The notes under the pieces were generated by a model, which was not told the origin of the DNA, made no database searches, and was given only the letters and a program-made list of their open reading frames with translations. Source: Erysipelotrichaceae bacterium (GTDB taxonomy: Bacteria > Bacillota_I > Bacilli_A > Erysipelotrichales > Erysipelotrichaceae). Taken from it: a DNA stretch of 64,000 bases. Made by a program: the position numbers and the translations under genes. Shown in pieces: positions 1 through 64,000 of the stretch. Where the stretch lies: positions 1 to 64,000 of the forward strand of contig SVBJ01000002.1 of assembly GCA_015058955.1 (NCBI GenBank), written 5' to 3'. Every line of letters starts with the position of its first letter. The stretch's first letter is position 1.

Positions 1-75
1 ATCCGGAATTAGCGTCTTTTTTCACACTAAAAGGTCCTGTACCACGCGCATAGCACGTGGTATCTGTCTGCGACA

Positions 76-111
76 ATAAAAAGAGCTGTATTCTTCAAGG
101 ATACAGCTCTT
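76..111 (-). terminator. Intrinsic terminator after the phosphoglucomutase gene
   Basis: An 11-bp perfect stem (AAGAGCTGTAT pairing with ATACAGCTCTT) encloses a 9-nt loop just past the stop codon of the phosphoglucomutase gene. A run of T follows on the - strand. A/T-rich flanks on both sides mean it could also stop transcription coming from the left. Confidence 0.8.
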
Positions 112-117
112 ATTTTA

Positions 118-1803
118 TTACTTGGTTAATTCTGCCATGGCAGCGTAGTAGTTCTTTCTCTTTTCCTCTACATCTGCCTTGCTGGCACCCTTGATGCAAT
201 AGTAGATCTTGCACTTAGGTTCAGTACCGCTTGGTCTGACAGCAATCCATGATCCGTCAGCCAGGAAGTATTTCAGAACATCGCTTCTGTCGAATCCAAC
301 GATGTCTTCTTCCTTGCCGTTTTCATACCGCTTGGCTGTCTTGAAGTCTTCCCATCTGATGACCTTGCAGTCAGCTATATCAGTCGGAACGTTTTCTCTC
401 AGGCTCTTTAACATTGCCTGAATCTTAAGCTTTCCTTCCTCACCAGGCAGGGAGATTGACTGCTGTGATTCATCATATGTACCGTACTTGTCATATAATT
501 CATCCAGAACATCAACCAGAGTCTTGCCCTGTTTCTTATAGAAGTTTGCTGCTTCACAGATCAGAACTGTTGACTGGTTAGCGTCCTTGTCTCTGACAAA
601 CGGCTGTACCAGATAGCCATAGCTTTCCTCATAACCGAAGACGAAGTCCTTTTCACCGGTCTGTTCATAACCGTGGATCTTGGATCCGATGTACTTGAAG
701 CCGGTCAGTGTCTTTTCGGTTTCAACACCGTAGTTCCTGGCTACTGCTTCACCGAGGTCGCTGGTAACGACTGTATTGAACATTACCGGATGAGCAGGCA
801 TTAATCCTTTTTCCTTCATCTGTGAATATACATATTCCAGTAATACGGCACCAGTCTGGTTACCGGTCATTAAGATCCACTTGCCGTTCTGATTGACAAC
901 AACACCGAGTCTGTCGCCGTCAGGGTCAGTTGAAATGGCAATGTCAGCACCGACTTTTTCGCCATATTCGATAGCCAGTTCATAAGCTCTAGGATCTTCA
1001 GGGTTAGGGATCTTGGTTGCTCCGAAGGCCGGGTCAAATGTGCACTGTTCTTCAACATATGTTACATCATAGCCCATTCTTTCAAACAGAGGTCTTAATG
1101 ACATGATGGAAGTACCATGCTGAGGTGTATAGACTAACTTGAAATCGCTCTTGTCCAGATCAGGATTGAGGGCAATTCCCATGACTTCCTTGATATAAGG
1201 TTCATCTACATCTGCACCGATCTTGTGGATTAGAGCTTCCTGCCGGGCATTGAGTTTTGGTGAATCGATCAGTTCATCACCAAGAGCCTTGATTTCATCA
1301 ATGACTCCCTGTACCATTTCCGGAATCATCTGGCAGCCGGTTGAATCATAAACCTTATAGCCGTTGTATTCCTTAGGGTTGTGTGAAGCGGTTACCATGA
1401 TACCGCCAGTGCAGTGAAGATATCTTACTGCATATGACAGTTCAGGTGTTGATCTTAATGATTCAAAAACAAAGCTTTCAATTCCATATGCAGCCAGAAC
1501 CTTGGCGCTTTCAACTGCGAAATCAGTTGATTTGAATCTGTTGTCATAGCTGATGGCTACAGTTGGATGTTCTGCGATGCTGTTGAGATACTTCGCAAAG
1601 CCTGTTGTTGCCTTTCTGATGGTGTAGACGTTAAGTCTGTTGGTACCGGCGCCAAGCAGTCCTCTCATACCGGCTGTTCCAAATTCAGCATCGGTATAGA
1701 AAGCATCATGCTTCTGCTCCGGTGTCATGTTCAATAATTCTTCTTTCAGATCTGCATCCATTGCCGGATGATTTAACCACTGTTCATACTTTTCCTGTAT
1801 CAT
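118..1803 (-). CDS. pgcA: Phosphoglucomutase/phosphomannomutase (alpha-D-phosphohexomutase family)
   Basis: This 561-residue cytoplasmic enzyme should interconvert glucose 6-phosphate and glucose 1-phosphate, feeding glycogen, polysaccharide and envelope sugar-nucleotide synthesis. The phosphoserine loop TASHNP is present with Ser140. The metal loop DPDGDR lies near residue 295, a sugar-binding GYEES motif near 390, and the phosphate-binding RPSGTEPK motif near the C-terminus. The length is normal for the PgcA-type group. The gene lies downstream of ptsH but is separated from it by a terminator hairpin. The start has an AAAGGGAT ribosome binding site. I cannot tell from sequence whether mannose phosphates are also used. 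Confidence 0.95.
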   Translation of the reverse strand: MIQEKYEQWLNHPAMDADLKEELLNMTPEQKHDAFYTDAEFGTAGMRGLLGAGTNRLNVYTIRKATTGFAKYLNSIAEHPTVAISYDNRFKSTDFAVESAKVLAAYGIESFVFESLRSTPELSYAVRYLHCTGGIMVTASHNPKEYNGYKVYDSTGCQMIPEMVQGVIDEIKALGDELIDSPKLNARQEALIHKIGADVDEPYIKEVMGIALNPDLDKSDFKLVYTPQHGTSIMSLRPLFERMGYDVTYVEEQCTFDPAFGATKIPNPEDPRAYELAIEYGEKVGADIAISTDPDGDRLGVVVNQNGKWILMTGNQTGAVLLEYVYSQMKEKGLMPAHPVMFNTVVTSDLGEAVARNYGVETEKTLTGFKYIGSKIHGYEQTGEKDFVFGYEESYGYLVQPFVRDKDANQSTVLICEAANFYKKQGKTLVDVLDELYDKYGTYDESQQSISLPGEEGKLKIQAMLKSLRENVPTDIADCKVIRWEDFKTAKRYENGKEEDIVGFDRSDVLKYFLADGSWIAVRPSGTEPKCKIYYCIKGASKADVEEKRKNYYAAMAELTK

Positions 1804-1820
1804 ATTTATCCCTTTCTGTT

Positions 1821-1851
1821 GTAAAAGAAAAGGAAGAGCGCTAACTCTTCC
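1821..1851 (-). terminator. Terminator between ptsH and pgcA
   Basis: The stem GGAAGAG/CTCTTCC with a 6-nt loop is followed on the - strand by a T-rich tract. It sits between the HPr stop and the pgcA ribosome binding site. I see no clear promoter between it and pgcA, so pgcA may depend on read-through of this hairpin. Confidence 0.65.
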
Positions 1852-1859
1852 CTGCTTTG

Positions 1860-2126
1860 TTACTCGATTACCTTCTGAGCTCTCAGAGTTTCGATGATGG
1901 TTTCTAAAGCCTTTTCTTCTTCTTCACCGTCACAAGTAAGAGTAATTTCTGACTGAGTAGGAATGCCTAATGACATAACACCCATGATTGACTTCATATC
2001 AACGGTCTTGCCCTTGAATGAAACGCTTACTTTGCACTTGCACTTGCTGGCTGCGTTTACTGCTACTGTAGCAGGACGTGCATGTAAACCTACAGGGTCT
2101 ACAACTACAACTTTAACTTCTTGCAT
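1860..2126 (-). CDS. ptsH: Phosphocarrier protein HPr
   Basis: HPr carries phosphate from PTS enzyme I to sugar-specific IIA proteins. In Gram-positive bacteria it is also the target of HPr kinase and a co-effector of CcpA. The 88-residue protein shows the active-site motif GLHARP with His15. The regulatory Ser46 lies in MKSIMGV, so catabolite-repression signalling by serine phosphorylation is possible. Enzyme I is not adjacent, although ptsH and ptsI are often paired. A clear promoter and an AGGAGG ribosome binding site precede the gene. Confidence 0.97.
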   Translation of the reverse strand: MQEVKVVVVDPVGLHARPATVAVNAASKCKCKVSVSFKGKTVDMKSIMGVMSLGIPTQSEITLTCDGEEEEKALETIIETLRAQKVIE

Positions 2127-2160
2127 GATAACTTACCTCCTATACATACTTTCTAAATTA

Positions 2161-2189
2161 ATAATACAGTTAAATGTAAGGGTTTTCAA
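2161..2189 (-). promoter_or_regulatory. Sigma-A-type promoter of ptsH
   Basis: On the - strand, TTGAAA (2184-2189) and TATTAT (2161-2166) are separated by exactly 17 bp, about 35 bp upstream of the ptsH start. This matches the housekeeping consensus and is the only good promoter in the gap. Confidence 0.65.
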
Positions 2190-2246
2190 TATTTTGACAA
2201 AATTATTATATTTCACATATTTCTGCGTCACGTCTGAATTATTTAC

Positions 2247-2873
2247 CTATTTGAACAGGCCTGTCTTTTCCTTCAGAAGCTTATAAAGACTGTGCTGCTG
2301 AGGATTGATCTTTTCCGTAAATGAGTACAGGCAGCTGTTAATGTTAGTGTAGAAAGCCGGCTCAATGTGCTTTGCGGAGCAATAAGCTGAAGCAGCAAAG
2401 TCACCCCAGAACAGTATGGCCAGAATGATGGCCGCAGCGTTGACAAAAGGCTGATCCAGACTCCATACCAGCGGAACCAGCAGCGGATTGATGACATAGA
2501 CGATGATCACTGCTCCTAAGCCAAAGCCCAGAGAAGATAACAGCGATACTCTGCCGTCAATATTCCATGGGCCTACGGAATAGTCCCACCAGCGGGTATG
2601 GAAGATCTTTTCCATGATCAGCGAAGTCGGATATTCTAGAATTGCCGAGCCCAGAAACCCGGCCAGTAAGACCTGCCAGACGGCATATTCCTTAATTATG
2701 TTGCCAAAGAAAAGGAATCCCAGCAGACAGCCAACTCCGTAAATAGGTATTACCGGTCCGAACATGAAGCCGCGGTTGTCCCACCTTCCGCTCCATACGG
2801 TCATGGCAATGCACTCATAGATGTATCCGACAAATGCCGTAATGATAAAGTAAACAAACAGTCTGGCCATCAT
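2247..2873 (-). CDS. Putative ABC-transporter permease-like membrane protein (CmpB family)
   Basis: A 208-residue polytopic membrane protein with about five hydrophobic segments. It resembles the family annotated as putative ABC transporter permease (PF06541). Supporting features are the N-terminal YIYECI segment and the central motif around residues 80-100 (GSAILEYPTSLIMEKIFHTRWWDYS), where the Glu and the Trp-Trp-Asp-Tyr are typical of the family. The family's function is unknown and no ATPase partner is adjacent. The start overlaps the stop of the upstream HD gene by 4 bp, so the two are translationally coupled. Confidence 0.75.
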   Translation of the reverse strand: MMARLFVYFIITAFVGYIYECIAMTVWSGRWDNRGFMFGPVIPIYGVGCLLGFLFFGNIIKEYAVWQVLLAGFLGSAILEYPTSLIMEKIFHTRWWDYSVGPWNIDGRVSLLSSLGFGLGAVIIVYVINPLLVPLVWSLDQPFVNAAAIILAILFWGDFAASAYCSAKHIEPAFYTNINSCLYSFTEKINPQQHSLYKLLKEKTGLFK

Positions 2874-3340
2874 ATTCTCTTAACCGTCTCCGCCGTGGCA
2901 ATTGCCTTATCGCACATGCATACCAGCCAGGCTGCCTTATTGGAAGGAATTGTTCTCAGTGTCAATGGCCACATGTGGCTTTTAATGATATTCTGTGTTC
3001 TCTTGTCAATGCCAAAAGTTCTTACCGCATTCTTACAGGCAGTAAACGGATGAGTATATCCATGCATCTTGAACAGAGGCACATTGATGCGGGCCTTATG
3101 CCAGTCATACAGATAGAAATCATGCAGCAAGGCTCCGGTAACCAGCTCCTTCTCGTCGATGTTGAGCTTAAGTGAACGGTTCCACTTGAAACTGAGCCTG
3201 GCTACATCCATGCTGTGTTCAAATACCGTCTTTTTACCGTGAGCTTTCAGTTTTTTCATCTTCTGGAATTCCGGATGAAAGATGATGCCTTCAGCCAGTT
3301 CCCTGAATCTTGATTCCTCACTGCTGTTTAACTTAATCAT
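2870..3340 (-). CDS. HD-domain protein, probable phosphohydrolase
   Basis: A 156-residue protein with metal ligands typical of the HD superfamily. An early His lies in EHSMDVAR, the HD pair in ALLHDFYLYDW, and later His residues in HGYTHP and KSHMWP. Such small HD proteins hydrolyse phosphate esters or nucleotides, but the substrate cannot be read from sequence. It is the first gene of a two-gene unit with the downstream membrane protein. The ribosome binding site is weak, so the start is less certain than the family assignment. Confidence 0.8.
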   Translation of the reverse strand: MIKLNSSEESRFRELAEGIIFHPEFQKMKKLKAHGKKTVFEHSMDVARLSFKWNRSLKLNIDEKELVTGALLHDFYLYDWHKARINVPLFKMHGYTHPFTACKNAVRTFGIDKRTQNIIKSHMWPLTLRTIPSNKAAWLVCMCDKAIATAETVKRI

Positions 3341-3483
3341 GCCTGTTCTTTACCCCTTTTATGATGTTATTCTATACTCTTGCGGACAATTATGCCATAA
3401 CCCTTATGTTATTCTTAATAATAAGGCGACGTTTTTCCTTTTTTTCAATAATATCGTATAATTATAGACGGAGATGACATAGT

Positions 3484-5142
3484 ATGGCAAAGAAGAAAAA
3501 GAGAAAGTATAAGAAATGGTTTGTATATACAGTAATGGGTGTACTGGCTTTTGTGGCACTGTTCATTCTGCTGAAGCTGATACCTGTTTTTGTCGTCATG
3601 GAAGGTGACAAGAAAATGACCATTGAGGTCCATTCCGAGTTCACTGATCCAGGCGCCGTTAACCGCTTTACCAAGAAGCCAATCACTCCAAAGGGATCAG
3701 TTGATACCCATACTCTGGGCAAATATACCCTCAAGTATTCTTCTTTCCTGCAGAGTTTCACCCGTACGGTGCGCGTAGTCGATACAACAGCACCTGAAAT
3801 ATCCCTCAATGGCCGTGATTACATACTGATGCCGGCCAATGGGGTTTATGAAGAAGCCGGTGTTACCGCAATGGATAACTACGACGGTGACATTTCCTCA
3901 TCAGTAAAGATCTCCGGCAAGGTTGATGTTACCAAGCCAGGCCTGTATCAGGTCATCTATACCGTTACAGACTCCAGCAAGAACGAATCAACCGTCATCC
4001 GCATGGTCAACGTTCAGGAAGACAACTTCAGCTATGTTGGCGAAGTAGTCAATGAAGCAGGCATATCAGATGACATGAGGCTGAAGGTCATCAACCTGTT
4101 CAACGCCTATTACCGTTCTCTGAAATATCTGGAAGTAGCTGATTCTTCCGATCTGTTCCACTCTGATTATCCGGAAAATGCCGCCCGTTTCAACAAGGGG
4201 CTTGAACTCACGGTTGCCCGGCGTCAGGCCAGCAGAAATGATCTGACTCTTGATGACTGTCATTATGATCTGACCATTTCATCAACATCGATCTCTGAAT
4301 CCGGTGCCATTGAAGTCGTAGTTCTGGAAGATGGCTATTACAACTTCCATTTCCTGGGCGGAACCCAGTCCAGACAGCACGGCATTGAAACTGACTTCTA
4401 CTTCAGACGGGAAGGCGATGAATACAAGATCACTTCCGTTAATCACATAGAAGGTGCCTTCATATATGTCGATAACAAGTTTGAATACTCTGACGACTAT
4501 CAGAAGGAACTTGATGAGATCGGCACCACATATATGGAGAATTACAACAATACTCACCGGGCATACGAGCAGGACCGCCAGGCTGTCATAGCCGGCAGTG
4601 CTGATACCACCGGTATCAGAAAAGCCACCAATGCCTACAACAGAGACCGGGCTGTCAGTTATGCCAAGCAGTACGCAACGGTCAGAAACCTGCAGTACCC
4701 GTACTATGGCAGCAACTGCATGAACTTCGTATCACAGTGCATGCATGCCGGCGGCATTCTTTATGACTATACCGGCAATGCCCAGTGGAAAAACTATCAG
4801 GGCTATTATGATGACTCCGATTCAGAACGCGGATTCTCCTACGCCTTCATCCACATCTACTATTTCCAGAATTATCTGGGAGCCATTGAAGACGGCATGG
4901 TAGTTGACCAGAATCTCAACCTGTATCTGGGTGAACCCGGCGACTTCATCTATGTCGACTCCAATACCGATGACTATGGCGACATGGGCCATGTCATTCT
5001 GATCAGCGATGTAGTCCGCAACGAAGCCGGAGAGATAATTGACTATCTGGTCTGCGGCAATACCAATGACCAATACTGTTATCCGTTAAGTGCCCAGGCT
5101 TCAATATACAAGAAACTGGCCAAGGTCGAAGGATATAACTAA
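3484..5142 (+). CDS. Membrane-anchored protein with Ig-like (DUF5011-type) domains and a C-terminal amidase-type domain
   Basis: A 552-residue protein with a basic N-terminus and one membrane segment (about residues 14-38), so the remainder should lie outside. Residues about 40-180 form two Ig-like repeats of the DUF5011 kind, shown by VDTTAPEISL and DNYDGDIS followed by PGLYQVIYTV. The C-terminal region resembles the putative amidase domain of Bacillota surface proteins (PF12671 type). Candidate catalytic residues are Cys412 in GSNCMNFVSQ and His503 in MGHVILISD. A role in trimming peptidoglycan or other surface peptides is inferred. It reads away from the HD gene, and a TATAAT lies about 28 bp before the start. 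Confidence 0.8.
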   Translation: MAKKKKRKYKKWFVYTVMGVLAFVALFILLKLIPVFVVMEGDKKMTIEVHSEFTDPGAVNRFTKKPITPKGSVDTHTLGKYTLKYSSFLQSFTRTVRVVDTTAPEISLNGRDYILMPANGVYEEAGVTAMDNYDGDISSSVKISGKVDVTKPGLYQVIYTVTDSSKNESTVIRMVNVQEDNFSYVGEVVNEAGISDDMRLKVINLFNAYYRSLKYLEVADSSDLFHSDYPENAARFNKGLELTVARRQASRNDLTLDDCHYDLTISSTSISESGAIEVVVLEDGYYNFHFLGGTQSRQHGIETDFYFRREGDEYKITSVNHIEGAFIYVDNKFEYSDDYQKELDEIGTTYMENYNNTHRAYEQDRQAVIAGSADTTGIRKATNAYNRDRAVSYAKQYATVRNLQYPYYGSNCMNFVSQCMHAGGILYDYTGNAQWKNYQGYYDDSDSERGFSYAFIHIYYFQNYLGAIEDGMVVDQNLNLYLGEPGDFIYVDSNTDDYGDMGHVILISDVVRNEAGEIIDYLVCGNTNDQYCYPLSAQASIYKKLAKVEGYN

Positions 5143-5150
5143 AACCATCT

Positions 5151-5176
5151 AAGGAAGCAACAGCTTCCTTTTATAT
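5151..5176 (+). terminator. Intrinsic terminator after the amidase-domain gene
   Basis: The stem AAGGAAGC/GCTTCCTT with a 4-nt loop is followed by TTATATTT. It lies 9 bp after the stop codon. Confidence 0.75.
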
Positions 5177-5225
5177 TTGTGAAAACCGTAATATACTAAA
5201 AATAAACATACGGAGGATAATAATA

Positions 5226-5573
5226 ATGGATACTACCGAAAGAATGCAGGACCACGAGATTCTGCTGGAACTGCTGCGGGAAAAGCACAGAAGAGAAAGC
5301 AGAGAAAAGATCATACTGATCATCGTCTTCATCATCGCTGCTGCCACCATAGCCGGGCTGATCTTTGTCATACCGAGAATCATGCGGGCTTATGAAAGTT
5401 ACAAGCAGGCCATGCAGTACATCGATGACATCTATAAGCAGGCCGGACCTATTCTCAAGTCAGCAACGGAAACCTTTGAGGAAGTCAGCAGGATCGACTT
5501 TGAAGGTCTGGAGGCGACCATCAAGGATGCCGAGAAAGTATTCAGGGCAATAAAGAACCTGTTTGGCGGTTAG
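5226..5573 (+). CDS. Small single-pass membrane protein of unknown function
   Basis: A 115-residue protein with a charged N-terminal helix (residues 1-27), one strongly hydrophobic segment (about 28-50), and a C-terminal part rich in Glu, Lys and Ala that reads as amphipathic helices. A strong GGAGG ribosome binding site precedes it. I do not recognise a family. A terminator separates it from the preceding gene, but no rival gene lies on either strand here and its codon use matches its neighbours. It may be membrane-tethered scaffolding, but that is speculation. Confidence 0.65.
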   Translation: MDTTERMQDHEILLELLREKHRRESREKIILIIVFIIAAATIAGLIFVIPRIMRAYESYKQAMQYIDDIYKQAGPILKSATETFEEVSRIDFEGLEATIKDAEKVFRAIKNLFGG

Positions 5574-5618
5574 AAAAAAAGAGCCATGTCACTACTTGTG
5601 ATATGGCTCATTGTTTAA
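5573..5618. terminator. Bidirectional terminator overlapping the 3' end of rlmH
   Basis: The stem GAGCCATGTCAC/GTGATATGGCTC (one mismatch) is flanked by A7 on the left and T-rich sequence on the right. It serves the convergent small membrane-protein gene and rlmH. The last codons of rlmH form one arm. Confidence 0.75.
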
Positions 5619-6053
5619 TATGCGGTAACTGCGGTAGATCTGTTCCAGCAGAAGTATCCTGACAAGATTATGCGGGAAGGTCAGATCTGACAGTTTCCAC
5701 TTATAATCTGCTCGGTAATAGACATCATCACTTACTCCCAGTGATCCGCCGATCACGAAGGTGATGTTGCTGCTGTGGTAGGTGTTGATCTCTTCGATCT
5801 TCATCGACAGTTCAACGCTGTTCAGCATTCTTCCTCTTAAGTCCAGCAAAACGACAAAGCTGTCTTTTTTTATGGCCTTGAGGATCCTTTCTCCTTCCAG
5901 TTTCTTAACCTTGAGTTCCTCCATCTGATTGGTTTCATCAGCGACTTCAATGATCTCTATCTTACTGTACGGGGTTATTCTCTTGACATATTCGTCAGAA
6001 AGCTCCTTCCAGGCTTTTTCCTTGAGCTTTCCGACAGCCACGACTGTGATCAC
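5592..6053 (-). CDS. rlmH: 23S rRNA (pseudouridine1915-N3)-methyltransferase RlmH
   Basis: RlmH methylates pseudouridine 1915 in helix 69 of 23S rRNA using S-adenosylmethionine. The 153-residue protein has the SPOUT-family knot motif GGSLGVSDD (about residues 102-110) and the conserved C-terminal block with HNLVRILLLEQIYRSYRI and the terminal EPYHK. Length and C-terminus are standard. The start overlaps the metG stop by 4 bp (ATGA), so it is translated with metG and falls under the same T-box leader. Confidence 0.95.
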   Translation of the reverse strand: MITVVAVGKLKEKAWKELSDEYVKRITPYSKIEIIEVADETNQMEELKVKKLEGERILKAIKKDSFVVLLDLRGRMLNSVELSMKIEEINTYHSSNITFVIGGSLGVSDDVYYRADYKWKLSDLTFPHNLVRILLLEQIYRSYRILNNEPYHK

Positions 6054-7972
6054 CTGATCTCAGCCCCAGCGTTAACCTTCTCTAAGGATACTACTTCCAG
6101 ATCGCCGTTTTCATCTTCGGCAGAGAGAATCATACCCTGAGACTCTACGCCTCTTAACTTGACCGGCTTCAGGTTGACTATTGCGGCAACCTTCTTACCA
6201 ACCAGTTCTTCCGGCTTATACCACTTTGCGATTCCGGAAACGATCTGTCTTTCCTCATTGCCGAAATCCAGTTTGAAGACCAGCAGCTTATCAGCGCTAG
6301 GATGCTTCTCACAGCTGATGATCCTACCAACCTTGATTTCAAGCTTTTCAAAGTCTTCAATTGTCACTTCATCCTTATGCTTGACGGCCGGCTTGTCCAG
6401 ATCAGCGTGGATCCTGGCCAGTACTTCTTCTGCGTTCAGTCTGGCAAACAGTGGCTTGACGTCAGAAGCGATCTTATGGTTGTCTTCCAGCTGACCGAAG
6501 CTCTGAATTGAGTCATAGTCTCTCTTTTCGGTGTTGAGCTGATCAAGAACCTTCCGGCTGGTTTCAGGCATGAACGGTGACAGCAGAACAGCAGCAAACC
6601 TGATGGCTTCCAGCAGATTGTAGAGAACCTTGTTGAGTTCCTGCCTGTTGGCGGTATCCTTAGCCAGTTTCCAAGGCTCTGTTTCGTCAATGTACTTGTT
6701 GCATCTTCTTAACAGATCCAGAATGGCTTCCAGAGCATCACCGACTCTTAACTCATCCATCTTGGCATCAACCTTCTTGACGGTTTCCTCAGCGCATCTG
6801 ATCAGATCACTGTCAAATTCAGTAGTCTGGGCATCAGGTGTGTTGACTGCACCGCCGAAGTACTTGTTGCTCATACTTAAGGTACGGCTGACCAGATTGC
6901 CATAAACATTGGCCAGATCGGAATTGATTCTTTCAACTACCAGTTCCCAGGTAATGGTTCCGTCCTGGGCAAAAGGCATTTCATGCAGAACATAATATCT
7001 GACGGCATCGACACCGAAGTATTTTACCAGGTCATCTGCATAAATCGCATTGCCTCTGCTCTTGGAGATCTTGTCTTCTCCTACCAGCATCCAAGGATGT
7101 CCGAAAACCTGCTTAGGCAGAGGTACATCCAGTGCCAGCAGCATGATCGGCCAGTAAATGGTATGGAATCTGATGATATCCTTGCCGATAAGGTGCAGGT
7201 CAGCAGGCCAGTACTTTTTATACAGTTCGCCATGATTGCCGTCAACATCATAACCCAGACCGGTGATGTAGTTGCTTAAGGCATCGATCCAGACATAGAC
7301 AACATGCTTTGGATCAAAGTCTACCGGTACGCCCCATTTGAATGAAGTTCTGGATACGCACAGATCCTGTAAGCCCGGCTTCAGGAAGTTATTGATCATT
7401 TCATTCTTACGGCTTTCCGGTGAAATGAAATCAGGATGTTCTTCAATGTATTCTTCCAGCTTCTTCTGATACTTGCTGAGCTTGAAGAAATAAGATTCCT
7501 CTTTTTCCTTATGAACTTCTCTGCCGCAGTCAGGACACTTGCCATCTACCAGCTGTGATTCGGTCCAGAATGATTCGCATGGGGTGCAGTACCATCCTTC
7601 ATATTCACTCTTGTAGATGTCTCCCTGATCATAAAGCTTGCGGAAGATCTTCTTTACCTGGAATTCATGATCATCATCAGTAGTTCTGATGAATCTGTCA
7701 TAGGAGGTGTTCATCAGGTCAAAGATCCTCTTGATCTCTGCTGCCTGCATGTCGACAAAGGCCTTTGGAGTCATTCCGGCTGCCTTGGCTTTTTCTTCAA
7801 TCTTCTGGCCATGTTCGTCCGTTCCGGTCTGGAATCTGACGTCATAACCGACCAGTCTCTTGTAGCGGGCAATGGCATCAGCCATGATGATCTCATAGGT
7901 GTTGCCGATGTGCGGCTTACCGCTGGCATAAGCTATTGCGGTTGTAATGTAATACTTTCCCTTGTTTTCCAT
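6050..7972 (-). CDS. metG: Methionyl-tRNA synthetase (housekeeping, with C-terminal tRNA-binding domain)
   Basis: A 640-residue class I synthetase that charges tRNA-Met. Near the N-terminus is the HIGH motif as PHIGN. A zinc knuckle has two CxxC pairs (CTPC and CPDC), and the KMSKS loop reads DKISKSRGN near residue 300. An anticodon-binding helical domain follows. The last about 105 residues form an EMAP/Trbp111-type OB-fold tRNA-binding domain (LEIKVGRI through GMILSA). The start has a GGGAGG site. It is preceded by a Met-specific T-box leader and coupled to rlmH. A second, divergent MetRS-like gene lies at 24954-26942. Confidence 0.97.
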   Translation of the reverse strand: MENKGKYYITTAIAYASGKPHIGNTYEIIMADAIARYKRLVGYDVRFQTGTDEHGQKIEEKAKAAGMTPKAFVDMQAAEIKRIFDLMNTSYDRFIRTTDDDHEFQVKKIFRKLYDQGDIYKSEYEGWYCTPCESFWTESQLVDGKCPDCGREVHKEKEESYFFKLSKYQKKLEEYIEEHPDFISPESRKNEMINNFLKPGLQDLCVSRTSFKWGVPVDFDPKHVVYVWIDALSNYITGLGYDVDGNHGELYKKYWPADLHLIGKDIIRFHTIYWPIMLLALDVPLPKQVFGHPWMLVGEDKISKSRGNAIYADDLVKYFGVDAVRYYVLHEMPFAQDGTITWELVVERINSDLANVYGNLVSRTLSMSNKYFGGAVNTPDAQTTEFDSDLIRCAEETVKKVDAKMDELRVGDALEAILDLLRRCNKYIDETEPWKLAKDTANRQELNKVLYNLLEAIRFAAVLLSPFMPETSRKVLDQLNTEKRDYDSIQSFGQLEDNHKIASDVKPLFARLNAEEVLARIHADLDKPAVKHKDEVTIEDFEKLEIKVGRIISCEKHPSADKLLVFKLDFGNEERQIVSGIAKWYKPEELVGKKVAAIVNLKPVKLRGVESQGMILSAEDENGDLEVVSLEKVNAGAEIR

Positions 7973-7985
7973 AATTACTACCTCC

Positions 7986-8190
7986 CAAAAAAAGAAAAGG
8001 TACCTTTTAAGGACGTCATAAACGTGGTACCACCTTACTTGCTTCTCAATACGTTAACGCCGTAATACGTTCTGAACTTATCCTTCAGACAGCTCCCAGG
8101 CCATGTTCCCGCCAACTTTCATAATGCCTTTCACCCGCCGGCATCTCTCTGCAAATCCCTTCAGCGGTACTCTTCTGTTCATTGCCTTTG
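7986..8190 (-). promoter_or_regulatory. T-box leader riboswitch of metG (Met specifier)
   Basis: On the - strand the leader has, in order, an AGAGAG element (about 8143-8149), the stem I GGTGAAAGGC region, an ATG specifier codon on the - strand (8102-8104), and the antiterminator T-box AAGGTGGTACCACG within 8021-8040. A terminator stem built on GGTACC/GGTACC comes next, with the U-tract at 7987-7998. Uncharged tRNA-Met should stabilise the antiterminator and switch on metG-rlmH. The specifier assignment rests on its position and agreement with the gene downstream. Confidence 0.9.
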
Positions 8191-8233
8191 TATTTTAAGA
8201 ATAATAGATTTAAAAGGATAAATCAATACATTA

Positions 8234-8261
8234 AACAGGGGATGTTGATCCCCTGTTGTTT
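8234..8261 (-). terminator. Terminator of the feo operon
   Basis: A hairpin with arms AACAGGGGAT/ATCCCCTGTT lies immediately after the stop of the Cys-rich FeoB-associated gene. The following - strand sequence is only moderately T-rich. It separates the feo operon from the metG leader. Confidence 0.6.
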
Positions 8262-8430
8262 ATTGTCTTTTCTGCAGCGCCATTCTGCAACCGGCACAGC
8301 CTGCACAGCTTGCCGCTCCGCAGGAGCATCGGCCGCTTTTCTTATTGCTGATGAGGGCTCTGATGCACACGAGTATTACCAGAATAACTGCGATCATCAC
8401 TACCAGATCGGCAATGTTGATGCCTTTCAT
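8260..8430 (-). CDS. FeoB-associated Cys-rich membrane protein
   Basis: This 56-residue gene starts at ATG 8430. It encodes a single transmembrane helix (about residues 8-27) followed by a short cysteine-rich tail with the pattern CxCxxxxCxxCxxC. Size, topology and position directly after feoB match the FeoB-associated Cys-rich membrane protein family (PF12669). This family is thought to assist ferrous iron transport or bind metal at the membrane. It follows the feoB stop by 1 bp and should be the last gene of the feo operon. Confidence 0.85.
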   Translation of the reverse strand: MKGINIADLVVMIAVILVILVCIRALISNKKSGRCSCGAASCAGCAGCRMALQKRQ

Positions 8431-8431
8431 G

Positions 8432-10597
8432 TTACTTTACCTTGACTTCCTGAGTCAGTTTTTCACTTTCTTCATACTTCTTGAAGAACAGCATGTAGAT
8501 CATGAAGGCAAGAATGAGCAGAGCAGCGATCAGACCTAATACATGGACCTGACCCTTGATTGCTGAAGCGATCTGATAATAGATCAGAGCAACAGCATAG
8601 GCAAATACGGTCATGTATCCAATTGCGAAAGCAGTCCACTTGGCGTTGTTCATTTCTCTCTTGATGGCACCCATGGCTGCGAAGCAAGGAGCGCACAGCA
8701 GGTTGAACAGCATGAATGCATAGGCAGCAGCTGTTGAACTGTTGAAGAATACATCAAGTACACCGGCAATGTTTTCGCCTTCTTCAACCAGATCAGGTAA
8801 GTCTTCCATGCTGATGAGAGTACCGATGGTACCAACAACATCTTCCTTGGCAACCAGACCTAATATTGTTGCGACTGTAGCCTGCCATGTACCGAAACCT
8901 AAAGGCTTGAAGATCCAGGCAAACAGATTACCGATGTTTTCCAGAATTGAAGCACCTTCAGCATCTTCGCCAAGATAATGCAGTCCGCCTTCAAATGACA
9001 GTGAATTGAGTACCCAGATGACGATTGATGATAAAACGATGACACTTCCGGCTCTCTTAATGAAACTCCAGCCGCGTTCCCATGTTCCTCTTAATACGTT
9101 TGTAAGAGAAGGTACATGATATGGAGGTAATTCCATAACAAATGGAGCAGGGTCACCGGCAAACATCTTGGTCTTCTTAAGCATGATACCGGAGATAATA
9201 ATAGATGCTACACCTACAAAATATGCTGATGCTGCTACCCAGGCTCCGCCACCGAATACGGCATTGGCAATTAAGCCGATAATAGGAAGCTTGGCTCCGC
9301 ATGGAATGAAGCATGTTGTCATGATCGTCATACGGCGGTCACGTTCGTTTTCAATTGTTCTGGTAGCCATGACACCCGGAACGCCGCATCCTGATCCGAT
9401 CAGCATAGGTATGAAGCTCTTTCCGGATAAGCCGAACTTACGGAAGACACGGTCCATGATGAAGGCAACACGTGCCATGTAACCGACATCTTCCAGAATG
9501 CACAGCATTAAGAACAGAACGATCATCTGCGGTACGAAGCCTAATACGGCACCGACACCATGAACGATACCATCAGCTACCAGTGAAACGATCCATTCAG
9601 AAACGCCCCAGCTTTCCAGTAAGGCAGCGACACCGCCTTCCATCCATTCACCGGCAAAGACGTCATTGGTCCAGTCTGTTAAGAATGATCCAAACGGACC
9701 CATGGCCAGCCAGTAGACACCGAACATGATCAGGGCAAAGATAGGTAAACCGAGAATACGGTTGGTAACGATCTTATCGATCCTGTCGGATGTGGTCAGC
9801 TGACCGATACCGACTTTCTTATATACGCCCTTTAACATTTCGCCAATGTATACATATCTTTCATTGGTAATGATGCTTTCAGCGTCATCATCCATTTCCT
9901 CTTCACAGGCGGTGATGTCCTTTTCGATATGTCTGACGGTTTCAGGTTTCAGATTCAGCTGAGCTCTGACCTTTTCGTCTCTTTCAAACAACTTGATGGC
10001 ATACCATCTCTGCTGTTCTTCCGGAAGATCGTGTACAGTGATTTCTTCAATGTGTGCCAATGCATGTTCTACCGGACCGCTGAACGTGTGCATTGGAATC
10101 GTCTTTGTTTCCCTGGCAGCCTTGACTGCTGCTTCAGCAGCCTGCTGTATGTTAGTGCCCTTTAAGGCTGAAATTGAAACGATTCTGCATCCAAGCTGTC
10201 TGGACAGTTCTTCTACGTTAATGAAGTCGCCTTTCTTTTCGATCAGGTCGATCATGTTAAGAGCGATGACAACCGGAATCCCAAGTTCTGTTAACTGTGT
10301 TGTAAGATACAGGTTTCTTTCCAGGTTGGTTCCATCGACGATGTTCAGAATGGCGTCAGGTCTCTCTGTAATCAGATAGTTTCTGGCTACCACTTCTTCC
10401 AGTGTATATGGAGACAGTGAATAAATACCAGGCAGGTCTGTGATGGTTACATCATCAAAGCCTTTCAGTTTTCCTTCTTTTTTCTCTACTGTAACACCTG
10501 GCCAGTTTCCGACAAACTGATTTGAGCCTGTTAAGGCATTAAACAGCGTTGTCTTACCACTGTTAGGGTTACCCGCTAAAGCAATCTTTATTCCCAT
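8432..10597 (-). CDS. feoB: Ferrous iron transporter B
   Basis: FeoB is the inner-membrane Fe(II) permease. The 721-residue protein has an N-terminal G domain with Walker A GNPNSGKTT, switch region DLPG and NMID base-recognition motif. A helical linker domain follows, then a polytopic C-terminal membrane region with the GSGCGVPG and CGAKLP gating blocks. I place the start at 10597 rather than the longer in-frame start at 10627, because GAGGAG lies at correct distance and the protein then begins MGIKIALAGN as in other FeoBs. It follows feoA by 1 bp. Confidence 0.95.
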   Translation of the reverse strand: MGIKIALAGNPNSGKTTLFNALTGSNQFVGNWPGVTVEKKEGKLKGFDDVTITDLPGIYSLSPYTLEEVVARNYLITERPDAILNIVDGTNLERNLYLTTQLTELGIPVVIALNMIDLIEKKGDFINVEELSRQLGCRIVSISALKGTNIQQAAEAAVKAARETKTIPMHTFSGPVEHALAHIEEITVHDLPEEQQRWYAIKLFERDEKVRAQLNLKPETVRHIEKDITACEEEMDDDAESIITNERYVYIGEMLKGVYKKVGIGQLTTSDRIDKIVTNRILGLPIFALIMFGVYWLAMGPFGSFLTDWTNDVFAGEWMEGGVAALLESWGVSEWIVSLVADGIVHGVGAVLGFVPQMIVLFLMLCILEDVGYMARVAFIMDRVFRKFGLSGKSFIPMLIGSGCGVPGVMATRTIENERDRRMTIMTTCFIPCGAKLPIIGLIANAVFGGGAWVAASAYFVGVASIIISGIMLKKTKMFAGDPAPFVMELPPYHVPSLTNVLRGTWERGWSFIKRAGSVIVLSSIVIWVLNSLSFEGGLHYLGEDAEGASILENIGNLFAWIFKPLGFGTWQATVATILGLVAKEDVVGTIGTLISMEDLPDLVEEGENIAGVLDVFFNSSTAAAYAFMLFNLLCAPCFAAMGAIKREMNNAKWTAFAIGYMTVFAYAVALIYYQIASAIKGQVHVLGLIAALLILAFMIYMLFFKKYEESEKLTQEVKVK

Positions 10598-10598
10598 G

Positions 10599-10841
10599 TT
10601 AATTCTCCTCTTCTTCCTTGATTTCAATCATCTCTGCATCTGCCTTACGAATTGATAATTCATAATTGCGTACTGTTACTTCAATAGGGTCTCCCAATGG
10701 AGCAACCTTACGTACATAGATTTCAACATTTTTGGTAACGCCCATGTCCATGATTCTGCGCTTGATGGCGCCTTCGCCATGAACCTTCTTAACTGTTACT
10801 GTTGAACCGATTAAGGCATCTCTTAGTGTTTTCATTTCCAT
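10599..10841 (-). CDS. feoA: FeoA-family SH3-like protein (second copy)
   Basis: An 80-residue FeoA-domain protein. The pattern VHGEGAIKRRIMDMG, followed by PLGDPIEVTVRNYELSIRKADAEMI, is the family signature. FeoA proteins are small cytoplasmic SH3-like partners that modulate FeoB. This is the second of two tandem feoA genes, 9 bp after the first, with a GGAGG site, and it abuts feoB. The two FeoAs differ in sequence, which suggests separate roles and argues against a recent duplication. Confidence 0.93.
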   Translation of the reverse strand: MEMKTLRDALIGSTVTVKKVHGEGAIKRRIMDMGVTKNVEIYVRKVAPLGDPIEVTVRNYELSIRKADAEMIEIKEEEEN

Positions 10842-10850
10842 CCCTCCTGA

Positions 10851-11063
10851 CTAGATCATGATTTTCTGTGCCATCTCTTTACTGACGGCAACTCTTGTTT
10901 CCTTTATGTTAACGATGAGATTACCGGCAATTTCATTAATTACCGTTATTTCCGCACCGCTGACAAATCCCATTGTTTCCAGATGTGATTTAACCTCAGG
11001 CTTACCGGTGATTTTCTTGATCACGTTTACTTCCCCGGCCTGAGCAAGTGCCAATGGCATCAT
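10851..11063 (-). CDS. feoA: FeoA-family SH3-like protein (first copy)
   Basis: A 70-residue FeoA-domain protein with the signature KSHLETMGFVSGAEITVINE followed by GNLIVNIKETRVAVSKEMA. It is the first gene of the feo operon. The start at 11063 has AGGAGG 8 nt upstream. The promoter and two candidate repressor sites lie immediately upstream, so iron-dependent repression by the divergent DtxR-type gene is likely. Confidence 0.93.
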   Translation of the reverse strand: MMPLALAQAGEVNVIKKITGKPEVKSHLETMGFVSGAEITVINEIAGNLIVNIKETRVAVSKEMAQKIMI

Positions 11064-11082
11064 GTTCTTTGCCTCCTTTATG

Positions 11083-11098
11083 GTTAGCGCCCGCTAAC
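11083..11098. promoter_or_regulatory. Candidate DtxR-type operator 1
   Basis: The perfect inverted repeat GTTAGCGCCCGCTAAC has 6-bp arms plus G/C extension and a 4-nt core. It lies just downstream of the inferred transcription start of the feo operon. A second copy of the same architecture sits at 11128-11143. Binding by the adjacent regulator is inferred. Confidence 0.7.
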
Positions 11099-11106
11099 TG
11101 ATTATC

Positions 11107-11135
11107 ATTTTAAACCCACTTAAATTAGTTAGCAA
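11107..11135 (-). promoter_or_regulatory. Promoter of the feo operon
   Basis: On the - strand, TTGCTA (11130-11135) and TAAAAT (11107-11112) are separated by 17 bp. The -35 box lies inside operator 2, and operator 1 falls just downstream of the inferred start point. This is a good geometry for repression. Confidence 0.65.
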
Positions 11136-11143
11136 TAGGTAAC
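11128..11143. promoter_or_regulatory. Candidate DtxR-type operator 2
   Basis: GTTAGCAATAGGTAAC has the same half-site and 4-nt core spacing as operator 1, with one mismatch between arms. It overlaps the -35 box of the feo promoter and lies between the divergent feo and regulator genes. Confidence 0.65.
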
Positions 11144-11209
11144 CTAGAATTTTCCCCAAATATTATTTAATAATGTATAATAGATATATATTTACAGGGG
11201 TGATTTATA

Positions 11210-11572
11210 ATGAGACTTCAGGAATCCGGCGAAATGTATCTTGAAACCATACTGATCCTTTCTCAGAAAAAGGATCATGTCAGAGCCATAGACATCTGCG
11301 AGAAAATGAACTATTCCAAACCTTCCGTTTCCCGTGCACTAAAGATATTAAGAGAAAACAGCTATATCAATGTAGACAAGAACAGCTACATCACTCTGAC
11401 CAGGACCGGACAGGAGATAGCTGAAAAGATTTACGAAAGACATCAGGTGTTAAGCGAAGTGCTGATCAACATCGGCGTAGACCCGGAAATAGCCATCGAG
11501 GATGCATGCCGCATGGAACACGTCATTTCGGACACCAGCTTTGAAGCAATCAAAAGATCCATTAACAAATAA
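11210..11572 (+). CDS. DtxR/IdeR-family iron-dependent repressor lacking the SH3 domain
   Basis: A 120-residue regulator with an N-terminal winged helix-turn-helix (residues 1-65) and the dimerisation/metal domain, but no C-terminal SH3-like domain. Metal ligands match the iron-sensing DtxR type: Met9 in GEMYLE, His78, and Cys100, Glu103 and His104 in ACRMEHVIS. MntR-type manganese sensors usually have Asp at the first of these positions. The gene is divergent from feoA-feoA-feoB and shares the intergenic region with two operators, so it should repress ferrous iron uptake when Fe(II) is plentiful. A TATAAT at 11176-11181 is its likely -10. Confidence 0.9.
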   Translation: MRLQESGEMYLETILILSQKKDHVRAIDICEKMNYSKPSVSRALKILRENSYINVDKNSYITLTRTGQEIAEKIYERHQVLSEVLINIGVDPEIAIEDACRMEHVISDTSFEAIKRSINK

Positions 11573-11577
11573 AAAAA

Positions 11578-11616
11578 CGGGTTGTTCACATCAGGTGATC
11601 AACTCGCTTTTTTCTT
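11578..11616. terminator. Bidirectional terminator between the DtxR gene and the 144-residue gene
   Basis: A 12-bp stem (CGGGTTGTTCAC pairing with GTGATCAACTCG, with G-U pairing and one mismatch) has A7 before it and a T-rich tail after it. It separates two convergent genes. Confidence 0.7.
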
Positions 11617-11629
11617 TTTCCGTTAACAA

Positions 11630-12064
11630 TTACTTTCTGACAATGGCGTATACTGCTTCATTCTCATATCTGGCAACAAGTCTGTAATCCTCATCAAGAC
11701 CAAGTAATTTCATCATGCCTCTGACAAGAGCGACGCTGTTGTCAAAGTCCTTCTCTTTTACTAATGCTGAGAAACCGGCACCGGCATTTCTGCCCATGAT
11801 TTCGGATTTAATACCGAAGGTATCGGTAACTCTGGCGATCCTGTTGAAAGAACCGACCAGTCCGTTATAAACGTCTCTGATATATGAATCACTGTTATCG
11901 TAATCAGTGTTAAGGATATAATTAATTGCTGCTTCATCTGTGCAGTTAGCTATTGTTTCTACAAAACGGTTTACCGTTGTACTGTTATCGAACTTTTCAA
12001 CAAGCTTAACAGTCCTTCCGGCAATTGTAACGGTATTATAATTTGATCTTAAAGTTAAACTCAT
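11630..12064 (-). CDS. Conserved-looking hypothetical protein
   Basis: A 144-residue soluble protein that I do not recognise. It has no signal peptide or membrane segment. It appears to have a mixed alpha/beta composition with an acidic, Asn-rich middle (NTDYDNSDSYIRD) and a C-terminal GLDEDYRLVARYENEAVYAIVRK segment reading as beta strands. A good AGGAGG site precedes the ATG. It is transcribed alone, convergent with the iron regulator, from the AT-rich gap at 12065-12250. No function is proposed. Confidence 0.7.
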   Translation of the reverse strand: MSLTLRSNYNTVTIAGRTVKLVEKFDNSTTVNRFVETIANCTDEAAINYILNTDYDNSDSYIRDVYNGLVGSFNRIARVTDTFGIKSEIMGRNAGAGFSALVKEKDFDNSVALVRGMMKLLGLDEDYRLVARYENEAVYAIVRK

Positions 12065-12252
12065 TTAATATTCCTCCTGTCGCTTCCCAGCGACACATCA
12101 TATTATCGCGTTTAAAAGATAAATTCAAGCCTTTTTCTGAAAATTTTTCATGAAAGTGTTTACGTTATTTTCAAAACTGACTTTTTTCTGCTTAACCGTT
12201 TTTTAAGTAATAATTCACATGGATTATGCTATTATATTTACGAGGTAACTAC

Positions 12253-13020
12253 ATGAGGATTTTTTTTATCAGACACGGTGAACCGGATTACGCTAACGAC
12301 TGTCTTACCGAAAAGGGAGTAAGAGAAACCGAACTTCTTGGTGAATATCTTAAGAATTATGACCTGGGAAAAGTCTGCGTTTCCCCTTTGGGCCGTGCCA
12401 GACAGACCGCGGAAATCGCTGCAGGACAGTACGGTTATGAACTGACAACAGCCTGGTGGCTGGAAGAAATACTCAAGATCGTGGACATGACCATGTTCCC
12501 GGAACTGGAATATGCCTACAGAAATTCCCGGCTGGAGAGCCCGGGTCAGTATTTCATTCCCTGGGACATCATGCCCGGCTACCTTAATCAGCATCACGAA
12601 TACATGGATCCGATCGACTGGCGTCAGACAGCGATAGCCAAAGCCGGTAATCTGGCGGAAATATATGACAGGCGCACTGCTGCCATGGATGCCTTTCTGG
12701 CTGAACACGGATATGTACGCAACGATTACCTGTACTCTACAGAACAGGGCAATCATGATACTCTGACCTTCTTCTGTCATTTCGGCATCAGCAGTCTGCT
12801 GATATCGCATCTGATCAACGTTTCGCCATTTGCCTTATGGCACGGTTTCTCCGTAAACACTTCCGCCATTACTGAAATAATGACCGAGGAAAGAGAAAAA
12901 GGCGTGGTAAGCTTCCGCATCAACCGCATGGGAGACATTTCCCACTTGGCCAATACCGGTGAAAAGCCATCCTTTAACGCCCGCTTCTGTGAAGTATTCG
13001 AGGACAACACCAGACATTAA
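12253..13020 (+). CDS. Histidine phosphatase superfamily protein
   Basis: A 255-residue protein beginning with the phosphohistidine motif FIRHGEPDY. It also has GRARQTAE (second conserved Arg) and a late catalytic His in CHFGI. This is the phosphoglycerate mutase-like phosphatase fold. The substrate is unknown. I start it at 12253, where GAGG stands at correct spacing and the catalytic His falls near residue 7. The longer in-frame start at 12226 has no ribosome binding site. The next gene begins 1 bp after its stop. Confidence 0.87.
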   Translation: MRIFFIRHGEPDYANDCLTEKGVRETELLGEYLKNYDLGKVCVSPLGRARQTAEIAAGQYGYELTTAWWLEEILKIVDMTMFPELEYAYRNSRLESPGQYFIPWDIMPGYLNQHHEYMDPIDWRQTAIAKAGNLAEIYDRRTAAMDAFLAEHGYVRNDYLYSTEQGNHDTLTFFCHFGISSLLISHLINVSPFALWHGFSVNTSAITEIMTEEREKGVVSFRINRMGDISHLANTGEKPSFNARFCEVFEDNTRH

Positions 13021-13021
13021 C

Positions 13022-13561
13022 ATGAAACAGCTATATATATTATTAATGAGTTCCCGCAGCATACCGGATACGGTGATTCGCAGCATAACCGGATACAAGT
13101 ACGGGCACTCTGCCCTTTCTCTTACCAGAGACTGCAAGATCCTGTACAGTTTTGGGCGCCGTACAGTTCGTAACATTTTCAACGGAGGCTTCACCATTGA
13201 ACGGCAGGATGGCCTTTTCTATACATTCTTTAACGAAACCGTCTGTACGATCTATGAACTTGATGTTACTGATGAACAGTACCTGAAGCTTCATGCCGTT
13301 CTCGATCAGATGGCTTACCGCATGAATACCTATAATTACGATTTTCTGGGCATTGTCCTGCGTTATTTCCATCTGCCAGTTTCCTTCAAAAAGAAATATG
13401 TCTGCAGCTCCTTCATAGCCCGTCTGTTAACTATTACCGGCATACATGAATTTGACAAACCGGACTACTATGTCAAGCCCGCAGATCTGCGGCTGATTCC
13501 CGGATTAAGGGAGATATACACCGGTAAGTACTGTGACTATTCACCGGAAACTGCTTCCTGA
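13022..13561 (+). CDS. Putative permuted papain-like (NlpC/P60-related) cysteine hydrolase
   Basis: A 179-residue protein. The order of candidate catalytic residues is permuted: His in YGHSALSL (about residue 28) comes before Cys in CSSFIARLL (about residue 130). This is the arrangement of YiiX/LRAT-like hydrolases. It has no signal peptide, so it is probably cytoplasmic or membrane-peripheral. It starts at 13022, 1 bp after the phosphatase stop, which argues for an operon. The assignment rests on motif order only. Confidence 0.65.
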   Translation: MKQLYILLMSSRSIPDTVIRSITGYKYGHSALSLTRDCKILYSFGRRTVRNIFNGGFTIERQDGLFYTFFNETVCTIYELDVTDEQYLKLHAVLDQMAYRMNTYNYDFLGIVLRYFHLPVSFKKKYVCSSFIARLLTITGIHEFDKPDYYVKPADLRLIPGLREIYTGKYCDYSPETAS

Positions 13562-13577
13562 CAGTTTCCTTTTTTTA
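13546..13577 (+). terminator. Terminator formed with the last codons of the papain-like gene
   Basis: The stem GGAAACTG/CAGTTTCC encloses the stop codon and is followed by TTTTTTT. One arm lies inside the coding sequence. Confidence 0.8.
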
Positions 13578-13614
13578 CCTTCTGTTTTAGGATATAATAT
13601 CAATGGTGAGATTT

Positions 13615-14247
13615 ATGGAAAAAGGGTTGTTTATAACATTTGAAGGCTGTGAAGGATCCGGAAAGACCACAGTCAGTAAATATCTTTATAACCGTCTGAA
13701 AGAAGAAGGCTATGATGTCATCTATTCCCGTGAACCGGGCGGTGTTGACATTGCCGAACAGATCAGGGCAGTCATTCTCAACGTCAGAAATACTGCCATG
13801 GATCCGCGTACGGAAGCATTGTTATATGCTGCCAGCCGCCGTCAGCATCTGGCGGAAATAGTTCTGCCGGCTTTAAAGGCCGGGAAGATCGTGCTGTGCG
13901 ACCGCTTTGTGGACAGCTCTCTGGTCTATCAGGGTTATGCCCGCGGCATCGGCATTGACAAAGTCTGGGAACTGAACCAGTTTGCCATTGATGACTGCAT
14001 GCCGGATCTTACTCTGTATTATGACGTTGACGTGGAAACCGGTCTCTCCCGTGTCAGAAGCCGCGGTGAAATGAACCGTCTGGACAGCGAGAACGTGGAA
14101 TTCCACAAGTCTGTCCGCAAGGCCTATCAGATGATCGCTGAAAAGTACCCTGAAAGAATCGTAACCATTGACTCCAACAGACCGTTACGGGAAGTTGAAG
14201 AGGAATCCTATACCCTGCTGAAAAAAAGAATTAACCGCTATGAATAA
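13615..14247 (+). CDS. tmk: Thymidylate kinase
   Basis: This enzyme phosphorylates dTMP to dTDP for DNA synthesis. The 210-residue form starting at 13615 begins [11 protein letters not shown] as in the family. A longer start at 13603 would put the start codon nearly on a TATAAT element at 13591. Walker A is EGSGKTT, the DR(F/Y) motif is DRFVDSS with QGYARG, and the lid follows. It is the first gene of a tight tmk-holB-ricT operon. It is transcribed toward the origin, so it is head-on to replication. Confidence 0.96.
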
Positions 14248-15235
14248 AACCGAACTGCAGAGCTTACAGCCAGTTGTTTATCAGACCCTGCACAATGCTC
14301 TTAAAAATGATTCTCTGTCGCATTGTTATTTGTTTGTGGGTCCGACCGGCACATCCAAGTTTGAAACAGCGGTCTTGCTGGCGCAGAGTCTGATCTGCCC
14401 GGAAACCGAAGATGGCTGGGCCTGTCAGCAGTGCATCCAGTGCATCCGCATTGAAGAGAACAACTACGCTGACTACATTCTGATTGATGGGTCAAAGGAG
14501 TCCATCAAGGGTGAGCGGATCATGAATCTGCAGTATCAGTTTGCTCAGACTGCTCTGGAAAAAGCCGGCAGGAAGATCTTTATCATCAACAGCTGTGAAA
14601 ACATGACCTTAAAGGCTGCCAACAGTCTGCTAAAGTTCATTGAAGAACCTTCTGCCAATCTGACCGGGATATTCATTACCACTTCCCTGGACAATGTTCT
14701 TCCAACTATTGCCTCCAGGTGTCAGGTCATCAACTTCAAACCTCTCAGCAAGGAAGTCTATTTCAGAAAAGCCAGGGACAGCGGACTTGATGAACTGAAT
14801 GCGCATATAGTATCACAGCTGGTCAATTCTCCGGCTGAAATCGTCTCTCTGAAGGAGAACGAAACCTATCAGAGCGCACTGTATCACTTCATTGAATTCA
14901 TGTTTGAATATCTCAAGAGTCCGGAAAACGGTGTCATTTATCTTCAGGAATACGGGTTCAGGGAAGCTATCAAGGAGAACGAACGCCGTAAGGACCGCGA
15001 TACTTTTGGTTATTTTCTTGACATAGCTGACATTTTCGTTAATGATTACTTCAGCGGACATCAACCAGATGATGAAAGCTGGTCTTCTCTGCTGAAAACC
15101 GCAGCAGATAAAAACTTTGATTTTACTTCTTTCCTTCAGACCATCTCCGAAACCAGAGATGCTCTGAACAGATCCGCCAATATCGGTCTGCTTACAGACC
15201 AGATGCTATATAAAATGATGGGAGGTACTTCATGA
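14240..15235 (+). CDS. holB: DNA polymerase III delta' subunit
   Basis: HolB is a clamp-loader subunit of the replisome. The 331-residue protein has a RecA-like AAA+ domain with a degenerate Walker A (GPTGTSKF), a four-Cys zinc module (CPE...CxxCxxC, near residues 53-71), and the SRC motif in ASRCQVI. It overlaps tmk by 8 bp. In Bacillus the gene for the c-di-AMP receptor DarA and yaaR lie between tmk and holB. Here both are absent and darA is at 29525. Confidence 0.93.
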
Positions 15236-16113
15236 GCGAACAGGAAATCATAAATGAACAGGACTTTAAGTACGTCGTATCTATCAAATTCTCCAGCTCA
15301 AAGAAGGCATATAACTTCGGGACCAATGACGAGAGCCTGAAGTATGGTGATAAAGTAGTTGTTGAAACCGTCAGAGGAATTGAACTTGGAGAAATGATCA
15401 GTGACCTGCGTCCGTTCTCTACCTATTCTTCCAACCTGACTCTCAAGCCGATAACCAGAAAGGCAACCAGCCGTGACATTGATAACGACGCCAGAAACAA
15501 ACGGGATACCGTTGAGGCAACCAAGCAGTGTCAGAAATGCATTGACGAACTGGGACTGGAAATGTATCTGATATCCACGGAGTATACCCTGGACAGATCA
15601 AAGATCATTTTCTCCTATGTCGCTGATGACAGAGTTGACTTCCGTGAACTGTTAAAGAAGCTGGCTGCCATTTTCAAGTGCCGCATTGAACTGCGTCAGA
15701 TCGGGGCCAGAGACAAGGCCAAGATCATCGGCGGTCTGGGAACCTGCGGCATGGAAACCTGCTGCTCCCGTTTCCTGGATGATTTTGATATCGTATCCAT
15801 CAACATGGCCAAGAATCAGCTGCTGGCACTTAATACTCAGAAACTTTCCGGTCAGTGCGGAAAGCTGATGTGCTGCCTGAAATACGAAGACGAAAACTAC
15901 AAGTGCATGCGTAAGGGTCTGCCGAAGCTGAACGCATCCGTGGAATACCAGGGGCAGAGATACCGCATTACCAGCATGAACCTGCTGAATCAGACCGTTC
16001 ACATTGCCAACCGTGAAAACGCCGTTGACATGACTCTGGCAGAGCTGAAGGCGCATCTGCATATTGAAGATGCACCAGACAACAGCGAGCGGGCTGAGGA
16101 AACTGAAGATTAA
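15232..16113 (+). CDS. ricT: RicT/YaaT PSP1-domain protein of the Y-complex
   Basis: A 293-residue protein with the PSP1 C-terminal domain. Its cysteines in GTCGMETCCSRF and GQCGKLMCCLKYE are the RicT signature for Fe-S cluster binding. In Bacillus, RicT with RicA and RicF steers RNase Y processing and affects development. RicA and RicF are not in this window. The gene overlaps holB by 4 bp, with GGGAGG before the start, keeping the conserved holB-ricT order. The acidic C-terminal tail is typical. Confidence 0.94.
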   Translation: MSEQEIINEQDFKYVVSIKFSSSKKAYNFGTNDESLKYGDKVVVETVRGIELGEMISDLRPFSTYSSNLTLKPITRKATSRDIDNDARNKRDTVEATKQCQKCIDELGLEMYLISTEYTLDRSKIIFSYVADDRVDFRELLKKLAAIFKCRIELRQIGARDKAKIIGGLGTCGMETCCSRFLDDFDIVSINMAKNQLLALNTQKLSGQCGKLMCCLKYEDENYKCMRKGLPKLNASVEYQGQRYRITSMNLLNQTVHIANRENAVDMTLAELKAHLHIEDAPDNSERAEETED

Positions 16114-16123
16114 TTACGACTTA

Positions 16124-16158
16124 AAGAAGCGCCGGTTTACATTACCGGCTTTCTTTCT
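16124..16158 (+). terminator. Terminator after ricT
   Basis: The stem GCCGGT/ACCGGC (extended by outer A-T pairs) is followed by TTTCTTTCTT, just after the ricT stop. Confidence 0.8.
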
Positions 16159-16189
16159 TATAATTACTTAAGCGAACAAGGAGATATTT

Positions 16190-17503
16190 ATGAAAGAAAA
16201 GATCAATGTATGTCTGATGAACGATTCCTTCCCTCCTCTGATCGATGGGGTAGCGAACACTGTTGTCAACTATGCTTCAATCATAGAAGAAAAATACGGG
16301 CACGCCATTGTTTCAACACCTGACTATCCTGGTGTCACGGATGATTATCCTTTTGAGGTAATGCGTTATCCAAGCATTAACACCACCAAACTGGTCGGTT
16401 ACCGTGCCGGCATGCCTCTGGACGTCAGTTATCTGGCTCGTTTAAGCAACAAGGACATAGATATTATTCACTCTCACTGTCCCATTGCCTCTACCATTCT
16501 GGCCAGAATTGTCAGAGACACCAACCACAAGCCGATCATAATGACTTATCACACCAAGTTTGACATTGAACTGAAAAAAGCCATCAATTTCCGTTTGATT
16601 CAGAACACAGCCATTTCAACTCTGATCAAAAACATCGAAGCTGTCGATGAAGTATGGGTTGTATCCAGAGGTGCCGGGGAAAACCTGAAGTCCATGGGAT
16701 ACAAAGGTGACTACATTGTCATGACAAACGGAGTTGACCTTCCTAAGGGAAAGGTAAGCCGTGACCGCATTAACCGGATAAGACAGGAATATCTTCTTCC
16801 GGAAAACTGTCCTGTCTTCCTGTTTGTCGGAAGAATGCAGTGGTATAAGGGCATTAAGATCATCATTGATGCCTTAAGAAATCTTTCCTCCAGAGGAATG
16901 GATTACCGCATGATGTTTGTAGGTGATGGAGCTGACAGAATCGACATTCAGGATTATGCCATTGAAAAAGGCATCTTTGAGAAATGTATCTTTACCGGTC
17001 CAATCAGAGACCGCGAGAGATTAAGAGACATTTATTCCAGCTGCGATCTGTTTCTGTTCCCGTCAACCTTTGATACCAACGGCATCGTAGTCAGAGAAGC
17101 TGCAGCGTCCGGACTGGGAAGCGTGCTGATCAAGGACAGCTGTGCTGCCGAAGATGTTACCGGTGATGAAAATGCCCTGTTAATCGAAGAAAACAGCGAA
17201 AGTATGACGGATTTACTGGTTAAGCTTGGAGACAATCTCTCCTACATGCACACCATCGGTGAAAACGCCATGAATCAGATCTACTGTTCCTGGGACGACA
17301 GTGTTGCCAGGGCTGTGGAAAGATACAGATATGTCATCGACAACGTCCAGTATCACAAACCGACGCTGTTTGATGAAAACAGTACGGTCCTCGATAACTT
17401 CTTCTCCCTGTGGGCAGATATTGTCAACACGATTGATAAGACCCGAAAGATCGGTGAAGATGTCAACAACCGGTTATATGACATGCTCGACAGATATCTG
17501 TAA
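16190..17503 (+). CDS. Glycosyltransferase, GT-B fold, family 4-like
   Basis: A 437-residue cytoplasmic or membrane-peripheral glycosyltransferase. The N-terminal acceptor domain starts INVCLMNDSFPPLIDGVANT. The C-terminal donor domain has FVGRMQWYKGI, GDGADR and the nucleotide-sugar EX7E region REAAASGLGSVLI. These features resemble GT4 enzymes that make glycolipids or capsule. The C-terminal about 60 residues form an extra helical tail. It has an AAGGAG site and follows the ricT terminator, so it is probably transcribed alone. Donor and acceptor are unknown. Confidence 0.88.
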   Translation: MKEKINVCLMNDSFPPLIDGVANTVVNYASIIEEKYGHAIVSTPDYPGVTDDYPFEVMRYPSINTTKLVGYRAGMPLDVSYLARLSNKDIDIIHSHCPIASTILARIVRDTNHKPIIMTYHTKFDIELKKAINFRLIQNTAISTLIKNIEAVDEVWVVSRGAGENLKSMGYKGDYIVMTNGVDLPKGKVSRDRINRIRQEYLLPENCPVFLFVGRMQWYKGIKIIIDALRNLSSRGMDYRMMFVGDGADRIDIQDYAIEKGIFEKCIFTGPIRDRERLRDIYSSCDLFLFPSTFDTNGIVVREAAASGLGSVLIKDSCAAEDVTGDENALLIEENSESMTDLLVKLGDNLSYMHTIGENAMNQIYCSWDDSVARAVERYRYVIDNVQYHKPTLFDENSTVLDNFFSLWADIVNTIDKTRKIGEDVNNRLYDMLDRYL

Positions 17504-17524
17504 AGCAGTTTGATGAAAGCACAC

Positions 17525-17549
17525 TAAAAGGCAGAATATCTGCCTTTTT
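17525..17549. terminator. Terminator between convergent glycosyltransferase and lrgB genes
   Basis: The stem AAAGGCAG/CTGCCTTT with a short loop is flanked by A and T runs, so it should work in both directions. Confidence 0.8.
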
Positions 17550-17556
17550 GTTTTTG

Positions 17557-18249
17557 TTAATACAGCCCCACAAACAGGCTGGCCAGTATGACTGTCAGTA
17601 TGCCGGAAACCACGATGGACAGTGAACTCATTGCTCCTTCGATCTCTCCTATTTCCATGGCCTTGGAAGTACCGATGGCATGTGATGCTGTTCCAATCGC
17701 GATTCCCTTGGCGATCCTGTTACGGATACCGAAGAGTTTAAGTATCGCTTCACATATGATATTACCAAATACTCCTGTAATGATTATCGCCGTAACCGTT
17801 ATGGCTACAAACCCTCCCATTTCTTCGGAAATACTCATTCCAATGGCGGTGGTAATGGATTTCGGCAGGAAAGTTATGAATTCCTCACGGGAAAATCCAA
17901 AGACCTTGCCCATCAGGAATATAGAACCCAGAGATGTCAGTACACCAGACAGGATGCCTGCCATTATTGCCGGAAAGTTCTTCTTCAGTTTTTCCAGCTG
18001 CATGTACAGCGGTACAGCCAGACATACCGTTGCCGGTGTCAGTAATACGCTGATATATCTTGCTCCCTGATTATAGGTCCCGTAATCAATTCTGAACAAT
18101 AACAGCACTGCTATGCATAATACGATCGCAATCAGTAATGGATTGACCAGACCGCCTTTGAACCTTTTCTTTATTCCCATGGCAAGTACATAGGTTGCCA
18201 GGGTCAGGAATAAGCCAAAGAAGGTGGAAGAACTGAGAATGTTATTCAT
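17557..18249 (-). CDS. lrgB: LrgB/CidB-family membrane protein
   Basis: A 230-residue polytopic membrane protein of the LrgB family. Conserved blocks are FLPKSITTAIGMSISEEMGG and IGTASHAIGTSKAMEIGE. LrgA/LrgB modulate murein hydrolase activity and autolysis and have been linked to pyruvate uptake in some Bacillota. The start overlaps the lrgA stop by 8 bp, giving a coupled pair. No LytSR-type two-component system is adjacent. Confidence 0.93.
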   Translation of the reverse strand: MNNILSSSTFFGLFLTLATYVLAMGIKKRFKGGLVNPLLIAIVLCIAVLLLFRIDYGTYNQGARYISVLLTPATVCLAVPLYMQLEKLKKNFPAIMAGILSGVLTSLGSIFLMGKVFGFSREEFITFLPKSITTAIGMSISEEMGGFVAITVTAIIITGVFGNIICEAILKLFGIRNRIAKGIAIGTASHAIGTSKAMEIGEIEGAMSSLSIVVSGILTVILASLFVGLY

Positions 18250-18601
18250 TTCCTTTTCCTCCTTTTCCTATTACTGCCTGTGTGACAAGCCCACTGACCG
18301 CCATAACTGCCAAAGTGGAAACCAGAGTAACTGTCATATAGCTTAACCAGTGTGCCTTAAGCACATCCCAGGAACTGATCAGACCAACAGCTGCCGGAAT
18401 GAACATGATTGGCATGATCTCAATGAGAAAAGACGAGGTTTCCCTGATATGTTCAACCTTGAGCAGTCCCGTATAAAGCAGGATAAACATTCCGACAATG
18501 CCGTAAATGCTGGCCGGTACCGGCAATGGCAGCAGTTCATGCAGCAGTTCCCCCAGCAGAGAAACGGAAATGATTATCAGTATCTGTTTCAGATATTTCA
18601 T
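18242..18601 (-). CDS. lrgA: LrgA/CidA holin-like protein
   Basis: A 119-residue membrane protein with four hydrophobic segments and the family motif LPLPVPASIYGIVGM. It works as the small partner of LrgB in control of cell lysis or metabolite export. It is the first gene of the lrgAB pair, with a GGGGTG site before ATG. Confidence 0.93.
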   Translation of the reverse strand: MKYLKQILIIISVSLLGELLHELLPLPVPASIYGIVGMFILLYTGLLKVEHIRETSSFLIEIMPIMFIPAAVGLISSWDVLKAHWLSYMTVTLVSTLAVMAVSGLVTQAVIGKGGKGNE

Positions 18602-18622
18602 GATAACACCCCAAAGCCGCTA

Positions 18623-19648
18623 TTAATATTTATTATGTACTTTTTCCGCAAAGCACATTACGTCTTTAATTTCAATTACTGTACCGTCATCCAGGATAGC
18701 CTTGCCGCTCATTCTGCCGAATACCTGATGCTGATCGGAAACGATGACCTTGAAATCAAGGTTCGCTGCTCTGTCCAATACCGGAACAAAGTCCATTTCA
18801 AATCGTCCGTCTGAGGAAGTAAACTTCCATGGGTCGGTATAGCCGCTTTCCGGAATGTGGAATACGATGTCATCAAGCTTATGAACCTTGCCGTCATAGA
18901 AAATCACGTTTTCTGAAGCAGCCTTGGTATTGCCGAAACCGTAGCCGATGTTAAAGCCAAAGGCATGTCCGTTAACATCAGCATTTCCTGATCCCCAGAA
19001 CCAGGTATTGTCATATGTCCATACACCTCTGCCCCAGTCTAAGGTACCGAAATCTGTTTCCGGTTTGAACTGGTAGATCACATCATCATACTGCATGTAG
19101 CCCGATGCACGCATGCAGTTGATTTTCTGATTGTAATAGAAAGCATGTTTCTTATCCCATGGTGTCGCAATTACCATTGAATCCATTGGCGGCTGATTCA
19201 GAATGATGTCGCAGTCAAAAGGTTTGTTGTTCCAGAAGTTTTCAAAATGACAGGTTATGTGTCTGGTATTTCCCTCAACCGCAAACCTCATCTGCAGTCT
19301 CTTGTCCTTATACTCCGTTATTCCCGAAGAGGAGTCTGAAGGCAGTTTAAGCTTGCCCATAGGGAACGGATTGAGAACAGTCTCGGTATGTTCCCATGGC
19401 TTGTCGTCGAAATAAAGCAGTGATACTGACTGTAAGCCGATATAGCCGTCATCGGAAATCGTAAAGGCTCCGGCAAACTTGTCAGTCAGTACAATGTAAT
19501 AATCCCATTCCTTGATGCGCCACTTTGGGGCCTTTATCATGCTGCGGTCATATTTCTGTACCAGAGAACGTGACCATCCCGGTTCTCTCAGTTCTCCTTC
19601 AGCATTTAAAAGGAGATCTCGCTTGGTTACTTCGTAGTTTCTGCTCAT
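18623..19648 (-). CDS. DUF2804-family protein
   Basis: A 341-residue soluble protein matching the DUF2804 family. It opens with NAEGELREPGWSRSLVQKYDR, has repeated beta-rich segments with many Trp residues, and contains the DWGRGVW and WFWGSGNAD blocks. The family fold suggests lipid or carbohydrate binding, and the biochemical role is not established. It has a strong GGAGG site. It ends about 20 bp before lrgA on the same strand, so read-through into lrgAB is possible. Confidence 0.88.
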   Translation of the reverse strand: MSRNYEVTKRDLLLNAEGELREPGWSRSLVQKYDRSMIKAPKWRIKEWDYYIVLTDKFAGAFTISDDGYIGLQSVSLLYFDDKPWEHTETVLNPFPMGKLKLPSDSSSGITEYKDKRLQMRFAVEGNTRHITCHFENFWNNKPFDCDIILNQPPMDSMVIATPWDKKHAFYYNQKINCMRASGYMQYDDVIYQFKPETDFGTLDWGRGVWTYDNTWFWGSGNADVNGHAFGFNIGYGFGNTKAASENVIFYDGKVHKLDDIVFHIPESGYTDPWKFTSSDGRFEMDFVPVLDRAANLDFKVIVSDQHQVFGRMSGKAILDDGTVIEIKDVMCFAEKVHNKY

Positions 19649-19754
19649 GTTGATTCCTCCATTGAAGATGCATTATTGGTTTAAGATACTTGCTGTAATT
19701 TTATTTTATCACTAATTGTTATATAATTTTCATAAGTTTAGTTGGGGTTAATAC

Positions 19755-20831
19755 ATGTTTACTAGTCTGAAAGTCAATATCATGGTAACACTGCTGACAG
19801 TTGTCATGGTTTTCATGCTGCCGTGGCTTGATCATTTCATCTGTCGAAAACTGGGCGTGAGTCTTTCTGACGGCATCAGCACCAATCTGGATGCTGACAG
19901 GCTGCTGCACATCCGCAAGATACTGCTGATCATCATGTTCTGTGTATATCTGCGGGCAGTAAGCTATGTTACCTTCTTTTCCCGTTCCGCTGCTGATGAC
20001 TATCAACTGCACATAGCCCTGTTCCAGGATCTGGGTGAATCCATCAGAATAGACCTCGGATTTTTCGGCTTCATTAAAACTCTTTTTACCAATGGCTTTT
20101 CCCGGGCCATGGAACACATAAAGATCCGGAATCCGGAAAGTCTTTCTCAGATCTACATGAACATCTGCATGTTTATTCCCATGGGCTATCTGCTGCCGTA
20201 TGTTTTTGACTGGTTCCGCCGCAATGTCACCAGACGTGTCATTCCCGTCTGTTTTCTGGCCTCCCTTCTGATCGAAAACATTCAGCTTATCAGCAAGCAC
20301 GGCTTCTATGACCTGGACGATCTGATCACCAATACCCTGGGCGGTATCATCGGACGGGCTCTTTATGTAGCTGTTGCCTATGTGCTTACTCATCCTAAAT
20401 GGAGAAGTGATCTCAGAGAATACCGTAAATGGCGTCTTAATGCCAGATCCCGTGCTCTTTATCCATTCATGCATAAGATCCATGTTGTCAGAACCACTCT
20501 GCTGGGAACCGACAGCAATGCCATCTTTGACTTCTATGTTACCAAACTTGGTTTCCGTTTACTGAAAACCGTAAGGGAAGAAAAGACAAAGGATATCAGC
20601 TATCTGCTGGAATTTGGAAAAACACAGATCGAAATCAGATGCATTCATGACCTTACAATCATACCTCTGCAGACTGTTACCATTGCCTGCAACAATTCCG
20701 AAAGACTAAAGGAAAGACTGGAACAGTACAATATCTCTACCGGCAGTTATCGGTCTGATACTTATACCGGATTAAGAACCTTCAGCTTCCATGGACCGGA
20801 TGGAGTCTGCATTACCATCATTGAAGAATAA
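19755..20831 (+). CDS. VanZ-domain membrane protein fused to a C-terminal VOC/glyoxalase-like domain
   Basis: A 358-residue protein. Residues 1-212 carry about five hydrophobic segments and the VanZ signature (GFYDLDDLITNTLGG, about 183-197). After a basic linker, residues about 240-358 look like one vicinal-oxygen-chelate module. His243 lies in KIHVVRT, Glu in TQIEIRC, the GLRTFSFHGPDG turn follows, and Glu357 is near the end. VanZ proteins are linked to glycopeptide tolerance and surface assembly. VOC modules bind metals or sequester drugs. The fusion suggests a membrane-tethered binder, but this is inference. The ribosome binding site is weak (GGGG). Confidence 0.82.
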   Translation: MFTSLKVNIMVTLLTVVMVFMLPWLDHFICRKLGVSLSDGISTNLDADRLLHIRKILLIIMFCVYLRAVSYVTFFSRSAADDYQLHIALFQDLGESIRIDLGFFGFIKTLFTNGFSRAMEHIKIRNPESLSQIYMNICMFIPMGYLLPYVFDWFRRNVTRRVIPVCFLASLLIENIQLISKHGFYDLDDLITNTLGGIIGRALYVAVAYVLTHPKWRSDLREYRKWRLNARSRALYPFMHKIHVVRTTLLGTDSNAIFDFYVTKLGFRLLKTVREEKTKDISYLLEFGKTQIEIRCIHDLTIIPLQTVTIACNNSERLKERLEQYNISTGSYRSDTYTGLRTFSFHGPDGVCITIIEE

Positions 20832-20832
20832 A

Positions 20833-20860
20833 ACCAGAACATCAGTGCTCTGGTCTTTTA
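20833..20860 (+). terminator. Terminator after the VanZ-VOC gene
   Basis: The stem ACCAGA/TCTGGT encloses a 10-nt loop and is followed by CTTTTAA. Confidence 0.65.
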
Positions 20861-20957
20861 ACGTTTCTCCCTGTTATATTGTGATTTTATGGGCATATTT
20901 CATTCTCCAAAGCAGATAAAATAATATAATTAAGATATAGATAATGGAGGACATAAT

Positions 20958-21584
20958 ATGAAACTACAGATTGCCTGTGACATGACAGATGTTGATTTAA
21001 TGTGGAAAGTGCTGGATGCTACTCATGACCTTATCGATATCATTGAGCTTGGCAATATCGGCCAGTATGAAGGAGCACGCATCATTCCAATGGTCAGGGA
21101 AAGATATCCTGAATGCGAAATAATGTGGGACCAGAAGCAGAGCATGCTTTATACCGATGTTCCGGCATTTGAATATGGAGCTGATTATGTTTCCGTAGAC
21201 TCAAGATCAACAGACGAAACCTTCCAGCAGCATTTTGCAATGAGGGAAAAATACGGTTCAAAGATCGTCTGCGACATGATCGGTGATTTTGAGGGACCGG
21301 CAAAAGCCATCTATGCTGAAAAGATGGGCTGTGACCAGATTTCCTTCCATCCTAACCTGGATCATGAAGCTTATCCGGTAGGCGATGTCAAGAAGCTGAA
21401 ATACATCATGGATGCTGTTGATAAGATCGAAGTAAGCACATACGGTGGATTTACCCTGGAAAATGTCAGACCAGTTCTGGAATGCCGTCCTGACGTTCTG
21501 GTTGTCGGTGCTGCTATCTGGAAAGCAGATGATCCAAGAGATGTCACGATCAAATTCCGTGAGCTGATGAAGGAATACGAATAA
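20958..21584 (+). CDS. OMP-decarboxylase-superfamily protein related to hexulose-6-phosphate synthase / keto-gulonate-phosphate decarboxylase
   Basis: A 208-residue TIM-barrel protein. The order LQIACDM, DIIELGN, DQK, CDMIGD, ISFHPNLDHEA and VVGAAIW matches the HPS/KGPDC group. These enzymes act on ribulose or keto-gulonate phosphates. The diagnostic DxKxxD reads D58-Q-K60-Q-S-M63, so the last catalytic Asp is replaced by Met. No phosphohexuloisomerase or ulaA-type transport gene is adjacent. It has a strong GGAGG site and stands alone between two terminators. The activity is therefore uncertain. Confidence 0.8.
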   Translation: MKLQIACDMTDVDLMWKVLDATHDLIDIIELGNIGQYEGARIIPMVRERYPECEIMWDQKQSMLYTDVPAFEYGADYVSVDSRSTDETFQQHFAMREKYGSKIVCDMIGDFEGPAKAIYAEKMGCDQISFHPNLDHEAYPVGDVKKLKYIMDAVDKIEVSTYGGFTLENVRPVLECRPDVLVVGAAIWKADDPRDVTIKFRELMKEYE

Positions 21585-21606
21585 TATACTTCCTCTTTGT
21601 GGATAA

Positions 21607-21655
21607 CAAAAAAGACCCCCTGTTTCAGGAAAGACTGATCAGGGGTTCTTTTTAA
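21607..21655. terminator. Terminator between the HPS-like and HAD genes
   Basis: The stem CCCCTG/CAGGGG (extended with AAAGA/TTCTTT) is flanked by A6 and T5, between two convergent genes. The right arm overlaps the 3' end of the HAD gene. Confidence 0.75.
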
Positions 21656-22301
21656 GTTCAGTTCTCATTTCATTGATTATTCCTGCTGCATCCAGCAGGT
21701 CATCGATATAATACTCTGCACCGGTCTGTTCGATAGGATATCTGTGCTCCCTGCGGCAGATGCATCTGCATCCTGCTCCATGAGCTGCGTCAATGCCAAC
21801 CTGTGAATCTTCGATGACAATGCACTCATCACTGGTCATTCCCAGTTTATTCATGGTCTTCAGATAGCTGTCAGGATCGGGTTTGAGCCTTTCCACATCA
21901 TCTGAAGCCACAAACAGATCAACATAGTTTTCCCAGTGATTTGCGGAAAGTACCTGATTGATCTTTCGGCGCGGGCTCATTGATGCGATTGCGATCCTGT
22001 AGCCCTGTTCATGGAGTATTTTCAGCAGTTTTCCGGCATTTGGCATTGCCAGCCGGTGATAGTCCATGTCAACATAGGCTATGCTGCGGTATTCTGCCAG
22101 CATCCCATTCAGTTCTTCCTGCGTTTTATCAGGGAACAGTCTTCCTATGGTTGTCGCAAAGGGACGGGCTGCTGTCCTGTAGTAATCATCTGCGGTCCAT
22201 TCCAGACCGTATCTGCGGCACAGATCGGCCTTGATTTTTATGGCACGGTATTCCGTATCGATCAGAACCCCATCCAGGTCAAAGATAACTGCTTTTATCA
22301 T
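21639..22301 (-). CDS. HAD-superfamily hydrolase, beta-phosphoglucomutase-like
   Basis: A 220-residue HAD phosphatase with motif I DLDGVLIDTE (nucleophile Asp9), motif II IASMSPR, and motif III/IV KPDPDSYL and VIEDSQVGIDAA. The alpha-helical cap between motifs I and II places it with the phosphatase/beta-phosphoglucomutase group. The substrate is unknown. It overlaps the LD-carboxypeptidase stop by 4 bp and ends a four-gene coupled operon. Confidence 0.9.
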   Translation of the reverse strand: MIKAVIFDLDGVLIDTEYRAIKIKADLCRRYGLEWTADDYYRTAARPFATTIGRLFPDKTQEELNGMLAEYRSIAYVDMDYHRLAMPNAGKLLKILHEQGYRIAIASMSPRRKINQVLSANHWENYVDLFVASDDVERLKPDPDSYLKTMNKLGMTSDECIVIEDSQVGIDAAHGAGCRCICRREHRYPIEQTGAEYYIDDLLDAAGIINEMRTELKKNP

Positions 22302-23320
22302 TTCTGTTCAAAGGTGATTCTGCCCTTGCCGTCAGCACATTCCACTGTAGCCATTGATCCGGAAAGAATTGTCCAGATAGGTGCAACATGACCGAAGTCC
22401 ATGTCATAGATTACCGGAGCATCCAACTCACTGAAGTTGTTCTTCAGAAGTTCCTTTACAGTCACATCGAAGATCGGTTCAGGCCTCTGCGGTCTTCCAT
22501 ACATGATGCCCTTGCAGTTTTCAAACCATCCGGCATTCTTAAGCTGCCATAATCCTCTGTACTGATCAAGAACAGTCAGATCACAGGATTCCAGATACCA
22601 GATGATACCGTCATCCCTGTATTTTTCAACAAACTCCTTAACGTTGTCAAACTTAGTTCCGCAGATATTGGTCAGCAGATCAAGACATCCGCCAACCAGT
22701 CTGCCGCTGAACTTTGTGTCTTTGCCGTCAAGAGTCTTATAGACAACATCCCGCTGCAGATTATAACCATCAAGAGGCTGGGCATTAAGCTTAACTTCCT
22801 CATCATATACATCATACTTAGGATAGCTTTCCAGAGTATTCTTCTTTCCGGTGATGATGTCCATGGCATCCTGCAGTGAAGGATCCCAGGGTTCCATGCC
22901 GAACCCGCCAAAGCAAGGTCCGTAAATGGAAGCCACATCACAGAGAGTATTGAGCGTAAAGGTCAGACAGGTATTGTCTGATAGCCCCATGAAGAATTTA
23001 GGCTTGGCTTTTCTGAGCTTCTTGAAATTCAGATACGGCAGTATTTCCAGCATCAGTTCACCGCCGGCAACGGAAATGATGAAGTCAACGTTTTCATCCA
23101 GATACATCTGCATGAATTCCCTGGCTCTGATCTTTCCTGAGGTGCTCTTGGCATGCCTGATTCCGTAAAGGTGCTTGGCGGTAACAACGTTGTACCCCAT
23201 TTCCCTGAACAGTTTCAGTGTATACTCATATCTTTCTTCATACGGTGATCCGCTTACTCCAAACGAAGGAGCAACCAGACCGACTGTGGCGTTTTTCTTT
23301 AGCAGTTCCGGGTATCTCAT
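22298..23320 (-). CDS. LD-carboxypeptidase-like S66 peptidase
   Basis: A 340-residue serine peptidase of family S66. The nucleophile elbow is MGLSDNT with Ser114, with Glu in WYLESCDL and a C-terminal His in DFGHVAP as the other likely triad members. S66 enzymes trim murein tetrapeptides during recycling or hydrolyse peptide-nucleotide antibiotics (MccF type). The sequence does not separate the two. The start codon overlaps the gltX stop (TAATG). Confidence 0.88.
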   Translation of the reverse strand: MRYPELLKKNATVGLVAPSFGVSGSPYEERYEYTLKLFREMGYNVVTAKHLYGIRHAKSTSGKIRAREFMQMYLDENVDFIISVAGGELMLEILPYLNFKKLRKAKPKFFMGLSDNTCLTFTLNTLCDVASIYGPCFGGFGMEPWDPSLQDAMDIITGKKNTLESYPKYDVYDEEVKLNAQPLDGYNLQRDVVYKTLDGKDTKFSGRLVGGCLDLLTNICGTKFDNVKEFVEKYRDDGIIWYLESCDLTVLDQYRGLWQLKNAGWFENCKGIMYGRPQRPEPIFDVTVKELLKNNFSELDAPVIYDMDFGHVAPIWTILSGSMATVECADGKGRITFEQK

Positions 23321-24951
23321 TACAGCACTTCCTTAATTCTGGCCAGTGATCTTTCAGCACCCATGATCTGCATGATGCTCCAGAGATCCGGTGAGTTGCG
23401 TCTGCCGACAACTGCCACTCTGATGGTTTCGGCAACATCAGCAACGCTGCCCTTATAGTTATCAGGATTTTCCTTATATGCCTTCATGTCGGAGGTAAAT
23501 CCGCATCTTTCAGCGATGTTCTTGACCTTTTCAAACCAGGCGCCGTTGTCATCGTTATAATCATAGCTTTCCACAAACATGTTCAGGATCTCATCGACCT
23601 GTTCTCTGTCATACTTGAACTCATCTTCTCTTCTGAATGTTTCATCAAAGTAGAAGCTGATGCTCTCAAGTATCTGTGAAGCGTTGATGTAATCTTTTCT
23701 TCTCTTCTTGAGATTCAATCCCATGCCCAGAGTCAGGATCTTATCCATTGTCTCTTCGTTGCCGAAGTATACATCATACAGATCGTTATGATATGTTCTG
23801 ACAAAGTCCTTCAGATAATCCTTCATTTCTTCCAGAGAGAAGGATGCCAGATAGGTCTTGCAGATGTTGTTGAGCTTATCCAGATCAAATAAGGCACCTG
23901 ACTGTCCCATCTTATCCAGAGAGAACTTGAATTCTTCGATCGGTTTGCCAGGGTTCTTCAGATACCACTGTTCAAAGTTCCAGTTCAGGATCGTCATAAG
24001 ATAGATCTTGACTGCGTATGGGTGATAACCCAGTGAACGGTAGTAATCCAGTGACAGTTCCGGGTCCTTGCGCTTTGACAGCTTTCTCTTGGTTCCGGTT
24101 TCATCTATCTTCATCAGGACTGTGGTATGAGCAAACTTAGGCAAATCAAATCCCAGCATGTCGAACAGTTCCAGATGGATGTTCAGAGTTCCCAGCCATT
24201 CTTCACCTCTTAAGACTATTGTTGTTCTCATGAAGTGATCATCAATGGCATGTGCGAAATGGTAGGTAGGAATGCCGTCAGTCTTCAGCAGTACGGCATC
24301 CATGTTGTTTTCAACTACGACAATGTCTCCCTTTATTTCATCATGGAAGGTATGCTTGATTTCCGGGTTTCCCATTGATTTCATTCTGATGACAAAAGGA
24401 ACTCCTTCTTTCAGCTTTTCTTCAACCTTTTCCAGCGGAGCATCTCTCCAGATGGCCCATTTGCCATAGTAGCCGGTTCCTTCATTGAGCCGTGTCTGCT
24501 TTTCTCTTATTTCATTTAGTTCTTCTTCACTGCAGAAACAAGGATAAGCCTTTCCTTCCTGTACCAGCTTCTTGGCAAAGCACTGATAGATCTCGGCCCT
24601 CTGTCTCTGGTAATACGGTCCGTATTCCCCACCGATTTCAGCACCCTCGTCATAGTTGATGTTGAAATACTTGAAAGTGGAAAGAATCGTTTCCACTGCA
24701 CCTTCAACTTTTCTCTTGAGGTCGGTGTCTTCAATGCGCAGGAAGAATACGCCGTTGCTCTGATGAGCAACTCTTTCATCTGCCAGGGCACCGTAAAGAT
24801 TGCCCAGGTGAATGAAGCCTGTCGGAGACGGTGCCATTCTTAAGACTTCAGCACCTTCCGGTAAGTTTCTCTTTGGGAATAACTGTTCATAGTATTCCGG
24901 TTTCTTATCAATGTGCGGAAACAATAACTCCGCTAATCTTGCATAATCCAT
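23320..24951 (-). CDS. gltX: Glutamyl-tRNA synthetase
   Basis: A 543-residue class I synthetase, somewhat longer than the about 480-residue norm. The HIGH motif appears as PTGFIHLGN and the KMSKS loop as KRKLSKRKDPE. A zinc-like CFCSEEE segment lies near residue 140. The C-terminal anticodon-binding region is helical and ends near MGAERSLARIKEVL. It probably charges tRNA-Glu and, if a GatCAB amidotransferase exists elsewhere, tRNA-Gln as well. It is 2 bp downstream of the second MetRS-like gene in a coupled operon. Confidence 0.94.
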   Translation of the reverse strand: MDYARLAELLFPHIDKKPEYYEQLFPKRNLPEGAEVLRMAPSPTGFIHLGNLYGALADERVAHQSNGVFFLRIEDTDLKRKVEGAVETILSTFKYFNINYDEGAEIGGEYGPYYQRQRAEIYQCFAKKLVQEGKAYPCFCSEEELNEIREKQTRLNEGTGYYGKWAIWRDAPLEKVEEKLKEGVPFVIRMKSMGNPEIKHTFHDEIKGDIVVVENNMDAVLLKTDGIPTYHFAHAIDDHFMRTTIVLRGEEWLGTLNIHLELFDMLGFDLPKFAHTTVLMKIDETGTKRKLSKRKDPELSLDYYRSLGYHPYAVKIYLMTILNWNFEQWYLKNPGKPIEEFKFSLDKMGQSGALFDLDKLNNICKTYLASFSLEEMKDYLKDFVRTYHNDLYDVYFGNEETMDKILTLGMGLNLKKRRKDYINASQILESISFYFDETFRREDEFKYDREQVDEILNMFVESYDYNDDNGAWFEKVKNIAERCGFTSDMKAYKENPDNYKGSVADVAETIRVAVVGRRNSPDLWSIMQIMGAERSLARIKEVL

Positions 24952-24953
24952 AT

Positions 24954-26942
24954 TTATCTGCCCTCTTCAAACTGACTTGGATGTTTTTCAAAGAAATCCT
25001 GCTTGGCTTCGATTTCCTTTATCTTATGATGTTCAGGATCATCCATTAAACTGTAGACGGTATCAAAGGCGTGATCCCAGCTGAAAAATTCTTCACCGAG
25101 ATTGAGATAATCCACGGTCTTTTCCGTTCCCATCGGTACGACAGGGTGAGACAGCAGGCAGGCTACTCTGACCATGTGGAATGCATCGATCAGAGTCTGC
25201 TTTCTTAATTCAGCGTCTTCATTCTTGTCAGCTGCCGCAATGTTACGGGCCCAGTACTTGTTGGCCTGTCTGATGTAGGTATCCAGAATGTTGATGACAT
25301 TGTGGAATTCAAACCTGTACATTGTTTCCTCATACTTAAGGATGGTTTCCTCAGCAGTCTTTCTGACTTCTTCACTGACTTCACCATAAGGAATGTAGCC
25401 GTCATAGTATTTCTGGCTGGCATAGAAACATGATCTGACCAGTCTGTTAAGAACGTTGGTAAACAGGTTGCCCTGAGCCAGAACCGGGTCGGCTTCCTTT
25501 GGATTGGCATTAGGATTCAGAGGCTTCGGCATGAAGCTGACTGATTTATTACCCAGAGCCAGACCCAGGAAATGAGGTCTTAACTGTTCAGCAGTGTAGT
25601 AGTTCAGCAGCTCATCAGCCATTGGTGGCTTGACGGCACCGGAACTGCTGGCTTTCTTATCAAGGAACAGAATGTGGTGGTTGGCTACCAGGGTAGGCAG
25701 ACACAGCTGACCCTTTTCCGGATGGATCGACAGATGATCCGGTCCCTGCTGAGCCATGAACATCGGCATCTGGGCTACACCGTAGAAATAGATGTTGTCC
25801 TGTCCGATGAACTGATATACTTCGGCTTCCGGATCACACCACCAGTTCTTGTATTCATCATCACCCTTGCCATGTCTCTTAAGATAGGCTTTTGTGAAGG
25901 AAATAGGAGCCCATAATGATTCAGGCCATACCCAGACAGTCAGTCCTGTCTCTCCTTCCAGTGAAGGTGCCGGTACGCCCCATTCGATGTTACCGGTCAG
26001 TCTTAACGGAACCAGAGTCTTGCCGGTACGGTATCTGATACCGTTGGCAGTAAGGATCTCGCAGGCCTTCTCTCTGTCAGTAAGTTTCTTAAATTCCACA
26101 GTGAAGGAACTCTTGACGTTTTCCAGATCGCTGTGCTCGTGTTCAGGCAGAGTATCCTTAATTTCAAGGTACCTTTCCAATCCTTCCTTACGGACATAAA
26201 TGACCGGCTGGCCTAAAGATTCCTTCATGGTTTCCCATACTATTCTTCTGACATTTGGCTTTTTGGAAATGTCATCTACATATTCTTCCAGCAGATCGTT
26301 GCATTCAGTAAGCTTGAAGTACCAGTTTACAACGTCTCTCATTTCCGGAGTGTCACCGGTAAGAGTACTCTTTGGATCGATCAGATCCTCAGGCATGTAC
26401 TGATGTCCGAGATCACACTCATCGGCGTAGCCTTTCTCTGACTGGCAGCCCTGGATAGGACATTTTCCAATGACTTGACGGCCATTCAGGAAACACTGTG
26501 CCTTGGTATCATAGAACTGTTTGGTTACCAGTTTTTCCAGCCATCCGTTTTCATACAGGGTTCTGATGAATTCGTCCGTTTCCCTGGCATGTTCAATTTT
26601 GGTATCACCAAGTCCGGAAGCACCGAAAAGATCCAGGGAGATCTCATAAGCTTTCAGAGCTTCTTCCTGATGGATGTGGTTTTCATTAACGTAATCCTCA
26701 ATTGTTCCGGTAAAACCTTCGTTTTCCACTTTCTTGCGGTAACCTTCCGCAATCGGTGAACCGTAACAGTCTGTTCCGGATACGAAGATGACGTTTTCCT
26801 TTCCTATGCGGTCTCTTAAGAACCTGGCAAAAGTATCAGCGTGAACATACATTCCGCCGACATGGCCAAAGTGCAGAGATTTATTGCCATAAGGCATTCC
26901 GCCAGTTATGACTGCTCTCTTTGGAAATACAGGACGACCCAT
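24954..26942 (-). CDS. Second, divergent methionyl-tRNA synthetase-like protein
   Basis: A 662-residue class I aminoacyl-tRNA synthetase closest in layout to MetRS. The N-terminal nucleotide-binding motif reads SLHFGHVGG, and GTDCYGSPIAE is the MetRS GTDEHG equivalent. A zinc-knuckle region has CPIQGC and CDLGH in place of two CxxC pairs. The KMSKS loop is degenerate (DKKASSSGAV, near residue 430). It lacks the C-terminal OB-fold domain of the metG product. It has its own promoter and a GGGGAGG site but no T-box. A resistance-type or specialised MetRS is possible, and so is a non-charging paralogue. Confidence 0.85.
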   Translation of the reverse strand: MGRPVFPKRAVITGGMPYGNKSLHFGHVGGMYVHADTFARFLRDRIGKENVIFVSGTDCYGSPIAEGYRKKVENEGFTGTIEDYVNENHIHQEEALKAYEISLDLFGASGLGDTKIEHARETDEFIRTLYENGWLEKLVTKQFYDTKAQCFLNGRQVIGKCPIQGCQSEKGYADECDLGHQYMPEDLIDPKSTLTGDTPEMRDVVNWYFKLTECNDLLEEYVDDISKKPNVRRIVWETMKESLGQPVIYVRKEGLERYLEIKDTLPEHEHSDLENVKSSFTVEFKKLTDREKACEILTANGIRYRTGKTLVPLRLTGNIEWGVPAPSLEGETGLTVWVWPESLWAPISFTKAYLKRHGKGDDEYKNWWCDPEAEVYQFIGQDNIYFYGVAQMPMFMAQQGPDHLSIHPEKGQLCLPTLVANHHILFLDKKASSSGAVKPPMADELLNYYTAEQLRPHFLGLALGNKSVSFMPKPLNPNANPKEADPVLAQGNLFTNVLNRLVRSCFYASQKYYDGYIPYGEVSEEVRKTAEETILKYEETMYRFEFHNVINILDTYIRQANKYWARNIAAADKNEDAELRKQTLIDAFHMVRVACLLSHPVVPMGTEKTVDYLNLGEEFFSWDHAFDTVYSLMDDPEHHKIKEIEAKQDFFEKHPSQFEEGR

Positions 26943-26969
26943 AAAAATACCTCCCCTATAACTTTCAAA

Positions 26970-26998
26970 ATTATAGCATAATAACCATAATCTAACAA
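26970..26998 (-). promoter_or_regulatory. Promoter of the MetRS2-gltX operon
   Basis: On the - strand, TTGTTA (26993-26998) and TATAAT (26970-26975) are separated by 17 bp, about 28 bp before the start codon. The leader is too short for a T-box. Confidence 0.75.
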
Positions 26999-27012
26999 TG
27001 TAGCGTACCAGA

Positions 27013-27038
27013 AGAAAAAAGACTTACCGTCTTTTTTC
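27013..27038. terminator. Terminator after the ispF-operon lipoprotein gene
   Basis: The stem AAAAAAGAC/GTCTTTTTT with a 5-nt loop lies just past the lipoprotein stop. Confidence 0.75.
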
Positions 27039-27041
27039 TGA

Positions 27042-28202
27042 TCAATAGCTTATTCTGTAGTCTGGCATCATTCCGTGCAGTGAATTCATTTCCTCATTAC
27101 TGTAAAGTATGTCATGATTTTCATCGCGTGATACCACGTCATATGTAATGCCATCCTTGCTGATCTTTCCCAGAGAAACCGGGACGCCTTCCTTAAAGGT
27201 AATGCTTCCGGAAACTTCCATGTCATTCACTGTAAACTCGCCGGTTACCGTTCCCTCAAAGAGGTTTCCCTTCATTGTTCCTTCTGTTCTTCCGGTGACG
27301 TGCTGCGGTCCGCTGACTTCCATCAGCTCTACGAACTTACCGTTAATTATTCCCTTATCAAAGTAACCGTACACGATCTGTCTGGTATATGAAGAATTAT
27401 CCTGCGGATCCATGCGGTAACAGATGCTGGCACCGTCCTGTTCCAGCATCCATTCATCATCATGGAATCCCATCCTGATCACCAGTGTGCTGTCTTTATA
27501 ATCCAGCAGCATTGTTGTCTGATCTTTTACCCAGCTGTATACCGGGAAGAATTTATACTTCTCGCTCTTTGCGCAGATTTCCATGATGTTTTTATCATCA
27601 AGCAGCTTGAAGATGGCAGAAAACTCTTCGTTGTCCAGTTTTTCCGGAAGCTGTTCTATCACGAATTCTCGCAATATCGTTGTCAGCAGGGTGTAAACAA
27701 GATTATCTGCTGCCACGATGATTGTTTTGCTGATGTTCTCATTGTTTTTATATCTTTCCGTCAAAACATCCTTAATGGCTTCCATCTGATCGATTCCTTT
27801 TTCCAGGCCTCTGGAAAGATATGAACTGCAGATGTTGGACATCAGCTTTTCAGCATACTCCACCGATTCCGGAAAACGTTGGTTCAGTTCTTCCGGTATC
27901 CGCAGCAGATCATCCATTGTCGTATTGATGTCCTTTGCCTTTTCCAGCATCCAGTCACGGTAGGTTTTCTCTATTTTTATCAGTACGTCCCGATGTAGAG
28001 CCTCATCATCCAGTGCCTTGGCATATACCTCTATTCCACCGGGATAGTCTCCCTCACTGATCAAAGCATTGGCATCTCTTTCCAGTTTTTCCAAAGGAGT
28101 GGTCGGTATTTTTTCGCTGCTGCAGCCGCAGAAAACCGTCAAAAGCACACAAAGAAGAATGATCAATACTTTTTCAGGCTTTACCGATATTCCTGTCTTC
28201 AT
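27042..28202 (-). CDS. Lipoprotein of unknown function
   Basis: A 386-residue protein with a lipoprotein signal peptide (lipobox FCGC, Cys about 29), so it should be anchored on the outer face of the membrane. The body begins with alpha-helical, tetratricopeptide-like segments (about residues 35-200). It ends in a beta-rich region of repeated strands (YTRQIVYGYFDKGIINGK, then MKGNLFEGTVTGEF), similar to MORN-like or antigen-type repeats. I start it at ATG 28202 with GAGG 8 nt upstream. An upstream TTG at 28208 is badly spaced. It follows ispF and a 66-residue gene. Confidence 0.8.
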   Translation of the reverse strand: MKTGISVKPEKVLIILLCVLLTVFCGCSSEKIPTTPLEKLERDANALISEGDYPGGIEVYAKALDDEALHRDVLIKIEKTYRDWMLEKAKDINTTMDDLLRIPEELNQRFPESVEYAEKLMSNICSSYLSRGLEKGIDQMEAIKDVLTERYKNNENISKTIIVAADNLVYTLLTTILREFVIEQLPEKLDNEEFSAIFKLLDDKNIMEICAKSEKYKFFPVYSWVKDQTTMLLDYKDSTLVIRMGFHDDEWMLEQDGASICYRMDPQDNSSYTRQIVYGYFDKGIINGKFVELMEVSGPQHVTGRTEGTMKGNLFEGTVTGEFTVNDMEVSGSITFKEGVPVSLGKISKDGITYDVVSRDENHDILYSNEEMNSLHGMMPDYRISY

Positions 28203-28213
28203 AAACAAATCCT

Positions 28214-28414
28214 CTATAATAATTCCAGGTCAATGATTTCGTAACCCTCGTCTCTCAGAACCTCGCAGATTTCCGTTATGGAAGCACTGGAATCAATGAT
28301 CGCTTCTGCTCTGCGGGCGTTTACGCTTGCGTAGGTGTCACCGATCTCTTCCAGTAAGCTCTTGAGAGCTCTGGCGTCGCTTACTTCTTCAAATACGATC
28401 TTATAGTTAAACAT
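28214..28414 (-). CDS. Small hypothetical protein coupled to ispF
   Basis: A 66-residue protein (MFNYKIVFEEVSDARALK at its start). Its predicted beta-alpha pattern resembles a small ferredoxin-like fold, but I do not recognise a family. The ATG at 28414 shares its A with the last base of the ispF stop (TGATG), with GAGGTG upstream, so translation is coupled. An ATG 3 bp earlier is also possible but spaced worse. Confidence 0.7.
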   Translation of the reverse strand: MFNYKIVFEEVSDARALKSLLEEIGDTYASVNARRAEAIIDSSASITEICEVLRDEGYEIIDLELL

Positions 28415-28890
28415 CATCTCACCTCATCTATCAGTGCAACCGCCTGAGCCATGGCTCCTTCACCGTTTCCGATGAACCCTAAATGCTCGGCTGTTGTAGC
28501 CTTTACATTTATTCTGCTTTCCTCACACTGCAGCACAGCGGCAATGTTTCTGACCATCTGCGGTATGTAATCCTTGAGCTTTGGTGCCTGAATGATGACG
28601 AGTGAATCAACATTTACGACCTTATAGCCGTTTTCCCTCAGCATTTCAGCGGTCTTTTCCAGCAGTAAAAGCGAAGATATTCCCTTATATCTGTCATCGT
28701 TATCAGGAAAATGTCTGCCGATGTCGCCAAGTCCCATGGCGCCTATCAGCGCCTCTATTATGGCGTGAAGCAGTACATCAGCATCTGAATGTCCCAGCAG
28801 CCCCAATTCATAAGGTACCTTTACACCGCCCAGTATCAGATCTCTTCCCTTTACCAGTCTGTGGATGTCTGTTGATTGTCCTATTCTCAT
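28414..28890 (-). CDS. ispF: 2-C-methyl-D-erythritol 2,4-cyclodiphosphate synthase
   Basis: IspF catalyses the cyclisation step of the non-mevalonate (MEP) isoprenoid pathway. The 158-residue protein shows metal ligands in STDIHRL (Asp and His) and the GHSDADVLLHAIIEAL block. The C-terminal TTAEHLGFIGNGEGAMAQAVAL is the substrate-binding signature. The start is taken at 28890 (MRIGQSTDIH). ATGs 6 and 12 bp upstream are in frame. No other MEP-pathway gene is in the window. It is the first gene of a three-gene unit. Confidence 0.95.
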   Translation of the reverse strand: MRIGQSTDIHRLVKGRDLILGGVKVPYELGLLGHSDADVLLHAIIEALIGAMGLGDIGRHFPDNDDRYKGISSLLLLEKTAEMLRENGYKVVNVDSLVIIQAPKLKDYIPQMVRNIAAVLQCEESRINVKATTAEHLGFIGNGEGAMAQAVALIDEVR

Positions 28891-29002
28891 ATTCATCACC
28901 ATTTTTATTCTATCATAACGAAAATAATTCTTTTATTTCTTTTTTATATAATATATATTATTATTTATAGGTATACGCACCATCAACAGAAAGAGGTATC
29001 TT

Positions 29003-29215
29003 ATGGATTTTAGTTACGAAGTAGTAGAACACATTGGAATCTTATCCGAACAGAAAAACGGATGGAAAAAAGAATTAAATCTCATCAGCTGGAATGGCAG
29101 AGAACCAGTATATGACATCAGAACCTGGAACCCTGACGGATCAAAGATGGGTAAGGGTGTTACCATTTCCAAGGAAGAAATGGAAAACCTGAAAGACTTA
29201 TTAAAGAGCCTTTAA
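29003..29215 (+). CDS. YdbC-like PC4-family DNA-binding protein
   Basis: A 70-residue protein of the bacterial PC4/YdbC type. The motifs GWKKELNLISWNGREPVYDIR, then GKGVTISKEEMENLKDLL, match the family's single-stranded nucleic-acid-binding fold (four strands plus a helix). These proteins bind single-stranded DNA and probably act in replication, repair or transcription. It is monocistronic and preceded by an AT-rich promoter region with AAAGAGG. Confidence 0.9.
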   Translation: MDFSYEVVEHIGILSEQKNGWKKELNLISWNGREPVYDIRTWNPDGSKMGKGVTISKEEMENLKDLLKSL

Positions 29216-29223
29216 TAACAGAG

Positions 29224-29257
29224 AACGCTTCACCGATGATGAAGCGTTTTTATTTTT
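29224..29257. terminator. Terminator between ydbC-like and LPXTG-like genes
   Basis: The stem AACGCTTCA/TGAAGCGTT is followed by TTTATTTTT. It runs into the 3' end of the convergent mini sortase-substrate gene. Confidence 0.75.
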
Positions 29258-29459
29258 CCTTATCCTTTTTCCTTATCAGATAGAGAGCTGCTGCAGCTGC
29301 GATCAGGGCACCTATCAGCAGTCCTATCCATAATGTCAGATTGTTTGTGTCACCGGTATTGGGAACCCCACGGTATGAATATGCCTGTACATGTTCAACC
29401 GAAAGAATCATGAATACTGATGCCATTGCCATAATGATGGCTGTTATTCTGTTTTTCAT
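29250..29459 (-). CDS. Tiny sortase-substrate-like surface protein
   Basis: A 69-residue protein made almost only of targeting signals. Residues 1-26 look like a Sec signal peptide ending VQA. VPNTGD (32-37) matches an LPXTG-type sorting motif. A hydrophobic span (about 42-62) and the positive tail RKKDKEK follow. After both cleavages only about nine residues would stay attached to the wall. A good GGAG site precedes it. No sortase is in the window. It could also be a small bitopic membrane peptide. It closes the dtd-DUF951-ychF-darA cluster. Confidence 0.75.
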   Translation of the reverse strand: MKNRITAIIMAMASVFMILSVEHVQAYSYRGVPNTGDTNNLTLWIGLLIGALIAAAAALYLIRKKDKEK

Positions 29460-29524
29460 TTTATTTTCTCCGTCTGTTTTCCTTCAGTATAAAAAAGAGC
29501 AGTTTATCTCTGCTCCATACATTA

Positions 29525-29848
29525 TTATGCCTTGATGAACTGTTCTACATCCAGAACAAAGATCGTTGCACCGCCAACCTGAACTTCAATTGGATATGAA
29601 GAATAGTGGCCGACATCAAAGGTTGCAGTAGCCGGAACGATTTCCGTTCTTCTGCTGCTTTCGCTCTTGATAAGTTCAATAACTTCCGGAACATTCTCTT
29701 CATCGGTACCGATAAGGAATGTTGTGTTACCGGCTCTTAAAAATCCGCCGGTAGTGGATAACTTGGTAATGAAATATCCATGTTCGGTTAATGTAGATGT
29801 AACTGCTGCGCTGTCGTCGTTTGATACAATTGCGATTATTAATTTCAT
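29525..29848 (-). CDS. darA: Cyclic di-AMP receptor DarA (PII-like, PstA/YaaQ family)
   Basis: A 107-residue PII-like trimeric protein that binds cyclic di-AMP. It begins MKLIIAIV, has the GGFLRAGNTTFLIG and VPEVIELI blocks, and ends VGGATIFVLDVEQF, as in Bacillus DarA. I start it at 29848, where AGGAGG lies 8 nt upstream. An ATG 6 bp earlier is only 2 nt from the site. In Bacillus it lies between tmk and holB. Here it follows ychF, so the locus is rearranged. Confidence 0.93.
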   Translation of the reverse strand: MKLIIAIVSNDDSAAVTSTLTEHGYFITKLSTTGGFLRAGNTTFLIGTDEENVPEVIELIKSESSRRTEIVPATATFDVGHYSSYPIEVQVGGATIFVLDVEQFIKA

Positions 29849-29862
29849 TTTCATGCCCTCCT

Positions 29863-30963
29863 TTAAACATTGAATCTTATATGCATGATGTCGCCATCCT
29901 GTACAACGTATTCTTTTCCTTCTACTCTCAGCTTACCGGCTTCCTTCAAAGCCTGTTCGCTTCCGTATTCCATAATATCATTATAACTGAATACCTCAGC
30001 TCTGATAAAGCCTTTCTTAAAATCTGAATGAATAACTCCTGCACAATCCGGGGCCTTCATTCCCTTGGTGAACGTCCAGGCTCTGACCTCATCGGTCCCA
30101 ACGGTCAAAAACGTACACAGATTAAGAATTGAGTAGGCAGTTACAATGATTTCATCCAGTCCGCTGTGGGTAAGACCCATGTCTTCCAGAAACAGCTGTC
30201 TTTCTTCTTCGTCCAGCCGGGAGAGTTCCTCTTCCATTCTGGCGGTTATGGCAATGACCTTATTGCCTTCCTCATCAGCGATCTTCTTAACTTCCTGATA
30301 ATAGGCATTGTCTTCCGGATGACTGATGTCGGTTTCGGACATGTTGGCAATGTAGATGACCGGCTTGATGGTCAGCAGGTTGAATGACTTGGCAATTACC
30401 TTTTCTTCGTCATTCAGTTCCACGCTGCGGGCTCCGCGTCCTTCTTCCAGAGCCTGTTTCAGCTTCTTAAGCAGTTCATATTCCTTAACTGCATCCTTTT
30501 CCTTGGTCTGAGCCTTTCTTTCGACCTTGCTGATACGGTTCTGTACTGTGTCCAGATCGGCCAGAGCCAGTTCCACGTTTACGATCTCTATGTCTCTTTT
30601 CGGATCAACGGAGTTTTCCACGTGGGTGATGCTGTTATCGTCAAAGCATCTGACGACATGACAGATGGCATCGACTTCCCTGATATGGCCCAGGAACTTG
30701 TTTCCCAGACCTTCACCTCTTGAAGCCCCTCTTACCAGACCGGCAATGTCGGTAAACTCAAAAGTGGTTCTGATCGTTTTTCTAGGCTTGAACATTGCAC
30801 TGAGTTTGTCTACTCTTTCGTCAGGTACTTCAACTGTCTTGACGTTCGGATTGATTGTGGCGAACGGATAGTTGGCAGCTTCAACCTGAGATTTGGTAAT
30901 GGCATTGAACAATGTTGACTTGCCTACATTTGGCAATCCTATGATTCCCGCTGTTAATGGCAT
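29863..30963 (-). CDS. ychF: YchF/OLA1-family P-loop NTPase
   Basis: A 366-residue Obg-related NTPase associated with ribosomes and stress responses. The G1 motif is GLPNVGKST. The base-specificity motif is NMSE rather than NKxD, as expected for the ATP-preferring YchF group. The C-terminal TGS-like domain contains DCAGVIHSDFKKGFIRAE. It sits between the DUF951 gene and darA with very short gaps. Confidence 0.96.
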   Translation of the reverse strand: MPLTAGIIGLPNVGKSTLFNAITKSQVEAANYPFATINPNVKTVEVPDERVDKLSAMFKPRKTIRTTFEFTDIAGLVRGASRGEGLGNKFLGHIREVDAICHVVRCFDDNSITHVENSVDPKRDIEIVNVELALADLDTVQNRISKVERKAQTKEKDAVKEYELLKKLKQALEEGRGARSVELNDEEKVIAKSFNLLTIKPVIYIANMSETDISHPEDNAYYQEVKKIADEEGNKVIAITARMEEELSRLDEEERQLFLEDMGLTHSGLDEIIVTAYSILNLCTFLTVGTDEVRAWTFTKGMKAPDCAGVIHSDFKKGFIRAEVFSYNDIMEYGSEQALKEAGKLRVEGKEYVVQDGDIMHIRFNV

Positions 30964-30966
30964 ATA

Positions 30967-31155
30967 CTACTCCTCACTTGAGACAACTTTTTTCAGTTTT
31001 CTCTCAAATTCACTTCTGGGCATCAGAACGCTGTTTCCGCAGCCCAGGCATTTTATTCTTATGTCGGCACCCATTCTGATGATGCGCCACTGCTTTGACT
31101 TGTGGCATGGGTGTTCCTTTTTCATTTCAATGATGTCATCTAACTTATATTCCAT
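30967..31155 (-). CDS. DUF951 protein
   Basis: A 62-residue protein matching DUF951. Hallmarks are the LDDIIEMKKEHPC start, the KQWRIIRMGADIRIKCLGC core and the two Cys in CLGCG, which suggest metal binding with the earlier Cys and His. It commonly neighbours ychF in Bacillota. I start it at 31155, with GGGGA 6 nt upstream. An ATG 6 bp earlier abuts the site. Confidence 0.9.
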   Translation of the reverse strand: MEYKLDDIIEMKKEHPCHKSKQWRIIRMGADIRIKCLGCGNSVLMPRSEFERKLKKVVSSEE

Positions 31156-31170
31156 GTACATTCCCCGTTT

Positions 31171-31611
31171 CTAAAGATTATCCAGAATTATGGTTATCGG
31201 ACCTTCATTGGTCAGAGAGATGCTCATCATGGCTCCGAATATTCCGGTTTCCACTTTCAGGCCTTCCTCTCTGAGACACTCATTGAAGTAGTCATACAGT
31301 TCAATCGCCTGAGGTCCGCCTAAGGCAGCGGTAAATCCCGGACGATTGCCCTTTCTGGCATCAGCGTACAGAGTAAACTGGGATATTGAAAGAATGCTGC
31401 CGCCGACATCAAAGATGCTGCGGTTGATCTTGCCGTTTTCATCCTCAAAAATACGGAGTCTGGCAATCTTCCGGGCATATTTCCTGACTGTTTCCCTGGT
31501 GTCTTCGTGTCCAAAGCCAACCAGCAGCATGTATCCCGTACCGATCTCTCCGGTTACCTTTCCTTCAACGACACATTTGGCCTGTGATACCTTCTGTACT
31601 ACTACTTTCAT
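31171..31611 (-). CDS. dtd: D-aminoacyl-tRNA deacylase
   Basis: Dtd removes D-amino acids and achiral glycine mischarged on tRNA. The 146-residue protein begins MKVVVQKVSQAK and has the SQFTLYAD motif and the C-terminal TNEGPITIIL motif (NxGP type). The start at 31611 fits the family. A longer frame to 31668 would add 19 unrelated residues. It heads the dtd-DUF951-ychF-darA-LPXTG-like cluster. Confidence 0.95.
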   Translation of the reverse strand: MKVVVQKVSQAKCVVEGKVTGEIGTGYMLLVGFGHEDTRETVRKYARKIARLRIFEDENGKINRSIFDVGGSILSISQFTLYADARKGNRPGFTAALGGPQAIELYDYFNECLREEGLKVETGIFGAMMSISLTNEGPITIILDNL

Positions 31612-31740
31612 ATCATTTATATTATATATACTTTTCCCGAATAAACAAAGAAATCTTATTTGATTCACTTCTAACTTGAAACAGAATATAGTATAATTTA
31701 ATCAGTCTTAACTCGGGACTGAAAATAAAGGAAAAATCAC

Positions 31741-32994
31741 ATGAAAGAACCTCTGGCATTCAAATTAAGGCCGACAAAACTGGATGACGTGCTTGGTCAG
31801 CAGCATCTGACCGGTGAAGGCATGTTATTGAGAAACTGCGTTGATCAGAAACGTCTTTTTTCCATGATCTTCTACGGTCCGCCAGGATGCGGAAAGACAA
31901 CATTGGCCGTAGCCTTAGCCAGTGAACTTCATCTGCCGTACCGCATGTTCAATGCCGTAACCGGTAACAAGAAGGATCTGGTCACTTTGTTTGAAGAAGC
32001 CAAGATGTTCCCTGGACTGATCATCATCATTGATGAGATCCACCGTCTCAACAAGGACAAGCAGGACCTGCTGCTTCCACACATTGAATCAGGCCTTATC
32101 ACCGTAATAGGTGCCACTACATCCAATCCCTACTTCGCCATTAATCCGGCAATAAGATCGAGATGTCATCTGCTGGAAGTAAAGCCTCTTACCAAGGAGG
32201 ACATTACCACCGCCATTAACAATGCCATCTCTTCAAAGGACGGTTATAACAATACGATCACCATCGAAGAAGATGCCGTCAGACTGATAGCCAACAACAG
32301 CAACGGCGATCTACGCTATGCCTACAATATTCTGGAGATATGTGCCATCGGCTGCCAGAATAATACCATTACCCTTGATCTGGTCAGAAAGTATTCACCA
32401 CTGGTCAACATGAGCATGGACCATGACGATGACGGTCACTATGATGCCGTCAGTGCTCTGCAGAAATCCATCAGAGGATCTGATGTCAATGCCGCACTGT
32501 ACTACCTCGCGCGTCTGATAATGGCAAACGACATGGATTCCATCGAAAGAAGGCTTACGGTAATTGCCTATGAAGACATCGGTCTGGCTAATCCGGCCGC
32601 TGCTGCTCGCATGGTCACTGCCATTGAAGCAGCCAAGAAAGTGGGCTTCCCGGAAGGAATGATCCCTCTTGGCGTGGCGGTTATCGATCTGGCTCTTTCA
32701 CCAAAGTCCCGCAGCGGTGTTGATGCCATTCATAAGGCCTATGATGTCGCTTCAACTACACCGGCTGATGTGCCGATCTATCTGCGCCTTACCCCTGTCG
32801 GTCTGGCTGATGATGAAAAGTATGATTACGGTGCCAAGGATAAATGGCATCTGATCCAGTATCTGCCTGATCAATTGAAAAATGAGCAGTTCTATACACC
32901 AAACACCAACAGTTCCTACGAAAAAGCACTGGCAGATAACTATGAAAAGCTGAAAAAGTACTACCGTACCAATAAACTGAAGAATCTCAAATAA
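31741..32994 (+). CDS. rarA: Replication-associated recombination protein RarA/MgsA
   Basis: A 417-residue AAA+ ATPase acting at stalled replication forks. The N-terminal RPTKLDDVLGQQHL block, Walker A GPPGCGKTT, Walker B IIIIDEIHR, sensor GATTSNP and Arg-finger region RSRCHLLEV are all present. The C-terminal tetramerisation domain has IRGSDVNAALYYLARL. It is transcribed alone, divergent from dtd, with a TATAAT element near 31691 and an AAAGGAAAA site. Confidence 0.95.
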   Translation: MKEPLAFKLRPTKLDDVLGQQHLTGEGMLLRNCVDQKRLFSMIFYGPPGCGKTTLAVALASELHLPYRMFNAVTGNKKDLVTLFEEAKMFPGLIIIIDEIHRLNKDKQDLLLPHIESGLITVIGATTSNPYFAINPAIRSRCHLLEVKPLTKEDITTAINNAISSKDGYNNTITIEEDAVRLIANNSNGDLRYAYNILEICAIGCQNNTITLDLVRKYSPLVNMSMDHDDDGHYDAVSALQKSIRGSDVNAALYYLARLIMANDMDSIERRLTVIAYEDIGLANPAAAARMVTAIEAAKKVGFPEGMIPLGVAVIDLALSPKSRSGVDAIHKAYDVASTTPADVPIYLRLTPVGLADDEKYDYGAKDKWHLIQYLPDQLKNEQFYTPNTNSSYEKALADNYEKLKKYYRTNKLKNLK

Positions 32995-32999
32995 GCGAC

Positions 33000-33035
33000 A
33001 AAGCAGCAGAATCATCTGCTGCTTGTTTTTTAATT
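33000..33035. terminator. Terminator between rarA and the phosphatase lipoprotein gene
   Basis: The stem AAGCAGCAGA/TCTGCTGCTT with a 4-nt loop is followed by GTTTTTTAATTT. Confidence 0.8.
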
Positions 33036-33043
33036 TCAAGTAT

Positions 33044-34222
33044 TCATTCTGTAATTCTCCGCAGGAACTTATTGATCTGTTCTGCTGTCATTCCGGCATT
33101 AAGCAGATAGACAAAGGCATATCCTGCTAACGGCGCCGTCTTAATATCAACTCCTTCACCAACCACAAACTGCAACATGGCGTCCAGGTTGTGTTCCAGG
33201 ATTGTCCGATACTTAACCGGTTCCTTTTCCGGTGTGATCCTGTAGTAGTTGTCATAGGTCACCATGTAGTCATCGGCAATTTCCTGATAGCTGGCTCCTG
33301 CCAGGGCTTCTATCAGCATGCAGACAAATCCGGTCCTGTCCTTTCCTTCCGTGCAGTGAATCAGATACGGTGCTTCTTTAGCAGATATATCGATAAATCC
33401 CTGAGCTATCTTCTGAGCAAACTCATCTGACAGATAGTTCATGTTCAGGGCAATCGGATATACATTGCCGATGTTATACAGATTCATGAAATACGGTGAA
33501 CTGAATCCTTCGGCACTGATGTATTTTTCAATCTTAACATCGTTGTCAGCCAGATTGAGAATGCAGTTAACACCAGCTTCCTTTATCAGAGCATCAACAT
33601 ACGGAGCCCTGTTGTGCTGATTGTCGCATGGTGAAGCTGAACGATATACTTTTCCCGGCTTCAGGGAGCCCATTTCCATGTCGCGAAAGTTTGCAAATAC
33701 CTCATCGCTCGGGAACTTGGTTCGATCATCAGAATAATGGATGTCTCTGGCTTCCTGAATGTCCTTATACTTTCCTTTTTCCTTCAGATAGACTGAAGCC
33801 GTGGAGTGTTCTTCCAGATTTGCTTCCTTCCACAGAGTGCTCTCGTTTTTAGAAGTCTTCAGTTTGGCTCTTTCCCACAGGTCTTCTCCATAGTTAATGG
33901 CAGCCTTGATGTAGTCATATCCGGGATAAGCAATAAGCAACCGTTCCCCGGCATCTACATAATAACCGTTATAATACGGAACCTCTTCCAGCTTATAGCC
34001 GTTGGAGAACTCAACTGTAACACTGTCTCCGTATTCAAATCCAAGCTTATTGAAGTCATCAATGGTCATCTTGATGTAAACACCGCCGAACTCGGTTTCA
34101 TGCTGAACAGCCAGGTTCTCCACCTTTGGCAGTTCCGGCTTTGGTTCCGGTTTTGTACATCCGCCCAGAACGAACATCATGGTCAGCAGTGACACCAGTA
34201 TTATTTTCAAGGATTTCCTCAT
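33044..34222 (-). CDS. Lipoprotein with tyrosine-phosphatase-like (CX5R) catalytic domain
   Basis: A 392-residue protein with a lipobox (VLGGC, Cys22), so it is anchored outside the membrane. The N-terminal third is beta-rich, with SAM-hydroxide-adenosyltransferase-like VTVEFSNGYKLEEVPYYNGYYV. The C-terminal domain carries the phosphatase P-loop HCTEGKDRTG (Cys and Arg of CX5R). It resembles bacterial tyrosine/phosphoinositide phosphatases such as those secreted by some Bacillota. The substrate is unknown and an outside location is unusual. AGGAGG precedes the start. Confidence 0.85.
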   Translation of the reverse strand: MRKSLKIILVSLLTMMFVLGGCTKPEPKPELPKVENLAVQHETEFGGVYIKMTIDDFNKLGFEYGDSVTVEFSNGYKLEEVPYYNGYYVDAGERLLIAYPGYDYIKAAINYGEDLWERAKLKTSKNESTLWKEANLEEHSTASVYLKEKGKYKDIQEARDIHYSDDRTKFPSDEVFANFRDMEMGSLKPGKVYRSASPCDNQHNRAPYVDALIKEAGVNCILNLADNDVKIEKYISAEGFSSPYFMNLYNIGNVYPIALNMNYLSDEFAQKIAQGFIDISAKEAPYLIHCTEGKDRTGFVCMLIEALAGASYQEIADDYMVTYDNYYRITPEKEPVKYRTILEHNLDAMLQFVVGEGVDIKTAPLAGYAFVYLLNAGMTAEQINKFLRRITE

Positions 34223-34282
34223 AAGTCATCCTCCTTTACATATATTTATATCATATCTTATTTATTGCTGCATATTGAAACA

Positions 34283-35386
34283 TCATTTCAGAAGTACCCT
34301 GCGGTAGCTGGAAAGATAGGCTTCAGCAATAACGACTGTAGCAGTCAGGGTAATAACCAGAGAAATCATGCCTTCAATTACCGTAGCCGTACTGTTAAGC
34401 AGCCTTATTGGCATTATCAGCATTGACCGTACCGGCATATAGGATAAAAGGCTCCGGAAACTTCCTATTGAAATGTCAGTCTGATTCTTCAGTATGAAAA
34501 CATAGTAAATGATAACCAGCAGTATGTAGTAAATGTTCTGGAATGTTGCCACTTCTTCACTGTTCTTCAGCAGACCGGTAATTATCATCATGATGATCTG
34601 TATCAGCAATAGTCCGGCAACGACAATAAGCAGGCTCAGCCAGACTTTTTCCCCGGACAGGGAAATATCCGCTGTCATTTCATTACTTTCCAGATATTTC
34701 AGCAATCCTCTTAAATGATCCTCCTGGAACCTGATGAACAGCCAAACCAGAAAACTGACTGCTATGGAGAGTCCCTGTATCATTAATGACAGATACGCTG
34801 TCCGTATCTTGCTGAAAAAGTGTATCCTTTCACCAACCAGACTTATTATCATTCCCAGAGTATGCGAGGCTTTTTCATAGACAAGCTCATTGGCTATCAT
34901 ATTGGAGTATGTCAGAACAAGATAGAAAATAACTGATACCATCAAGGTATTAATGTCAAATGGGCTTTGATCATGCAGCTTTACGGTAAATTCTGCACAA
35001 TACTGGTCCAGAAACTCCCTGGTTTTCAGATCAGCTCCTAGCAGGTATCTGTCTTTCCGAATTTTTCGCAAATCGTTTTCAACTTTTTCACTAACACTGC
35101 GTCCGTCACCCTGACAGATCTGCAGTATCCAGCCTTCTTCATAATGCAAAGTATGATATTCATCAAGTTCTTCCGTACTGTCCGTATATATCCGGTCCAT
35201 GTCCATCAGCTTATCTGCCACACTGCTGCAGCTGGCATCCAGATAAACAGGATACGTCTTTTTTTCCGACAGTATCTTATCCAGATGAAAGAGCACACCA
35301 AGCGCTACAAAGATCACTACGTTAAGAAGAATGGCTGTTTTGTTCAGAAAACGTCTGTGCAGATAAAAGCTTATGATGGTTTTCAT
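34283..35386 (-). CDS. ABC-2-type exporter permease subunit
   Basis: A 367-residue membrane protein with one N-terminal helix, an extracellular domain (about residues 40-150), and five or six further helices. This is the NatB/ABC-2 permease layout. It overlaps the ATPase gene by 4 bp, so the two form one exporter. The substrate is not readable: Na+, lipids or a peptide are all possible. Confidence 0.83.
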   Translation of the reverse strand: MKTIISFYLHRRFLNKTAILLNVVIFVALGVLFHLDKILSEKKTYPVYLDASCSSVADKLMDMDRIYTDSTEELDEYHTLHYEEGWILQICQGDGRSVSEKVENDLRKIRKDRYLLGADLKTREFLDQYCAEFTVKLHDQSPFDINTLMVSVIFYLVLTYSNMIANELVYEKASHTLGMIISLVGERIHFFSKIRTAYLSLMIQGLSIAVSFLVWLFIRFQEDHLRGLLKYLESNEMTADISLSGEKVWLSLLIVVAGLLLIQIIMMIITGLLKNSEEVATFQNIYYILLVIIYYVFILKNQTDISIGSFRSLLSYMPVRSMLIMPIRLLNSTATVIEGMISLVITLTATVVIAEAYLSSYRRVLLK

Positions 35387-36246
35387 TTCAGTTCCTCTAT
35401 CAGATCATTAATATTAAGGCACCTTTTCTTTATGGATACCACGGAATCTTTTCTTTTTATTCTCTCCATGATCGTCCAGGCATCCTCGTCGTTATCCACC
35501 AGGAAATAGGCCTTATGGTCCCTGACTTCTGTTTTTCTAATCAGATCATCCCGGAAATAGAAATCATGTTCATGCTCCACTTCAACCATTCTCTGAGCCA
35601 TGGACTGCAGCTGACCTTTTGTTCTGTTTACTGCAATCTCCCCGTTTTTCAGGTAGAGAAAACGGTCGCAGTATTCCTGCACCGGCTGATACTGGTGTGA
35701 TGACAGCAGTATCATTCTGTTTTTTTGCTTCAGTTCAAGCAGGATGGTCTGGAATATTGCAGCGTTGTTCTGATCGAGCCCGGTCCACGGTTCATCCATG
35801 ATGATTATTTCGGGATTTCCTAAAAGGCACATGATCAGCTGAATCTTCTGCTGATTGCCTTTGGAAAGTTTCAAAGGTATTTCCTGACGGTATTCGCTGA
35901 CCCTGAGTCTGTCCAGCCAGTAGCTGATCTCTCTGTCAGCATCATCCGGACTTACCCCTTTAAGCATGGCCACATATTTCAGTTGTCTGAATACTTCCAC
36001 ATCAAAGAACAGGCTTCTTTCTTCCGGCAGATAGCCCATTTTTCTTCGTTCAGGTCTGGCTCCGTTATATCTTATGGTTCCTTCGTCATAGTCCGTCAGA
36101 TTCAGCAGACACTTGAATGTTGTAGTCTTACCGGATCCGTTGCTTCCAAGCAGAGACACTATCTGCCCTTTGGAAACGGTAAAGGATACTCCTCTGAGTA
36201 CCTCTTTATTTCCATAGCTTTTATGTAGATCCTTTACTGCCAGCAT
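35383..36246 (-). CDS. ABC transporter ATP-binding protein
   Basis: A 287-residue ATPase with Walker A GSNGSGKTT, Q-loop, a signature LSKGNQQK in place of LSGGQ, Walker B IIIMDEPWTGLD and the switch His in SSHQYQP. The signature variant is common in ABC-2 exporters with a NatA-like ATPase. A GGGGAG site precedes the start. It is coupled to the permease downstream. The C-terminal extension is about 60 residues. Confidence 0.92.
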   Translation of the reverse strand: MLAVKDLHKSYGNKEVLRGVSFTVSKGQIVSLLGSNGSGKTTTFKCLLNLTDYDEGTIRYNGARPERRKMGYLPEERSLFFDVEVFRQLKYVAMLKGVSPDDADREISYWLDRLRVSEYRQEIPLKLSKGNQQKIQLIMCLLGNPEIIIMDEPWTGLDQNNAAIFQTILLELKQKNRMILLSSHQYQPVQEYCDRFLYLKNGEIAVNRTKGQLQSMAQRMVEVEHEHDFYFRDDLIRKTEVRDHKAYFLVDNDEDAWTIMERIKRKDSVVSIKKRCLNINDLIEELK

Positions 36247-36299
36247 TGTTTCTCCCCATACTTCATAGTCGGGGTTTATTAAAACACCTAAAACCAGCA

Positions 36300-36325
36300 G
36301 AAAAAAGCACCTGTGACAGGTGCTC
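36300..36325 (-). terminator. Terminator after the MFS transporter gene
   Basis: The stem GCACCTGT/ACAGGTGC is followed by a T6 run on the - strand, directly after the transporter gene. Confidence 0.8.
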
Positions 36326-36333
36326 GTTCTCGT

Positions 36334-37728
36334 TTACTCTATTGTTCGGTAATCAATGCCCTTTGTTTCTCTGACCTTACTGTTAAACAGCATGATTGAA
36401 ATTGATACACAAGGTACAATGAAGACCAGACAAGTCAGCCAGATAGGCATGAACAGAATGCCGATGTTGACAAAGGCAAATCCCAGAGCCATTCCTATGT
36501 ATACCAGCAGTCCTTCAGCTCCCACAATGGAAGCTCTGATGTCGGTCGGAACCATTTCCGTTGATACGATTTCCATGTAGTCTCTGCCGATCCAGTAACC
36601 TCCCAGATATAATCCGTACATTAAGCCGACAACTCTCGGATTCCACAGATTTCTGGCTGAAAGGACAAACAGGCCAAAGGTTACAAAGCAGATCGTTCCA
36701 AACAGCACCACTGTCTTCTTGCGGCCCCAGCGGTCAGCCAGTATTCCGGAAATCATTACTGATACACAGTATATTACCGGATAGAAATATAACGCAATCG
36801 TCTTGTTTTCGGCAGTCATGCCGGCTTCCGTCATGATCGGTTCATAGTTTGTTACGGCGATGATCGCTGCATCAAATATGGTCTTGATGATGATGAGATC
36901 TCTTAATTCCTTATGGGAGAATATGAATCTGATCGCATTGATGATGCCTGCCTTGTTGCTGTCGGCCTTCTTCTGTTCCTTAAGCAGCTGTTTCTGTCTT
37001 TTTCTTTCTTCCTGCGGTATGCTGAGATAATCAATTCGACCCTGAACAAAGGTCTCCGTTTCTCTGGCAAACAGGAATACCAGAACACAGATGATCAGAC
37101 CGGCAATGCCCGGAAGCAGGAAAATGTTACGCCATAATGTTTCATCGTTATGCAGCAGGAAGTTTCTCATTAACGGCAATAAGATGGCACTGAGTCCGCC
37201 CAATCCCTTAATGAAACTGTAAACCGTGGCACGGTACTTAGCCGGTGATTCCTCCAGCAGATAAATTATCTGAATGTCATGGCTTAAGAAGAAAGTCATG
37301 ATGAAGTTGCCTAACAGGAACACGAAATAGCTTTTGGAGAAGTAAACTATCAGCAGTCCCAGGGTCATGCCCAGAGTTGAAATGACAAACAGAGGCTTTC
37401 GGCCGTATCTGTCAGCCTGAGCCTTGTAGAACGGTGTCAGCAACCCTATGACATACCCGATCAGATTAATGGTGTTATGCAGAGCCAGACCACTGTTAAG
37501 GTCATAATCTTTGCCAAACAAGTGCCCTTCAATGAAGAATTCTCTGATGAAGGCTGAAGTTACGGACCCGGTAGCGTTGGTAGTAATATTATCAATTATG
37601 TCTACCAGCAGTATCAGACCAATCAGCACGGCAAAATAGTATTTACCCTTGCCTTTGGCTTTCATTTTCTGAAGTCTGGAAAGCTCCTGCTGTTGCTGCA
37701 GTGCATTTATCTTATCGTTATCTTTCAT
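36334..37728 (-). CDS. Major facilitator superfamily transporter
   Basis: A 464-residue transporter with about twelve membrane segments. The loop motifs DRYGRKP (after TM2) and DRWGRKK (after TM8) show the duplicated MFS layout, closest to metabolite/sugar transporters. A charged cytoplasmic N-terminus (about 30 residues) and a Lys-rich central loop (about residues 235-260) are present. I start it at 37728 with GAGG 8 nt upstream. The open frame to 37803 would overlap the divergent oxidoreductase gene. The substrate is unknown. Confidence 0.88.
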   Translation of the reverse strand: MKDNDKINALQQQQELSRLQKMKAKGKGKYYFAVLIGLILLVDIIDNITTNATGSVTSAFIREFFIEGHLFGKDYDLNSGLALHNTINLIGYVIGLLTPFYKAQADRYGRKPLFVISTLGMTLGLLIVYFSKSYFVFLLGNFIMTFFLSHDIQIIYLLEESPAKYRATVYSFIKGLGGLSAILLPLMRNFLLHNDETLWRNIFLLPGIAGLIICVLVFLFARETETFVQGRIDYLSIPQEERKRQKQLLKEQKKADSNKAGIINAIRFIFSHKELRDLIIIKTIFDAAIIAVTNYEPIMTEAGMTAENKTIALYFYPVIYCVSVMISGILADRWGRKKTVVLFGTICFVTFGLFVLSARNLWNPRVVGLMYGLYLGGYWIGRDYMEIVSTEMVPTDIRASIVGAEGLLVYIGMALGFAFVNIGILFMPIWLTCLVFIVPCVSISIMLFNSKVRETKGIDYRTIE

Positions 37729-37774
37729 AATCAAATCCTCACTGATATTATATAATAGTTTTGAGGAACGGATT

Positions 37775-39289
37775 ATGAGAATAATAATTATCGGTGCCGG
37801 CATATCCTCTCTTACTCTGGCTGTTCAGCTGGTAAGGGATGGGCATGAAGTCATCATCATTGACAAAAACGACAGACCCGGAGGTGTCATGGCTCTGTAT
37901 CAGGAAGACGGATACTCTTTTGAACAGGGTCCTTTGCTGATTGGTGACATGGATCCGGGAGAAGCCATGTATGAACTGCTGAAATCCATCAATGTCACTC
38001 TGCCTACTCAGAGATGTGACCGCGGTCTTGTCCTGAAGGACTACCGTTTCATCAAACCAGATACATTCCAGGGTAAAAACTGGCGCAGGGAACTGGCAAA
38101 GAAGTACTTCCCGGAAGATGCCGCAGGCATTGACGAATACTATCGTTTCTATGAAGCACTGATGAAAATGCGTTATCTGTCTCTGCAGAAACCATCATTC
38201 CTCAACCGGATCAGAACGGTGCTTACCTTCCTGCCAATTAAGAAGTATCAGGACATGACATGTGAACAGTTTACCGAAAAGCTGTTCTCAAATCCTGATT
38301 TAAGAGCTGTATATACCGGAATCCTTGCTGATTTCTGCGTTGATCCAGGTGAAATCAGCTGCTTCAGCATTCCATTTACCAACGCGGAAACAGCCTTTGA
38401 TGACCGCATTGACATCTATGACAAACATGGCAGACAGTACTACCCGGCTTTTAACTATGTTGTTGGCGGTGTTCAGCAGATACCTGAAGCCCTGGCAGAT
38501 TACATTGAGAAAAACGGCGGCAGATTCCTGTATCACCGTACCGTAACAAAAATCAACATCAGAAACAGCAGAGCAGAGTCCGTCACACTTGATAATGGCG
38601 AACAGCTGCAGGCAGACATAATTGTATCAGCCGGCGGAGCTCACGAGGTATTCTACAAACTGATCGGCAGAGAATATCTTACAGAAGAATACATCAGCAT
38701 ACTGGAAAGCTTCCGTAAGATGGAAGCCGTATTCATGCTCCATCTGGGTGTTGACTATGACCCTGTGCAGTATCAGAAACAGGCTCTGGTTTATTATTAC
38801 GGCACTTCTGATCTTAAGGGTGCAACTTACAGATTAAGAAACGGCATATATCATGATGGAAAGGATGGTTTCCTTATCTTCTGTGACAGTTATCATGCCC
38901 CGGAGTTTGCTCCGGAAGGAAAGCACTGTCTGACGATATATACAGTGGCACCTAACTTGCTGAACGAAGGAAGCTGGGAAGAGAACAAGGAAGAATATGC
39001 TGATCACTTAATTAAACTGGCCCAGCAGTATCTGCCGGATCTGAGCAGTCACATTACCTTCAAAAAGATAATAACTGCTGATTATTATAAGGAATATACC
39101 AACACTGACTTCTTCTCCTTTGGCGGACTGGTACCGGTGGATGGGCAGATAAATCCACCTCATAAGACACCAATATCAAACTTCTATTTCCTGGGAAGCC
39201 AGTCTGAAAGCAATGGCGGCATTACTCCAACCTCTGCCGGAGGATATAAGGTATATAAACTCATAAAGGATTCACTTAAAGAACAGTAA
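37775..39289 (+). CDS. Phytoene-desaturase-like FAD-dependent oxidoreductase
   Basis: A 504-residue flavoprotein of the CrtI/amine-oxidase class. The N-terminal dinucleotide-binding fold is IIIGAGISSLTLAVQL with acidic end VIIIDK, followed by RPGGVMALYQEDGYSFEQGP. The C-terminal FAD-binding motif SESNGGITPTSAGGYK is the CrtI-type block. Related genes make carotenoids or act as fatty-acid or ketone oxidoreductases. No phytoene synthase is nearby, so a carotenoid role is unproven. It is divergent from the MFS gene, sharing a 46-bp gap. Confidence 0.88.
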   Translation: MRIIIIGAGISSLTLAVQLVRDGHEVIIIDKNDRPGGVMALYQEDGYSFEQGPLLIGDMDPGEAMYELLKSINVTLPTQRCDRGLVLKDYRFIKPDTFQGKNWRRELAKKYFPEDAAGIDEYYRFYEALMKMRYLSLQKPSFLNRIRTVLTFLPIKKYQDMTCEQFTEKLFSNPDLRAVYTGILADFCVDPGEISCFSIPFTNAETAFDDRIDIYDKHGRQYYPAFNYVVGGVQQIPEALADYIEKNGGRFLYHRTVTKINIRNSRAESVTLDNGEQLQADIIVSAGGAHEVFYKLIGREYLTEEYISILESFRKMEAVFMLHLGVDYDPVQYQKQALVYYYGTSDLKGATYRLRNGIYHDGKDGFLIFCDSYHAPEFAPEGKHCLTIYTVAPNLLNEGSWEENKEEYADHLIKLAQQYLPDLSSHITFKKIITADYYKEYTNTDFFSFGGLVPVDGQINPPHKTPISNFYFLGSQSESNGGITPTSAGGYKVYKLIKDSLKEQ

Positions 39290-39290
39290 A

Positions 39291-39339
39291 AAAAGACTTC
39301 CGTCAACTTCATCTCTGGAGTTCAGGAAGTCTTTTTTCT
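39291..39339. terminator. Bidirectional terminator between oxidoreductase and jag genes
   Basis: A long imperfect stem (AAAAAAGACTTCC/GGAAGTCTTTTTT) encloses an inner hairpin and lies between two convergent genes. Confidence 0.8.
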
Positions 39340-39955
39340 ACTTCTTATCAACGTAGATTATCTTTAATCTTCTGTTGTTGCCTTCGCCTTCGCTTTCGGT
39401 CTTGACGTGAGGCATTTCACTTAAGTGCTGATGAACGATCTTTCTTTCATCGCTGGTGAGATCACCTAATCTTGCAGAGACCTTTGTCTTGACAACGGTC
39501 CTGGCAATTCTTTCAACTGTCTGCTTCAGTTTTTCATATCTTTCTTCTTTGTAACCGTTGATGTCAACACTCAGGTGAATGTGGCATCTGAAGGTTGCGT
39601 TAGCTGCAGCATTGACGATGGTCTTGATGGCTTCCAGGGTCTGACCGTTCTTGCCGATCAGAATGGCATTATTGTCAGCGTTGATGATGATCTTGAATTC
39701 ATTGTTTTCGCTTCTGTTGACAATGACTTCTACCGGCATGTTGATGTTATTGAAATATGCTGATACATACTGTTCAAGGAACTGCTGAACATCATTATAT
39801 GTAAAGGCTTCGACAACACCCTTACTGCCGATTCCGAATAATCCGCCTGGCTTTTCTTCAATTACGTAGTATTTTAATTCATCAAGAGTGACGCCTTTGA
39901 CTCTGCAAGCTTCCTTTAAAGCTTCTTCTACTGATTTAGCTTCAAATTTCTGCAT
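39338..39955 (-). CDS. jag: RNA-binding protein Jag/KhpB
   Basis: A 205-residue RNA-binding protein with three domains. Residues 1-50 are the Jag-N domain (EEKPGGLFGIGSKG), about 75-155 a KH domain with loop LIGKNGQTLEAI, and the C-terminus an R3H domain with LTSDERKIVHQHLSE. KhpB controls division and elongation in cocci and rods. It overlaps yidC by 14 bp, the conserved rpmH-rnpA-yidC-jag order near the origin. Confidence 0.95.
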   Translation of the reverse strand: MQKFEAKSVEEALKEACRVKGVTLDELKYYVIEEKPGGLFGIGSKGVVEAFTYNDVQQFLEQYVSAYFNNINMPVEVIVNRSENNEFKIIINADNNAILIGKNGQTLEAIKTIVNAAANATFRCHIHLSVDINGYKEERYEKLKQTVERIARTVVKTKVSARLGDLTSDERKIVHQHLSEMPHVKTESEGEGNNRRLKIIYVDKK

Positions 39956-40838
39956 TATCTATATACCTCCTCTGAATAAACAAGGTTTTGAGTATGTTAG
40001 CCAGTGATGATACACCCCAGTATACTGACATGGCTGAAGGCCATCTGATACCGAGAATAACTACCAGCAGAACCATCATGTAAATCATGGAGTCTGCCTG
40101 AGCATTGCTGCTTGAACCATTATCTGCATATGCCTTATAGCCTTTTCTGCTCTTGCGCTTCTTTTCAGCCAGATACTTAGGCAGTAAGGAAGAAGCAAAC
40201 TGCATGATGACCATGAATACGAAAATCAGGACTAAAGGCCAGTATTCCTTGATGTTGGTGAAACCATCCCAAGGAGTCTTCTGTAAAGGTACGCCCAGGA
40301 ATTTTCCGTTAACAACAACGTCTGCTCTCTGAGCAGCATAGAACATGGCGATCATGATAGGGAACTGCAGGAAAGCCGTTCCTAAGGATGCCATTGGATT
40401 AACATCATACTTCTGCATTAAGGCCTGCTGTTCCTGATACATCTGCATCTTGGAATTGTCATCAGTTCTTCCTTCATACTTGGCCTGGATCTTGTTGAGT
40501 TCAGGCTGGATCATCTGCATCTTCTGGCTGTTGACAGTAGACTTGATGGAAAGAATGATTGTCAGTCCGTTGTATAACAGAGTTGTCAGGACAACACCCA
40601 GGACACCGCTTCCGGTCAGATGACCGATGAAGTTGATGATCTGAGCCAGCGGATATACCAGAATGGCAGTCAGAATGCTTTCATTGAGCATTGCTGACCA
40701 TGGTGTGTCAAGATATATGATTCTCTCAGGCAGAACATTGCCCTGGCCGTCAACGTTTCTCTGACAGCCTGCTAAAAGTAATAAGCCAAATACACAGATT
40801 AACACGAGCATTTTCTTATTGCTTAGTAATTTCTTCAT
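39942..40838 (-). CDS. yidC: Membrane protein insertase YidC (lipoprotein type)
   Basis: This 298-residue insertase integrates proteins into the membrane alone or with SecYEG. The lipobox LLAGC (Cys25), typical for Gram-positive YidC/SpoIIIJ, is present. It is followed by five membrane segments and a Lys-rich cytoplasmic loop (LAEKKRKSRKGYK). The conserved hydrophilic-groove Arg is probably in the Arg-bearing AAQRAD or TTLLYN region, which cannot be settled here. The start overlaps the rnpA stop by 23 bp. Confidence 0.95.
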   Translation of the reverse strand: MKKLLSNKKMLVLICVFGLLLLAGCQRNVDGQGNVLPERIIYLDTPWSAMLNESILTAILVYPLAQIINFIGHLTGSGVLGVVLTTLLYNGLTIILSIKSTVNSQKMQMIQPELNKIQAKYEGRTDDNSKMQMYQEQQALMQKYDVNPMASLGTAFLQFPIMIAMFYAAQRADVVVNGKFLGVPLQKTPWDGFTNIKEYWPLVLIFVFMVIMQFASSLLPKYLAEKKRKSRKGYKAYADNGSSSNAQADSMIYMMVLLVVILGIRWPSAMSVYWGVSSLANILKTLFIQRRYIDNAEI

Positions 40839-41196
40839 TTTTATACCCTCCGATCAGTGCGTCTAAGTTATTATAAACTTTTTCACACAGCATATTCAAT
40901 TCTTTTTTGTTTGTCCGGTAGTCGTTGTGCATGTAGTTCTTTCTTACTATTACGATCAGATCTGCCCCACGCTTAAAATCGGTGATTTCACTGATCATCA
41001 TTCTGACCTGTCTTTTCACCTTGTTTCTGACCACGGCGTTTCCCAGTCTCTTGCTGACGGAGATCCCGGCGCGGTCATTGGTTACGCATGTTGTCGGGCT
41101 GTAGTATACCACGAAGTTCTTTCCGGCAAAGGAATGATTCTGCCGGATGATGGTTTGGAAATCTTCGTTTCTGGTTACTCTGAATCTTCTTCTCAT
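40816..41196 (-). CDS. rnpA: Ribonuclease P protein component
   Basis: A 126-residue basic protein that assists RNase P RNA in maturing tRNA 5' ends. The signature GNAVVRNKVKRQVR and the ISVSKR block identify it. The ATG at 41196 has no recognisable ribosome binding site. A terminator-like hairpin lies in the 39-bp gap after rpmH, so expression may be low by design. Confidence 0.93.
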   Translation of the reverse strand: MRRRFRVTRNEDFQTIIRQNHSFAGKNFVVYYSPTTCVTNDRAGISVSKRLGNAVVRNKVKRQVRMMISEITDFKRGADLIVIVRKNYMHNDYRTNKKELNMLCEKVYNNLDALIGGYKNEEITKQ

Positions 41197-41210
41197 AAGT
41201 AAAATATAAA

Positions 41211-41234
41211 GAAAAAAGCTGCCAAAGGCAACTT
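41211..41234 (-). terminator. Terminator or attenuator hairpin between rpmH and rnpA
   Basis: On the - strand, AAGTTGCC-TTT-GGCAGCTT (one G-U pair) is followed by TTTTTTC. It begins 1 bp after the rpmH stop. It should stop part of the transcripts and set an excess of ribosomal protein L34 over RnpA. Confidence 0.7.
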
Positions 41235-41235
41235 C

Positions 41236-41370
41236 TTATGCAGATAATACTTTTCTACCTTTTGCACGTCTGCGTGCTAATACGTTACGTCCGCCTGGTG
41301 TTGACATGCGAGCTCTGAACCCGTGTCTTCTCTGATGTTTTCTCTTGCTTGGTTGATATGTTCTTTTCAT
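41236..41370 (-). CDS. rpmH: 50S ribosomal protein L34
   Basis: This 44-residue gene encodes [18 protein letters not shown] at its start, followed by [19 protein letters not shown] and KGRKVLSA, the classic L34 sequence. AGGTGA stands before ATG 41370. It is the first gene of rpmH-rnpA-yidC-jag. In many bacteria dnaA is the divergent neighbour, but here it is 17 kb away. Confidence 0.98.
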
Positions 41371-41416
41371 CAATAGTCACCTCCAAGTTTTATATAAATA
41401 GAACAATTGCTTTTAC

Positions 41417-41445
41417 ATTTTACAAAATGGTAATTGTAAAGTCAA
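41417..41445 (-). promoter_or_regulatory. Promoter of rpmH
   Basis: On the - strand, TTGACT (41440-41445) and TAAAAT (41417-41422) are separated by 17 bp. This is one of the best sigma-A matches in the window and fits a strongly expressed ribosomal protein gene. Confidence 0.8.
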
Positions 41446-41480
41446 TATAATTAAATATTTATAATTATTTATATATTTTC

Positions 41481-42509
41481 TTATCTTGGTAACGGTCCGC
41501 CCCAGGCTTCTTCCATTAACGGCAGAATTCCTTCTCCTTCCGGATGCCAGTTGAGGTTCTGAGCCATGTCGAATCCCGGAATCAGGTTTCCTTCCACCAG
41601 AGTCGGGCCGTCTTCGGTAATGGCTACATCCCAGCCGATATATCCCAGTCTCGGTTCAACCAGGGCTGCCTTCATTACATAATCAACTGCTTCCTGAAAC
41701 ATCGGGATCTTGAATCCAACGATTTCCATCTGTGTTGTAGGGTGCTTATCCATGGTAAGCCCCTTCTTTTCATCATACAGAGGGAAACGGCAGACGCCAT
41801 CCTTATCCACGAAGGTATATACCCCACCACTGCCGGCATTGTCGACTACGGCATTACCCTGTCCGGCTCTTAATATCGTATACAGATACTTAGGCTGTCC
41901 ATCCTTAAGCAGAGTAACCATTCTGAGAGTATTAACGGAATTAGGGTTAAGTCTGTTCATTACCGGATGCTGCTTAATGGCTTCTTCGATGATGTACTGA
42001 CCGTTGTCCTTCGTTAACAGATCATAGTACTTGTCAGGGTCGATCCTGGATGTAGTAACCTTGCTGATACCATTACCGCCTGACAGATTAATCGGCTTAA
42101 CAAAGAATGTATCGTGCTTTCCGGCAAATTCAATGAAATCCTGCTTGCTGCATTCTCTGGTATCCAGCCAGTCTCTGCTGACAAAGTCATGATATCTCTT
42201 AAGAAACAGGCCCTTGTCTTCCAATACGGGATACAGTTCACGGTCATTTGCTTCTCTGGTAAGAGCGATGTTATGGTTTACCGTCATGAAGGTCTTTCTT
42301 AAGGCACTGCTTTTATCCACGAACCCGTATCCACGGTATTCCTGATATCCGATGCCGTATTTGGCGGCACACCAGCACATGTCTGCCATGATGCCCAGTG
42401 ATGACTTTCCGGTTTCTTCATGTATTTCATCGGCAAAATACTTCATCTTCTTAATGCTGCCGTTCTTTACTCTTCTGAATAATATCTTGAATCTGTCCAA
42501 AGCATTCAT
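41481..42509 (-). CDS. Sugar-transfer-associated ATP-grasp protein
   Basis: A 342-residue ATP-grasp enzyme. ATP-binding features are FFVKPINLSGGNGI (near residue 125), YIIEEAIKQHP, and the Mg-binding DVAITEDGPTLVEGN near the C-terminus. The pattern matches the ATP-grasp family found with polysaccharide-synthesis genes. No glycan cluster is adjacent here. I start it at ATG 42509 (MNALDRF). The frame upstream to 42533 begins with TTG almost on a TATAAT element. Confidence 0.8.
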   Translation of the reverse strand: MNALDRFKILFRRVKNGSIKKMKYFADEIHEETGKSSLGIMADMCWCAAKYGIGYQEYRGYGFVDKSSALRKTFMTVNHNIALTREANDRELYPVLEDKGLFLKRYHDFVSRDWLDTRECSKQDFIEFAGKHDTFFVKPINLSGGNGISKVTTSRIDPDKYYDLLTKDNGQYIIEEAIKQHPVMNRLNPNSVNTLRMVTLLKDGQPKYLYTILRAGQGNAVVDNAGSGGVYTFVDKDGVCRFPLYDEKKGLTMDKHPTTQMEIVGFKIPMFQEAVDYVMKAALVEPRLGYIGWDVAITEDGPTLVEGNLIPGFDMAQNLNWHPEGEGILPLMEEAWGGPLPR

Positions 42510-42586
42510 AACCTTAACCTGCCTTTCCTTCAATTATACCTTCTATCCATGTTTAATTAAAGGAGCGATTCCTCACTCCAATAATG

Positions 42587-43429
42587 TTAAATAATTACTA
42601 TATTTCTGAATCCCTTTTTCTCTGCAAGCCGTTTCAGTGATTTCATATATTCTTCACTCGGCTCTTTGAAATCACGGTATTGCTGACGGACTCCGAAATG
42701 ACGGTATTTTATCAGCTTATAACGGATATCCTTCTTTTCCAGATAAGGTTTCAGAATGTCCCCTGCTACTTCTATGGTTTTTTCATTTTCCAGAGAGCCC
42801 GGAATGCAGACGGTTCTGATCTCCTCCAGCTTGTCTGCTGAAGCCAGCCACTGCAGATTTTCCAATACGATGTCAATACTGTGACCGGTCAGCCACTGAT
42901 GTCTTTCTTCACTGTCAGCCTTAACATCGAGCATGACGCCGTCTGATACTTCCATCAGTTCCGGATGATTTCTGAAATCATAGGAACCATTGGAATCCAG
43001 AAGCGTTGTCAGTCCGTGTTTTCTGGCAATTGCAAACAGTTCTCTGACCACATCAGCCTGTAAGGTACATTCACCGCCTGATACCGTTATCCCGCGGATA
43101 AATGGCAGATTTCCTTCGATCTTTTCCCAGATCTCTTCAGCACTCATGTACTTGATCTTCGGAGAAGAGTTATTAGGGCACGTCTTAATGCAGGTATCAC
43201 AGCCACAGCATTTCTTATCATCCCAGACCACCTTGCCGTCCTTAAAGCTTAAGGCCTTTACCGGACAGGTTTCAACACAGGCACCGCAGCTGATGCACAT
43301 GTTAATGGTTTCCGGATTATGACAGTAACGGCAGTTGAAATTACAGGACTGAAAAAAGACCGCTGTCCTGTTTCCCGGGCCGTCTACCACACTGCTGGGA
43401 ATGATCTTATTGACCGGTGCCTTATTCAT
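42587..43429 (-). CDS. Glycyl-radical enzyme activating protein, YjjW-like
   Basis: A 280-residue radical-SAM activase. The first cluster motif is CNFNCRYCHNP (CxxxCxxC). Between it and the barrel are two ferredoxin-type 4Fe-4S motifs: CISCGACVETCP and CCGCDTCIKTCP. SGGECTLQ and LDSNGSYD are SAM-binding elements. It overlaps the glycyl-radical enzyme gene by 8 bp, so it should generate the glycyl radical on that partner under anaerobic conditions. Confidence 0.92.
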   Translation of the reverse strand: MNKAPVNKIIPSSVVDGPGNRTAVFFQSCNFNCRYCHNPETINMCISCGACVETCPVKALSFKDGKVVWDDKKCCGCDTCIKTCPNNSSPKIKYMSAEEIWEKIEGNLPFIRGITVSGGECTLQADVVRELFAIARKHGLTTLLDSNGSYDFRNHPELMEVSDGVMLDVKADSEERHQWLTGHSIDIVLENLQWLASADKLEEIRTVCIPGSLENEKTIEVAGDILKPYLEKKDIRYKLIKYRHFGVRQQYRDFKEPSEEYMKSLKRLAEKKGFRNIVII

Positions 43430-44945
43430 CGAAACTCCTTACTTTCTTTTCCGTTAAGTGTCTGGCCGGGGTCTTATCGACTACCAGAGCAACAGAGTCA
43501 TTGGCGACTACCTCGCCTCTCTTGAGTTTTTCCACTTCTGATTTCTTCATGAGATATCCGGTTACGCGGATCAGATCGCCGCTGCCCAGATATGTTGACA
43601 TGTATTTGACACCAACCTTGAAGCCTCCCTTGAAGATGTCGAGCAGTGCATCAAGATTTCTGAAAGCTGTTTCGTCAAATGGGAATATATCACCTACTCC
43701 TGACGGGAAGAAATGATGATACAAGCCGCAGTTCTTCAGGTGTTCATACAGTTCAGGTTCATCACCATAGGCAATTCTGGTCCCGGCTGAGTTACCTTCA
43801 TCGTCATCAGCTCCAACCTGTGAATGCATGACAAAGTGATGCCTGTATGAATACGGACAATAATGTTCACTTACGGCCTTGTCTATGGTCTCCAGGATCC
43901 TTACACCCAGCTGGTCTGCTTCCTTATCGTGTCCCATGCGTCCTTCCTTGCCGTCCTTTTTCATCAAGTTATTGACGCATTCGCATAAGCCAACCAGTCC
44001 GAACAGTCCTACAAAACGGTCAGCATGGACAAATCCTTCCCTGACCATCCAGTCTGAATCAAAGAAAGCACGGTTTTCAACCACGTTTCTGATCTTGGCA
44101 TCCATGAACTTCAGCTGAGTATCGATGCACAGAGGAAGTCTGTTATTGAAGAAGTCTTCAGAGTTTTCACAGTGTTCAGAGATCGTTCCCAGTCTTAATC
44201 TTGTTAAGGTATAGGCTCCCCCGCCAATCAGCAGACCATTGTAGCAGGAAGCTATTCCGTATTCTTCACCGACTCTTTCCTTATAGAAACTGTCCAGTGC
44301 GAAAGCCGGATTGGCACATTTCAGAGCACAGTCCAGAGCCTTCTTGGCAAATTCATCAGGAGTTACCTCCGGATCATAGCGCAGAGTGACATTCGGAGTG
44401 ATGTTCTGCAGTTCAGGCATCAGTTCCAGCATGATGTTGCCGGTTACTGTCTCCTGCGGTCCCAGGTTAGCCTGTACAAAGCTGTCTGACATTGTTCTGT
44501 CAATGCTGATAAGGAACCACTTAATCAGTTCCTTGGCCCTTTCACGGTCTTCCTTTATGACAAACTCTTCCAGAAGATCATCAACTCTGCCCAGGAAAAC
44601 CGGGAATCTGTCTATGGAATGTGCGTTATGATAAAAGATCAGCAATGCGTTTAGAGCTTCCAGCAGGTTCTTTGGCGGATCAAGTCTTAAGAACTTTGAA
44701 CCTTCCTTTATGAATTTCTTATAATCAGGCAGTATGTATCTTGGACATTTAGGCCCATGACCTTCATGCAGATCTGATATTTCCCTGCTCTCATCCAGAA
44801 TGTAGAATTCTTCCGGTGTTCCTTCCGGATAATCCAGCATGTTTTCCGCATACTTGGCCAAGGCATCTGTTCTCTGCCAGTAGGTCAGCTGTCTGTCATT
44901 CATGATCTTTTCGATTTCCTGCTGATGCTTTCTGATCTCACTCAT
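43422..44945 (-). CDS. YjjI-family glycyl-radical enzyme
   Basis: A 507-residue protein of the YjjI (DUF3029) type, shorter than pyruvate formate-lyase. A central Cys block (YGIASCYNGLLIGGGAYT) and the C-terminal glycyl-radical loop (IRVTGYLMKK, where Gly is the radical site) are present. The reaction of this family is not established. The start at 44945 follows GGAGA. The frame extends to 44990 without a good site. With its activase it forms a two-gene unit, oxygen-sensitive by nature. Confidence 0.9.
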   Translation of the reverse strand: MSEIRKHQQEIEKIMNDRQLTYWQRTDALAKYAENMLDYPEGTPEEFYILDESREISDLHEGHGPKCPRYILPDYKKFIKEGSKFLRLDPPKNLLEALNALLIFYHNAHSIDRFPVFLGRVDDLLEEFVIKEDRERAKELIKWFLISIDRTMSDSFVQANLGPQETVTGNIMLELMPELQNITPNVTLRYDPEVTPDEFAKKALDCALKCANPAFALDSFYKERVGEEYGIASCYNGLLIGGGAYTLTRLRLGTISEHCENSEDFFNNRLPLCIDTQLKFMDAKIRNVVENRAFFDSDWMVREGFVHADRFVGLFGLVGLCECVNNLMKKDGKEGRMGHDKEADQLGVRILETIDKAVSEHYCPYSYRHHFVMHSQVGADDDEGNSAGTRIAYGDEPELYEHLKNCGLYHHFFPSGVGDIFPFDETAFRNLDALLDIFKGGFKVGVKYMSTYLGSGDLIRVTGYLMKKSEVEKLKRGEVVANDSVALVVDKTPARHLTEKKVRSFDE

Positions 44946-44995
44946 AGACTGTCTCCTTTTCTTAAGCGAACGGCTTTTTATATTAAACATTATAC

Positions 44996-45021
44996 ATTAA
45001 AAAGAGGTGATATCTCACCCC
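44996..45021 (-). terminator. Terminator after the coiled-coil repeat gene
   Basis: The stem GGTGA/TCACC with flanking G-C pairs is followed by CTCTTTTTAA on the - strand. Confidence 0.6.
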
Positions 45022-45030
45022 TGTTGCTTA

Positions 45031-45777
45031 TTACTTTCCAATCAGATCCTTGACCTTGTCAACGATCTTCTTTCCGGTTTCTTCGGCTTTCTTAGCCAGA
45101 CGTTCAGCATCTTCCTTATCAAACTTTCCGTCTTCGCCCAGGATAGCCTTGCCTATGCCGGTTTCCCTGAACTTTTCACCAACCTTATCGGCACCTTCCT
45201 TGATGGCTTCGCCATAGCGCTTCAGATCATCCTTGTCGATCTTTCCGTCTTCTCCGAAGATGGCCTTGCCTACTGAGGATTCCTTGAACTTTTCGCCAAG
45301 TTCATCAGCCTTTTCCTTACCTTTTTCCAGAGCTTCACCGGCTTTCTCCTTGCCTTTTTCCACGGCAGCGGCAGCCTTTTCCTTCAGATCAACATTATCC
45401 TTTTCGTATTTCTTCTTGACTTCTTCTCTGGCCTTGATCAGTGCTTCTGAACTTTCAAGTTTCAGTTCGATCTTTTCGTTTCTGATCTGTTCGATCCTGC
45501 TTCTGCCGACGCCAACAGCCTTGTCTACCTTGTCAACTGCTTCTGCAGTTTCCTGATTAAGCTCTTCTATTTCCTTCTGCAGTTCTTCGTTCTTCTTAAC
45601 AAGATCTTCACCGGTAACGGAAACAGCTTCCTCAATTGCTTCGTTGGCTTCCTTTAATGCTTCAACTGTATCAGCAGCTGCCGTTTCGGCAGTCTTTACT
45701 GTTACTTCTTCGATTTTATCAGCGACTTCTTCAGCAGTCTTTTCAGCCTGTTCTTCAATGTTTTTCAGTTCGTCCAT
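45031..45777 (-). CDS. Coiled-coil protein with tandem GEDGKxDKxD repeats
   Basis: A 248-residue, highly charged, Glu/Lys/Ala-rich soluble protein without a signal peptide. Residues 1-135 read as long coiled coil. Two copies of an 11-residue unit (EKGKEKAGEAL, EKGKEKADELG) follow at about 140-161. Two about 39-residue repeats follow (163-201, 202-240), each holding KFxExxxGKAIxGEDGKxDKxD. The Asp/Gly-rich core looks like a Ca-binding loop but is not a canonical EF-hand. I know no family. A strong AGGAGG site precedes it. Confidence 0.7.
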   Translation of the reverse strand: MDELKNIEEQAEKTAEEVADKIEEVTVKTAETAAADTVEALKEANEAIEEAVSVTGEDLVKKNEELQKEIEELNQETAEAVDKVDKAVGVGRSRIEQIRNEKIELKLESSEALIKAREEVKKKYEKDNVDLKEKAAAAVEKGKEKAGEALEKGKEKADELGEKFKESSVGKAIFGEDGKIDKDDLKRYGEAIKEGADKVGEKFRETGIGKAILGEDGKFDKEDAERLAKKAEETGKKIVDKVKDLIGK

Positions 45778-45823
45778 GATCTTTCCTCCTGAGATGTATT
45801 ATTCTCTGATCTTTCTGTTTCAA

Positions 45824-46540
45824 TTATACACCATTAACCCAGATAGATTCATAAAAATCTATTAACCTGAACCCATATGAACAGGCGATGACAGTGCCCA
45901 GAACAAGGAATGGGCCGAAGGGAATTCTGTCTTTCAATCCGGCTTTATGTCTCGTTAACAGAATAATTGATACCACACTTCCGGCAAAGCACCGTAACAC
46001 AAAGCCCAGCAGGCATCTTTCCCAGCCAAGAATTCCTCCGGCAACAGCCATCAGCTTGACATCGCCCATCCCGAATCCCTCTGTCAGCCTTGCCAGCAAA
46101 TACATCGGCAGGCTGATTACGACACTTCCCAGAAGATGATTATTAAGGTACCTGAAATCAATCGTAAACAACCCACACATCAGCAATACCGCCAGATAAC
46201 TGTCCTTTATTATCATGTTATCCCGGTCATACAGGGCAATTGCCAGCAGATCCATGAACATTATCATTTCCCAGACAGAATGGCTGATGATACCCAAATA
46301 CGCTCCCGTTATTTCAACCAGTGGATATCTCAGAGGTATCCTGCATCCGCAATAGTGACATTTACCTTTACGGATAATAAACCCCAGTATCGGCAGCATG
46401 TCCAGATAATTCAGTTGGTGCCCGCAGTCAGGACAGCGGGAATGAGAGAACAGGTAATCTTCCTTCTGCCGGCTTCTCAATACCATTACGTTTACAAAGC
46501 TGGCAATTACACTGCCTGTTATTCCCTTCCAGTAAAGCAT
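45824..46540 (-). CDS. Prepilin peptidase (type IV leader peptidase, A24)
   Basis: A 238-residue membrane aspartic protease that cuts and may methylate type IV prepilins and competence pseudopilins. Features are the N-terminal GSVIASFVNVMVLR block, two zinc CxxC pairs (CPDC and CHYC), the first catalytic Asp in ALYDRDNMI, and the second in GMGDVKLMA. No pilin or comG operon is in the window. The GGAGGG ribosome binding site lies inside the terminator stem of the upstream CHAP gene. Confidence 0.9.
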   Translation of the reverse strand: MLYWKGITGSVIASFVNVMVLRSRQKEDYLFSHSRCPDCGHQLNYLDMLPILGFIIRKGKCHYCGCRIPLRYPLVEITGAYLGIISHSVWEMIMFMDLLAIALYDRDNMIIKDSYLAVLLMCGLFTIDFRYLNNHLLGSVVISLPMYLLARLTEGFGMGDVKLMAVAGGILGWERCLLGFVLRCFAGSVVSIILLTRHKAGLKDRIPFGPFLVLGTVIACSYGFRLIDFYESIWVNGV

Positions 46541-46542
46541 GA

Positions 46543-46583
46543 AAAAAGCCCTCCACTACTTATTAGCAGTAAATGGGGGCTTT
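46543..46583 (-). terminator. Terminator after the CHAP lipoprotein gene
   Basis: The stem AAAGCCCCCA pairs with a GGAGGGCTTTTTTC arm around a 20-nt loop. The U-rich 3' arm also carries the ribosome binding site of the prepilin peptidase gene. Confidence 0.7.
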
Positions 46584-46608
46584 GGGATTATATTCTTTTA
46601 CATTTTAA

Positions 46609-47487
46609 TCAGAATCTTATCGGTACTGCATAGAAGGTACCGGGATATGTTTCGGCAAAGTCAGACAGCTTCATTCTGTAATTGAATCTGATGGTTCCCT
46701 TTCCATCGTAATTGGCATCACTGAACCAGATGTAATCACCGTCAACTGCTTCAATGAAGCCTGTATGACCGGCATGACTGTAATCAGAGATCCACATTGA
46801 GAAAACGGCACCAGGTTGCGGAGTGGTGGAAATGCTGAAGCGGGTAGGATGAGCTTTGACTGTTTCCGTAGCATGAAAACATCCGTCTCCTACTGCACCG
46901 CTGTCATAGCCATATACCTCATAGAATCTTCCCCAGACAAAAGTCGTACATTGCCAGTAACGGTTGATGTTAACCTCATAGAAACCATTGCTTCCGCCAA
47001 TGCTGCGGTATTTTTCCCAGATTTCCTGAGCCTCAGGTTCTTCTTTCTTTAACACCAGATTTTCAACTTCACAGGGAATGATCCTCTTGGCATTATCATA
47101 CTCCAGCAGTTCATTACGGCAGCGATAATATTCCCGCAGTTCCATGATCAGTTCTCTTCTCATGCGGATAAGTCCATATTTATACTGTCTTTCGGCTGTA
47201 AGCAGACACTGTTCAGGAGTCTTTCCGTCCATCACACGGGAAAAATCACGGAGATTATCCGAGATGTTCTTCCGGTAATCATGATGAAAGCACACCGCAA
47301 TGGCCTGGGCATATTCATTGTCCATACCCTCACTGTAAAGCCGGTTCCAGCTGTCTATTTCCTCTTCCGTTATGTCAAAGGCATTTCTGACACGCAAGAC
47401 AACCTTTTCGACTTCCTGTCGATCAAGCGGTGTTCTCCTTATAGTGCATCCGCCAAGCAGAAGTAATAATACCAGTAATATTTTCAT
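46609..47487 (-). CDS. Lipoprotein with C-terminal CHAP-type peptidase domain
   Basis: A 292-residue protein with a short lipoprotein signal (lipobox LLGGC, Cys13) and a helical middle. Residues about 185-292 form a CHAP-like cysteine peptidase domain. The catalytic Cys is in YWQCTTFVWG and the His in YSHAGHTGFIE. Such proteins cleave peptidoglycan peptides. A TATAAT at 47495-47500 would place the transcript start near the ATG at 47487, so translation could be leaderless. The start could also be 6 bp upstream. Confidence 0.8.
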   Translation of the reverse strand: MKILLVLLLLLGGCTIRRTPLDRQEVEKVVLRVRNAFDITEEEIDSWNRLYSEGMDNEYAQAIAVCFHHDYRKNISDNLRDFSRVMDGKTPEQCLLTAERQYKYGLIRMRRELIMELREYYRCRNELLEYDNAKRIIPCEVENLVLKKEEPEAQEIWEKYRSIGGSNGFYEVNINRYWQCTTFVWGRFYEVYGYDSGAVGDGCFHATETVKAHPTRFSISTTPQPGAVFSMWISDYSHAGHTGFIEAVDGDYIWFSDANYDGKGTIRFNYRMKLSDFAETYPGTFYAVPIRF

Positions 47488-47562
47488 TATCATAATTATA
47501 ACAGAGAGATAACTGCTGTTGCCATTATTGTATAATATAGAAAAGAACAGGCAGGTGTTATA

Positions 47563-49314
47563 ATGATCAGACAACTAAAGACCCGCTGGAGTGACGGCAT
47601 TTCCGAAACACCTCTTTCTGAATATCCCCGTCCCCAGTTTCAAAGAGATTCTTACCAGAACCTGAACGGTTACTGGAAATGTGCTTTTACCTCTGATGAC
47701 AGACAGCCATCAGACTTTACTCAGACTATTCTGGTTCCGTTTTCACCGGAAACCCTGCTTTCCGGGGTAAACCGCACCTTACAGCCGGGAGAATATCTAT
47801 GGTACAAAAGAGAATTTACCATGGTTCCTGGTTTTAACCGCGGCAGAGTTCTACTGCATTTCGGAGCAATTGATCAGATTGCTGAAGTATATCTGAACGG
47901 CTCTCTGGTTGGTAAAAACGAAGGAGGATATTATCCTTTCAGTTTTGATGTAACATCCTATCTGCAGGAAACAAACACTCTTGTTGTCAAGGTACAGGAC
48001 TTCTCTGACACCAGCTATTACGAAAGAGGAAAGCAGAAATTCAACCGCGGCGGGATCTGGTATACTCCGCAGTCAGGAATCTGGCAGACGGTATGGCTGG
48101 AATCCGTTCCGCAGAATTATCTTGAAAAAGTCAGAATAACTCCTGACCTGGCAAACAGAAAACTGAAACTGGACTTCTTCAAAAACAATGACCTCCCGGT
48201 CCGCACTGAAGTTGTTCTCAATAAAAGACTGGTGGCTTCTGTTACTACAGGCAGAGATTCCGTATTCATAGATTTCAGCGAAGTTGAAGCCTGGTCTCCG
48301 GAAAATCCTGTTCTTTATGATCTGCGTTTTACCAACGGAGATGATGTCGTAACAAGTTATTTTGGCTTCCGCAGTTTTGATATCAGGACTGCCAAAGATG
48401 GCAGAAAGAGATTTTTCCTCAATGGCAAACCTTATTATCTGAATGGATTGCTGGATCAGGGATACTGGTCAGACGGTTTATATACCGCTCCGACAGATGA
48501 AGCTCTTATCCATGACATTACTGTCTGCAAGGAGAGAGGGTTTAATGCTTTAAGAAAGCATATCAAGATCGAACCGGCTCGCTGGTATTACTGGTGTGAC
48601 CGTCTGGGCATGCTGGTATGCCAGGACATGGTCAACGGAGGCACTAAATACAGTAACTGGACTACCCTGGCTTCATCTGCCTTTACCACTTCAATTGACG
48701 ATACGGCTAAGAATTATAAAATCTTTGCCCGCGACAGTGAAGAAAGCCGTCAGATGTATTATCGTAACCTGAAAAGGATGGTTGAACATCTGTATAATGT
48801 CCCTTCACTGGTTCTCTGGACTCCATTTAATGAAGGATGGGGACAGTTTGACAGTAAGAAGGTACATGACTATCTGCTGGAGCTGGACAATACCAGAGTT
48901 ATTGAACCGGCCAGCGGCTGGCATGATCAGCATTTTGGTGACATCAACAGCAAGCACATCTATTTCAAGGCCGTCAACATGAACAAATTTGATGATGACC
49001 GTCTCTATTACCTGTCAGAATTCGGCGGATATACTCTGAAGCTTTACGATCACTGTTTCAACGATAAGCAGACTTTCGGCTACAAGCGGATAAAGGACGG
49101 TGTTCAGCTTAACAATGATCTGAGGACTCTGTTTACCAGAGACATTCTCAACAACATTGACAAAGGACTCGCCGGCAGCATTTATACCCAGGTCAGTGAC
49201 GTCGAAGACGAAGTAAACGGCTTAATGACCTTTGACCGCGAAGTAACCAAGGTAGAAAAGGACACCCTGATCGACATTGTCGCCGCCATCAGGGAAAAAT
49301 ACGAAAAGCTGTAA
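47563..49314 (+). CDS. Glycoside hydrolase family 2 enzyme
   Basis: A 583-residue cytoplasmic glycosidase of the GH2 type (beta-galactosidase, mannosidase and glucuronidase family). An N-terminal jelly roll (about residues 30-185) holds GAIDQIAEVYLNG, an Ig-like domain follows, and then the catalytic barrel. The acid/base Glu is probably 424 in NEGWGQF, and the nucleophile Glu486 in SEFGGY. There is no signal peptide. The specificity is not readable. It is divergent from the CHAP gene, with TATAAT at 47531-47536. Confidence 0.9.
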   Translation: MIRQLKTRWSDGISETPLSEYPRPQFQRDSYQNLNGYWKCAFTSDDRQPSDFTQTILVPFSPETLLSGVNRTLQPGEYLWYKREFTMVPGFNRGRVLLHFGAIDQIAEVYLNGSLVGKNEGGYYPFSFDVTSYLQETNTLVVKVQDFSDTSYYERGKQKFNRGGIWYTPQSGIWQTVWLESVPQNYLEKVRITPDLANRKLKLDFFKNNDLPVRTEVVLNKRLVASVTTGRDSVFIDFSEVEAWSPENPVLYDLRFTNGDDVVTSYFGFRSFDIRTAKDGRKRFFLNGKPYYLNGLLDQGYWSDGLYTAPTDEALIHDITVCKERGFNALRKHIKIEPARWYYWCDRLGMLVCQDMVNGGTKYSNWTTLASSAFTTSIDDTAKNYKIFARDSEESRQMYYRNLKRMVEHLYNVPSLVLWTPFNEGWGQFDSKKVHDYLLELDNTRVIEPASGWHDQHFGDINSKHIYFKAVNMNKFDDDRLYYLSEFGGYTLKLYDHCFNDKQTFGYKRIKDGVQLNNDLRTLFTRDILNNIDKGLAGSIYTQVSDVEDEVNGLMTFDREVTKVEKDTLIDIVAAIREKYEKL

Positions 49315-49339
49315 TAAAAAGTAGAACACTGATTTATTG

Positions 49340-49395
49340 ACAGTTCAAAGAACTGCATGTGTTTTTGAGATGGCCTTCCTATAAAAACACATATT
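49340..49395 (+). promoter_or_regulatory. Two tandem hairpins ahead of the MATE gene
   Basis: A short hairpin (CAGTTC-AAA-GAACTG) is followed by a second (TGTGTTTTT pairing with AAAAACACA, 15-nt loop), about 50-100 bp before the MATE start. The first could terminate the GH2 transcript. Both might form a leader. The function is not established. Confidence 0.4.
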
Positions 49396-49444
49396 CATTG
49401 TTAAATATCATAAAATAAGGCTGTTCAGGAAAGGAGAAGGAAAC

Positions 49445-50815
49445 ATGGAGAAAGATACCACCTATCTTTTTGAAAAAGAAAAAATCAGCAAAGCCATGAT
49501 TTCACTGGCTCTGCCTTCCATTCTGGTTTCCATTGTTGACCTGATCTACAGTACCGTTAACGCCTACTTTGTGGGCAGGCTTAATAACAGTGCCATGCTG
49601 GCATCCATGGACCCTTCTTCATCCATCATGATGTTCATTGAATCCGTCGGTGCCTGTGTCGGTATCGGAGGGGCTTCCTGTCTGGGAAGATATCTGGGGG
49701 CTAAGAAGACTGACAAGGTAGAGGAAACCGTCCGCACTTCCATGACTCTGTGCTTCTTACTGTCAGTAATCCACATGGTACTGGGTTTTCTGATCGTCAA
49801 GCCATTCATCATGTGGCAAACCGATGACCCGGAAGTCATCCGTTATGCTACTCAATATGGTACCGTAAGCATCTTTACCATGGTATTCATGGTCCTGCGC
49901 AGTACCACCGTCCATGTCTTAAGAGCCGTCGGTGATGTAAAGTATTCAACTACGGTAATAAGCGGAAGCGTTCTGCTCAACATCATTCTGGACCCGTTCT
50001 TCATGTTTGACTGGGGCTTGAATCTGGGAGTAGTCGGCGCCGCCCTGGCCACAGCAATCTGTAACTTTGTGACCTGTGTTCTCTGTTTCCTGAGACTGCA
50101 GAGTTCACGGACTTCCATCAGCTGGCGTCTGTTTGATTTCCACGTAGACAAAGGTATTTCCAGGGAAATACTGCGTGTCGGGGTTTCCTGTTATGTCAGA
50201 AACTGCCTTCCGGCCGTAACATCCGCCTTCTACAGCAAGCAGGTCTTCCGTTTCGGTACTGAGTTTGTAGCCGGCTGTTCCGTAGGACGCCATGCATCCC
50301 ATCTGCTGACATACTTCATTCAGGGTGCCGTCAACGGCTATCTGCCGCTGGCTTCCTATCACTATGGAGCCCGTAACTATAAGCGTCTTTACGATACGAT
50401 GATCTGGTGTCTGAGCGTACTGACCCTGTATTCCGTTGCGGCAGCAGCACTGATCTGGCTGTTCAACAAACCATATGTCGGCCTGTTTGCCAGTGATCCG
50501 GTTGTCATTGAATATGGCTGCCGATATCTTAAGGCCTACACCCTTGCCTTACCGGTATATGCTGCTTATTATGTCTTCACCGTAAGCCTGCAGGCTGCCG
50601 GCAAGGGTAAGGAATCAATGATCCTTTCCATGGCCAGACAGGGATTCATCTATCTGCCTATCATTCTGATCCTGCCGAATCTGTTTAATCAGACCGGGGT
50701 CTATCTGGCTCAGCCGCTTTCAGACTATCTGACCGTAGCCGCTGCTCTGTTTCTGTGCTGGCCGCTGTTAAGCGAAATATATCATGGTTCAAAAGCTGTA
50801 AAAACAACGCGATAA
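49445..50815 (+). CDS. MATE-family multidrug efflux transporter
   Basis: A 456-residue polytopic protein with about twelve membrane helices in two homologous halves. The N-terminal half has ISKAMISLALPSILVSIVDLIYS and GVGGASCLGRYLG-like GIGGASCLGRYLGAKK. The middle contains VLRAVGDVKYST and LDPFFMF. It should export cationic drugs or metabolites with Na+ or H+ in exchange. It has AAGGAGAAGG before the start and its own terminator, so it is monocistronic. Confidence 0.93.
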   Translation: MEKDTTYLFEKEKISKAMISLALPSILVSIVDLIYSTVNAYFVGRLNNSAMLASMDPSSSIMMFIESVGACVGIGGASCLGRYLGAKKTDKVEETVRTSMTLCFLLSVIHMVLGFLIVKPFIMWQTDDPEVIRYATQYGTVSIFTMVFMVLRSTTVHVLRAVGDVKYSTTVISGSVLLNIILDPFFMFDWGLNLGVVGAALATAICNFVTCVLCFLRLQSSRTSISWRLFDFHVDKGISREILRVGVSCYVRNCLPAVTSAFYSKQVFRFGTEFVAGCSVGRHASHLLTYFIQGAVNGYLPLASYHYGARNYKRLYDTMIWCLSVLTLYSVAAAALIWLFNKPYVGLFASDPVVIEYGCRYLKAYTLALPVYAAYYVFTVSLQAAGKGKESMILSMARQGFIYLPIILILPNLFNQTGVYLAQPLSDYLTVAAALFLCWPLLSEIYHGSKAVKTTR

Positions 50816-50832
50816 CGCGTTGTCTTTTTTAT
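50804..50832. terminator. Bidirectional terminator overlapping the MATE stop codon
   Basis: The stem ACAACGCG/CGCGTTGT with a 4-nt loop includes the stop codon and is followed by CTTTTTT. A convergent lipoprotein gene lies beyond it. Confidence 0.8.
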
Positions 50833-51503
50833 TTCATGTGTCTGCGGAGAGTAGCCCGTATTTCTCCCAGTCCCTTCTGTCCGTCTTCCGGGAGTTTGTT
50901 TATGTCAACTCTGATATATGAACCATCCTTAAGATAAGTGAATGACTGGGCAACACCGTCAAGACAGTCATATATTTCCAGATTCTGCCAGTTATCCATG
51001 TCGTATTTCTCTATGACGGCATTGATGTCCTCAATAAGCTGCCGGGATGCCTGATAAGTGTTAACCTTTTCTCCCTTTGTTCCGCCATCGACTGTTTCCC
51101 TAATCACCAGTTTATCATTTTTTTTGGTGACGGTTATCCTGTAATAAGGTTGTTTCATTGCTGTACCTGCAACCTGATAATAATAATCATATAACAGATC
51201 ATCACTGAACATCTGAGAGCTGCTGATCCTTACTTCCACATTCACGTCATGATCAGGCATGGTAAATCTGTAGATGATGTACTTTCCTTTCTGACCTGAA
51301 CTGAGAATCTGTTCGCCGTCAACACATACTGTTGCTGAAGCATCCATGACCGGATGCATCCTGAGCGTTACCCTGGAGCCGGCTCTCCCTGACTGTGCAG
51401 GCTTATCAAACATGTCTTCACAGTCAGCATAATTGATCCTGTAACTTTTTCCACAGCCAAATAACATAGTCATTACCAGTGCAATAATCAGTGCTTTTTT
51501 CAT
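50829..51503 (-). CDS. Lipoprotein of unknown function
   Basis: A 224-residue protein with a lipoprotein signal peptide (lipobox LFGC, Cys17). The body appears beta-rich: strands MHPVMDASATVCVDGEQI and YIIYRFTMPDHDVNVEV, then a helix-containing C-terminal part with YQASRQLIEDINAVIEKYDMDNW. I do not recognise a family. It is monocistronic with GGAATGG before the start and opposite to the MATE gene. It should sit on the outer membrane face. Confidence 0.75.
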   Translation of the reverse strand: MKKALIIALVMTMLFGCGKSYRINYADCEDMFDKPAQSGRAGSRVTLRMHPVMDASATVCVDGEQILSSGQKGKYIIYRFTMPDHDVNVEVRISSSQMFSDDLLYDYYYQVAGTAMKQPYYRITVTKKNDKLVIRETVDGGTKGEKVNTYQASRQLIEDINAVIEKYDMDNWQNLEIYDCLDGVAQSFTYLKDGSYIRVDINKLPEDGQKGLGEIRATLRRHMK

Positions 51504-51647
51504 ATTGCCATTCCTTTCACATATGATTATACCATTTCCGGTGTTACTGCAGTTAATTGTGATGAAAAGTGCCTTTATTCTGACCTTTTCTTCTTTTTAA
51601 AGGGTTTCAGTTAGTGTAATATATATCTATACTTCGGGGGATATTTT

Positions 51648-52562
51648 ATGGGTATTGTTGTATTTGGCGCTACTTTTGTTGATATCAAGGGATATCCAAT
51701 TGCTCAGTACATACCTGCAGGCAGAAATGTCGGCAGAGTCATTCAGGTTCACGGCGGCGTTTCCCGTAACGTTGTGGAAGACATTGCCAACCTGGAACTT
51801 AAGCCTACCTTTGTTACCGTGCTTGACCACAGCGGCATCAGCACTGATGTTTTGGAAAAACTCAACAAGCACAATGTCAATACCAGGTACATTGTCCGTA
51901 CGGATGATGGATTGGGTACCTGGCTGGCCATTTTTGACAATAGCGGTGATGTTCTGGCTTCAATCTCCAAAAGACCGGAACTGGCTGCACTGGAAGGAGT
52001 TCTGGATCAGTTTGGTGATGAGATCTTCGCAGATGCTGACAGCATCGTCGTGGAAATCGACATGGAAGTTCCGATTCTGAAGAAGATCTTTGCTCTGGCT
52101 GAGAAATACCATAAAGATGTCTATGCCGTTGTTTCCAACATGTCCATTGCCATGGAAAGAAGAGACCTGATCATGAAGGTCAGCTGTCTTGTCTGCAATG
52201 ACCAGGAAGCAGGTCTGCTGTTCTCCGAAGAATATGAGGCCAAGACCATGGAAGAAATGAGTGAACTGCTTGTCAGCAAGATCCAGCGGGCTCATATCAG
52301 ACAGATGGTCGTTACCATGGGAGAACTTGGCGCTGTATATGCCGACATAAGCGGCAATCACGGCATCATTCCTCCGCAGAAAGTTGATGTAATCGACACC
52401 ACCGGTGCCGGTGACAGTTTCTTCGCCGGGGTAGCTGTCGGACTGACCTATGGCAAGACTCTGGAAGAGGCCTGCATAATCGGAACCAGACTGGCGGCCT
52501 CAGTCATTTCAACCAAAGAAAATGTCTGTCCGCGCTTTTTGCCGGAAGAATTCGATCTCTGA
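51648..52562 (+). CDS. PfkB-family carbohydrate kinase
   Basis: A 304-residue ribokinase-like kinase. The C-terminal PfkB signature DTTGAGDSFFAGVAVG holds the catalytic Asp and the GAGD anion hole. An N-terminal Gly-Gly turn (VHGGVSRNVVEDIANL) is the substrate side. It phosphorylates a sugar or nucleoside, possibly pseudouridine or ribose, but specificity is not visible. GGGGGAT precedes the ATG. It stands alone and ends in a strong terminator. Confidence 0.9.
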   Translation: MGIVVFGATFVDIKGYPIAQYIPAGRNVGRVIQVHGGVSRNVVEDIANLELKPTFVTVLDHSGISTDVLEKLNKHNVNTRYIVRTDDGLGTWLAIFDNSGDVLASISKRPELAALEGVLDQFGDEIFADADSIVVEIDMEVPILKKIFALAEKYHKDVYAVVSNMSIAMERRDLIMKVSCLVCNDQEAGLLFSEEYEAKTMEEMSELLVSKIQRAHIRQMVVTMGELGAVYADISGNHGIIPPQKVDVIDTTGAGDSFFAGVAVGLTYGKTLEEACIIGTRLAASVISTKENVCPRFLPEEFDL

Positions 52563-52570
52563 ACATATTA

Positions 52571-52597
52571 AAACATTCCCGCGCGGGAATGTTTTTA
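52571..52597. terminator. Terminator between pfkB-family and PHP genes
   Basis: The stem AAACATTCCCGC/GCGGGAATGTTT with almost no loop is followed by TTAAAT. It lies between convergent genes. Confidence 0.8.
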
Positions 52598-53371
52598 AAT
52601 GAACGGTTCCTTTATGAACTCCAGACCAAGGTCGGCTACTTCCTGTTCTCCAGCTTTTACCGCCTCCAGATCCATTAACTGCTGCGGACTGTGAGCATCA
52701 ATGCCAAACAGACATTTTACCGGATATTCTGCGGCAATCCTCCAGAAGTCCTTATGCGGATAGAAATACTGTTCACCGGTTGGAAACAGCCGTTTTCCTC
52801 TGGAAACCCCGTGAATGTTGACTTCGATCGGAGTATTGGTTTCAGCAGCCTTTTTCAGTATCATTCTGGATGCTTTCTGACAGGTTTCATTGAATTCGCT
52901 CTGATGGTTCATGAATACATCGGGATGAGCCAGATAGGTAAACAGTCCGGTATCAAGTCCCCGACAGACTCTTTCGGCATATTCCATGATCTCTGCATCG
53001 CTGTTGTGACCAAAGAAACTTCCTGAACTGTCCGGTTTGATGAAATGCTGTCCCAGGATCAGGTATTCAACCATGTCGTGCAGTTCTTTCTTTTCATCCA
53101 GAAATTCAGGATAGAATTCCGTTTCCAGTCCCAGATGGATGTCAATGATACCCTCATACTTCTTTCTGAGTTCTCTGACACTTTCAAGATAGTCATCAAG
53201 TCTGTCCCAGCTCATTCGGGCCCAGCTGACATCGATGGTCTTATAAGGAGCGTGATCAGAAAAGCCCAGAACAGTGTATCCTGCCTTAATGGCTGCCTGT
53301 ACATATTCTTCGTCTGTACCTTTGGCATGTCCGCATCTGTAAGTATGGGTATGGTAATTGAACTTCTGCAT
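52595..53371 (-). CDS. PHP-domain phosphatase, histidinol-phosphatase-like
   Basis: A 258-residue PHP-fold metallophosphatase. Metal ligands appear in NYHTHTYRCGHA, GLETEF, LGQHFI, YLAHPD and FGIDAHSP, in the order of the HisK group. It may hydrolyse histidinol phosphate, but no other his gene is nearby, so another phosphate ester is equally possible. I start it at 53371. The ATG at 53377 abuts the GGAGGG site, whereas 53371 is 6 nt away. Confidence 0.88.
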   Translation of the reverse strand: MQKFNYHTHTYRCGHAKGTDEEYVQAAIKAGYTVLGFSDHAPYKTIDVSWARMSWDRLDDYLESVRELRKKYEGIIDIHLGLETEFYPEFLDEKKELHDMVEYLILGQHFIKPDSSGSFFGHNSDAEIMEYAERVCRGLDTGLFTYLAHPDVFMNHQSEFNETCQKASRMILKKAAETNTPIEVNIHGVSRGKRLFPTGEQYFYPHKDFWRIAAEYPVKCLFGIDAHSPQQLMDLEAVKAGEQEVADLGLEFIKEPFI

Positions 53372-53420
53372 GATCATCCCTCCTGTTTATAAGATACATT
53401 ATTTGACCCTTCAATACAAA

Positions 53421-53451
53421 CACAAAAGCCCTTGCGGGCTCTTTGTTTTTT
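53421..53451 (-). terminator. Terminator after htrA
   Basis: The stem AGAGCCC/GGGCTTT is followed by TGTGTTTGTATTG on the - strand, just past the HtrA stop. The tail is weak but the stem is stable. Confidence 0.6.
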
Positions 53452-53452
53452 A

Positions 53453-55087
53453 TCAGTTATTTACGGCATTCTTTTCAATCAGAGTAACCTTCAGATTGAC
53501 TCTTTCTCTGCCTCTTAACACTGTCAGAGTTACGGTATCTCCTGGCTTAAATTTGTTCAAGGCGCTCTTCATGTCCTCATATGAAGCAACCTTACTGTCT
53601 TCAATTGCGACAATCAGGTCTTCGGCCTGTAACCCTGCCGCTATGGCACTTTCGCTCATTACCTCACTGACGTAAACACCGTAGTCGTTGACTTTGTAAT
53701 ACATCATGTAACGCTGTGTTTCAATGCTGACACACTTGATGCCGATGCTTGGTCTGCCTGTTACATACCCATGGGTGATCAGATCCCGTACAACAGTCCT
53801 GACGATTTTGGTCGGAATCGCAAATCCGATGCCTTCAACACTGTCACCTGAACTCTTGGCGTTGACGATAGCGATCAGTTCTCCGGATGTGTTGAACAGG
53901 CCTCCGCCTGAGTTACCCGGGCTGATTGCCGTATTGGTCTGCAATAAGGTCATCTTCTGGCCTTCAATTGTTATTTCACGGCTCAGGGCACTGATGATAC
54001 CGGTGGTAACCGTTCCGCCTAAGGTTCCTAACGGATTTCCGATGGCAATGACGCCCTCGCCTACCTTAAGCTTTTCAGAATCACCCAGAACAGCCCGCTG
54101 CAGGCCTTTGGCATCGATTTTGATTACTGCCAGGTCGGTTTCCTCGTCAGTCGCAACCAGTGTTGCACTGTATTCCTTACCGTCATGAAGTTTTACGTTA
54201 ATGCTTCTGGCATTTTCTATGACGTGGTTATTGGTAATGATATATCCGTCAGAAGTATATATTACACCGCTTCCGGCTCCTCCTGTTACATATTCACCAT
54301 AGAAAGCACTGTAGGATACGCTTTCCGTATACACCTCAACTACTGTGTTTTCAATGCCTGCAACAATGTCAGTAAGATCACCGCTGGAAACATTTGCGTT
54401 CCGAGCTGTTTCCACACCTTCATACACGACCACTGTTTCAGTTGGCTTCTTATTATTCAGGACTGTTACCAGATAACTGCCGCCAACGCTTAAGCCTATT
54501 GTCAGTAAAGCCAGCATGGCCAACAGGAAATTGCTGAGTGATTTCTTACGGTTTACCTGCACCGCCAGATCACTTACCTGCTGCTGCCGTCTCCGGTAAT
54601 CTCTTCTCATTTTTTCCAGTTCCTTCTGCAGATCCCGTTCTTCCTTTGGTGTGTTGACCGTTATTGCCGGTTTTCTGATTTCCGGCTGTACCGGTTCAGT
54701 TTTAACTTCCGGCTTTACCGTTTCTGCTGCAGTCCGCTTTTCCTCATGCTTTTCAGTTGCTGTTTTTTCTTCGGCGTTAACTGTTTCAACCGGTTCTGCT
54801 TCTTCACTGCTCCGGCCCAGCTGAGGTTCAACGGTTTCTCTGACCTCTTCAGTTACTTCATTTGCCTGGGTTACTGCTTCACCGGCAGCTTCTGTTGTTT
54901 CTGCTGCTGTTTCCCGAATAACCGCTTCAGTGTTTTCCTTAACTTCTTCAACTGCTTTTTTTATTTCATCAGTTTCAGTTAATACCGCTTCTTCAGCGGT
55001 TTCTTCTGTTTTTTTCTGAATTGCTGCAGACGGTTTTTCATCTTCCACAGTTTCTTCATTAATTTCATTTAATTTTTCATCTGTCAT
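53453..55087 (-). CDS. htrA: HtrA/DegP-family serine protease with a long acidic cytoplasmic N-terminus
   Basis: A 544-residue surface quality-control protease. Residues 1-185 form an unusual Glu-rich, low-complexity cytoplasmic region. Residues about 186-210 are one membrane span. The trypsin-like domain has His288 (TNNHVIEN), Asp318 (ETDLAVI) and Ser393 (SPGNSGGG). A single C-terminal PDZ domain (about 440-540) follows. It degrades or folds exported proteins outside the membrane. AGGAGG precedes the start. It sits next to two secreted cell-wall proteins. Confidence 0.95.
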   Translation of the reverse strand: MTDEKLNEINEETVEDEKPSAAIQKKTEETAEEAVLTETDEIKKAVEEVKENTEAVIRETAAETTEAAGEAVTQANEVTEEVRETVEPQLGRSSEEAEPVETVNAEEKTATEKHEEKRTAAETVKPEVKTEPVQPEIRKPAITVNTPKEERDLQKELEKMRRDYRRRQQQVSDLAVQVNRKKSLSNFLLAMLALLTIGLSVGGSYLVTVLNNKKPTETVVVYEGVETARNANVSSGDLTDIVAGIENTVVEVYTESVSYSAFYGEYVTGGAGSGVIYTSDGYIITNNHVIENARSINVKLHDGKEYSATLVATDEETDLAVIKIDAKGLQRAVLGDSEKLKVGEGVIAIGNPLGTLGGTVTTGIISALSREITIEGQKMTLLQTNTAISPGNSGGGLFNTSGELIAIVNAKSSGDSVEGIGFAIPTKIVRTVVRDLITHGYVTGRPSIGIKCVSIETQRYMMYYKVNDYGVYVSEVMSESAIAAGLQAEDLIVAIEDSKVASYEDMKSALNKFKPGDTVTLTVLRGRERVNLKVTLIEKNAVNN

Positions 55088-55170
55088 ATAAAAAACCTCC
55101 TTTAATTACTATAACCACTTTAGGTCCAAAATGTGAACAATAAATGAACTGATATTGAAAAAAAACTGAA

Positions 55171-56478
55171 TTAGTTTTTCTTCCTGTTTATCATGACGAT
55201 GGCCAGGGCGATCATTACTAATCCAGCCCGTCCGCCGGTGATGTACACATAAACCGGCAGATCGTTTCTGTTTTCCTTTTTACCGGGATGAACATATCTC
55301 TGTACCGTATTATCTCTGGTATCAAGTTTATACAGCTGAGTGTCCCCCTTTTCATCGGTAAGACATACTATTTCAAATTCCTGCTGACTGTTATCTCTGA
55401 AACTCCATCCGTCAACTTCTCTGTCAGCTATTCTGACTTTGGTCCTGATGAAGTCTTCTTCCATGTAAGGATAACCACTGTAATTGGCGTTTTCTGCCAC
55501 ATAATACATGTTGTTATATGTCAGAGGTCTGAACAGCTCTGTTACCTTATTCTTATTCTTATCATATAGATAAAAGTCTTTTTCGCCTTTTTCATTTACC
55601 AGGTAGAGCAGACGGAAATAGCTTCCGGTAAATACTGTAATCGTATCTCCTCCCGTTTTGGTTTCTTTCTTTTTGAATCTTTCATATTCAACCTTATCCA
55701 GATTCTTAACAACCCCAAGTCTTTGTCCGTTAAGCTCATAGAAAACCGTCGGTTCCTCTTCCACGTAAGCTCTTATTACATATGTTCTGGTTGATGAATC
55801 TTCAGCTACACAGGTGATCATTACATCATTCCAGCCTTCTGAAAGAGAGGTATCGTAATCCTGAACGGTGGCTTTCTCGCTGTTTGTATATACAGTCAGA
55901 TCCAGCTTTCCGGTCTTTTCAGGCAGATATACCTTATATTTCGTTATTTCCGGTGAAAAATCAGGTTCAAGTTTGCCGTTGGTGATACTGATGTTTTTTA
56001 TGGTTGCGTCATCTGACGGTTTTTCATCCGGCTTATCTGTCTTTTCCACGATATTTACGGTCGTTGTCAGGGAATTGCCGTAACCTGATATTTCCGAACC
56101 TTCAATGCTGACAAACTTGATTACTGACAGATACACGGTCGTAGATCCCTTGGCCAGTGTCCTGAAGACAAAAGTTTTGGTTTCCTTATCGCTGGATGCA
56201 GCATCAACCAGCAGTCTGCCGTTGCTTCTGTTATAGTCATTTTCCGGACATTCAATCAGTTCCAGATAGGTACTGCTGTAAGACAGGCTCATGTCAGCCA
56301 TGCTGCCACCCTTGCATTCGATGTCTATGGTCAGAGTAAAAGTCTCCCCGATTTCAACTTCTGACCGGGAAGCTGTCATTTTTATTGTTCCCTGTGCTGC
56401 CAGTACCTGCTGTCTGCAGGTTATGATGCACATTAATGCTGTAACGGCAGCCAGCCATTTTCTTAATGTCTTTTTCAT
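55171..56478 (-). CDS. Membrane-anchored protein with cohesin-like and cadherin-like beta-sandwich domains
   Basis: A 435-residue protein with a signal peptide (cleavage near residue 28, QVLAAQ). Residues about 30-145 look like a cohesin domain (ASRSEVEIGETFTLTIDI, then SLSYSSTYLELIE and AKGSTTVYL). Residues 160-240 are a cadherin-like beta-sandwich (SPEITKYKVYLPEKTGKLDL, TRTYVIRAYVE). A unique domain (245-405) and a C-terminal helix (411-431) ending RKKN follow, so it stays on the membrane. I start it at ATG 56478 with AGGAG 8 nt upstream. The gene before it carries a dockerin, so the two could bind each other. Confidence 0.75.
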   Translation of the reverse strand: MKKTLRKWLAAVTALMCIITCRQQVLAAQGTIKMTASRSEVEIGETFTLTIDIECKGGSMADMSLSYSSTYLELIECPENDYNRSNGRLLVDAASSDKETKTFVFRTLAKGSTTVYLSVIKFVSIEGSEISGYGNSLTTTVNIVEKTDKPDEKPSDDATIKNISITNGKLEPDFSPEITKYKVYLPEKTGKLDLTVYTNSEKATVQDYDTSLSEGWNDVMITCVAEDSSTRTYVIRAYVEEEPTVFYELNGQRLGVVKNLDKVEYERFKKKETKTGGDTITVFTGSYFRLLYLVNEKGEKDFYLYDKNKNKVTELFRPLTYNNMYYVAENANYSGYPYMEEDFIRTKVRIADREVDGWSFRDNSQQEFEIVCLTDEKGDTQLYKLDTRDNTVQRYVHPGKKENRNDLPVYVYITGGRAGLVMIALAIVMINRKKN

Positions 56479-56480
56479 CT

Positions 56481-58307
56481 TCAATGCTCCTGCTGATCTA
56501 TCTCTTCTGTTCCCAACAGATGTCTCTTGATCATTATATAGGATAATATGCTTACTTCTTCCTCACCTTGCGGTAAGGCTGCCTTAAGATACGGACCTTC
56601 AAGTTCGCTCAGGTTAAGAATGTCCTTCTTAACTTCCAGAAGGTCAGCCGCATCAATCTTTCCATCGCCGTTAACATCTCCTTTAATGATAACGGTATAA
56701 TCTTCCACATTATCTCCGTTTCTGATTTCCACGGTATAGCCTGTTGCGATCAGAGAATTACCTTCTACCGTTTCCCCGCTGGCGTTTCTGATCGTAACCT
56801 GGGTTCCGTTTTCCATGGAAGAAGCCAGATTACTTATTACTCCGGCTGTTGTTCCGGTTTCAAAACCGGTCAGAGTTTCATTGTCATTTATCAGACAGAG
56901 ATCTGTAATGATGTCACCGCTGCTGACATCAGCTGCCGGATCATCATATTCACTGATTTCCGGTTCTTCTACCGGATCTTCAGGTATTATTACCGGTGGA
57001 TTATGCCCCGGTAAAACCGTGTATTCCGGCATGTTTTCATATACCGGTATCGAGAAAGTCAGATCCCGGGTCAGATTGCCGGTATCGTAATATGTAAAGA
57101 ACATTGATTCGCTCTTGATGTATACACCTCTGATGTTGGTCATGTACTGATGACTGTAAGTCCACACCGGAGTAACATTGAACTTCATCAGATACATCGT
57201 ATCCTGACCGTCAGAAATGTATCCTTCAGCTATCCATTCCGCCCCGCCGTTAATGGCTCTGGATGGGGAGTTCCACGGTCTGTTATAGGATGTTTCCGTA
57301 CCGTTGACACCACCATTGGCATAAATAAGACCAAGTTTCCAGTTTTCAGCATCACTTACCGCTCCGATATTGAAATAGTTATAAAGACCTGAGTAGGTTC
57401 TCCCATTATAACTGAAAGCCGCACCGCTGGTAGCTGCGGAACCATTGGTTCCCTGTTCCAGTCGGGCCAGTACTGCCAGGTACAGACCGCTTATTCGGTT
57501 ATTGCGTCCTCCTTCAAAGAACAGATCAGCATATCTGCGGTTATCTACCGGAGCGTTTCCGCTCATGAATGTGCCGTCCAGTACTTTCTGAATTACTTCA
57601 GCCGTTTCTGATTCCTTGTATCCCAGATTCAGAAACATGAAGATGTTCATCTTGTTGATGAAGTTACGAGGGTCCATGTAGTAAGCAACTGTCTCACTGT
57701 TGGCACAGAACCAGTTATTTCCATCCCATGGAATATACTGTCCGGTAGATGAATCATAGGCACCAGGATCCTTGCTGCGAAGTGAGGTATCACTGCCGTC
57801 AACCAGACTGAATCCCAGTCTGGATTCCTGGGAAACTGCTTCATTCCAGTCAAGATTGGTATGATAAGCTACAAAGGTCCAGTTTGGATACAGATTATGC
57901 AGTCTTCTGATGGACCGCTTATAGGTATCAGGGAATCCCTGATCATTCATGTATGCTTCAAAGGCTGCGTCCTTAGGCTTATTTACTATCAGCTGGAAGT
58001 ACTCATCCCTTACCCAGGTCCTGTATTCCTTGTCTCTGTTGAATATGACGTTATACCACAGTTCACCTTCATTATTGACACTGCTTCCGATGATTGAGAG
58101 AACTTCACCGTCATTGTAGTACTGATATGATCCGTTTATGGTCAGGTGTTCATAATTAACTCCCGGACCCAATCTGACTCTTATTCCTTCACCCAGAACA
58201 AAGCCCTCTGCCGCTTCTGTTTCTTCAGCTTTGATGCATGCAGAGTCTGATACAACCATGAATATTGATAAAAGTACTATAAGTACTGTTTTAAGTGCCT
58301 TTTTCAA
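56481..58307 (-). CDS. Secreted N-acetylglucosaminidase with N-terminal SH3-like and C-terminal dockerin-like domain
   Basis: A 608-residue murein hydrolase-like protein. A signal peptide (cleavage near 25-28) is followed by an SH3-type region (VRLGPGVNYEHL, to about 115), a glucosaminidase-type catalytic domain (about 130-430), and a low-complexity acidic linker. The dockerin-like module (543-599) has a good first Ca loop, GDVNGDGKIDAADLLEV. The second loop is degenerate (LPQGEEEVSILSYIMIKRHLLG). The start is taken as TTG 58307, 8 nt after GGGAG. The upstream ATG at 58337 lies before the likely transcription start. Confidence 0.82.
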   Translation of the reverse strand: MKKALKTVLIVLLSIFMVVSDSACIKAEETEAAEGFVLGEGIRVRLGPGVNYEHLTINGSYQYYNDGEVLSIIGSSVNNEGELWYNVIFNRDKEYRTWVRDEYFQLIVNKPKDAAFEAYMNDQGFPDTYKRSIRRLHNLYPNWTFVAYHTNLDWNEAVSQESRLGFSLVDGSDTSLRSKDPGAYDSSTGQYIPWDGNNWFCANSETVAYYMDPRNFINKMNIFMFLNLGYKESETAEVIQKVLDGTFMSGNAPVDNRRYADLFFEGGRNNRISGLYLAVLARLEQGTNGSAATSGAAFSYNGRTYSGLYNYFNIGAVSDAENWKLGLIYANGGVNGTETSYNRPWNSPSRAINGGAEWIAEGYISDGQDTMYLMKFNVTPVWTYSHQYMTNIRGVYIKSESMFFTYYDTGNLTRDLTFSIPVYENMPEYTVLPGHNPPVIIPEDPVEEPEISEYDDPAADVSSGDIITDLCLINDNETLTGFETGTTAGVISNLASSMENGTQVTIRNASGETVEGNSLIATGYTVEIRNGDNVEDYTVIIKGDVNGDGKIDAADLLEVKKDILNLSELEGPYLKAALPQGEEEVSILSYIMIKRHLLGTEEIDQQEH

Positions 58308-58338
58308 TAGTTTTTCTCCCGGATAGTTTTCCACCATA

Positions 58339-58344
58339 ATTATA
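58339..58344 (-). promoter_or_regulatory. -10 element of the glucosaminidase gene
   Basis: TATAAT on the - strand at 58339-58344 would start transcription near 58332, five bases past the ATG at 58337. This supports TTG 58307 with GGGAG at 58316-58320 as the real start. I see no good -35 box, so this promoter is tentative. Confidence 0.5.
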
Positions 58345-58748
58345 TTACTTAATATATAAAAAATAAAATTTTATGTGGATATCATTTTAACACAGCAGAT
58401 GTTCTTTTGAAAGTTTCCACATGTGGATAATTGTGTTTTCCACATGTGTTAATTCTGTGGATAAATCAAAAAAAGCCGCTTATTTACTTGTTTTTTTTAA
58501 TGTTTGTCACTTGTTGAAAACCTGTTTTTTCGTGTTACTTTTCAACTATATCCACCTTGAAAGTTTTCCACATTATTTATCCACAGTTTTATCCACACAA
58601 AAAGTTGTGGATAATGGTGGAAAACTCAATAATAGTGCATAAATACGCGGTATTTTTATACATCATAAAATGTGGACAATTTTTTTCATTATTTACCCCC
58701 TATTTTTTTGGGTTTATTATATATATGCACGTTGAGGGTTGATAAATT
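58345..58748. other. Chromosomal replication origin (oriC) with DnaA-box cluster
   Basis: This 400-bp AT-rich gap directly upstream of dnaA holds five perfect DnaA boxes (TTATCCACA or its complement): 58432-58440, 58456-58464 and 58606-58614 in complement orientation, and 58577-58585 and 58589-58597 in forward orientation. Several near-matches lie between them. The stretch from about 58620 to 58740 is very AT-rich and is the likely unwinding element. An extra box at 60181-60189 between dnaA and dnaN suggests a bipartite origin. No gene is visible in the gap. Confidence 0.92.
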
Positions 58749-60107
58749 ATGTATTCATATAGTTTTATTTGGAACAAGGTCAAGGAAGTGATCCGTTCCA
58801 CCCTGGATAGCAACATGGGCGAAGGAAACGATGTTGTCTACATGGAATTCTATAATGATACTGAATTAGTTGAACTAACGGAAAACGAAGCTACTGTATT
58901 GGTAAAATATCAAGTTCATTACCACGTTCTGAATGATAATGAAAATCTGCACATCATTAACAATGCATTAAAACAGGTTTTAAATAAAGACATAAGGTGT
59001 CGTATCGTATTGGAAGATACATACCGTAAGCTGAGCGTTGACAATGCCTTCAGTAAACAGCTGGATGACAATGTAATGCCTCAGTTCCTTTTTGAAAACT
59101 TTGTTGTCGGTCCATCTAATAAGGAATCTTATATGGCTTCACTGGCTGTAGCCATGAATCCAGGTAGAAAAACCTATAATCCTTTATTTATTTACGGCGA
59201 TTCAGGTTTGGGAAAAACACATTTACTGTGTGCCATAGGCAATTATATAAAAAATAAATTTCCAGAGAGAAAGATTCTTTATATTTCCTGCATGGATTAT
59301 GTTAACAATGTCGGTAAGTCAATAAAGAACAAGACCATCGAGGATTATAAGAATCAGCTGAATTCACTGGACATTTTAATTGTGGACGATATCCAGCTTT
59401 TAGCCGGCAAGGAAAAATCAAAAGAAATATTCTTTAATGTATTTAACGAATTATACGATAATGGAAAGCAGATAATTCTGGCATCTGATCGTCCTCCTGT
59501 CATGATCAAGGATGTTGAAGCCAGACTGGTTTCCCGTTTTTCACAGGGTTTATCAGTATCGGTAACTACTCCTGAATTTGAAACTGCCTACAGAATTCTG
59601 GAAATGAAGATAAAGTCACTGGGAATGGAAGCTAATTCCATTGATCCGGAAGTTATTTCATTCATGGCAACCAATTTCTCCAGTGATGTCAGAAAATTGG
59701 AAGGTTCTCTTAACAGATTATTATTCTATTCAATTAATTTCTCTGATAATTCTTCAATTACGCTGGATCTCGCCATGGAAGCCTTTAAGAATGATCTGAT
59801 AAATGTACCTAATAAGAATGAATTAAAGGTAAAGGACATTGTCAATGCCGTAGTCGAGTACTATGGACTGGATAAAAACCTGCTGGTAGGCAAGGCCAGA
59901 ACTCAGAAAGTAGCTACGCCAAGACACATAGCCATGTATCTCTGCCGCAAACATCTTGATGTATCTTATCTCAAGATAGGTGAAGAATTTGGCGGAAGAG
60001 ATCATTCTACAGTACTTTCTGCCTGTGAAAAGATTGAAAAAATGGTAAAAACCAACGAAGAATATAAGAGAGCAGTCAGAGACATAGAAAGTACACTCAT
60101 TAAATAA
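58749..60107 (+). CDS. dnaA: Chromosomal replication initiator protein DnaA
   Basis: A 452-residue initiator that binds DnaA boxes and opens oriC. Domain I covers about residues 1-80, with a short domain II linker. The AAA+ domain has Walker A GDSGLGKTH and Walker B ILIVDDIQLL. Domain IV has the DnaA signature IGEEFGGRDHSTV near the C-terminus. Length is standard. GAGGG precedes ATG 58749. It reads away from the origin and heads the dnaA-dnaN cluster. Confidence 0.99.
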   Translation: MYSYSFIWNKVKEVIRSTLDSNMGEGNDVVYMEFYNDTELVELTENEATVLVKYQVHYHVLNDNENLHIINNALKQVLNKDIRCRIVLEDTYRKLSVDNAFSKQLDDNVMPQFLFENFVVGPSNKESYMASLAVAMNPGRKTYNPLFIYGDSGLGKTHLLCAIGNYIKNKFPERKILYISCMDYVNNVGKSIKNKTIEDYKNQLNSLDILIVDDIQLLAGKEKSKEIFFNVFNELYDNGKQIILASDRPPVMIKDVEARLVSRFSQGLSVSVTTPEFETAYRILEMKIKSLGMEANSIDPEVISFMATNFSSDVRKLEGSLNRLLFYSINFSDNSSITLDLAMEAFKNDLINVPNKNELKVKDIVNAVVEYYGLDKNLLVGKARTQKVATPRHIAMYLCRKHLDVSYLKIGEEFGGRDHSTVLSACEKIEKMVKTNEEYKRAVRDIESTLIK

Positions 60108-60180
60108 CCCACACTGTCCACTATTTAAAACACACCCTGAAAATGGTAAAATAGTGTTGATTTATGGGCATAATTGGAAT

Positions 60181-60189
60181 TTATCCACA
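60181..60189 (+). promoter_or_regulatory. DnaA box between dnaA and dnaN
   Basis: The perfect 9-mer TTATCCACA lies in the 140-bp dnaA-dnaN gap, followed by TTTTCCACC. It may be part of a second origin half, or mediate DnaA control of dnaN. Confidence 0.75.
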
Positions 60190-60247
60190 TTTTCCACCAT
60201 GCTAATAATACTAACTTTTAAACTTAGATAAATAACGGAGGCATCAC

Positions 60248-61363
60248 ATGTATTTTAAAATTCTGACAAGTGAACTGGCATCTAAACTTAACATAGTTTC
60301 CAAGGCTATTTCCTTTAATTCACCATTACCTTCATTACAGGGTATAAAAATCGTAGTAACTGAAGAAAAGATTCAGTTAACAGCTTCTGACATGAACATC
60401 AGCATTCAGTCAGACATCTTCCCTACTGAAGACAATAAGCTGGAGATCTATTCAACAGGAGAAATAGTTCTTGAATCAAGATACTTCCTGGAAATGATCA
60501 GAAAGATAGATTCAGAATATGTTGAAATTGAAATCATTGACGGTAATCTGACCAGTATCAGAGACCAGTTTGTAAACTTTGAATTAAATGGAATCAAGGC
60601 TGAAAACTATCCTCTCATTGATTTTGAAAGACCGGGAAACAGTCTTTTCATCAAAGCTAATTTATTAAAGGAAATCATTTCACAGACAGTATTTGCTGCC
60701 AGTGACAAGGAAACCAGACCGGTTCTGACAGGTTTGAATATAAAATGTGAAAACAATGAACTTACATGCGTAGCTACCGACAGTTACAGACTGGCTCAGA
60801 AGAAGGTTCTTCTTGATAATGGTTTTGATTTCAATGTTACCATTCCTACCAAGACCTTAAATGAACTCGTCAAGGTTATCGATGGTGAAGGAGAAATTGA
60901 GATTTCACTTAACGACAAGAAGGCTCTGTTCATGTTTGATAACATGTTCATTTCAACCAGACTGATTGAAGGCAATTATCCGGAAACAGCCAGACTCATT
61001 CCTCATGATTTTGAATATGAACTGATCGTTGAAGCCAGAACTCTGCTTAATGCCATTAACAGAGCAAGCTTCATTAAGAATGATGGTGTATCAATTATAA
61101 AGATGGAACTGGCCAGCGGTGAGGTTGTTATCAGTTCCAAGTCAAGTGATGTAGGATCAGTGGAAACAATTACACCTGACAGCTATGAAGGCAATAACCT
61201 TAGCATAGCCTTCAAGGGACAGTATGTATATGATGCCATCAGAGTTCTCAATGCCTTCAAAATCAAGGTACAGTTTGGCGGAACGATGAAGCCTTTCATC
61301 ATTACATCTCTGGATAATGAAGATGTACTGCAGCTGGTGTTACCCATTAAAACCTATAATTAA
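60248..61363 (+). CDS. dnaN: DNA polymerase III beta sliding clamp
   Basis: A 371-residue clamp subunit that encircles DNA and tethers polymerase III. The three similar beta-clamp domains are seen as ASKLNIVSKAISFNSPLPSLQGIKI (first), SDKETRPVLTGLNI (second) and a C-terminal FGGTMKPFIITSLDNEDVLQLVLPI. Length is normal. GGAGG precedes ATG. It follows dnaA by 140 bp and has its own terminator, so rlbA-recF-gyrB need another promoter. Confidence 0.98.
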   Translation: MYFKILTSELASKLNIVSKAISFNSPLPSLQGIKIVVTEEKIQLTASDMNISIQSDIFPTEDNKLEIYSTGEIVLESRYFLEMIRKIDSEYVEIEIIDGNLTSIRDQFVNFELNGIKAENYPLIDFERPGNSLFIKANLLKEIISQTVFAASDKETRPVLTGLNIKCENNELTCVATDSYRLAQKKVLLDNGFDFNVTIPTKTLNELVKVIDGEGEIEISLNDKKALFMFDNMFISTRLIEGNYPETARLIPHDFEYELIVEARTLLNAINRASFIKNDGVSIIKMELASGEVVISSKSSDVGSVETITPDSYEGNNLSIAFKGQYVYDAIRVLNAFKIKVQFGGTMKPFIITSLDNEDVLQLVLPIKTYN

Positions 61364-61390
61364 GAAAGTTCTGATTAAAAGGTAAAAATA

Positions 61391-61441
61391 ACGGCACAAT
61401 CGCATTAAAAACGCTTTAAATGTTGATTGAGCCGTTTTTTA
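61391..61441 (+). terminator. Terminator after dnaN
   Basis: The outer stem AACGGC/GCCGTT, extended by CAATC/GATTG and CATT/AATG segments, is followed by TTTTTTATTG. A TATAAT near 61519 beyond it is the likely -10 for rlbA-recF-gyrB. Confidence 0.8.
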
Positions 61442-61569
61442 TTGTCTTAATGATAGTATACATATGATAAAAAAGTCGTCTCTGACGTCATTTATTTAAG
61501 TATTTTACTTATTTTATGTTATAATATATGTGGATAGAAATGGCTTTTTTTTTGAAAGGATTGAGTGAT

Positions 61570-61776
61570 ATGAACGTAAAGATCCATACTGATTACATTG
61601 AACTTCAGCAGCTGTTAAAACTCACTGACTGGATATCAACAGGCGGTGAAGCAAAGATTGCCGTGAAGAAACTCAATATCTATGTCAACGGAATAAAGGA
61701 AGGCAGAAGAGGAAAAAAGCTGTTTCCTGGTGATAAGGTAGTTATTCAGGGAAAGGAATATGAGGTAACAAAATAA
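61570..61776 (+). CDS. rlbA: S4-domain RNA-binding protein RlbA/YaaA
   Basis: A 68-residue S4-type RNA-binding protein normally located between dnaN and recF. The pattern LLKLTDWISTGGEAKIAV and KGRRGKKLFPGDKV-like GRRGKKLFPGDKVVI is the family signature. I start it at 61570 (MNVKIHTDYI) with AAAGGATTGAG upstream. The frame to 61528 would add 14 residues upstream of that site. Its stop overlaps the recF start by 1 bp. Confidence 0.92.
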   Translation: MNVKIHTDYIELQQLLKLTDWISTGGEAKIAVKKLNIYVNGIKEGRRGKKLFPGDKVVIQGKEYEVTK

Positions 61777-62870
61777 TGTATGTCAGTTCCATACGACTGA
61801 GAAATTACCGAAATTATGAAAATCAGATTATTAATTTTGATAAGGGAATGAATATCGTCATCGGCAATAACGGTGAAGGTAAGACAAATCTCCTGGAATC
61901 AATATATCTGTTATCTACCACCAGATCGCATCGAATTGATGACAATAAGGAACTGATCAGATTTGACTGTGAATTTGGAAGTGTTGAAGGAAATGTAATT
62001 TTCAATAATCAAAGTTCCAAGATAAGTGTTGTTGTTCATAAGAAAGGTAAGACTCTGATGATCAATAACAATCCGGTCAGAAAAAACAGTGAATTCATTG
62101 GAAAACTCAATGCGGTTCTGTTTGCACCTGATGACATGAATCTGTTTGATGATTCACCTAAAATAAGAAGAAGACTGTTTGACATAGAAATTGGGAAATT
62201 ATATTCGGTTTACATGTACAGTCTCAGTAATTATCTGAAGTATCTTAAGGAAAGAAACAATTATCTGAAAGGAAATGTTGACCGGCTGATGCTGGAAACA
62301 CTGACGGAAATAATGTATGAACCTCAGATACAGATAATAAAGGAAAGAAATAACTTCATTAACCGCGTTAACAGGTATCTTTCCATTTATTACAGTCAGA
62401 TAAGCGGTGAAGAGCATGATTTGAAAATTGAATACAGGTCAGTAATAACTGAAAAGGAAAATGAAGAAGTGATGAAACAGCAGCTTACCAGGCTGTATGA
62501 AAACATCAGAGAAAGAGACATTTACCTCAAACAGACAAATACCGGTATTCACAGAGAAGATTATGTATTTTATCTGGATGGAAGAAATGTCAGCATGTAC
62601 TGTTCCCAGGGACAGAAAAGAACGGTAATTCTTGCGCTGAAAATGGCTGTGGTGCAGATCATTTATGACATAAGGAAGGAATATCCTGTATTACTGCTGG
62701 ATGATCTGTTTTCGGAACTCGACAGTAACCGCAGATACAATGTGCTGAAAATGCTGCCTTCTTCAATTCAGACAATCATAACAACGACAGATGCCCGAGA
62801 GGCAGAACTGATCAGAGATAAGAATGTAAACTTCATTAACATAGAGAAAGGAATGATGGAAAATGCCTAA
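61776..62870 (+). CDS. recF: DNA replication and repair protein RecF
   Basis: A 364-residue SMC-like ATPase that helps load RecA at gaps. Walker A is GNNGEGKTN, the signature is [14 protein letters not shown], and Walker B is [13 protein letters not shown]-terminal [20 protein letters not shown] is typical. It overlaps gyrB by 8 bp and rlbA by 1 bp. Confidence 0.97.
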
Positions 62871-64000
62871 CAACAGAGATAATTACTCCTATACATCGGA
62901 TGATATCCAGGTATTGGAAGGTCTTGAGGCAGTCAGAAAAAGACCTGGCATGTATATTGCGACTACTTCTTCACGTGGTCTGCATCACCTTGTCTGGGAA
63001 ATTGTTGACAATGCCATAGACGAAGCCTTAGCCGGATACGCTGACAGAGTAATTGTAAAGGTTGAAAAAGGAGATATTATCGAAGTAACTGACAACGGAC
63101 GTGGCATGCCTGTGGAAAAGCACGAAAAAACCGGTATTTCTACAGTAGAAACTATTTTTACCGTACTTCATGCCGGCGGCAAATTTGGTGGAGGAGCCTA
63201 TAAGGTATCAGGTGGTCTTCACGGTGTTGGTGCTTCAGTTGTTAATGCTTTAAGTGAGTGGCTGGAAGTTACCGTAAAGATCAATGGAAAGATCCATTTC
63301 ATCAGATTTGAAAACGGCGGACACCGGATTGCTCCATTAAAGGAAATTGGAAAATGCAGTATTCATGAACATGGAACTAAGGTAAGATTCAAGGCAGACC
63401 CTGAAATTTTCACTGAAACAACGGTTTATGATTATGAAACTCTTTATAACCGTCTGCAGGAACTGGCATTCCTTAATCCTTTCCTCACCATTGAATTCAT
63501 CGACGAAAGAGGAGAAGAACCTAAAAAAGTTGAATTTGAATATGAAGGAGGCATTTCTTCATATGTAAGTTTCCTGAATAAGGATAAAAAGGTAATGTTT
63601 GATCCTCCTGTTTATGTAAAGGGAAAGGATGTTGTTGACAATAAGGAAATAGTAGTAGAGGTTGCCTTACAGTATAACGATGGATATACACCAAGCATTT
63701 ATTCCTTCTGTAATAACGTCAACACTCAGGAAGGCGGTACTCATGAAGAAGGCTTCAGAAACTCTCTGACCAGAATCATCAATAACTATGCCAAGGATCA
63801 GAATCTGATGAAAAAGGATGATGAGCTTTTACAGGGAGATGATGTCAGAGAAGGTATTACTGCCATCATTTCCGTAAAGCATCCTGATCCGCAGTATGAA
63901 GGACAGACTAAGACAAAACTGGGTAACAGTGAAGTAAGAAGAGTTGTTTCTTCAGTCTTTTCTGAACAGTTTGAACGTTTCCTGATGGAAAATCCAACGG
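62863..64000 (+). CDS. gyrB: DNA gyrase subunit B (partial, runs off the window)
   Basis: The first 379 codons of GyrB. It starts ATG 62863, overlapping recF by 8 bp. It shows [20 protein letters not shown], the ATP-binding DNGRGMPV and [13 protein letters not shown] of the GHKL domain, and the transducer region ending [11 protein letters not shown]. GyrB supplies the ATPase of gyrase, which adds negative supercoils. The frame is open to the end of the window, so the TOPRIM and C-terminal regions lie outside. Confidence 0.98.

Follow-up and report, generated by a model that had tools for sequence, protein, structure and literature searches.

Genes and features of the locus

The window, the whole 64,000-nucleotide stretch of DNA that was analysed, carries in a row on its minus strand, beyond the divergently read dnaA, the genes of a secreted enzyme, of a membrane anchor protein and of HtrA. 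The following features are referred to below:

53453-55087, minus strand: HtrA-type membrane serine protease, whose gene order is conserved in the dnaA-linked subgroup alone
55171-56478, minus strand: membrane anchor protein, 435 aa, with signal peptide, cohesin-like, cadherin-like and C-terminal domains and membrane helix
55177-55254, minus strand: predicted C-terminal membrane helix of the anchor, residues 409-434, with short basic tail
55285-55758, minus strand: juxtamembrane beta domain of residues 241-398, conserved across family members, without Pfam assignment
55759-56022, minus strand: cadherin-like beta sandwich (PF12733), residues ~153-240, by a profile above cut-off
56041-56397, minus strand: putative divergent cohesin domain, residues 28-146, by model, homologues and covariation
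56481-58337, minus strand: secreted glucosaminidase of 618 aa ending in a type I dockerin, by ORF and profile matches
56508-56684, minus strand: type I dockerin, residues 552-610, by PF00404 and profile match
56541-56576, minus strand: degenerate loop of dockerin repeat 2, LPQGEEEVSILS, with the subsequent helix retained
56643-56678, minus strand: intact Ca loop 1 of the dockerin, DVNGDGKIDAAD
56688-56915, minus strand: module ahead of the dockerin, residues ~475-550, conserved with the dockerin in many homologues
57039-57722, minus strand: GH73/SagB-like glucosaminidase catalytic region, residues ~206-433, by sequence alignment
57456-57458, minus strand: E294, aligned with the corresponding Glu in AtlA and SagB

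The stop codon of the enzyme gene is separated by 2 bp from the ATG of the anchor gene, ahead of which stands AGGAG. The enzyme gene had been placed at 56481-58307 by the original prediction: its end was correct, whereas its start lies at the ATG at 58337, position 58307 being an in-frame leucine-type start. On the other side of the pair from HtrA lie dnaA and a DnaA-box cluster. The DNA between the enzyme gene and dnaA (58338-58748) contains five DnaA boxes that match exactly and four with one mismatch (TTATCCACA), and from its sequence this intergenic segment is likely oriC. The pair had been described as lying beside the origin, and the dnaA gene and the DnaA boxes adjoining the enzyme gene agree with this.

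The middle part of the enzyme matched the SagB model in a profile search (E 2e-17), and the window enzyme matched the solved AtlA glucosaminidase and SagB at E 2e-10 and E 7e-9, respectively. A catalytic Glu, as in GH73-like enzymes, is present: E294 occupies the position of the AtlA and SagB Glu. These matches bear out the earlier assignment as a glucosaminidase. With the SagB equivalog NF052642 the enzyme scored 63 bits, below the curated cut-off of 425, so we class it by profile score as a related glucosaminidase, SagB itself being excluded. In two sets of homologous enzymes the catalytic Glu was kept by 34 of 35 and by 18 of 23 members; enzymes without it include GH25 and metallo-beta-lactamase types. 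Membrane prediction found an N-terminal signal or hydrophobic segment and none further along the enzyme chain. The structure model of the full enzyme (9-sequence alignment) was poor (pLDDT 56) and was not used.

The presence of a dockerin at the enzyme C-terminus was confirmed by an HMM search: PF00404 matched residues 552-574 with 30.5 bits (cut-off 22.9). A profile of the window group, compared with solved type I dockerins, covered both repeats (residues 549-609, E 1e-7). The further claim that the window dockerin has one intact and one degenerate loop was likewise correct. Loop 1, which together with the helix gives the F-hand arrangement of a type I dockerin, was intact in 59 of 59 members, the window included. 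Loop 2 was intact in 45 of the 59 and degenerate in the window dockerin and in 13 further members, its decay extending over the entire dnaA-linked group and several others.

Repeats 1 and 2 inside one protein usually share 67% identity, as against 39% between proteins, and the paired repeats of most members resemble those of dual-binding dockerins. The window dockerin and its nearest relatives do not: identity between repeats is only 14-18% in the window dockerin and two relatives, and in the window dockerin repeats 1 and 2 differ at positions 10/11. The two intact, near-identical repeats of a canonical dual-binding dockerin are thus absent from the window dockerin. Since only the first Ca loop is left and the repeat symmetry is lost, this dockerin is predicted to bind one Ca and to dock in a single orientation. 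A single binding mode is known for the non-cellulosomal dockerins of C. thermocellum, which bring single enzymes to the cell surface, and a cohesin-dockerin pair of C. perfringens likewise binds in one mode (PMC5429695).

The N-terminal domain of the anchor

Two parts of the anchor were found as anticipated, the cadherin-like sandwich (PF12733 passes at residues 161-238) and the C-terminal membrane helix. LPXTG is absent from the anchor C-terminus.

The original prediction also gave the anchor a cohesin-like domain, and named the lack of a cohesin hit as a result that would speak against it. A PF00963 profile search of the window anchor itself gave no match. A divergent member missing a profile match can still belong to the cohesin family, and the PF00963 cut-off was passed over residues 26-139 by at least three homologues that occupy the equivalent place in the gene pair (L158, 26.0 bits; L159, 24.9 bits; L161, 31.0 bits). 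The same-genus orthologue in G006 matched PF00963 at E 3.5e-4, below the cut-off.

An AlphaFold model of the anchor, built on 11 sequences, had a mean pLDDT of 83. In the structural comparison of residues 27-146 the cohesins of C. perfringens ranked top among the chains compared: 2vo8 (Z 12.5, rmsd 2.6 over 117 residues), 2w1n (Z 12.5) and 2jh2 (Z 12.3), and many further cohesins matched the model of this N-domain at Z 10-11. Ig-like folds that are not cohesins came near, CLIPPER with Z 11.8 and complement with Z 10.9, so the fold alone is indecisive. The PDB sequence search with the N-domain alone returned meaningless matches only, and the whole-anchor profile reached several cohesins only at E 0.1-0.3, values that we took as a hint and not as evidence. 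Fib-H_N, BatD and DUF11 were tried as assignments for the anchor and dropped; their matches were weak, below cut-off and inconsistent across members.

With the cohesin fold as the best match of the model and homologues above the PF00963 cut-off, we conclude from these comparisons that the N-domain represents a divergent cohesin. The predicted cohesin-like domain is thus supported by fold and by homologues, the window protein itself giving no direct PF00963 match.

Recurrence and coevolution of the pair

Anchor relatives were collected by whole-genome searches among relatives of the window at family, order and class level, and adjacency was counted over the full-length anchors with a visible upstream side in class Bacilli. 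In 61 loci a dockerin-ended ORF lay directly upstream on the same strand, at a distance of -17 to +30 bp (median 10). Conservation in related genomes, which had been suggested as a check, is answered by these 61 adjacent loci. A membrane helix was predicted in 59 of the 61 anchors of the paired loci; the paired enzymes had no membrane segment past the N-terminal signal, bar one borderline case.

Three full-length anchors had no dockerin ORF directly upstream: L142, the second copy in L148, and L155. In L148 (477-5852) two anchors are arranged around one dockerin enzyme, the second anchor copy sitting just upstream of the dockerin gene. In L155 (1528-5466) the anchor is kept and the adjoining SagB-like enzyme stops before the dockerin, by loss or by an assembly fault. 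Nor is a dockerin gene adjacent in L085 and L094, the two known homologues without the N-domain.

The pair recurs in many gut bacteria. It was present in the family of the window (f1), in another family of the same order (f2) and in one further family of the class (f12); carriers with a name include Amedibacillus dolichus DSM 3991 and, with two paralogous pairs (L071 and L072), Longibaculum muris DSM 29487. It lies beside dnaA in the genus of the window and in two Erysipelotrichia MAGs, and elsewhere beside metA-like, ftsA-ftsZ-like and mazF-like genes (names given by reading the ORFs), so the two genes remain joined while their surroundings vary. The cargo enzymes are SagB-like (26 of 35 in one set), PF01832 glucosaminidases, GH25 enzymes and enzymes of metallo-beta-lactamase fold, with peptidoglycan hydrolases in the majority. 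The dockerin is constant on these varying enzymes (23/23 and 34/35).

HtrA had been proposed to police the complex. As a functional third member it would process or clear the complex, and htrA does follow the anchor gene in the genus of the window and in the two Erysipelotrichia MAGs, but HtrA was not seen beside the pair in f2 and f12. The support is gene order, and as the adjacency is limited to the dnaA-linked subgroup the proposed role is unproven; we rate it as very unlikely.

Some units of related build were seen. At L192 (1047-5583) a PF01832 glucosaminidase with dockerin precedes a protein of 648 aa that has a membrane end and three cadherin-like stretches; this variant of the pair was left outside the count of 61. 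L184 (1340-6226) and L185 (1133-6067) encode a protein of ~1325 aa, with dockerin, NPCBM and F5/8-type domains in the case of L184, and behind it a protein of ~300 aa that has a membrane end. PF00963 matched the second gene of these units in the genome search; the L184 protein alone was unmatched. They appear to be another two-gene unit, with other cargo on the same principle as the window pair. In Longibaculum muris (L071:6921-7712) and in G057 (L067:659-1396), where the cargo is an enzyme of metallo-beta-lactamase fold, a CAAX-protease-like membrane gene (PF02517, the SpdC family) lies ~2 kb or less from the pair.

Sequence distances were compared over 59 enzyme-anchor pairs. Dockerin distance correlated with that of the N-domain (partial r 0.47 for all pairs; 0 of 500 permutations as high), the values being 0.01 for the cadherin domain and 0.23 for the C-terminal domain. 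In f12 alone the dockerin to N-domain value was 0.66 with the catalytic region of the enzyme also controlled, and 0.06 for that region itself. The dockerin and the N-domain are close in the DNA, and shared recombination could raise a distance correlation.

Covariation between dockerin and anchor columns was determined as mutual information with background correction. The N-domain, which holds 29% of the columns, received 59 of the top 100 couplings. Dockerin positions 10/11/17/18 have been named as recognition residues (PMC4081043). Making up 13% of the dockerin columns, they accounted for 31 of the 59 couplings to the N-domain vs 3 of the 41 to other domains (Fisher 1e-6); these canonical positions were tested on an alignment already viewed ungrouped, so that p-values are not fully blind and separate analysis of two halves of the data is more informative. 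In the f12 half the recognition positions took part in 39 of 68 N-domain couplings and in 0 of 32 elsewhere; in the f1+f2 half the effect was weaker (13 of 46 vs 6 of 54, p 0.04). DNA linkage would not single out recognition positions in this way. The N-domain partner columns (~55-68, 95-98 and 108) lie on or beside model strands 59-66 and 98-107, and since the covariation rests on ~48 effective sequences, it is exploratory where individual residues are concerned.

These data bear on a different reading of the anchor, by which the N-domain is some other Ig-like adhesion or wall-binding domain, enzyme and anchor are two wall proteins that make no contact, and the dockerin binds elsewhere, for example to the other cohesins of the genome. 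The missing direct PF00963 match of the window N-domain, the weak BatD, DUF11 and Big domain matches of some members and the presence of other cohesin genes in the genome would fit such an arrangement. It is hard to reconcile with homologues that exceed the cohesin cut-off, with recognition positions that covary with the N-domain and hardly with the remainder of the anchor, and with the joint absence of N-domain and dockerin neighbour; we therefore regard it as quite improbable.

A probable membrane tether and its relation to known systems

The explanation that we consider highly probable is a cohesin-dockerin tether, one enzyme to one anchor, that keeps a peptidoglycan hydrolase at the membrane. 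The linked two-gene unit would supply a secreted N-acetylglucosaminidase of SagB/AtlA type together with its own membrane anchor. The C-terminal type I dockerin of the enzyme would dock on the N-terminal cohesin of the anchor, the cadherin-like domain and the further beta domain would serve as a stalk, and the C-terminal helix would fix the assembly in the cytoplasmic membrane. Held in this way, the hydrolase would act on peptidoglycan near the membrane rather than diffusing away. A membrane tether of the dockerin-ended hydrolase was the core of the original prediction, and it is favoured by the fold, the homologues over the cohesin cut-off, the 61 adjacencies and the covariation of recognition positions. 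Physical binding, its Ca dependence, the site at which the enzyme acts and a part in wall growth or glycan release are inferred.

The pairing of enzyme and anchor need not be exclusive. The whole window genome gave two dockerin and three cohesin profile hits, and with other cohesins and one other dockerin present, either partner could perhaps bind elsewhere. Two very large subtilisin-like surface proteins are encoded on the minus strand of contig C29 of this genome (L092:3437-12100 and 14352-20000), the first with dockerin-like and cohesin-like stretches and the second with a cohesin-like stretch; it is possible that they self-associate or are partners for other modules. On contig C7 (L093:3012-4016, minus strand) there is a second single-cohesin membrane protein (334 aa, PF00963 E 7.5e-4), located beside a glycerol-kinase-like gene and without a dockerin neighbour. 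G008 has this protein too (L188), and G033 has one resembling it (L189).

The pair could also be the remnant or the seed of a cellulosome-like complex, the anchor cohesin taking several dockerin enzymes in turn, and some relatives (e.g. L069, L070 and L082) do have extra dockerin ORFs away from anchors. Each anchor has a single cohesin, however, the relatives have at most three dockerin hits per genome, and no multi-cohesin scaffoldin was seen adjoining the pair. In the window genome the cellulosomal combination of a multi-cohesin scaffoldin with many dockerin enzymes was not found. We judge this origin unlikely and prefer the one-to-one tether.

Cohesin-dockerin binding has mainly been described for the extracellular breakdown of plant fibre, starch and host glycans. 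In the window and its relatives, whose genomes encode no more than three dockerins each, it was apparently recruited into the machinery of their own wall. Non-cellulosomal cohesins and dockerins are reportedly widespread according to the 2009 survey of Peer et al., in which some of the members may figure. In the open-access literature we found no description of a dedicated two-gene unit of cohesin anchor and wall hydrolase; non-cellulosomal cohesin-dockerin pairing being known, we therefore call the window pair a new form of it, one made of membrane anchor and wall hydrolase. The unit is compact and conserved, and its naturally diversified pairs are a possible source of orthogonal binding modules.

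The closest folds are those of C. perfringens GH84C/GH33 (2w1n, 2jh2, 2vo8), which share with the window pair a one-to-one, non-cellulosomal assembly on secreted enzymes. In C. perfringens the cohesin is on another secreted enzyme, whereas the window pair has it on a membrane protein dedicated to anchoring, with a peptidoglycan hydrolase as cargo. With C. thermocellum OlpC and R. flavefaciens ScaE, a dockerin protein is brought to the cell by a surface protein that bears a single cohesin (PMC5429695, PMC2930009). Both OlpC (4dh2) and ScaE are single-cohesin surface anchors like the window protein; ScaE, in contrast, is sortase-anchored (LPXTG) and holds plant-fibre enzymes, while the window anchor has a membrane helix and forms a two-gene unit with a wall hydrolase. 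Dockerins on peptidoglycan-hydrolase families have a precedent in the GH73 and GH25 enzymes of Ruminococcus albus (PMC4081043, Table 3). That species, however, is a fibre degrader with 58-90 dockerin proteins and at most one cohesin protein, and no adjoining membrane cohesin partner is described for it (PMC4081043).

In function the nearest likeness is to SagB-SpdC of S. aureus, where SpdC holds and steers SagB, giving glycan strands of the right length and release of nascent peptidoglycan (PMC12272431). As SagB is, the related window glucosaminidase would be held by a membrane partner; this is a likeness of function and not of membership. SpdC belongs to the CAAX protease family and is integral to the membrane, whereas the window enzyme would be held by a predicted cohesin-dockerin contact on a single-pass anchor, a new answer to the problem of keeping a dangerous wall-cutting enzyme in place. 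Tentatively, and with rather less than even confidence, we suggest that the module is a widespread and standard means of placing a peptidoglycan glucosaminidase at the membrane in Erysipelotrichales-like and other small-genome Bacilli, where it would do the job of SagB-SpdC with a private specificity for each pair.
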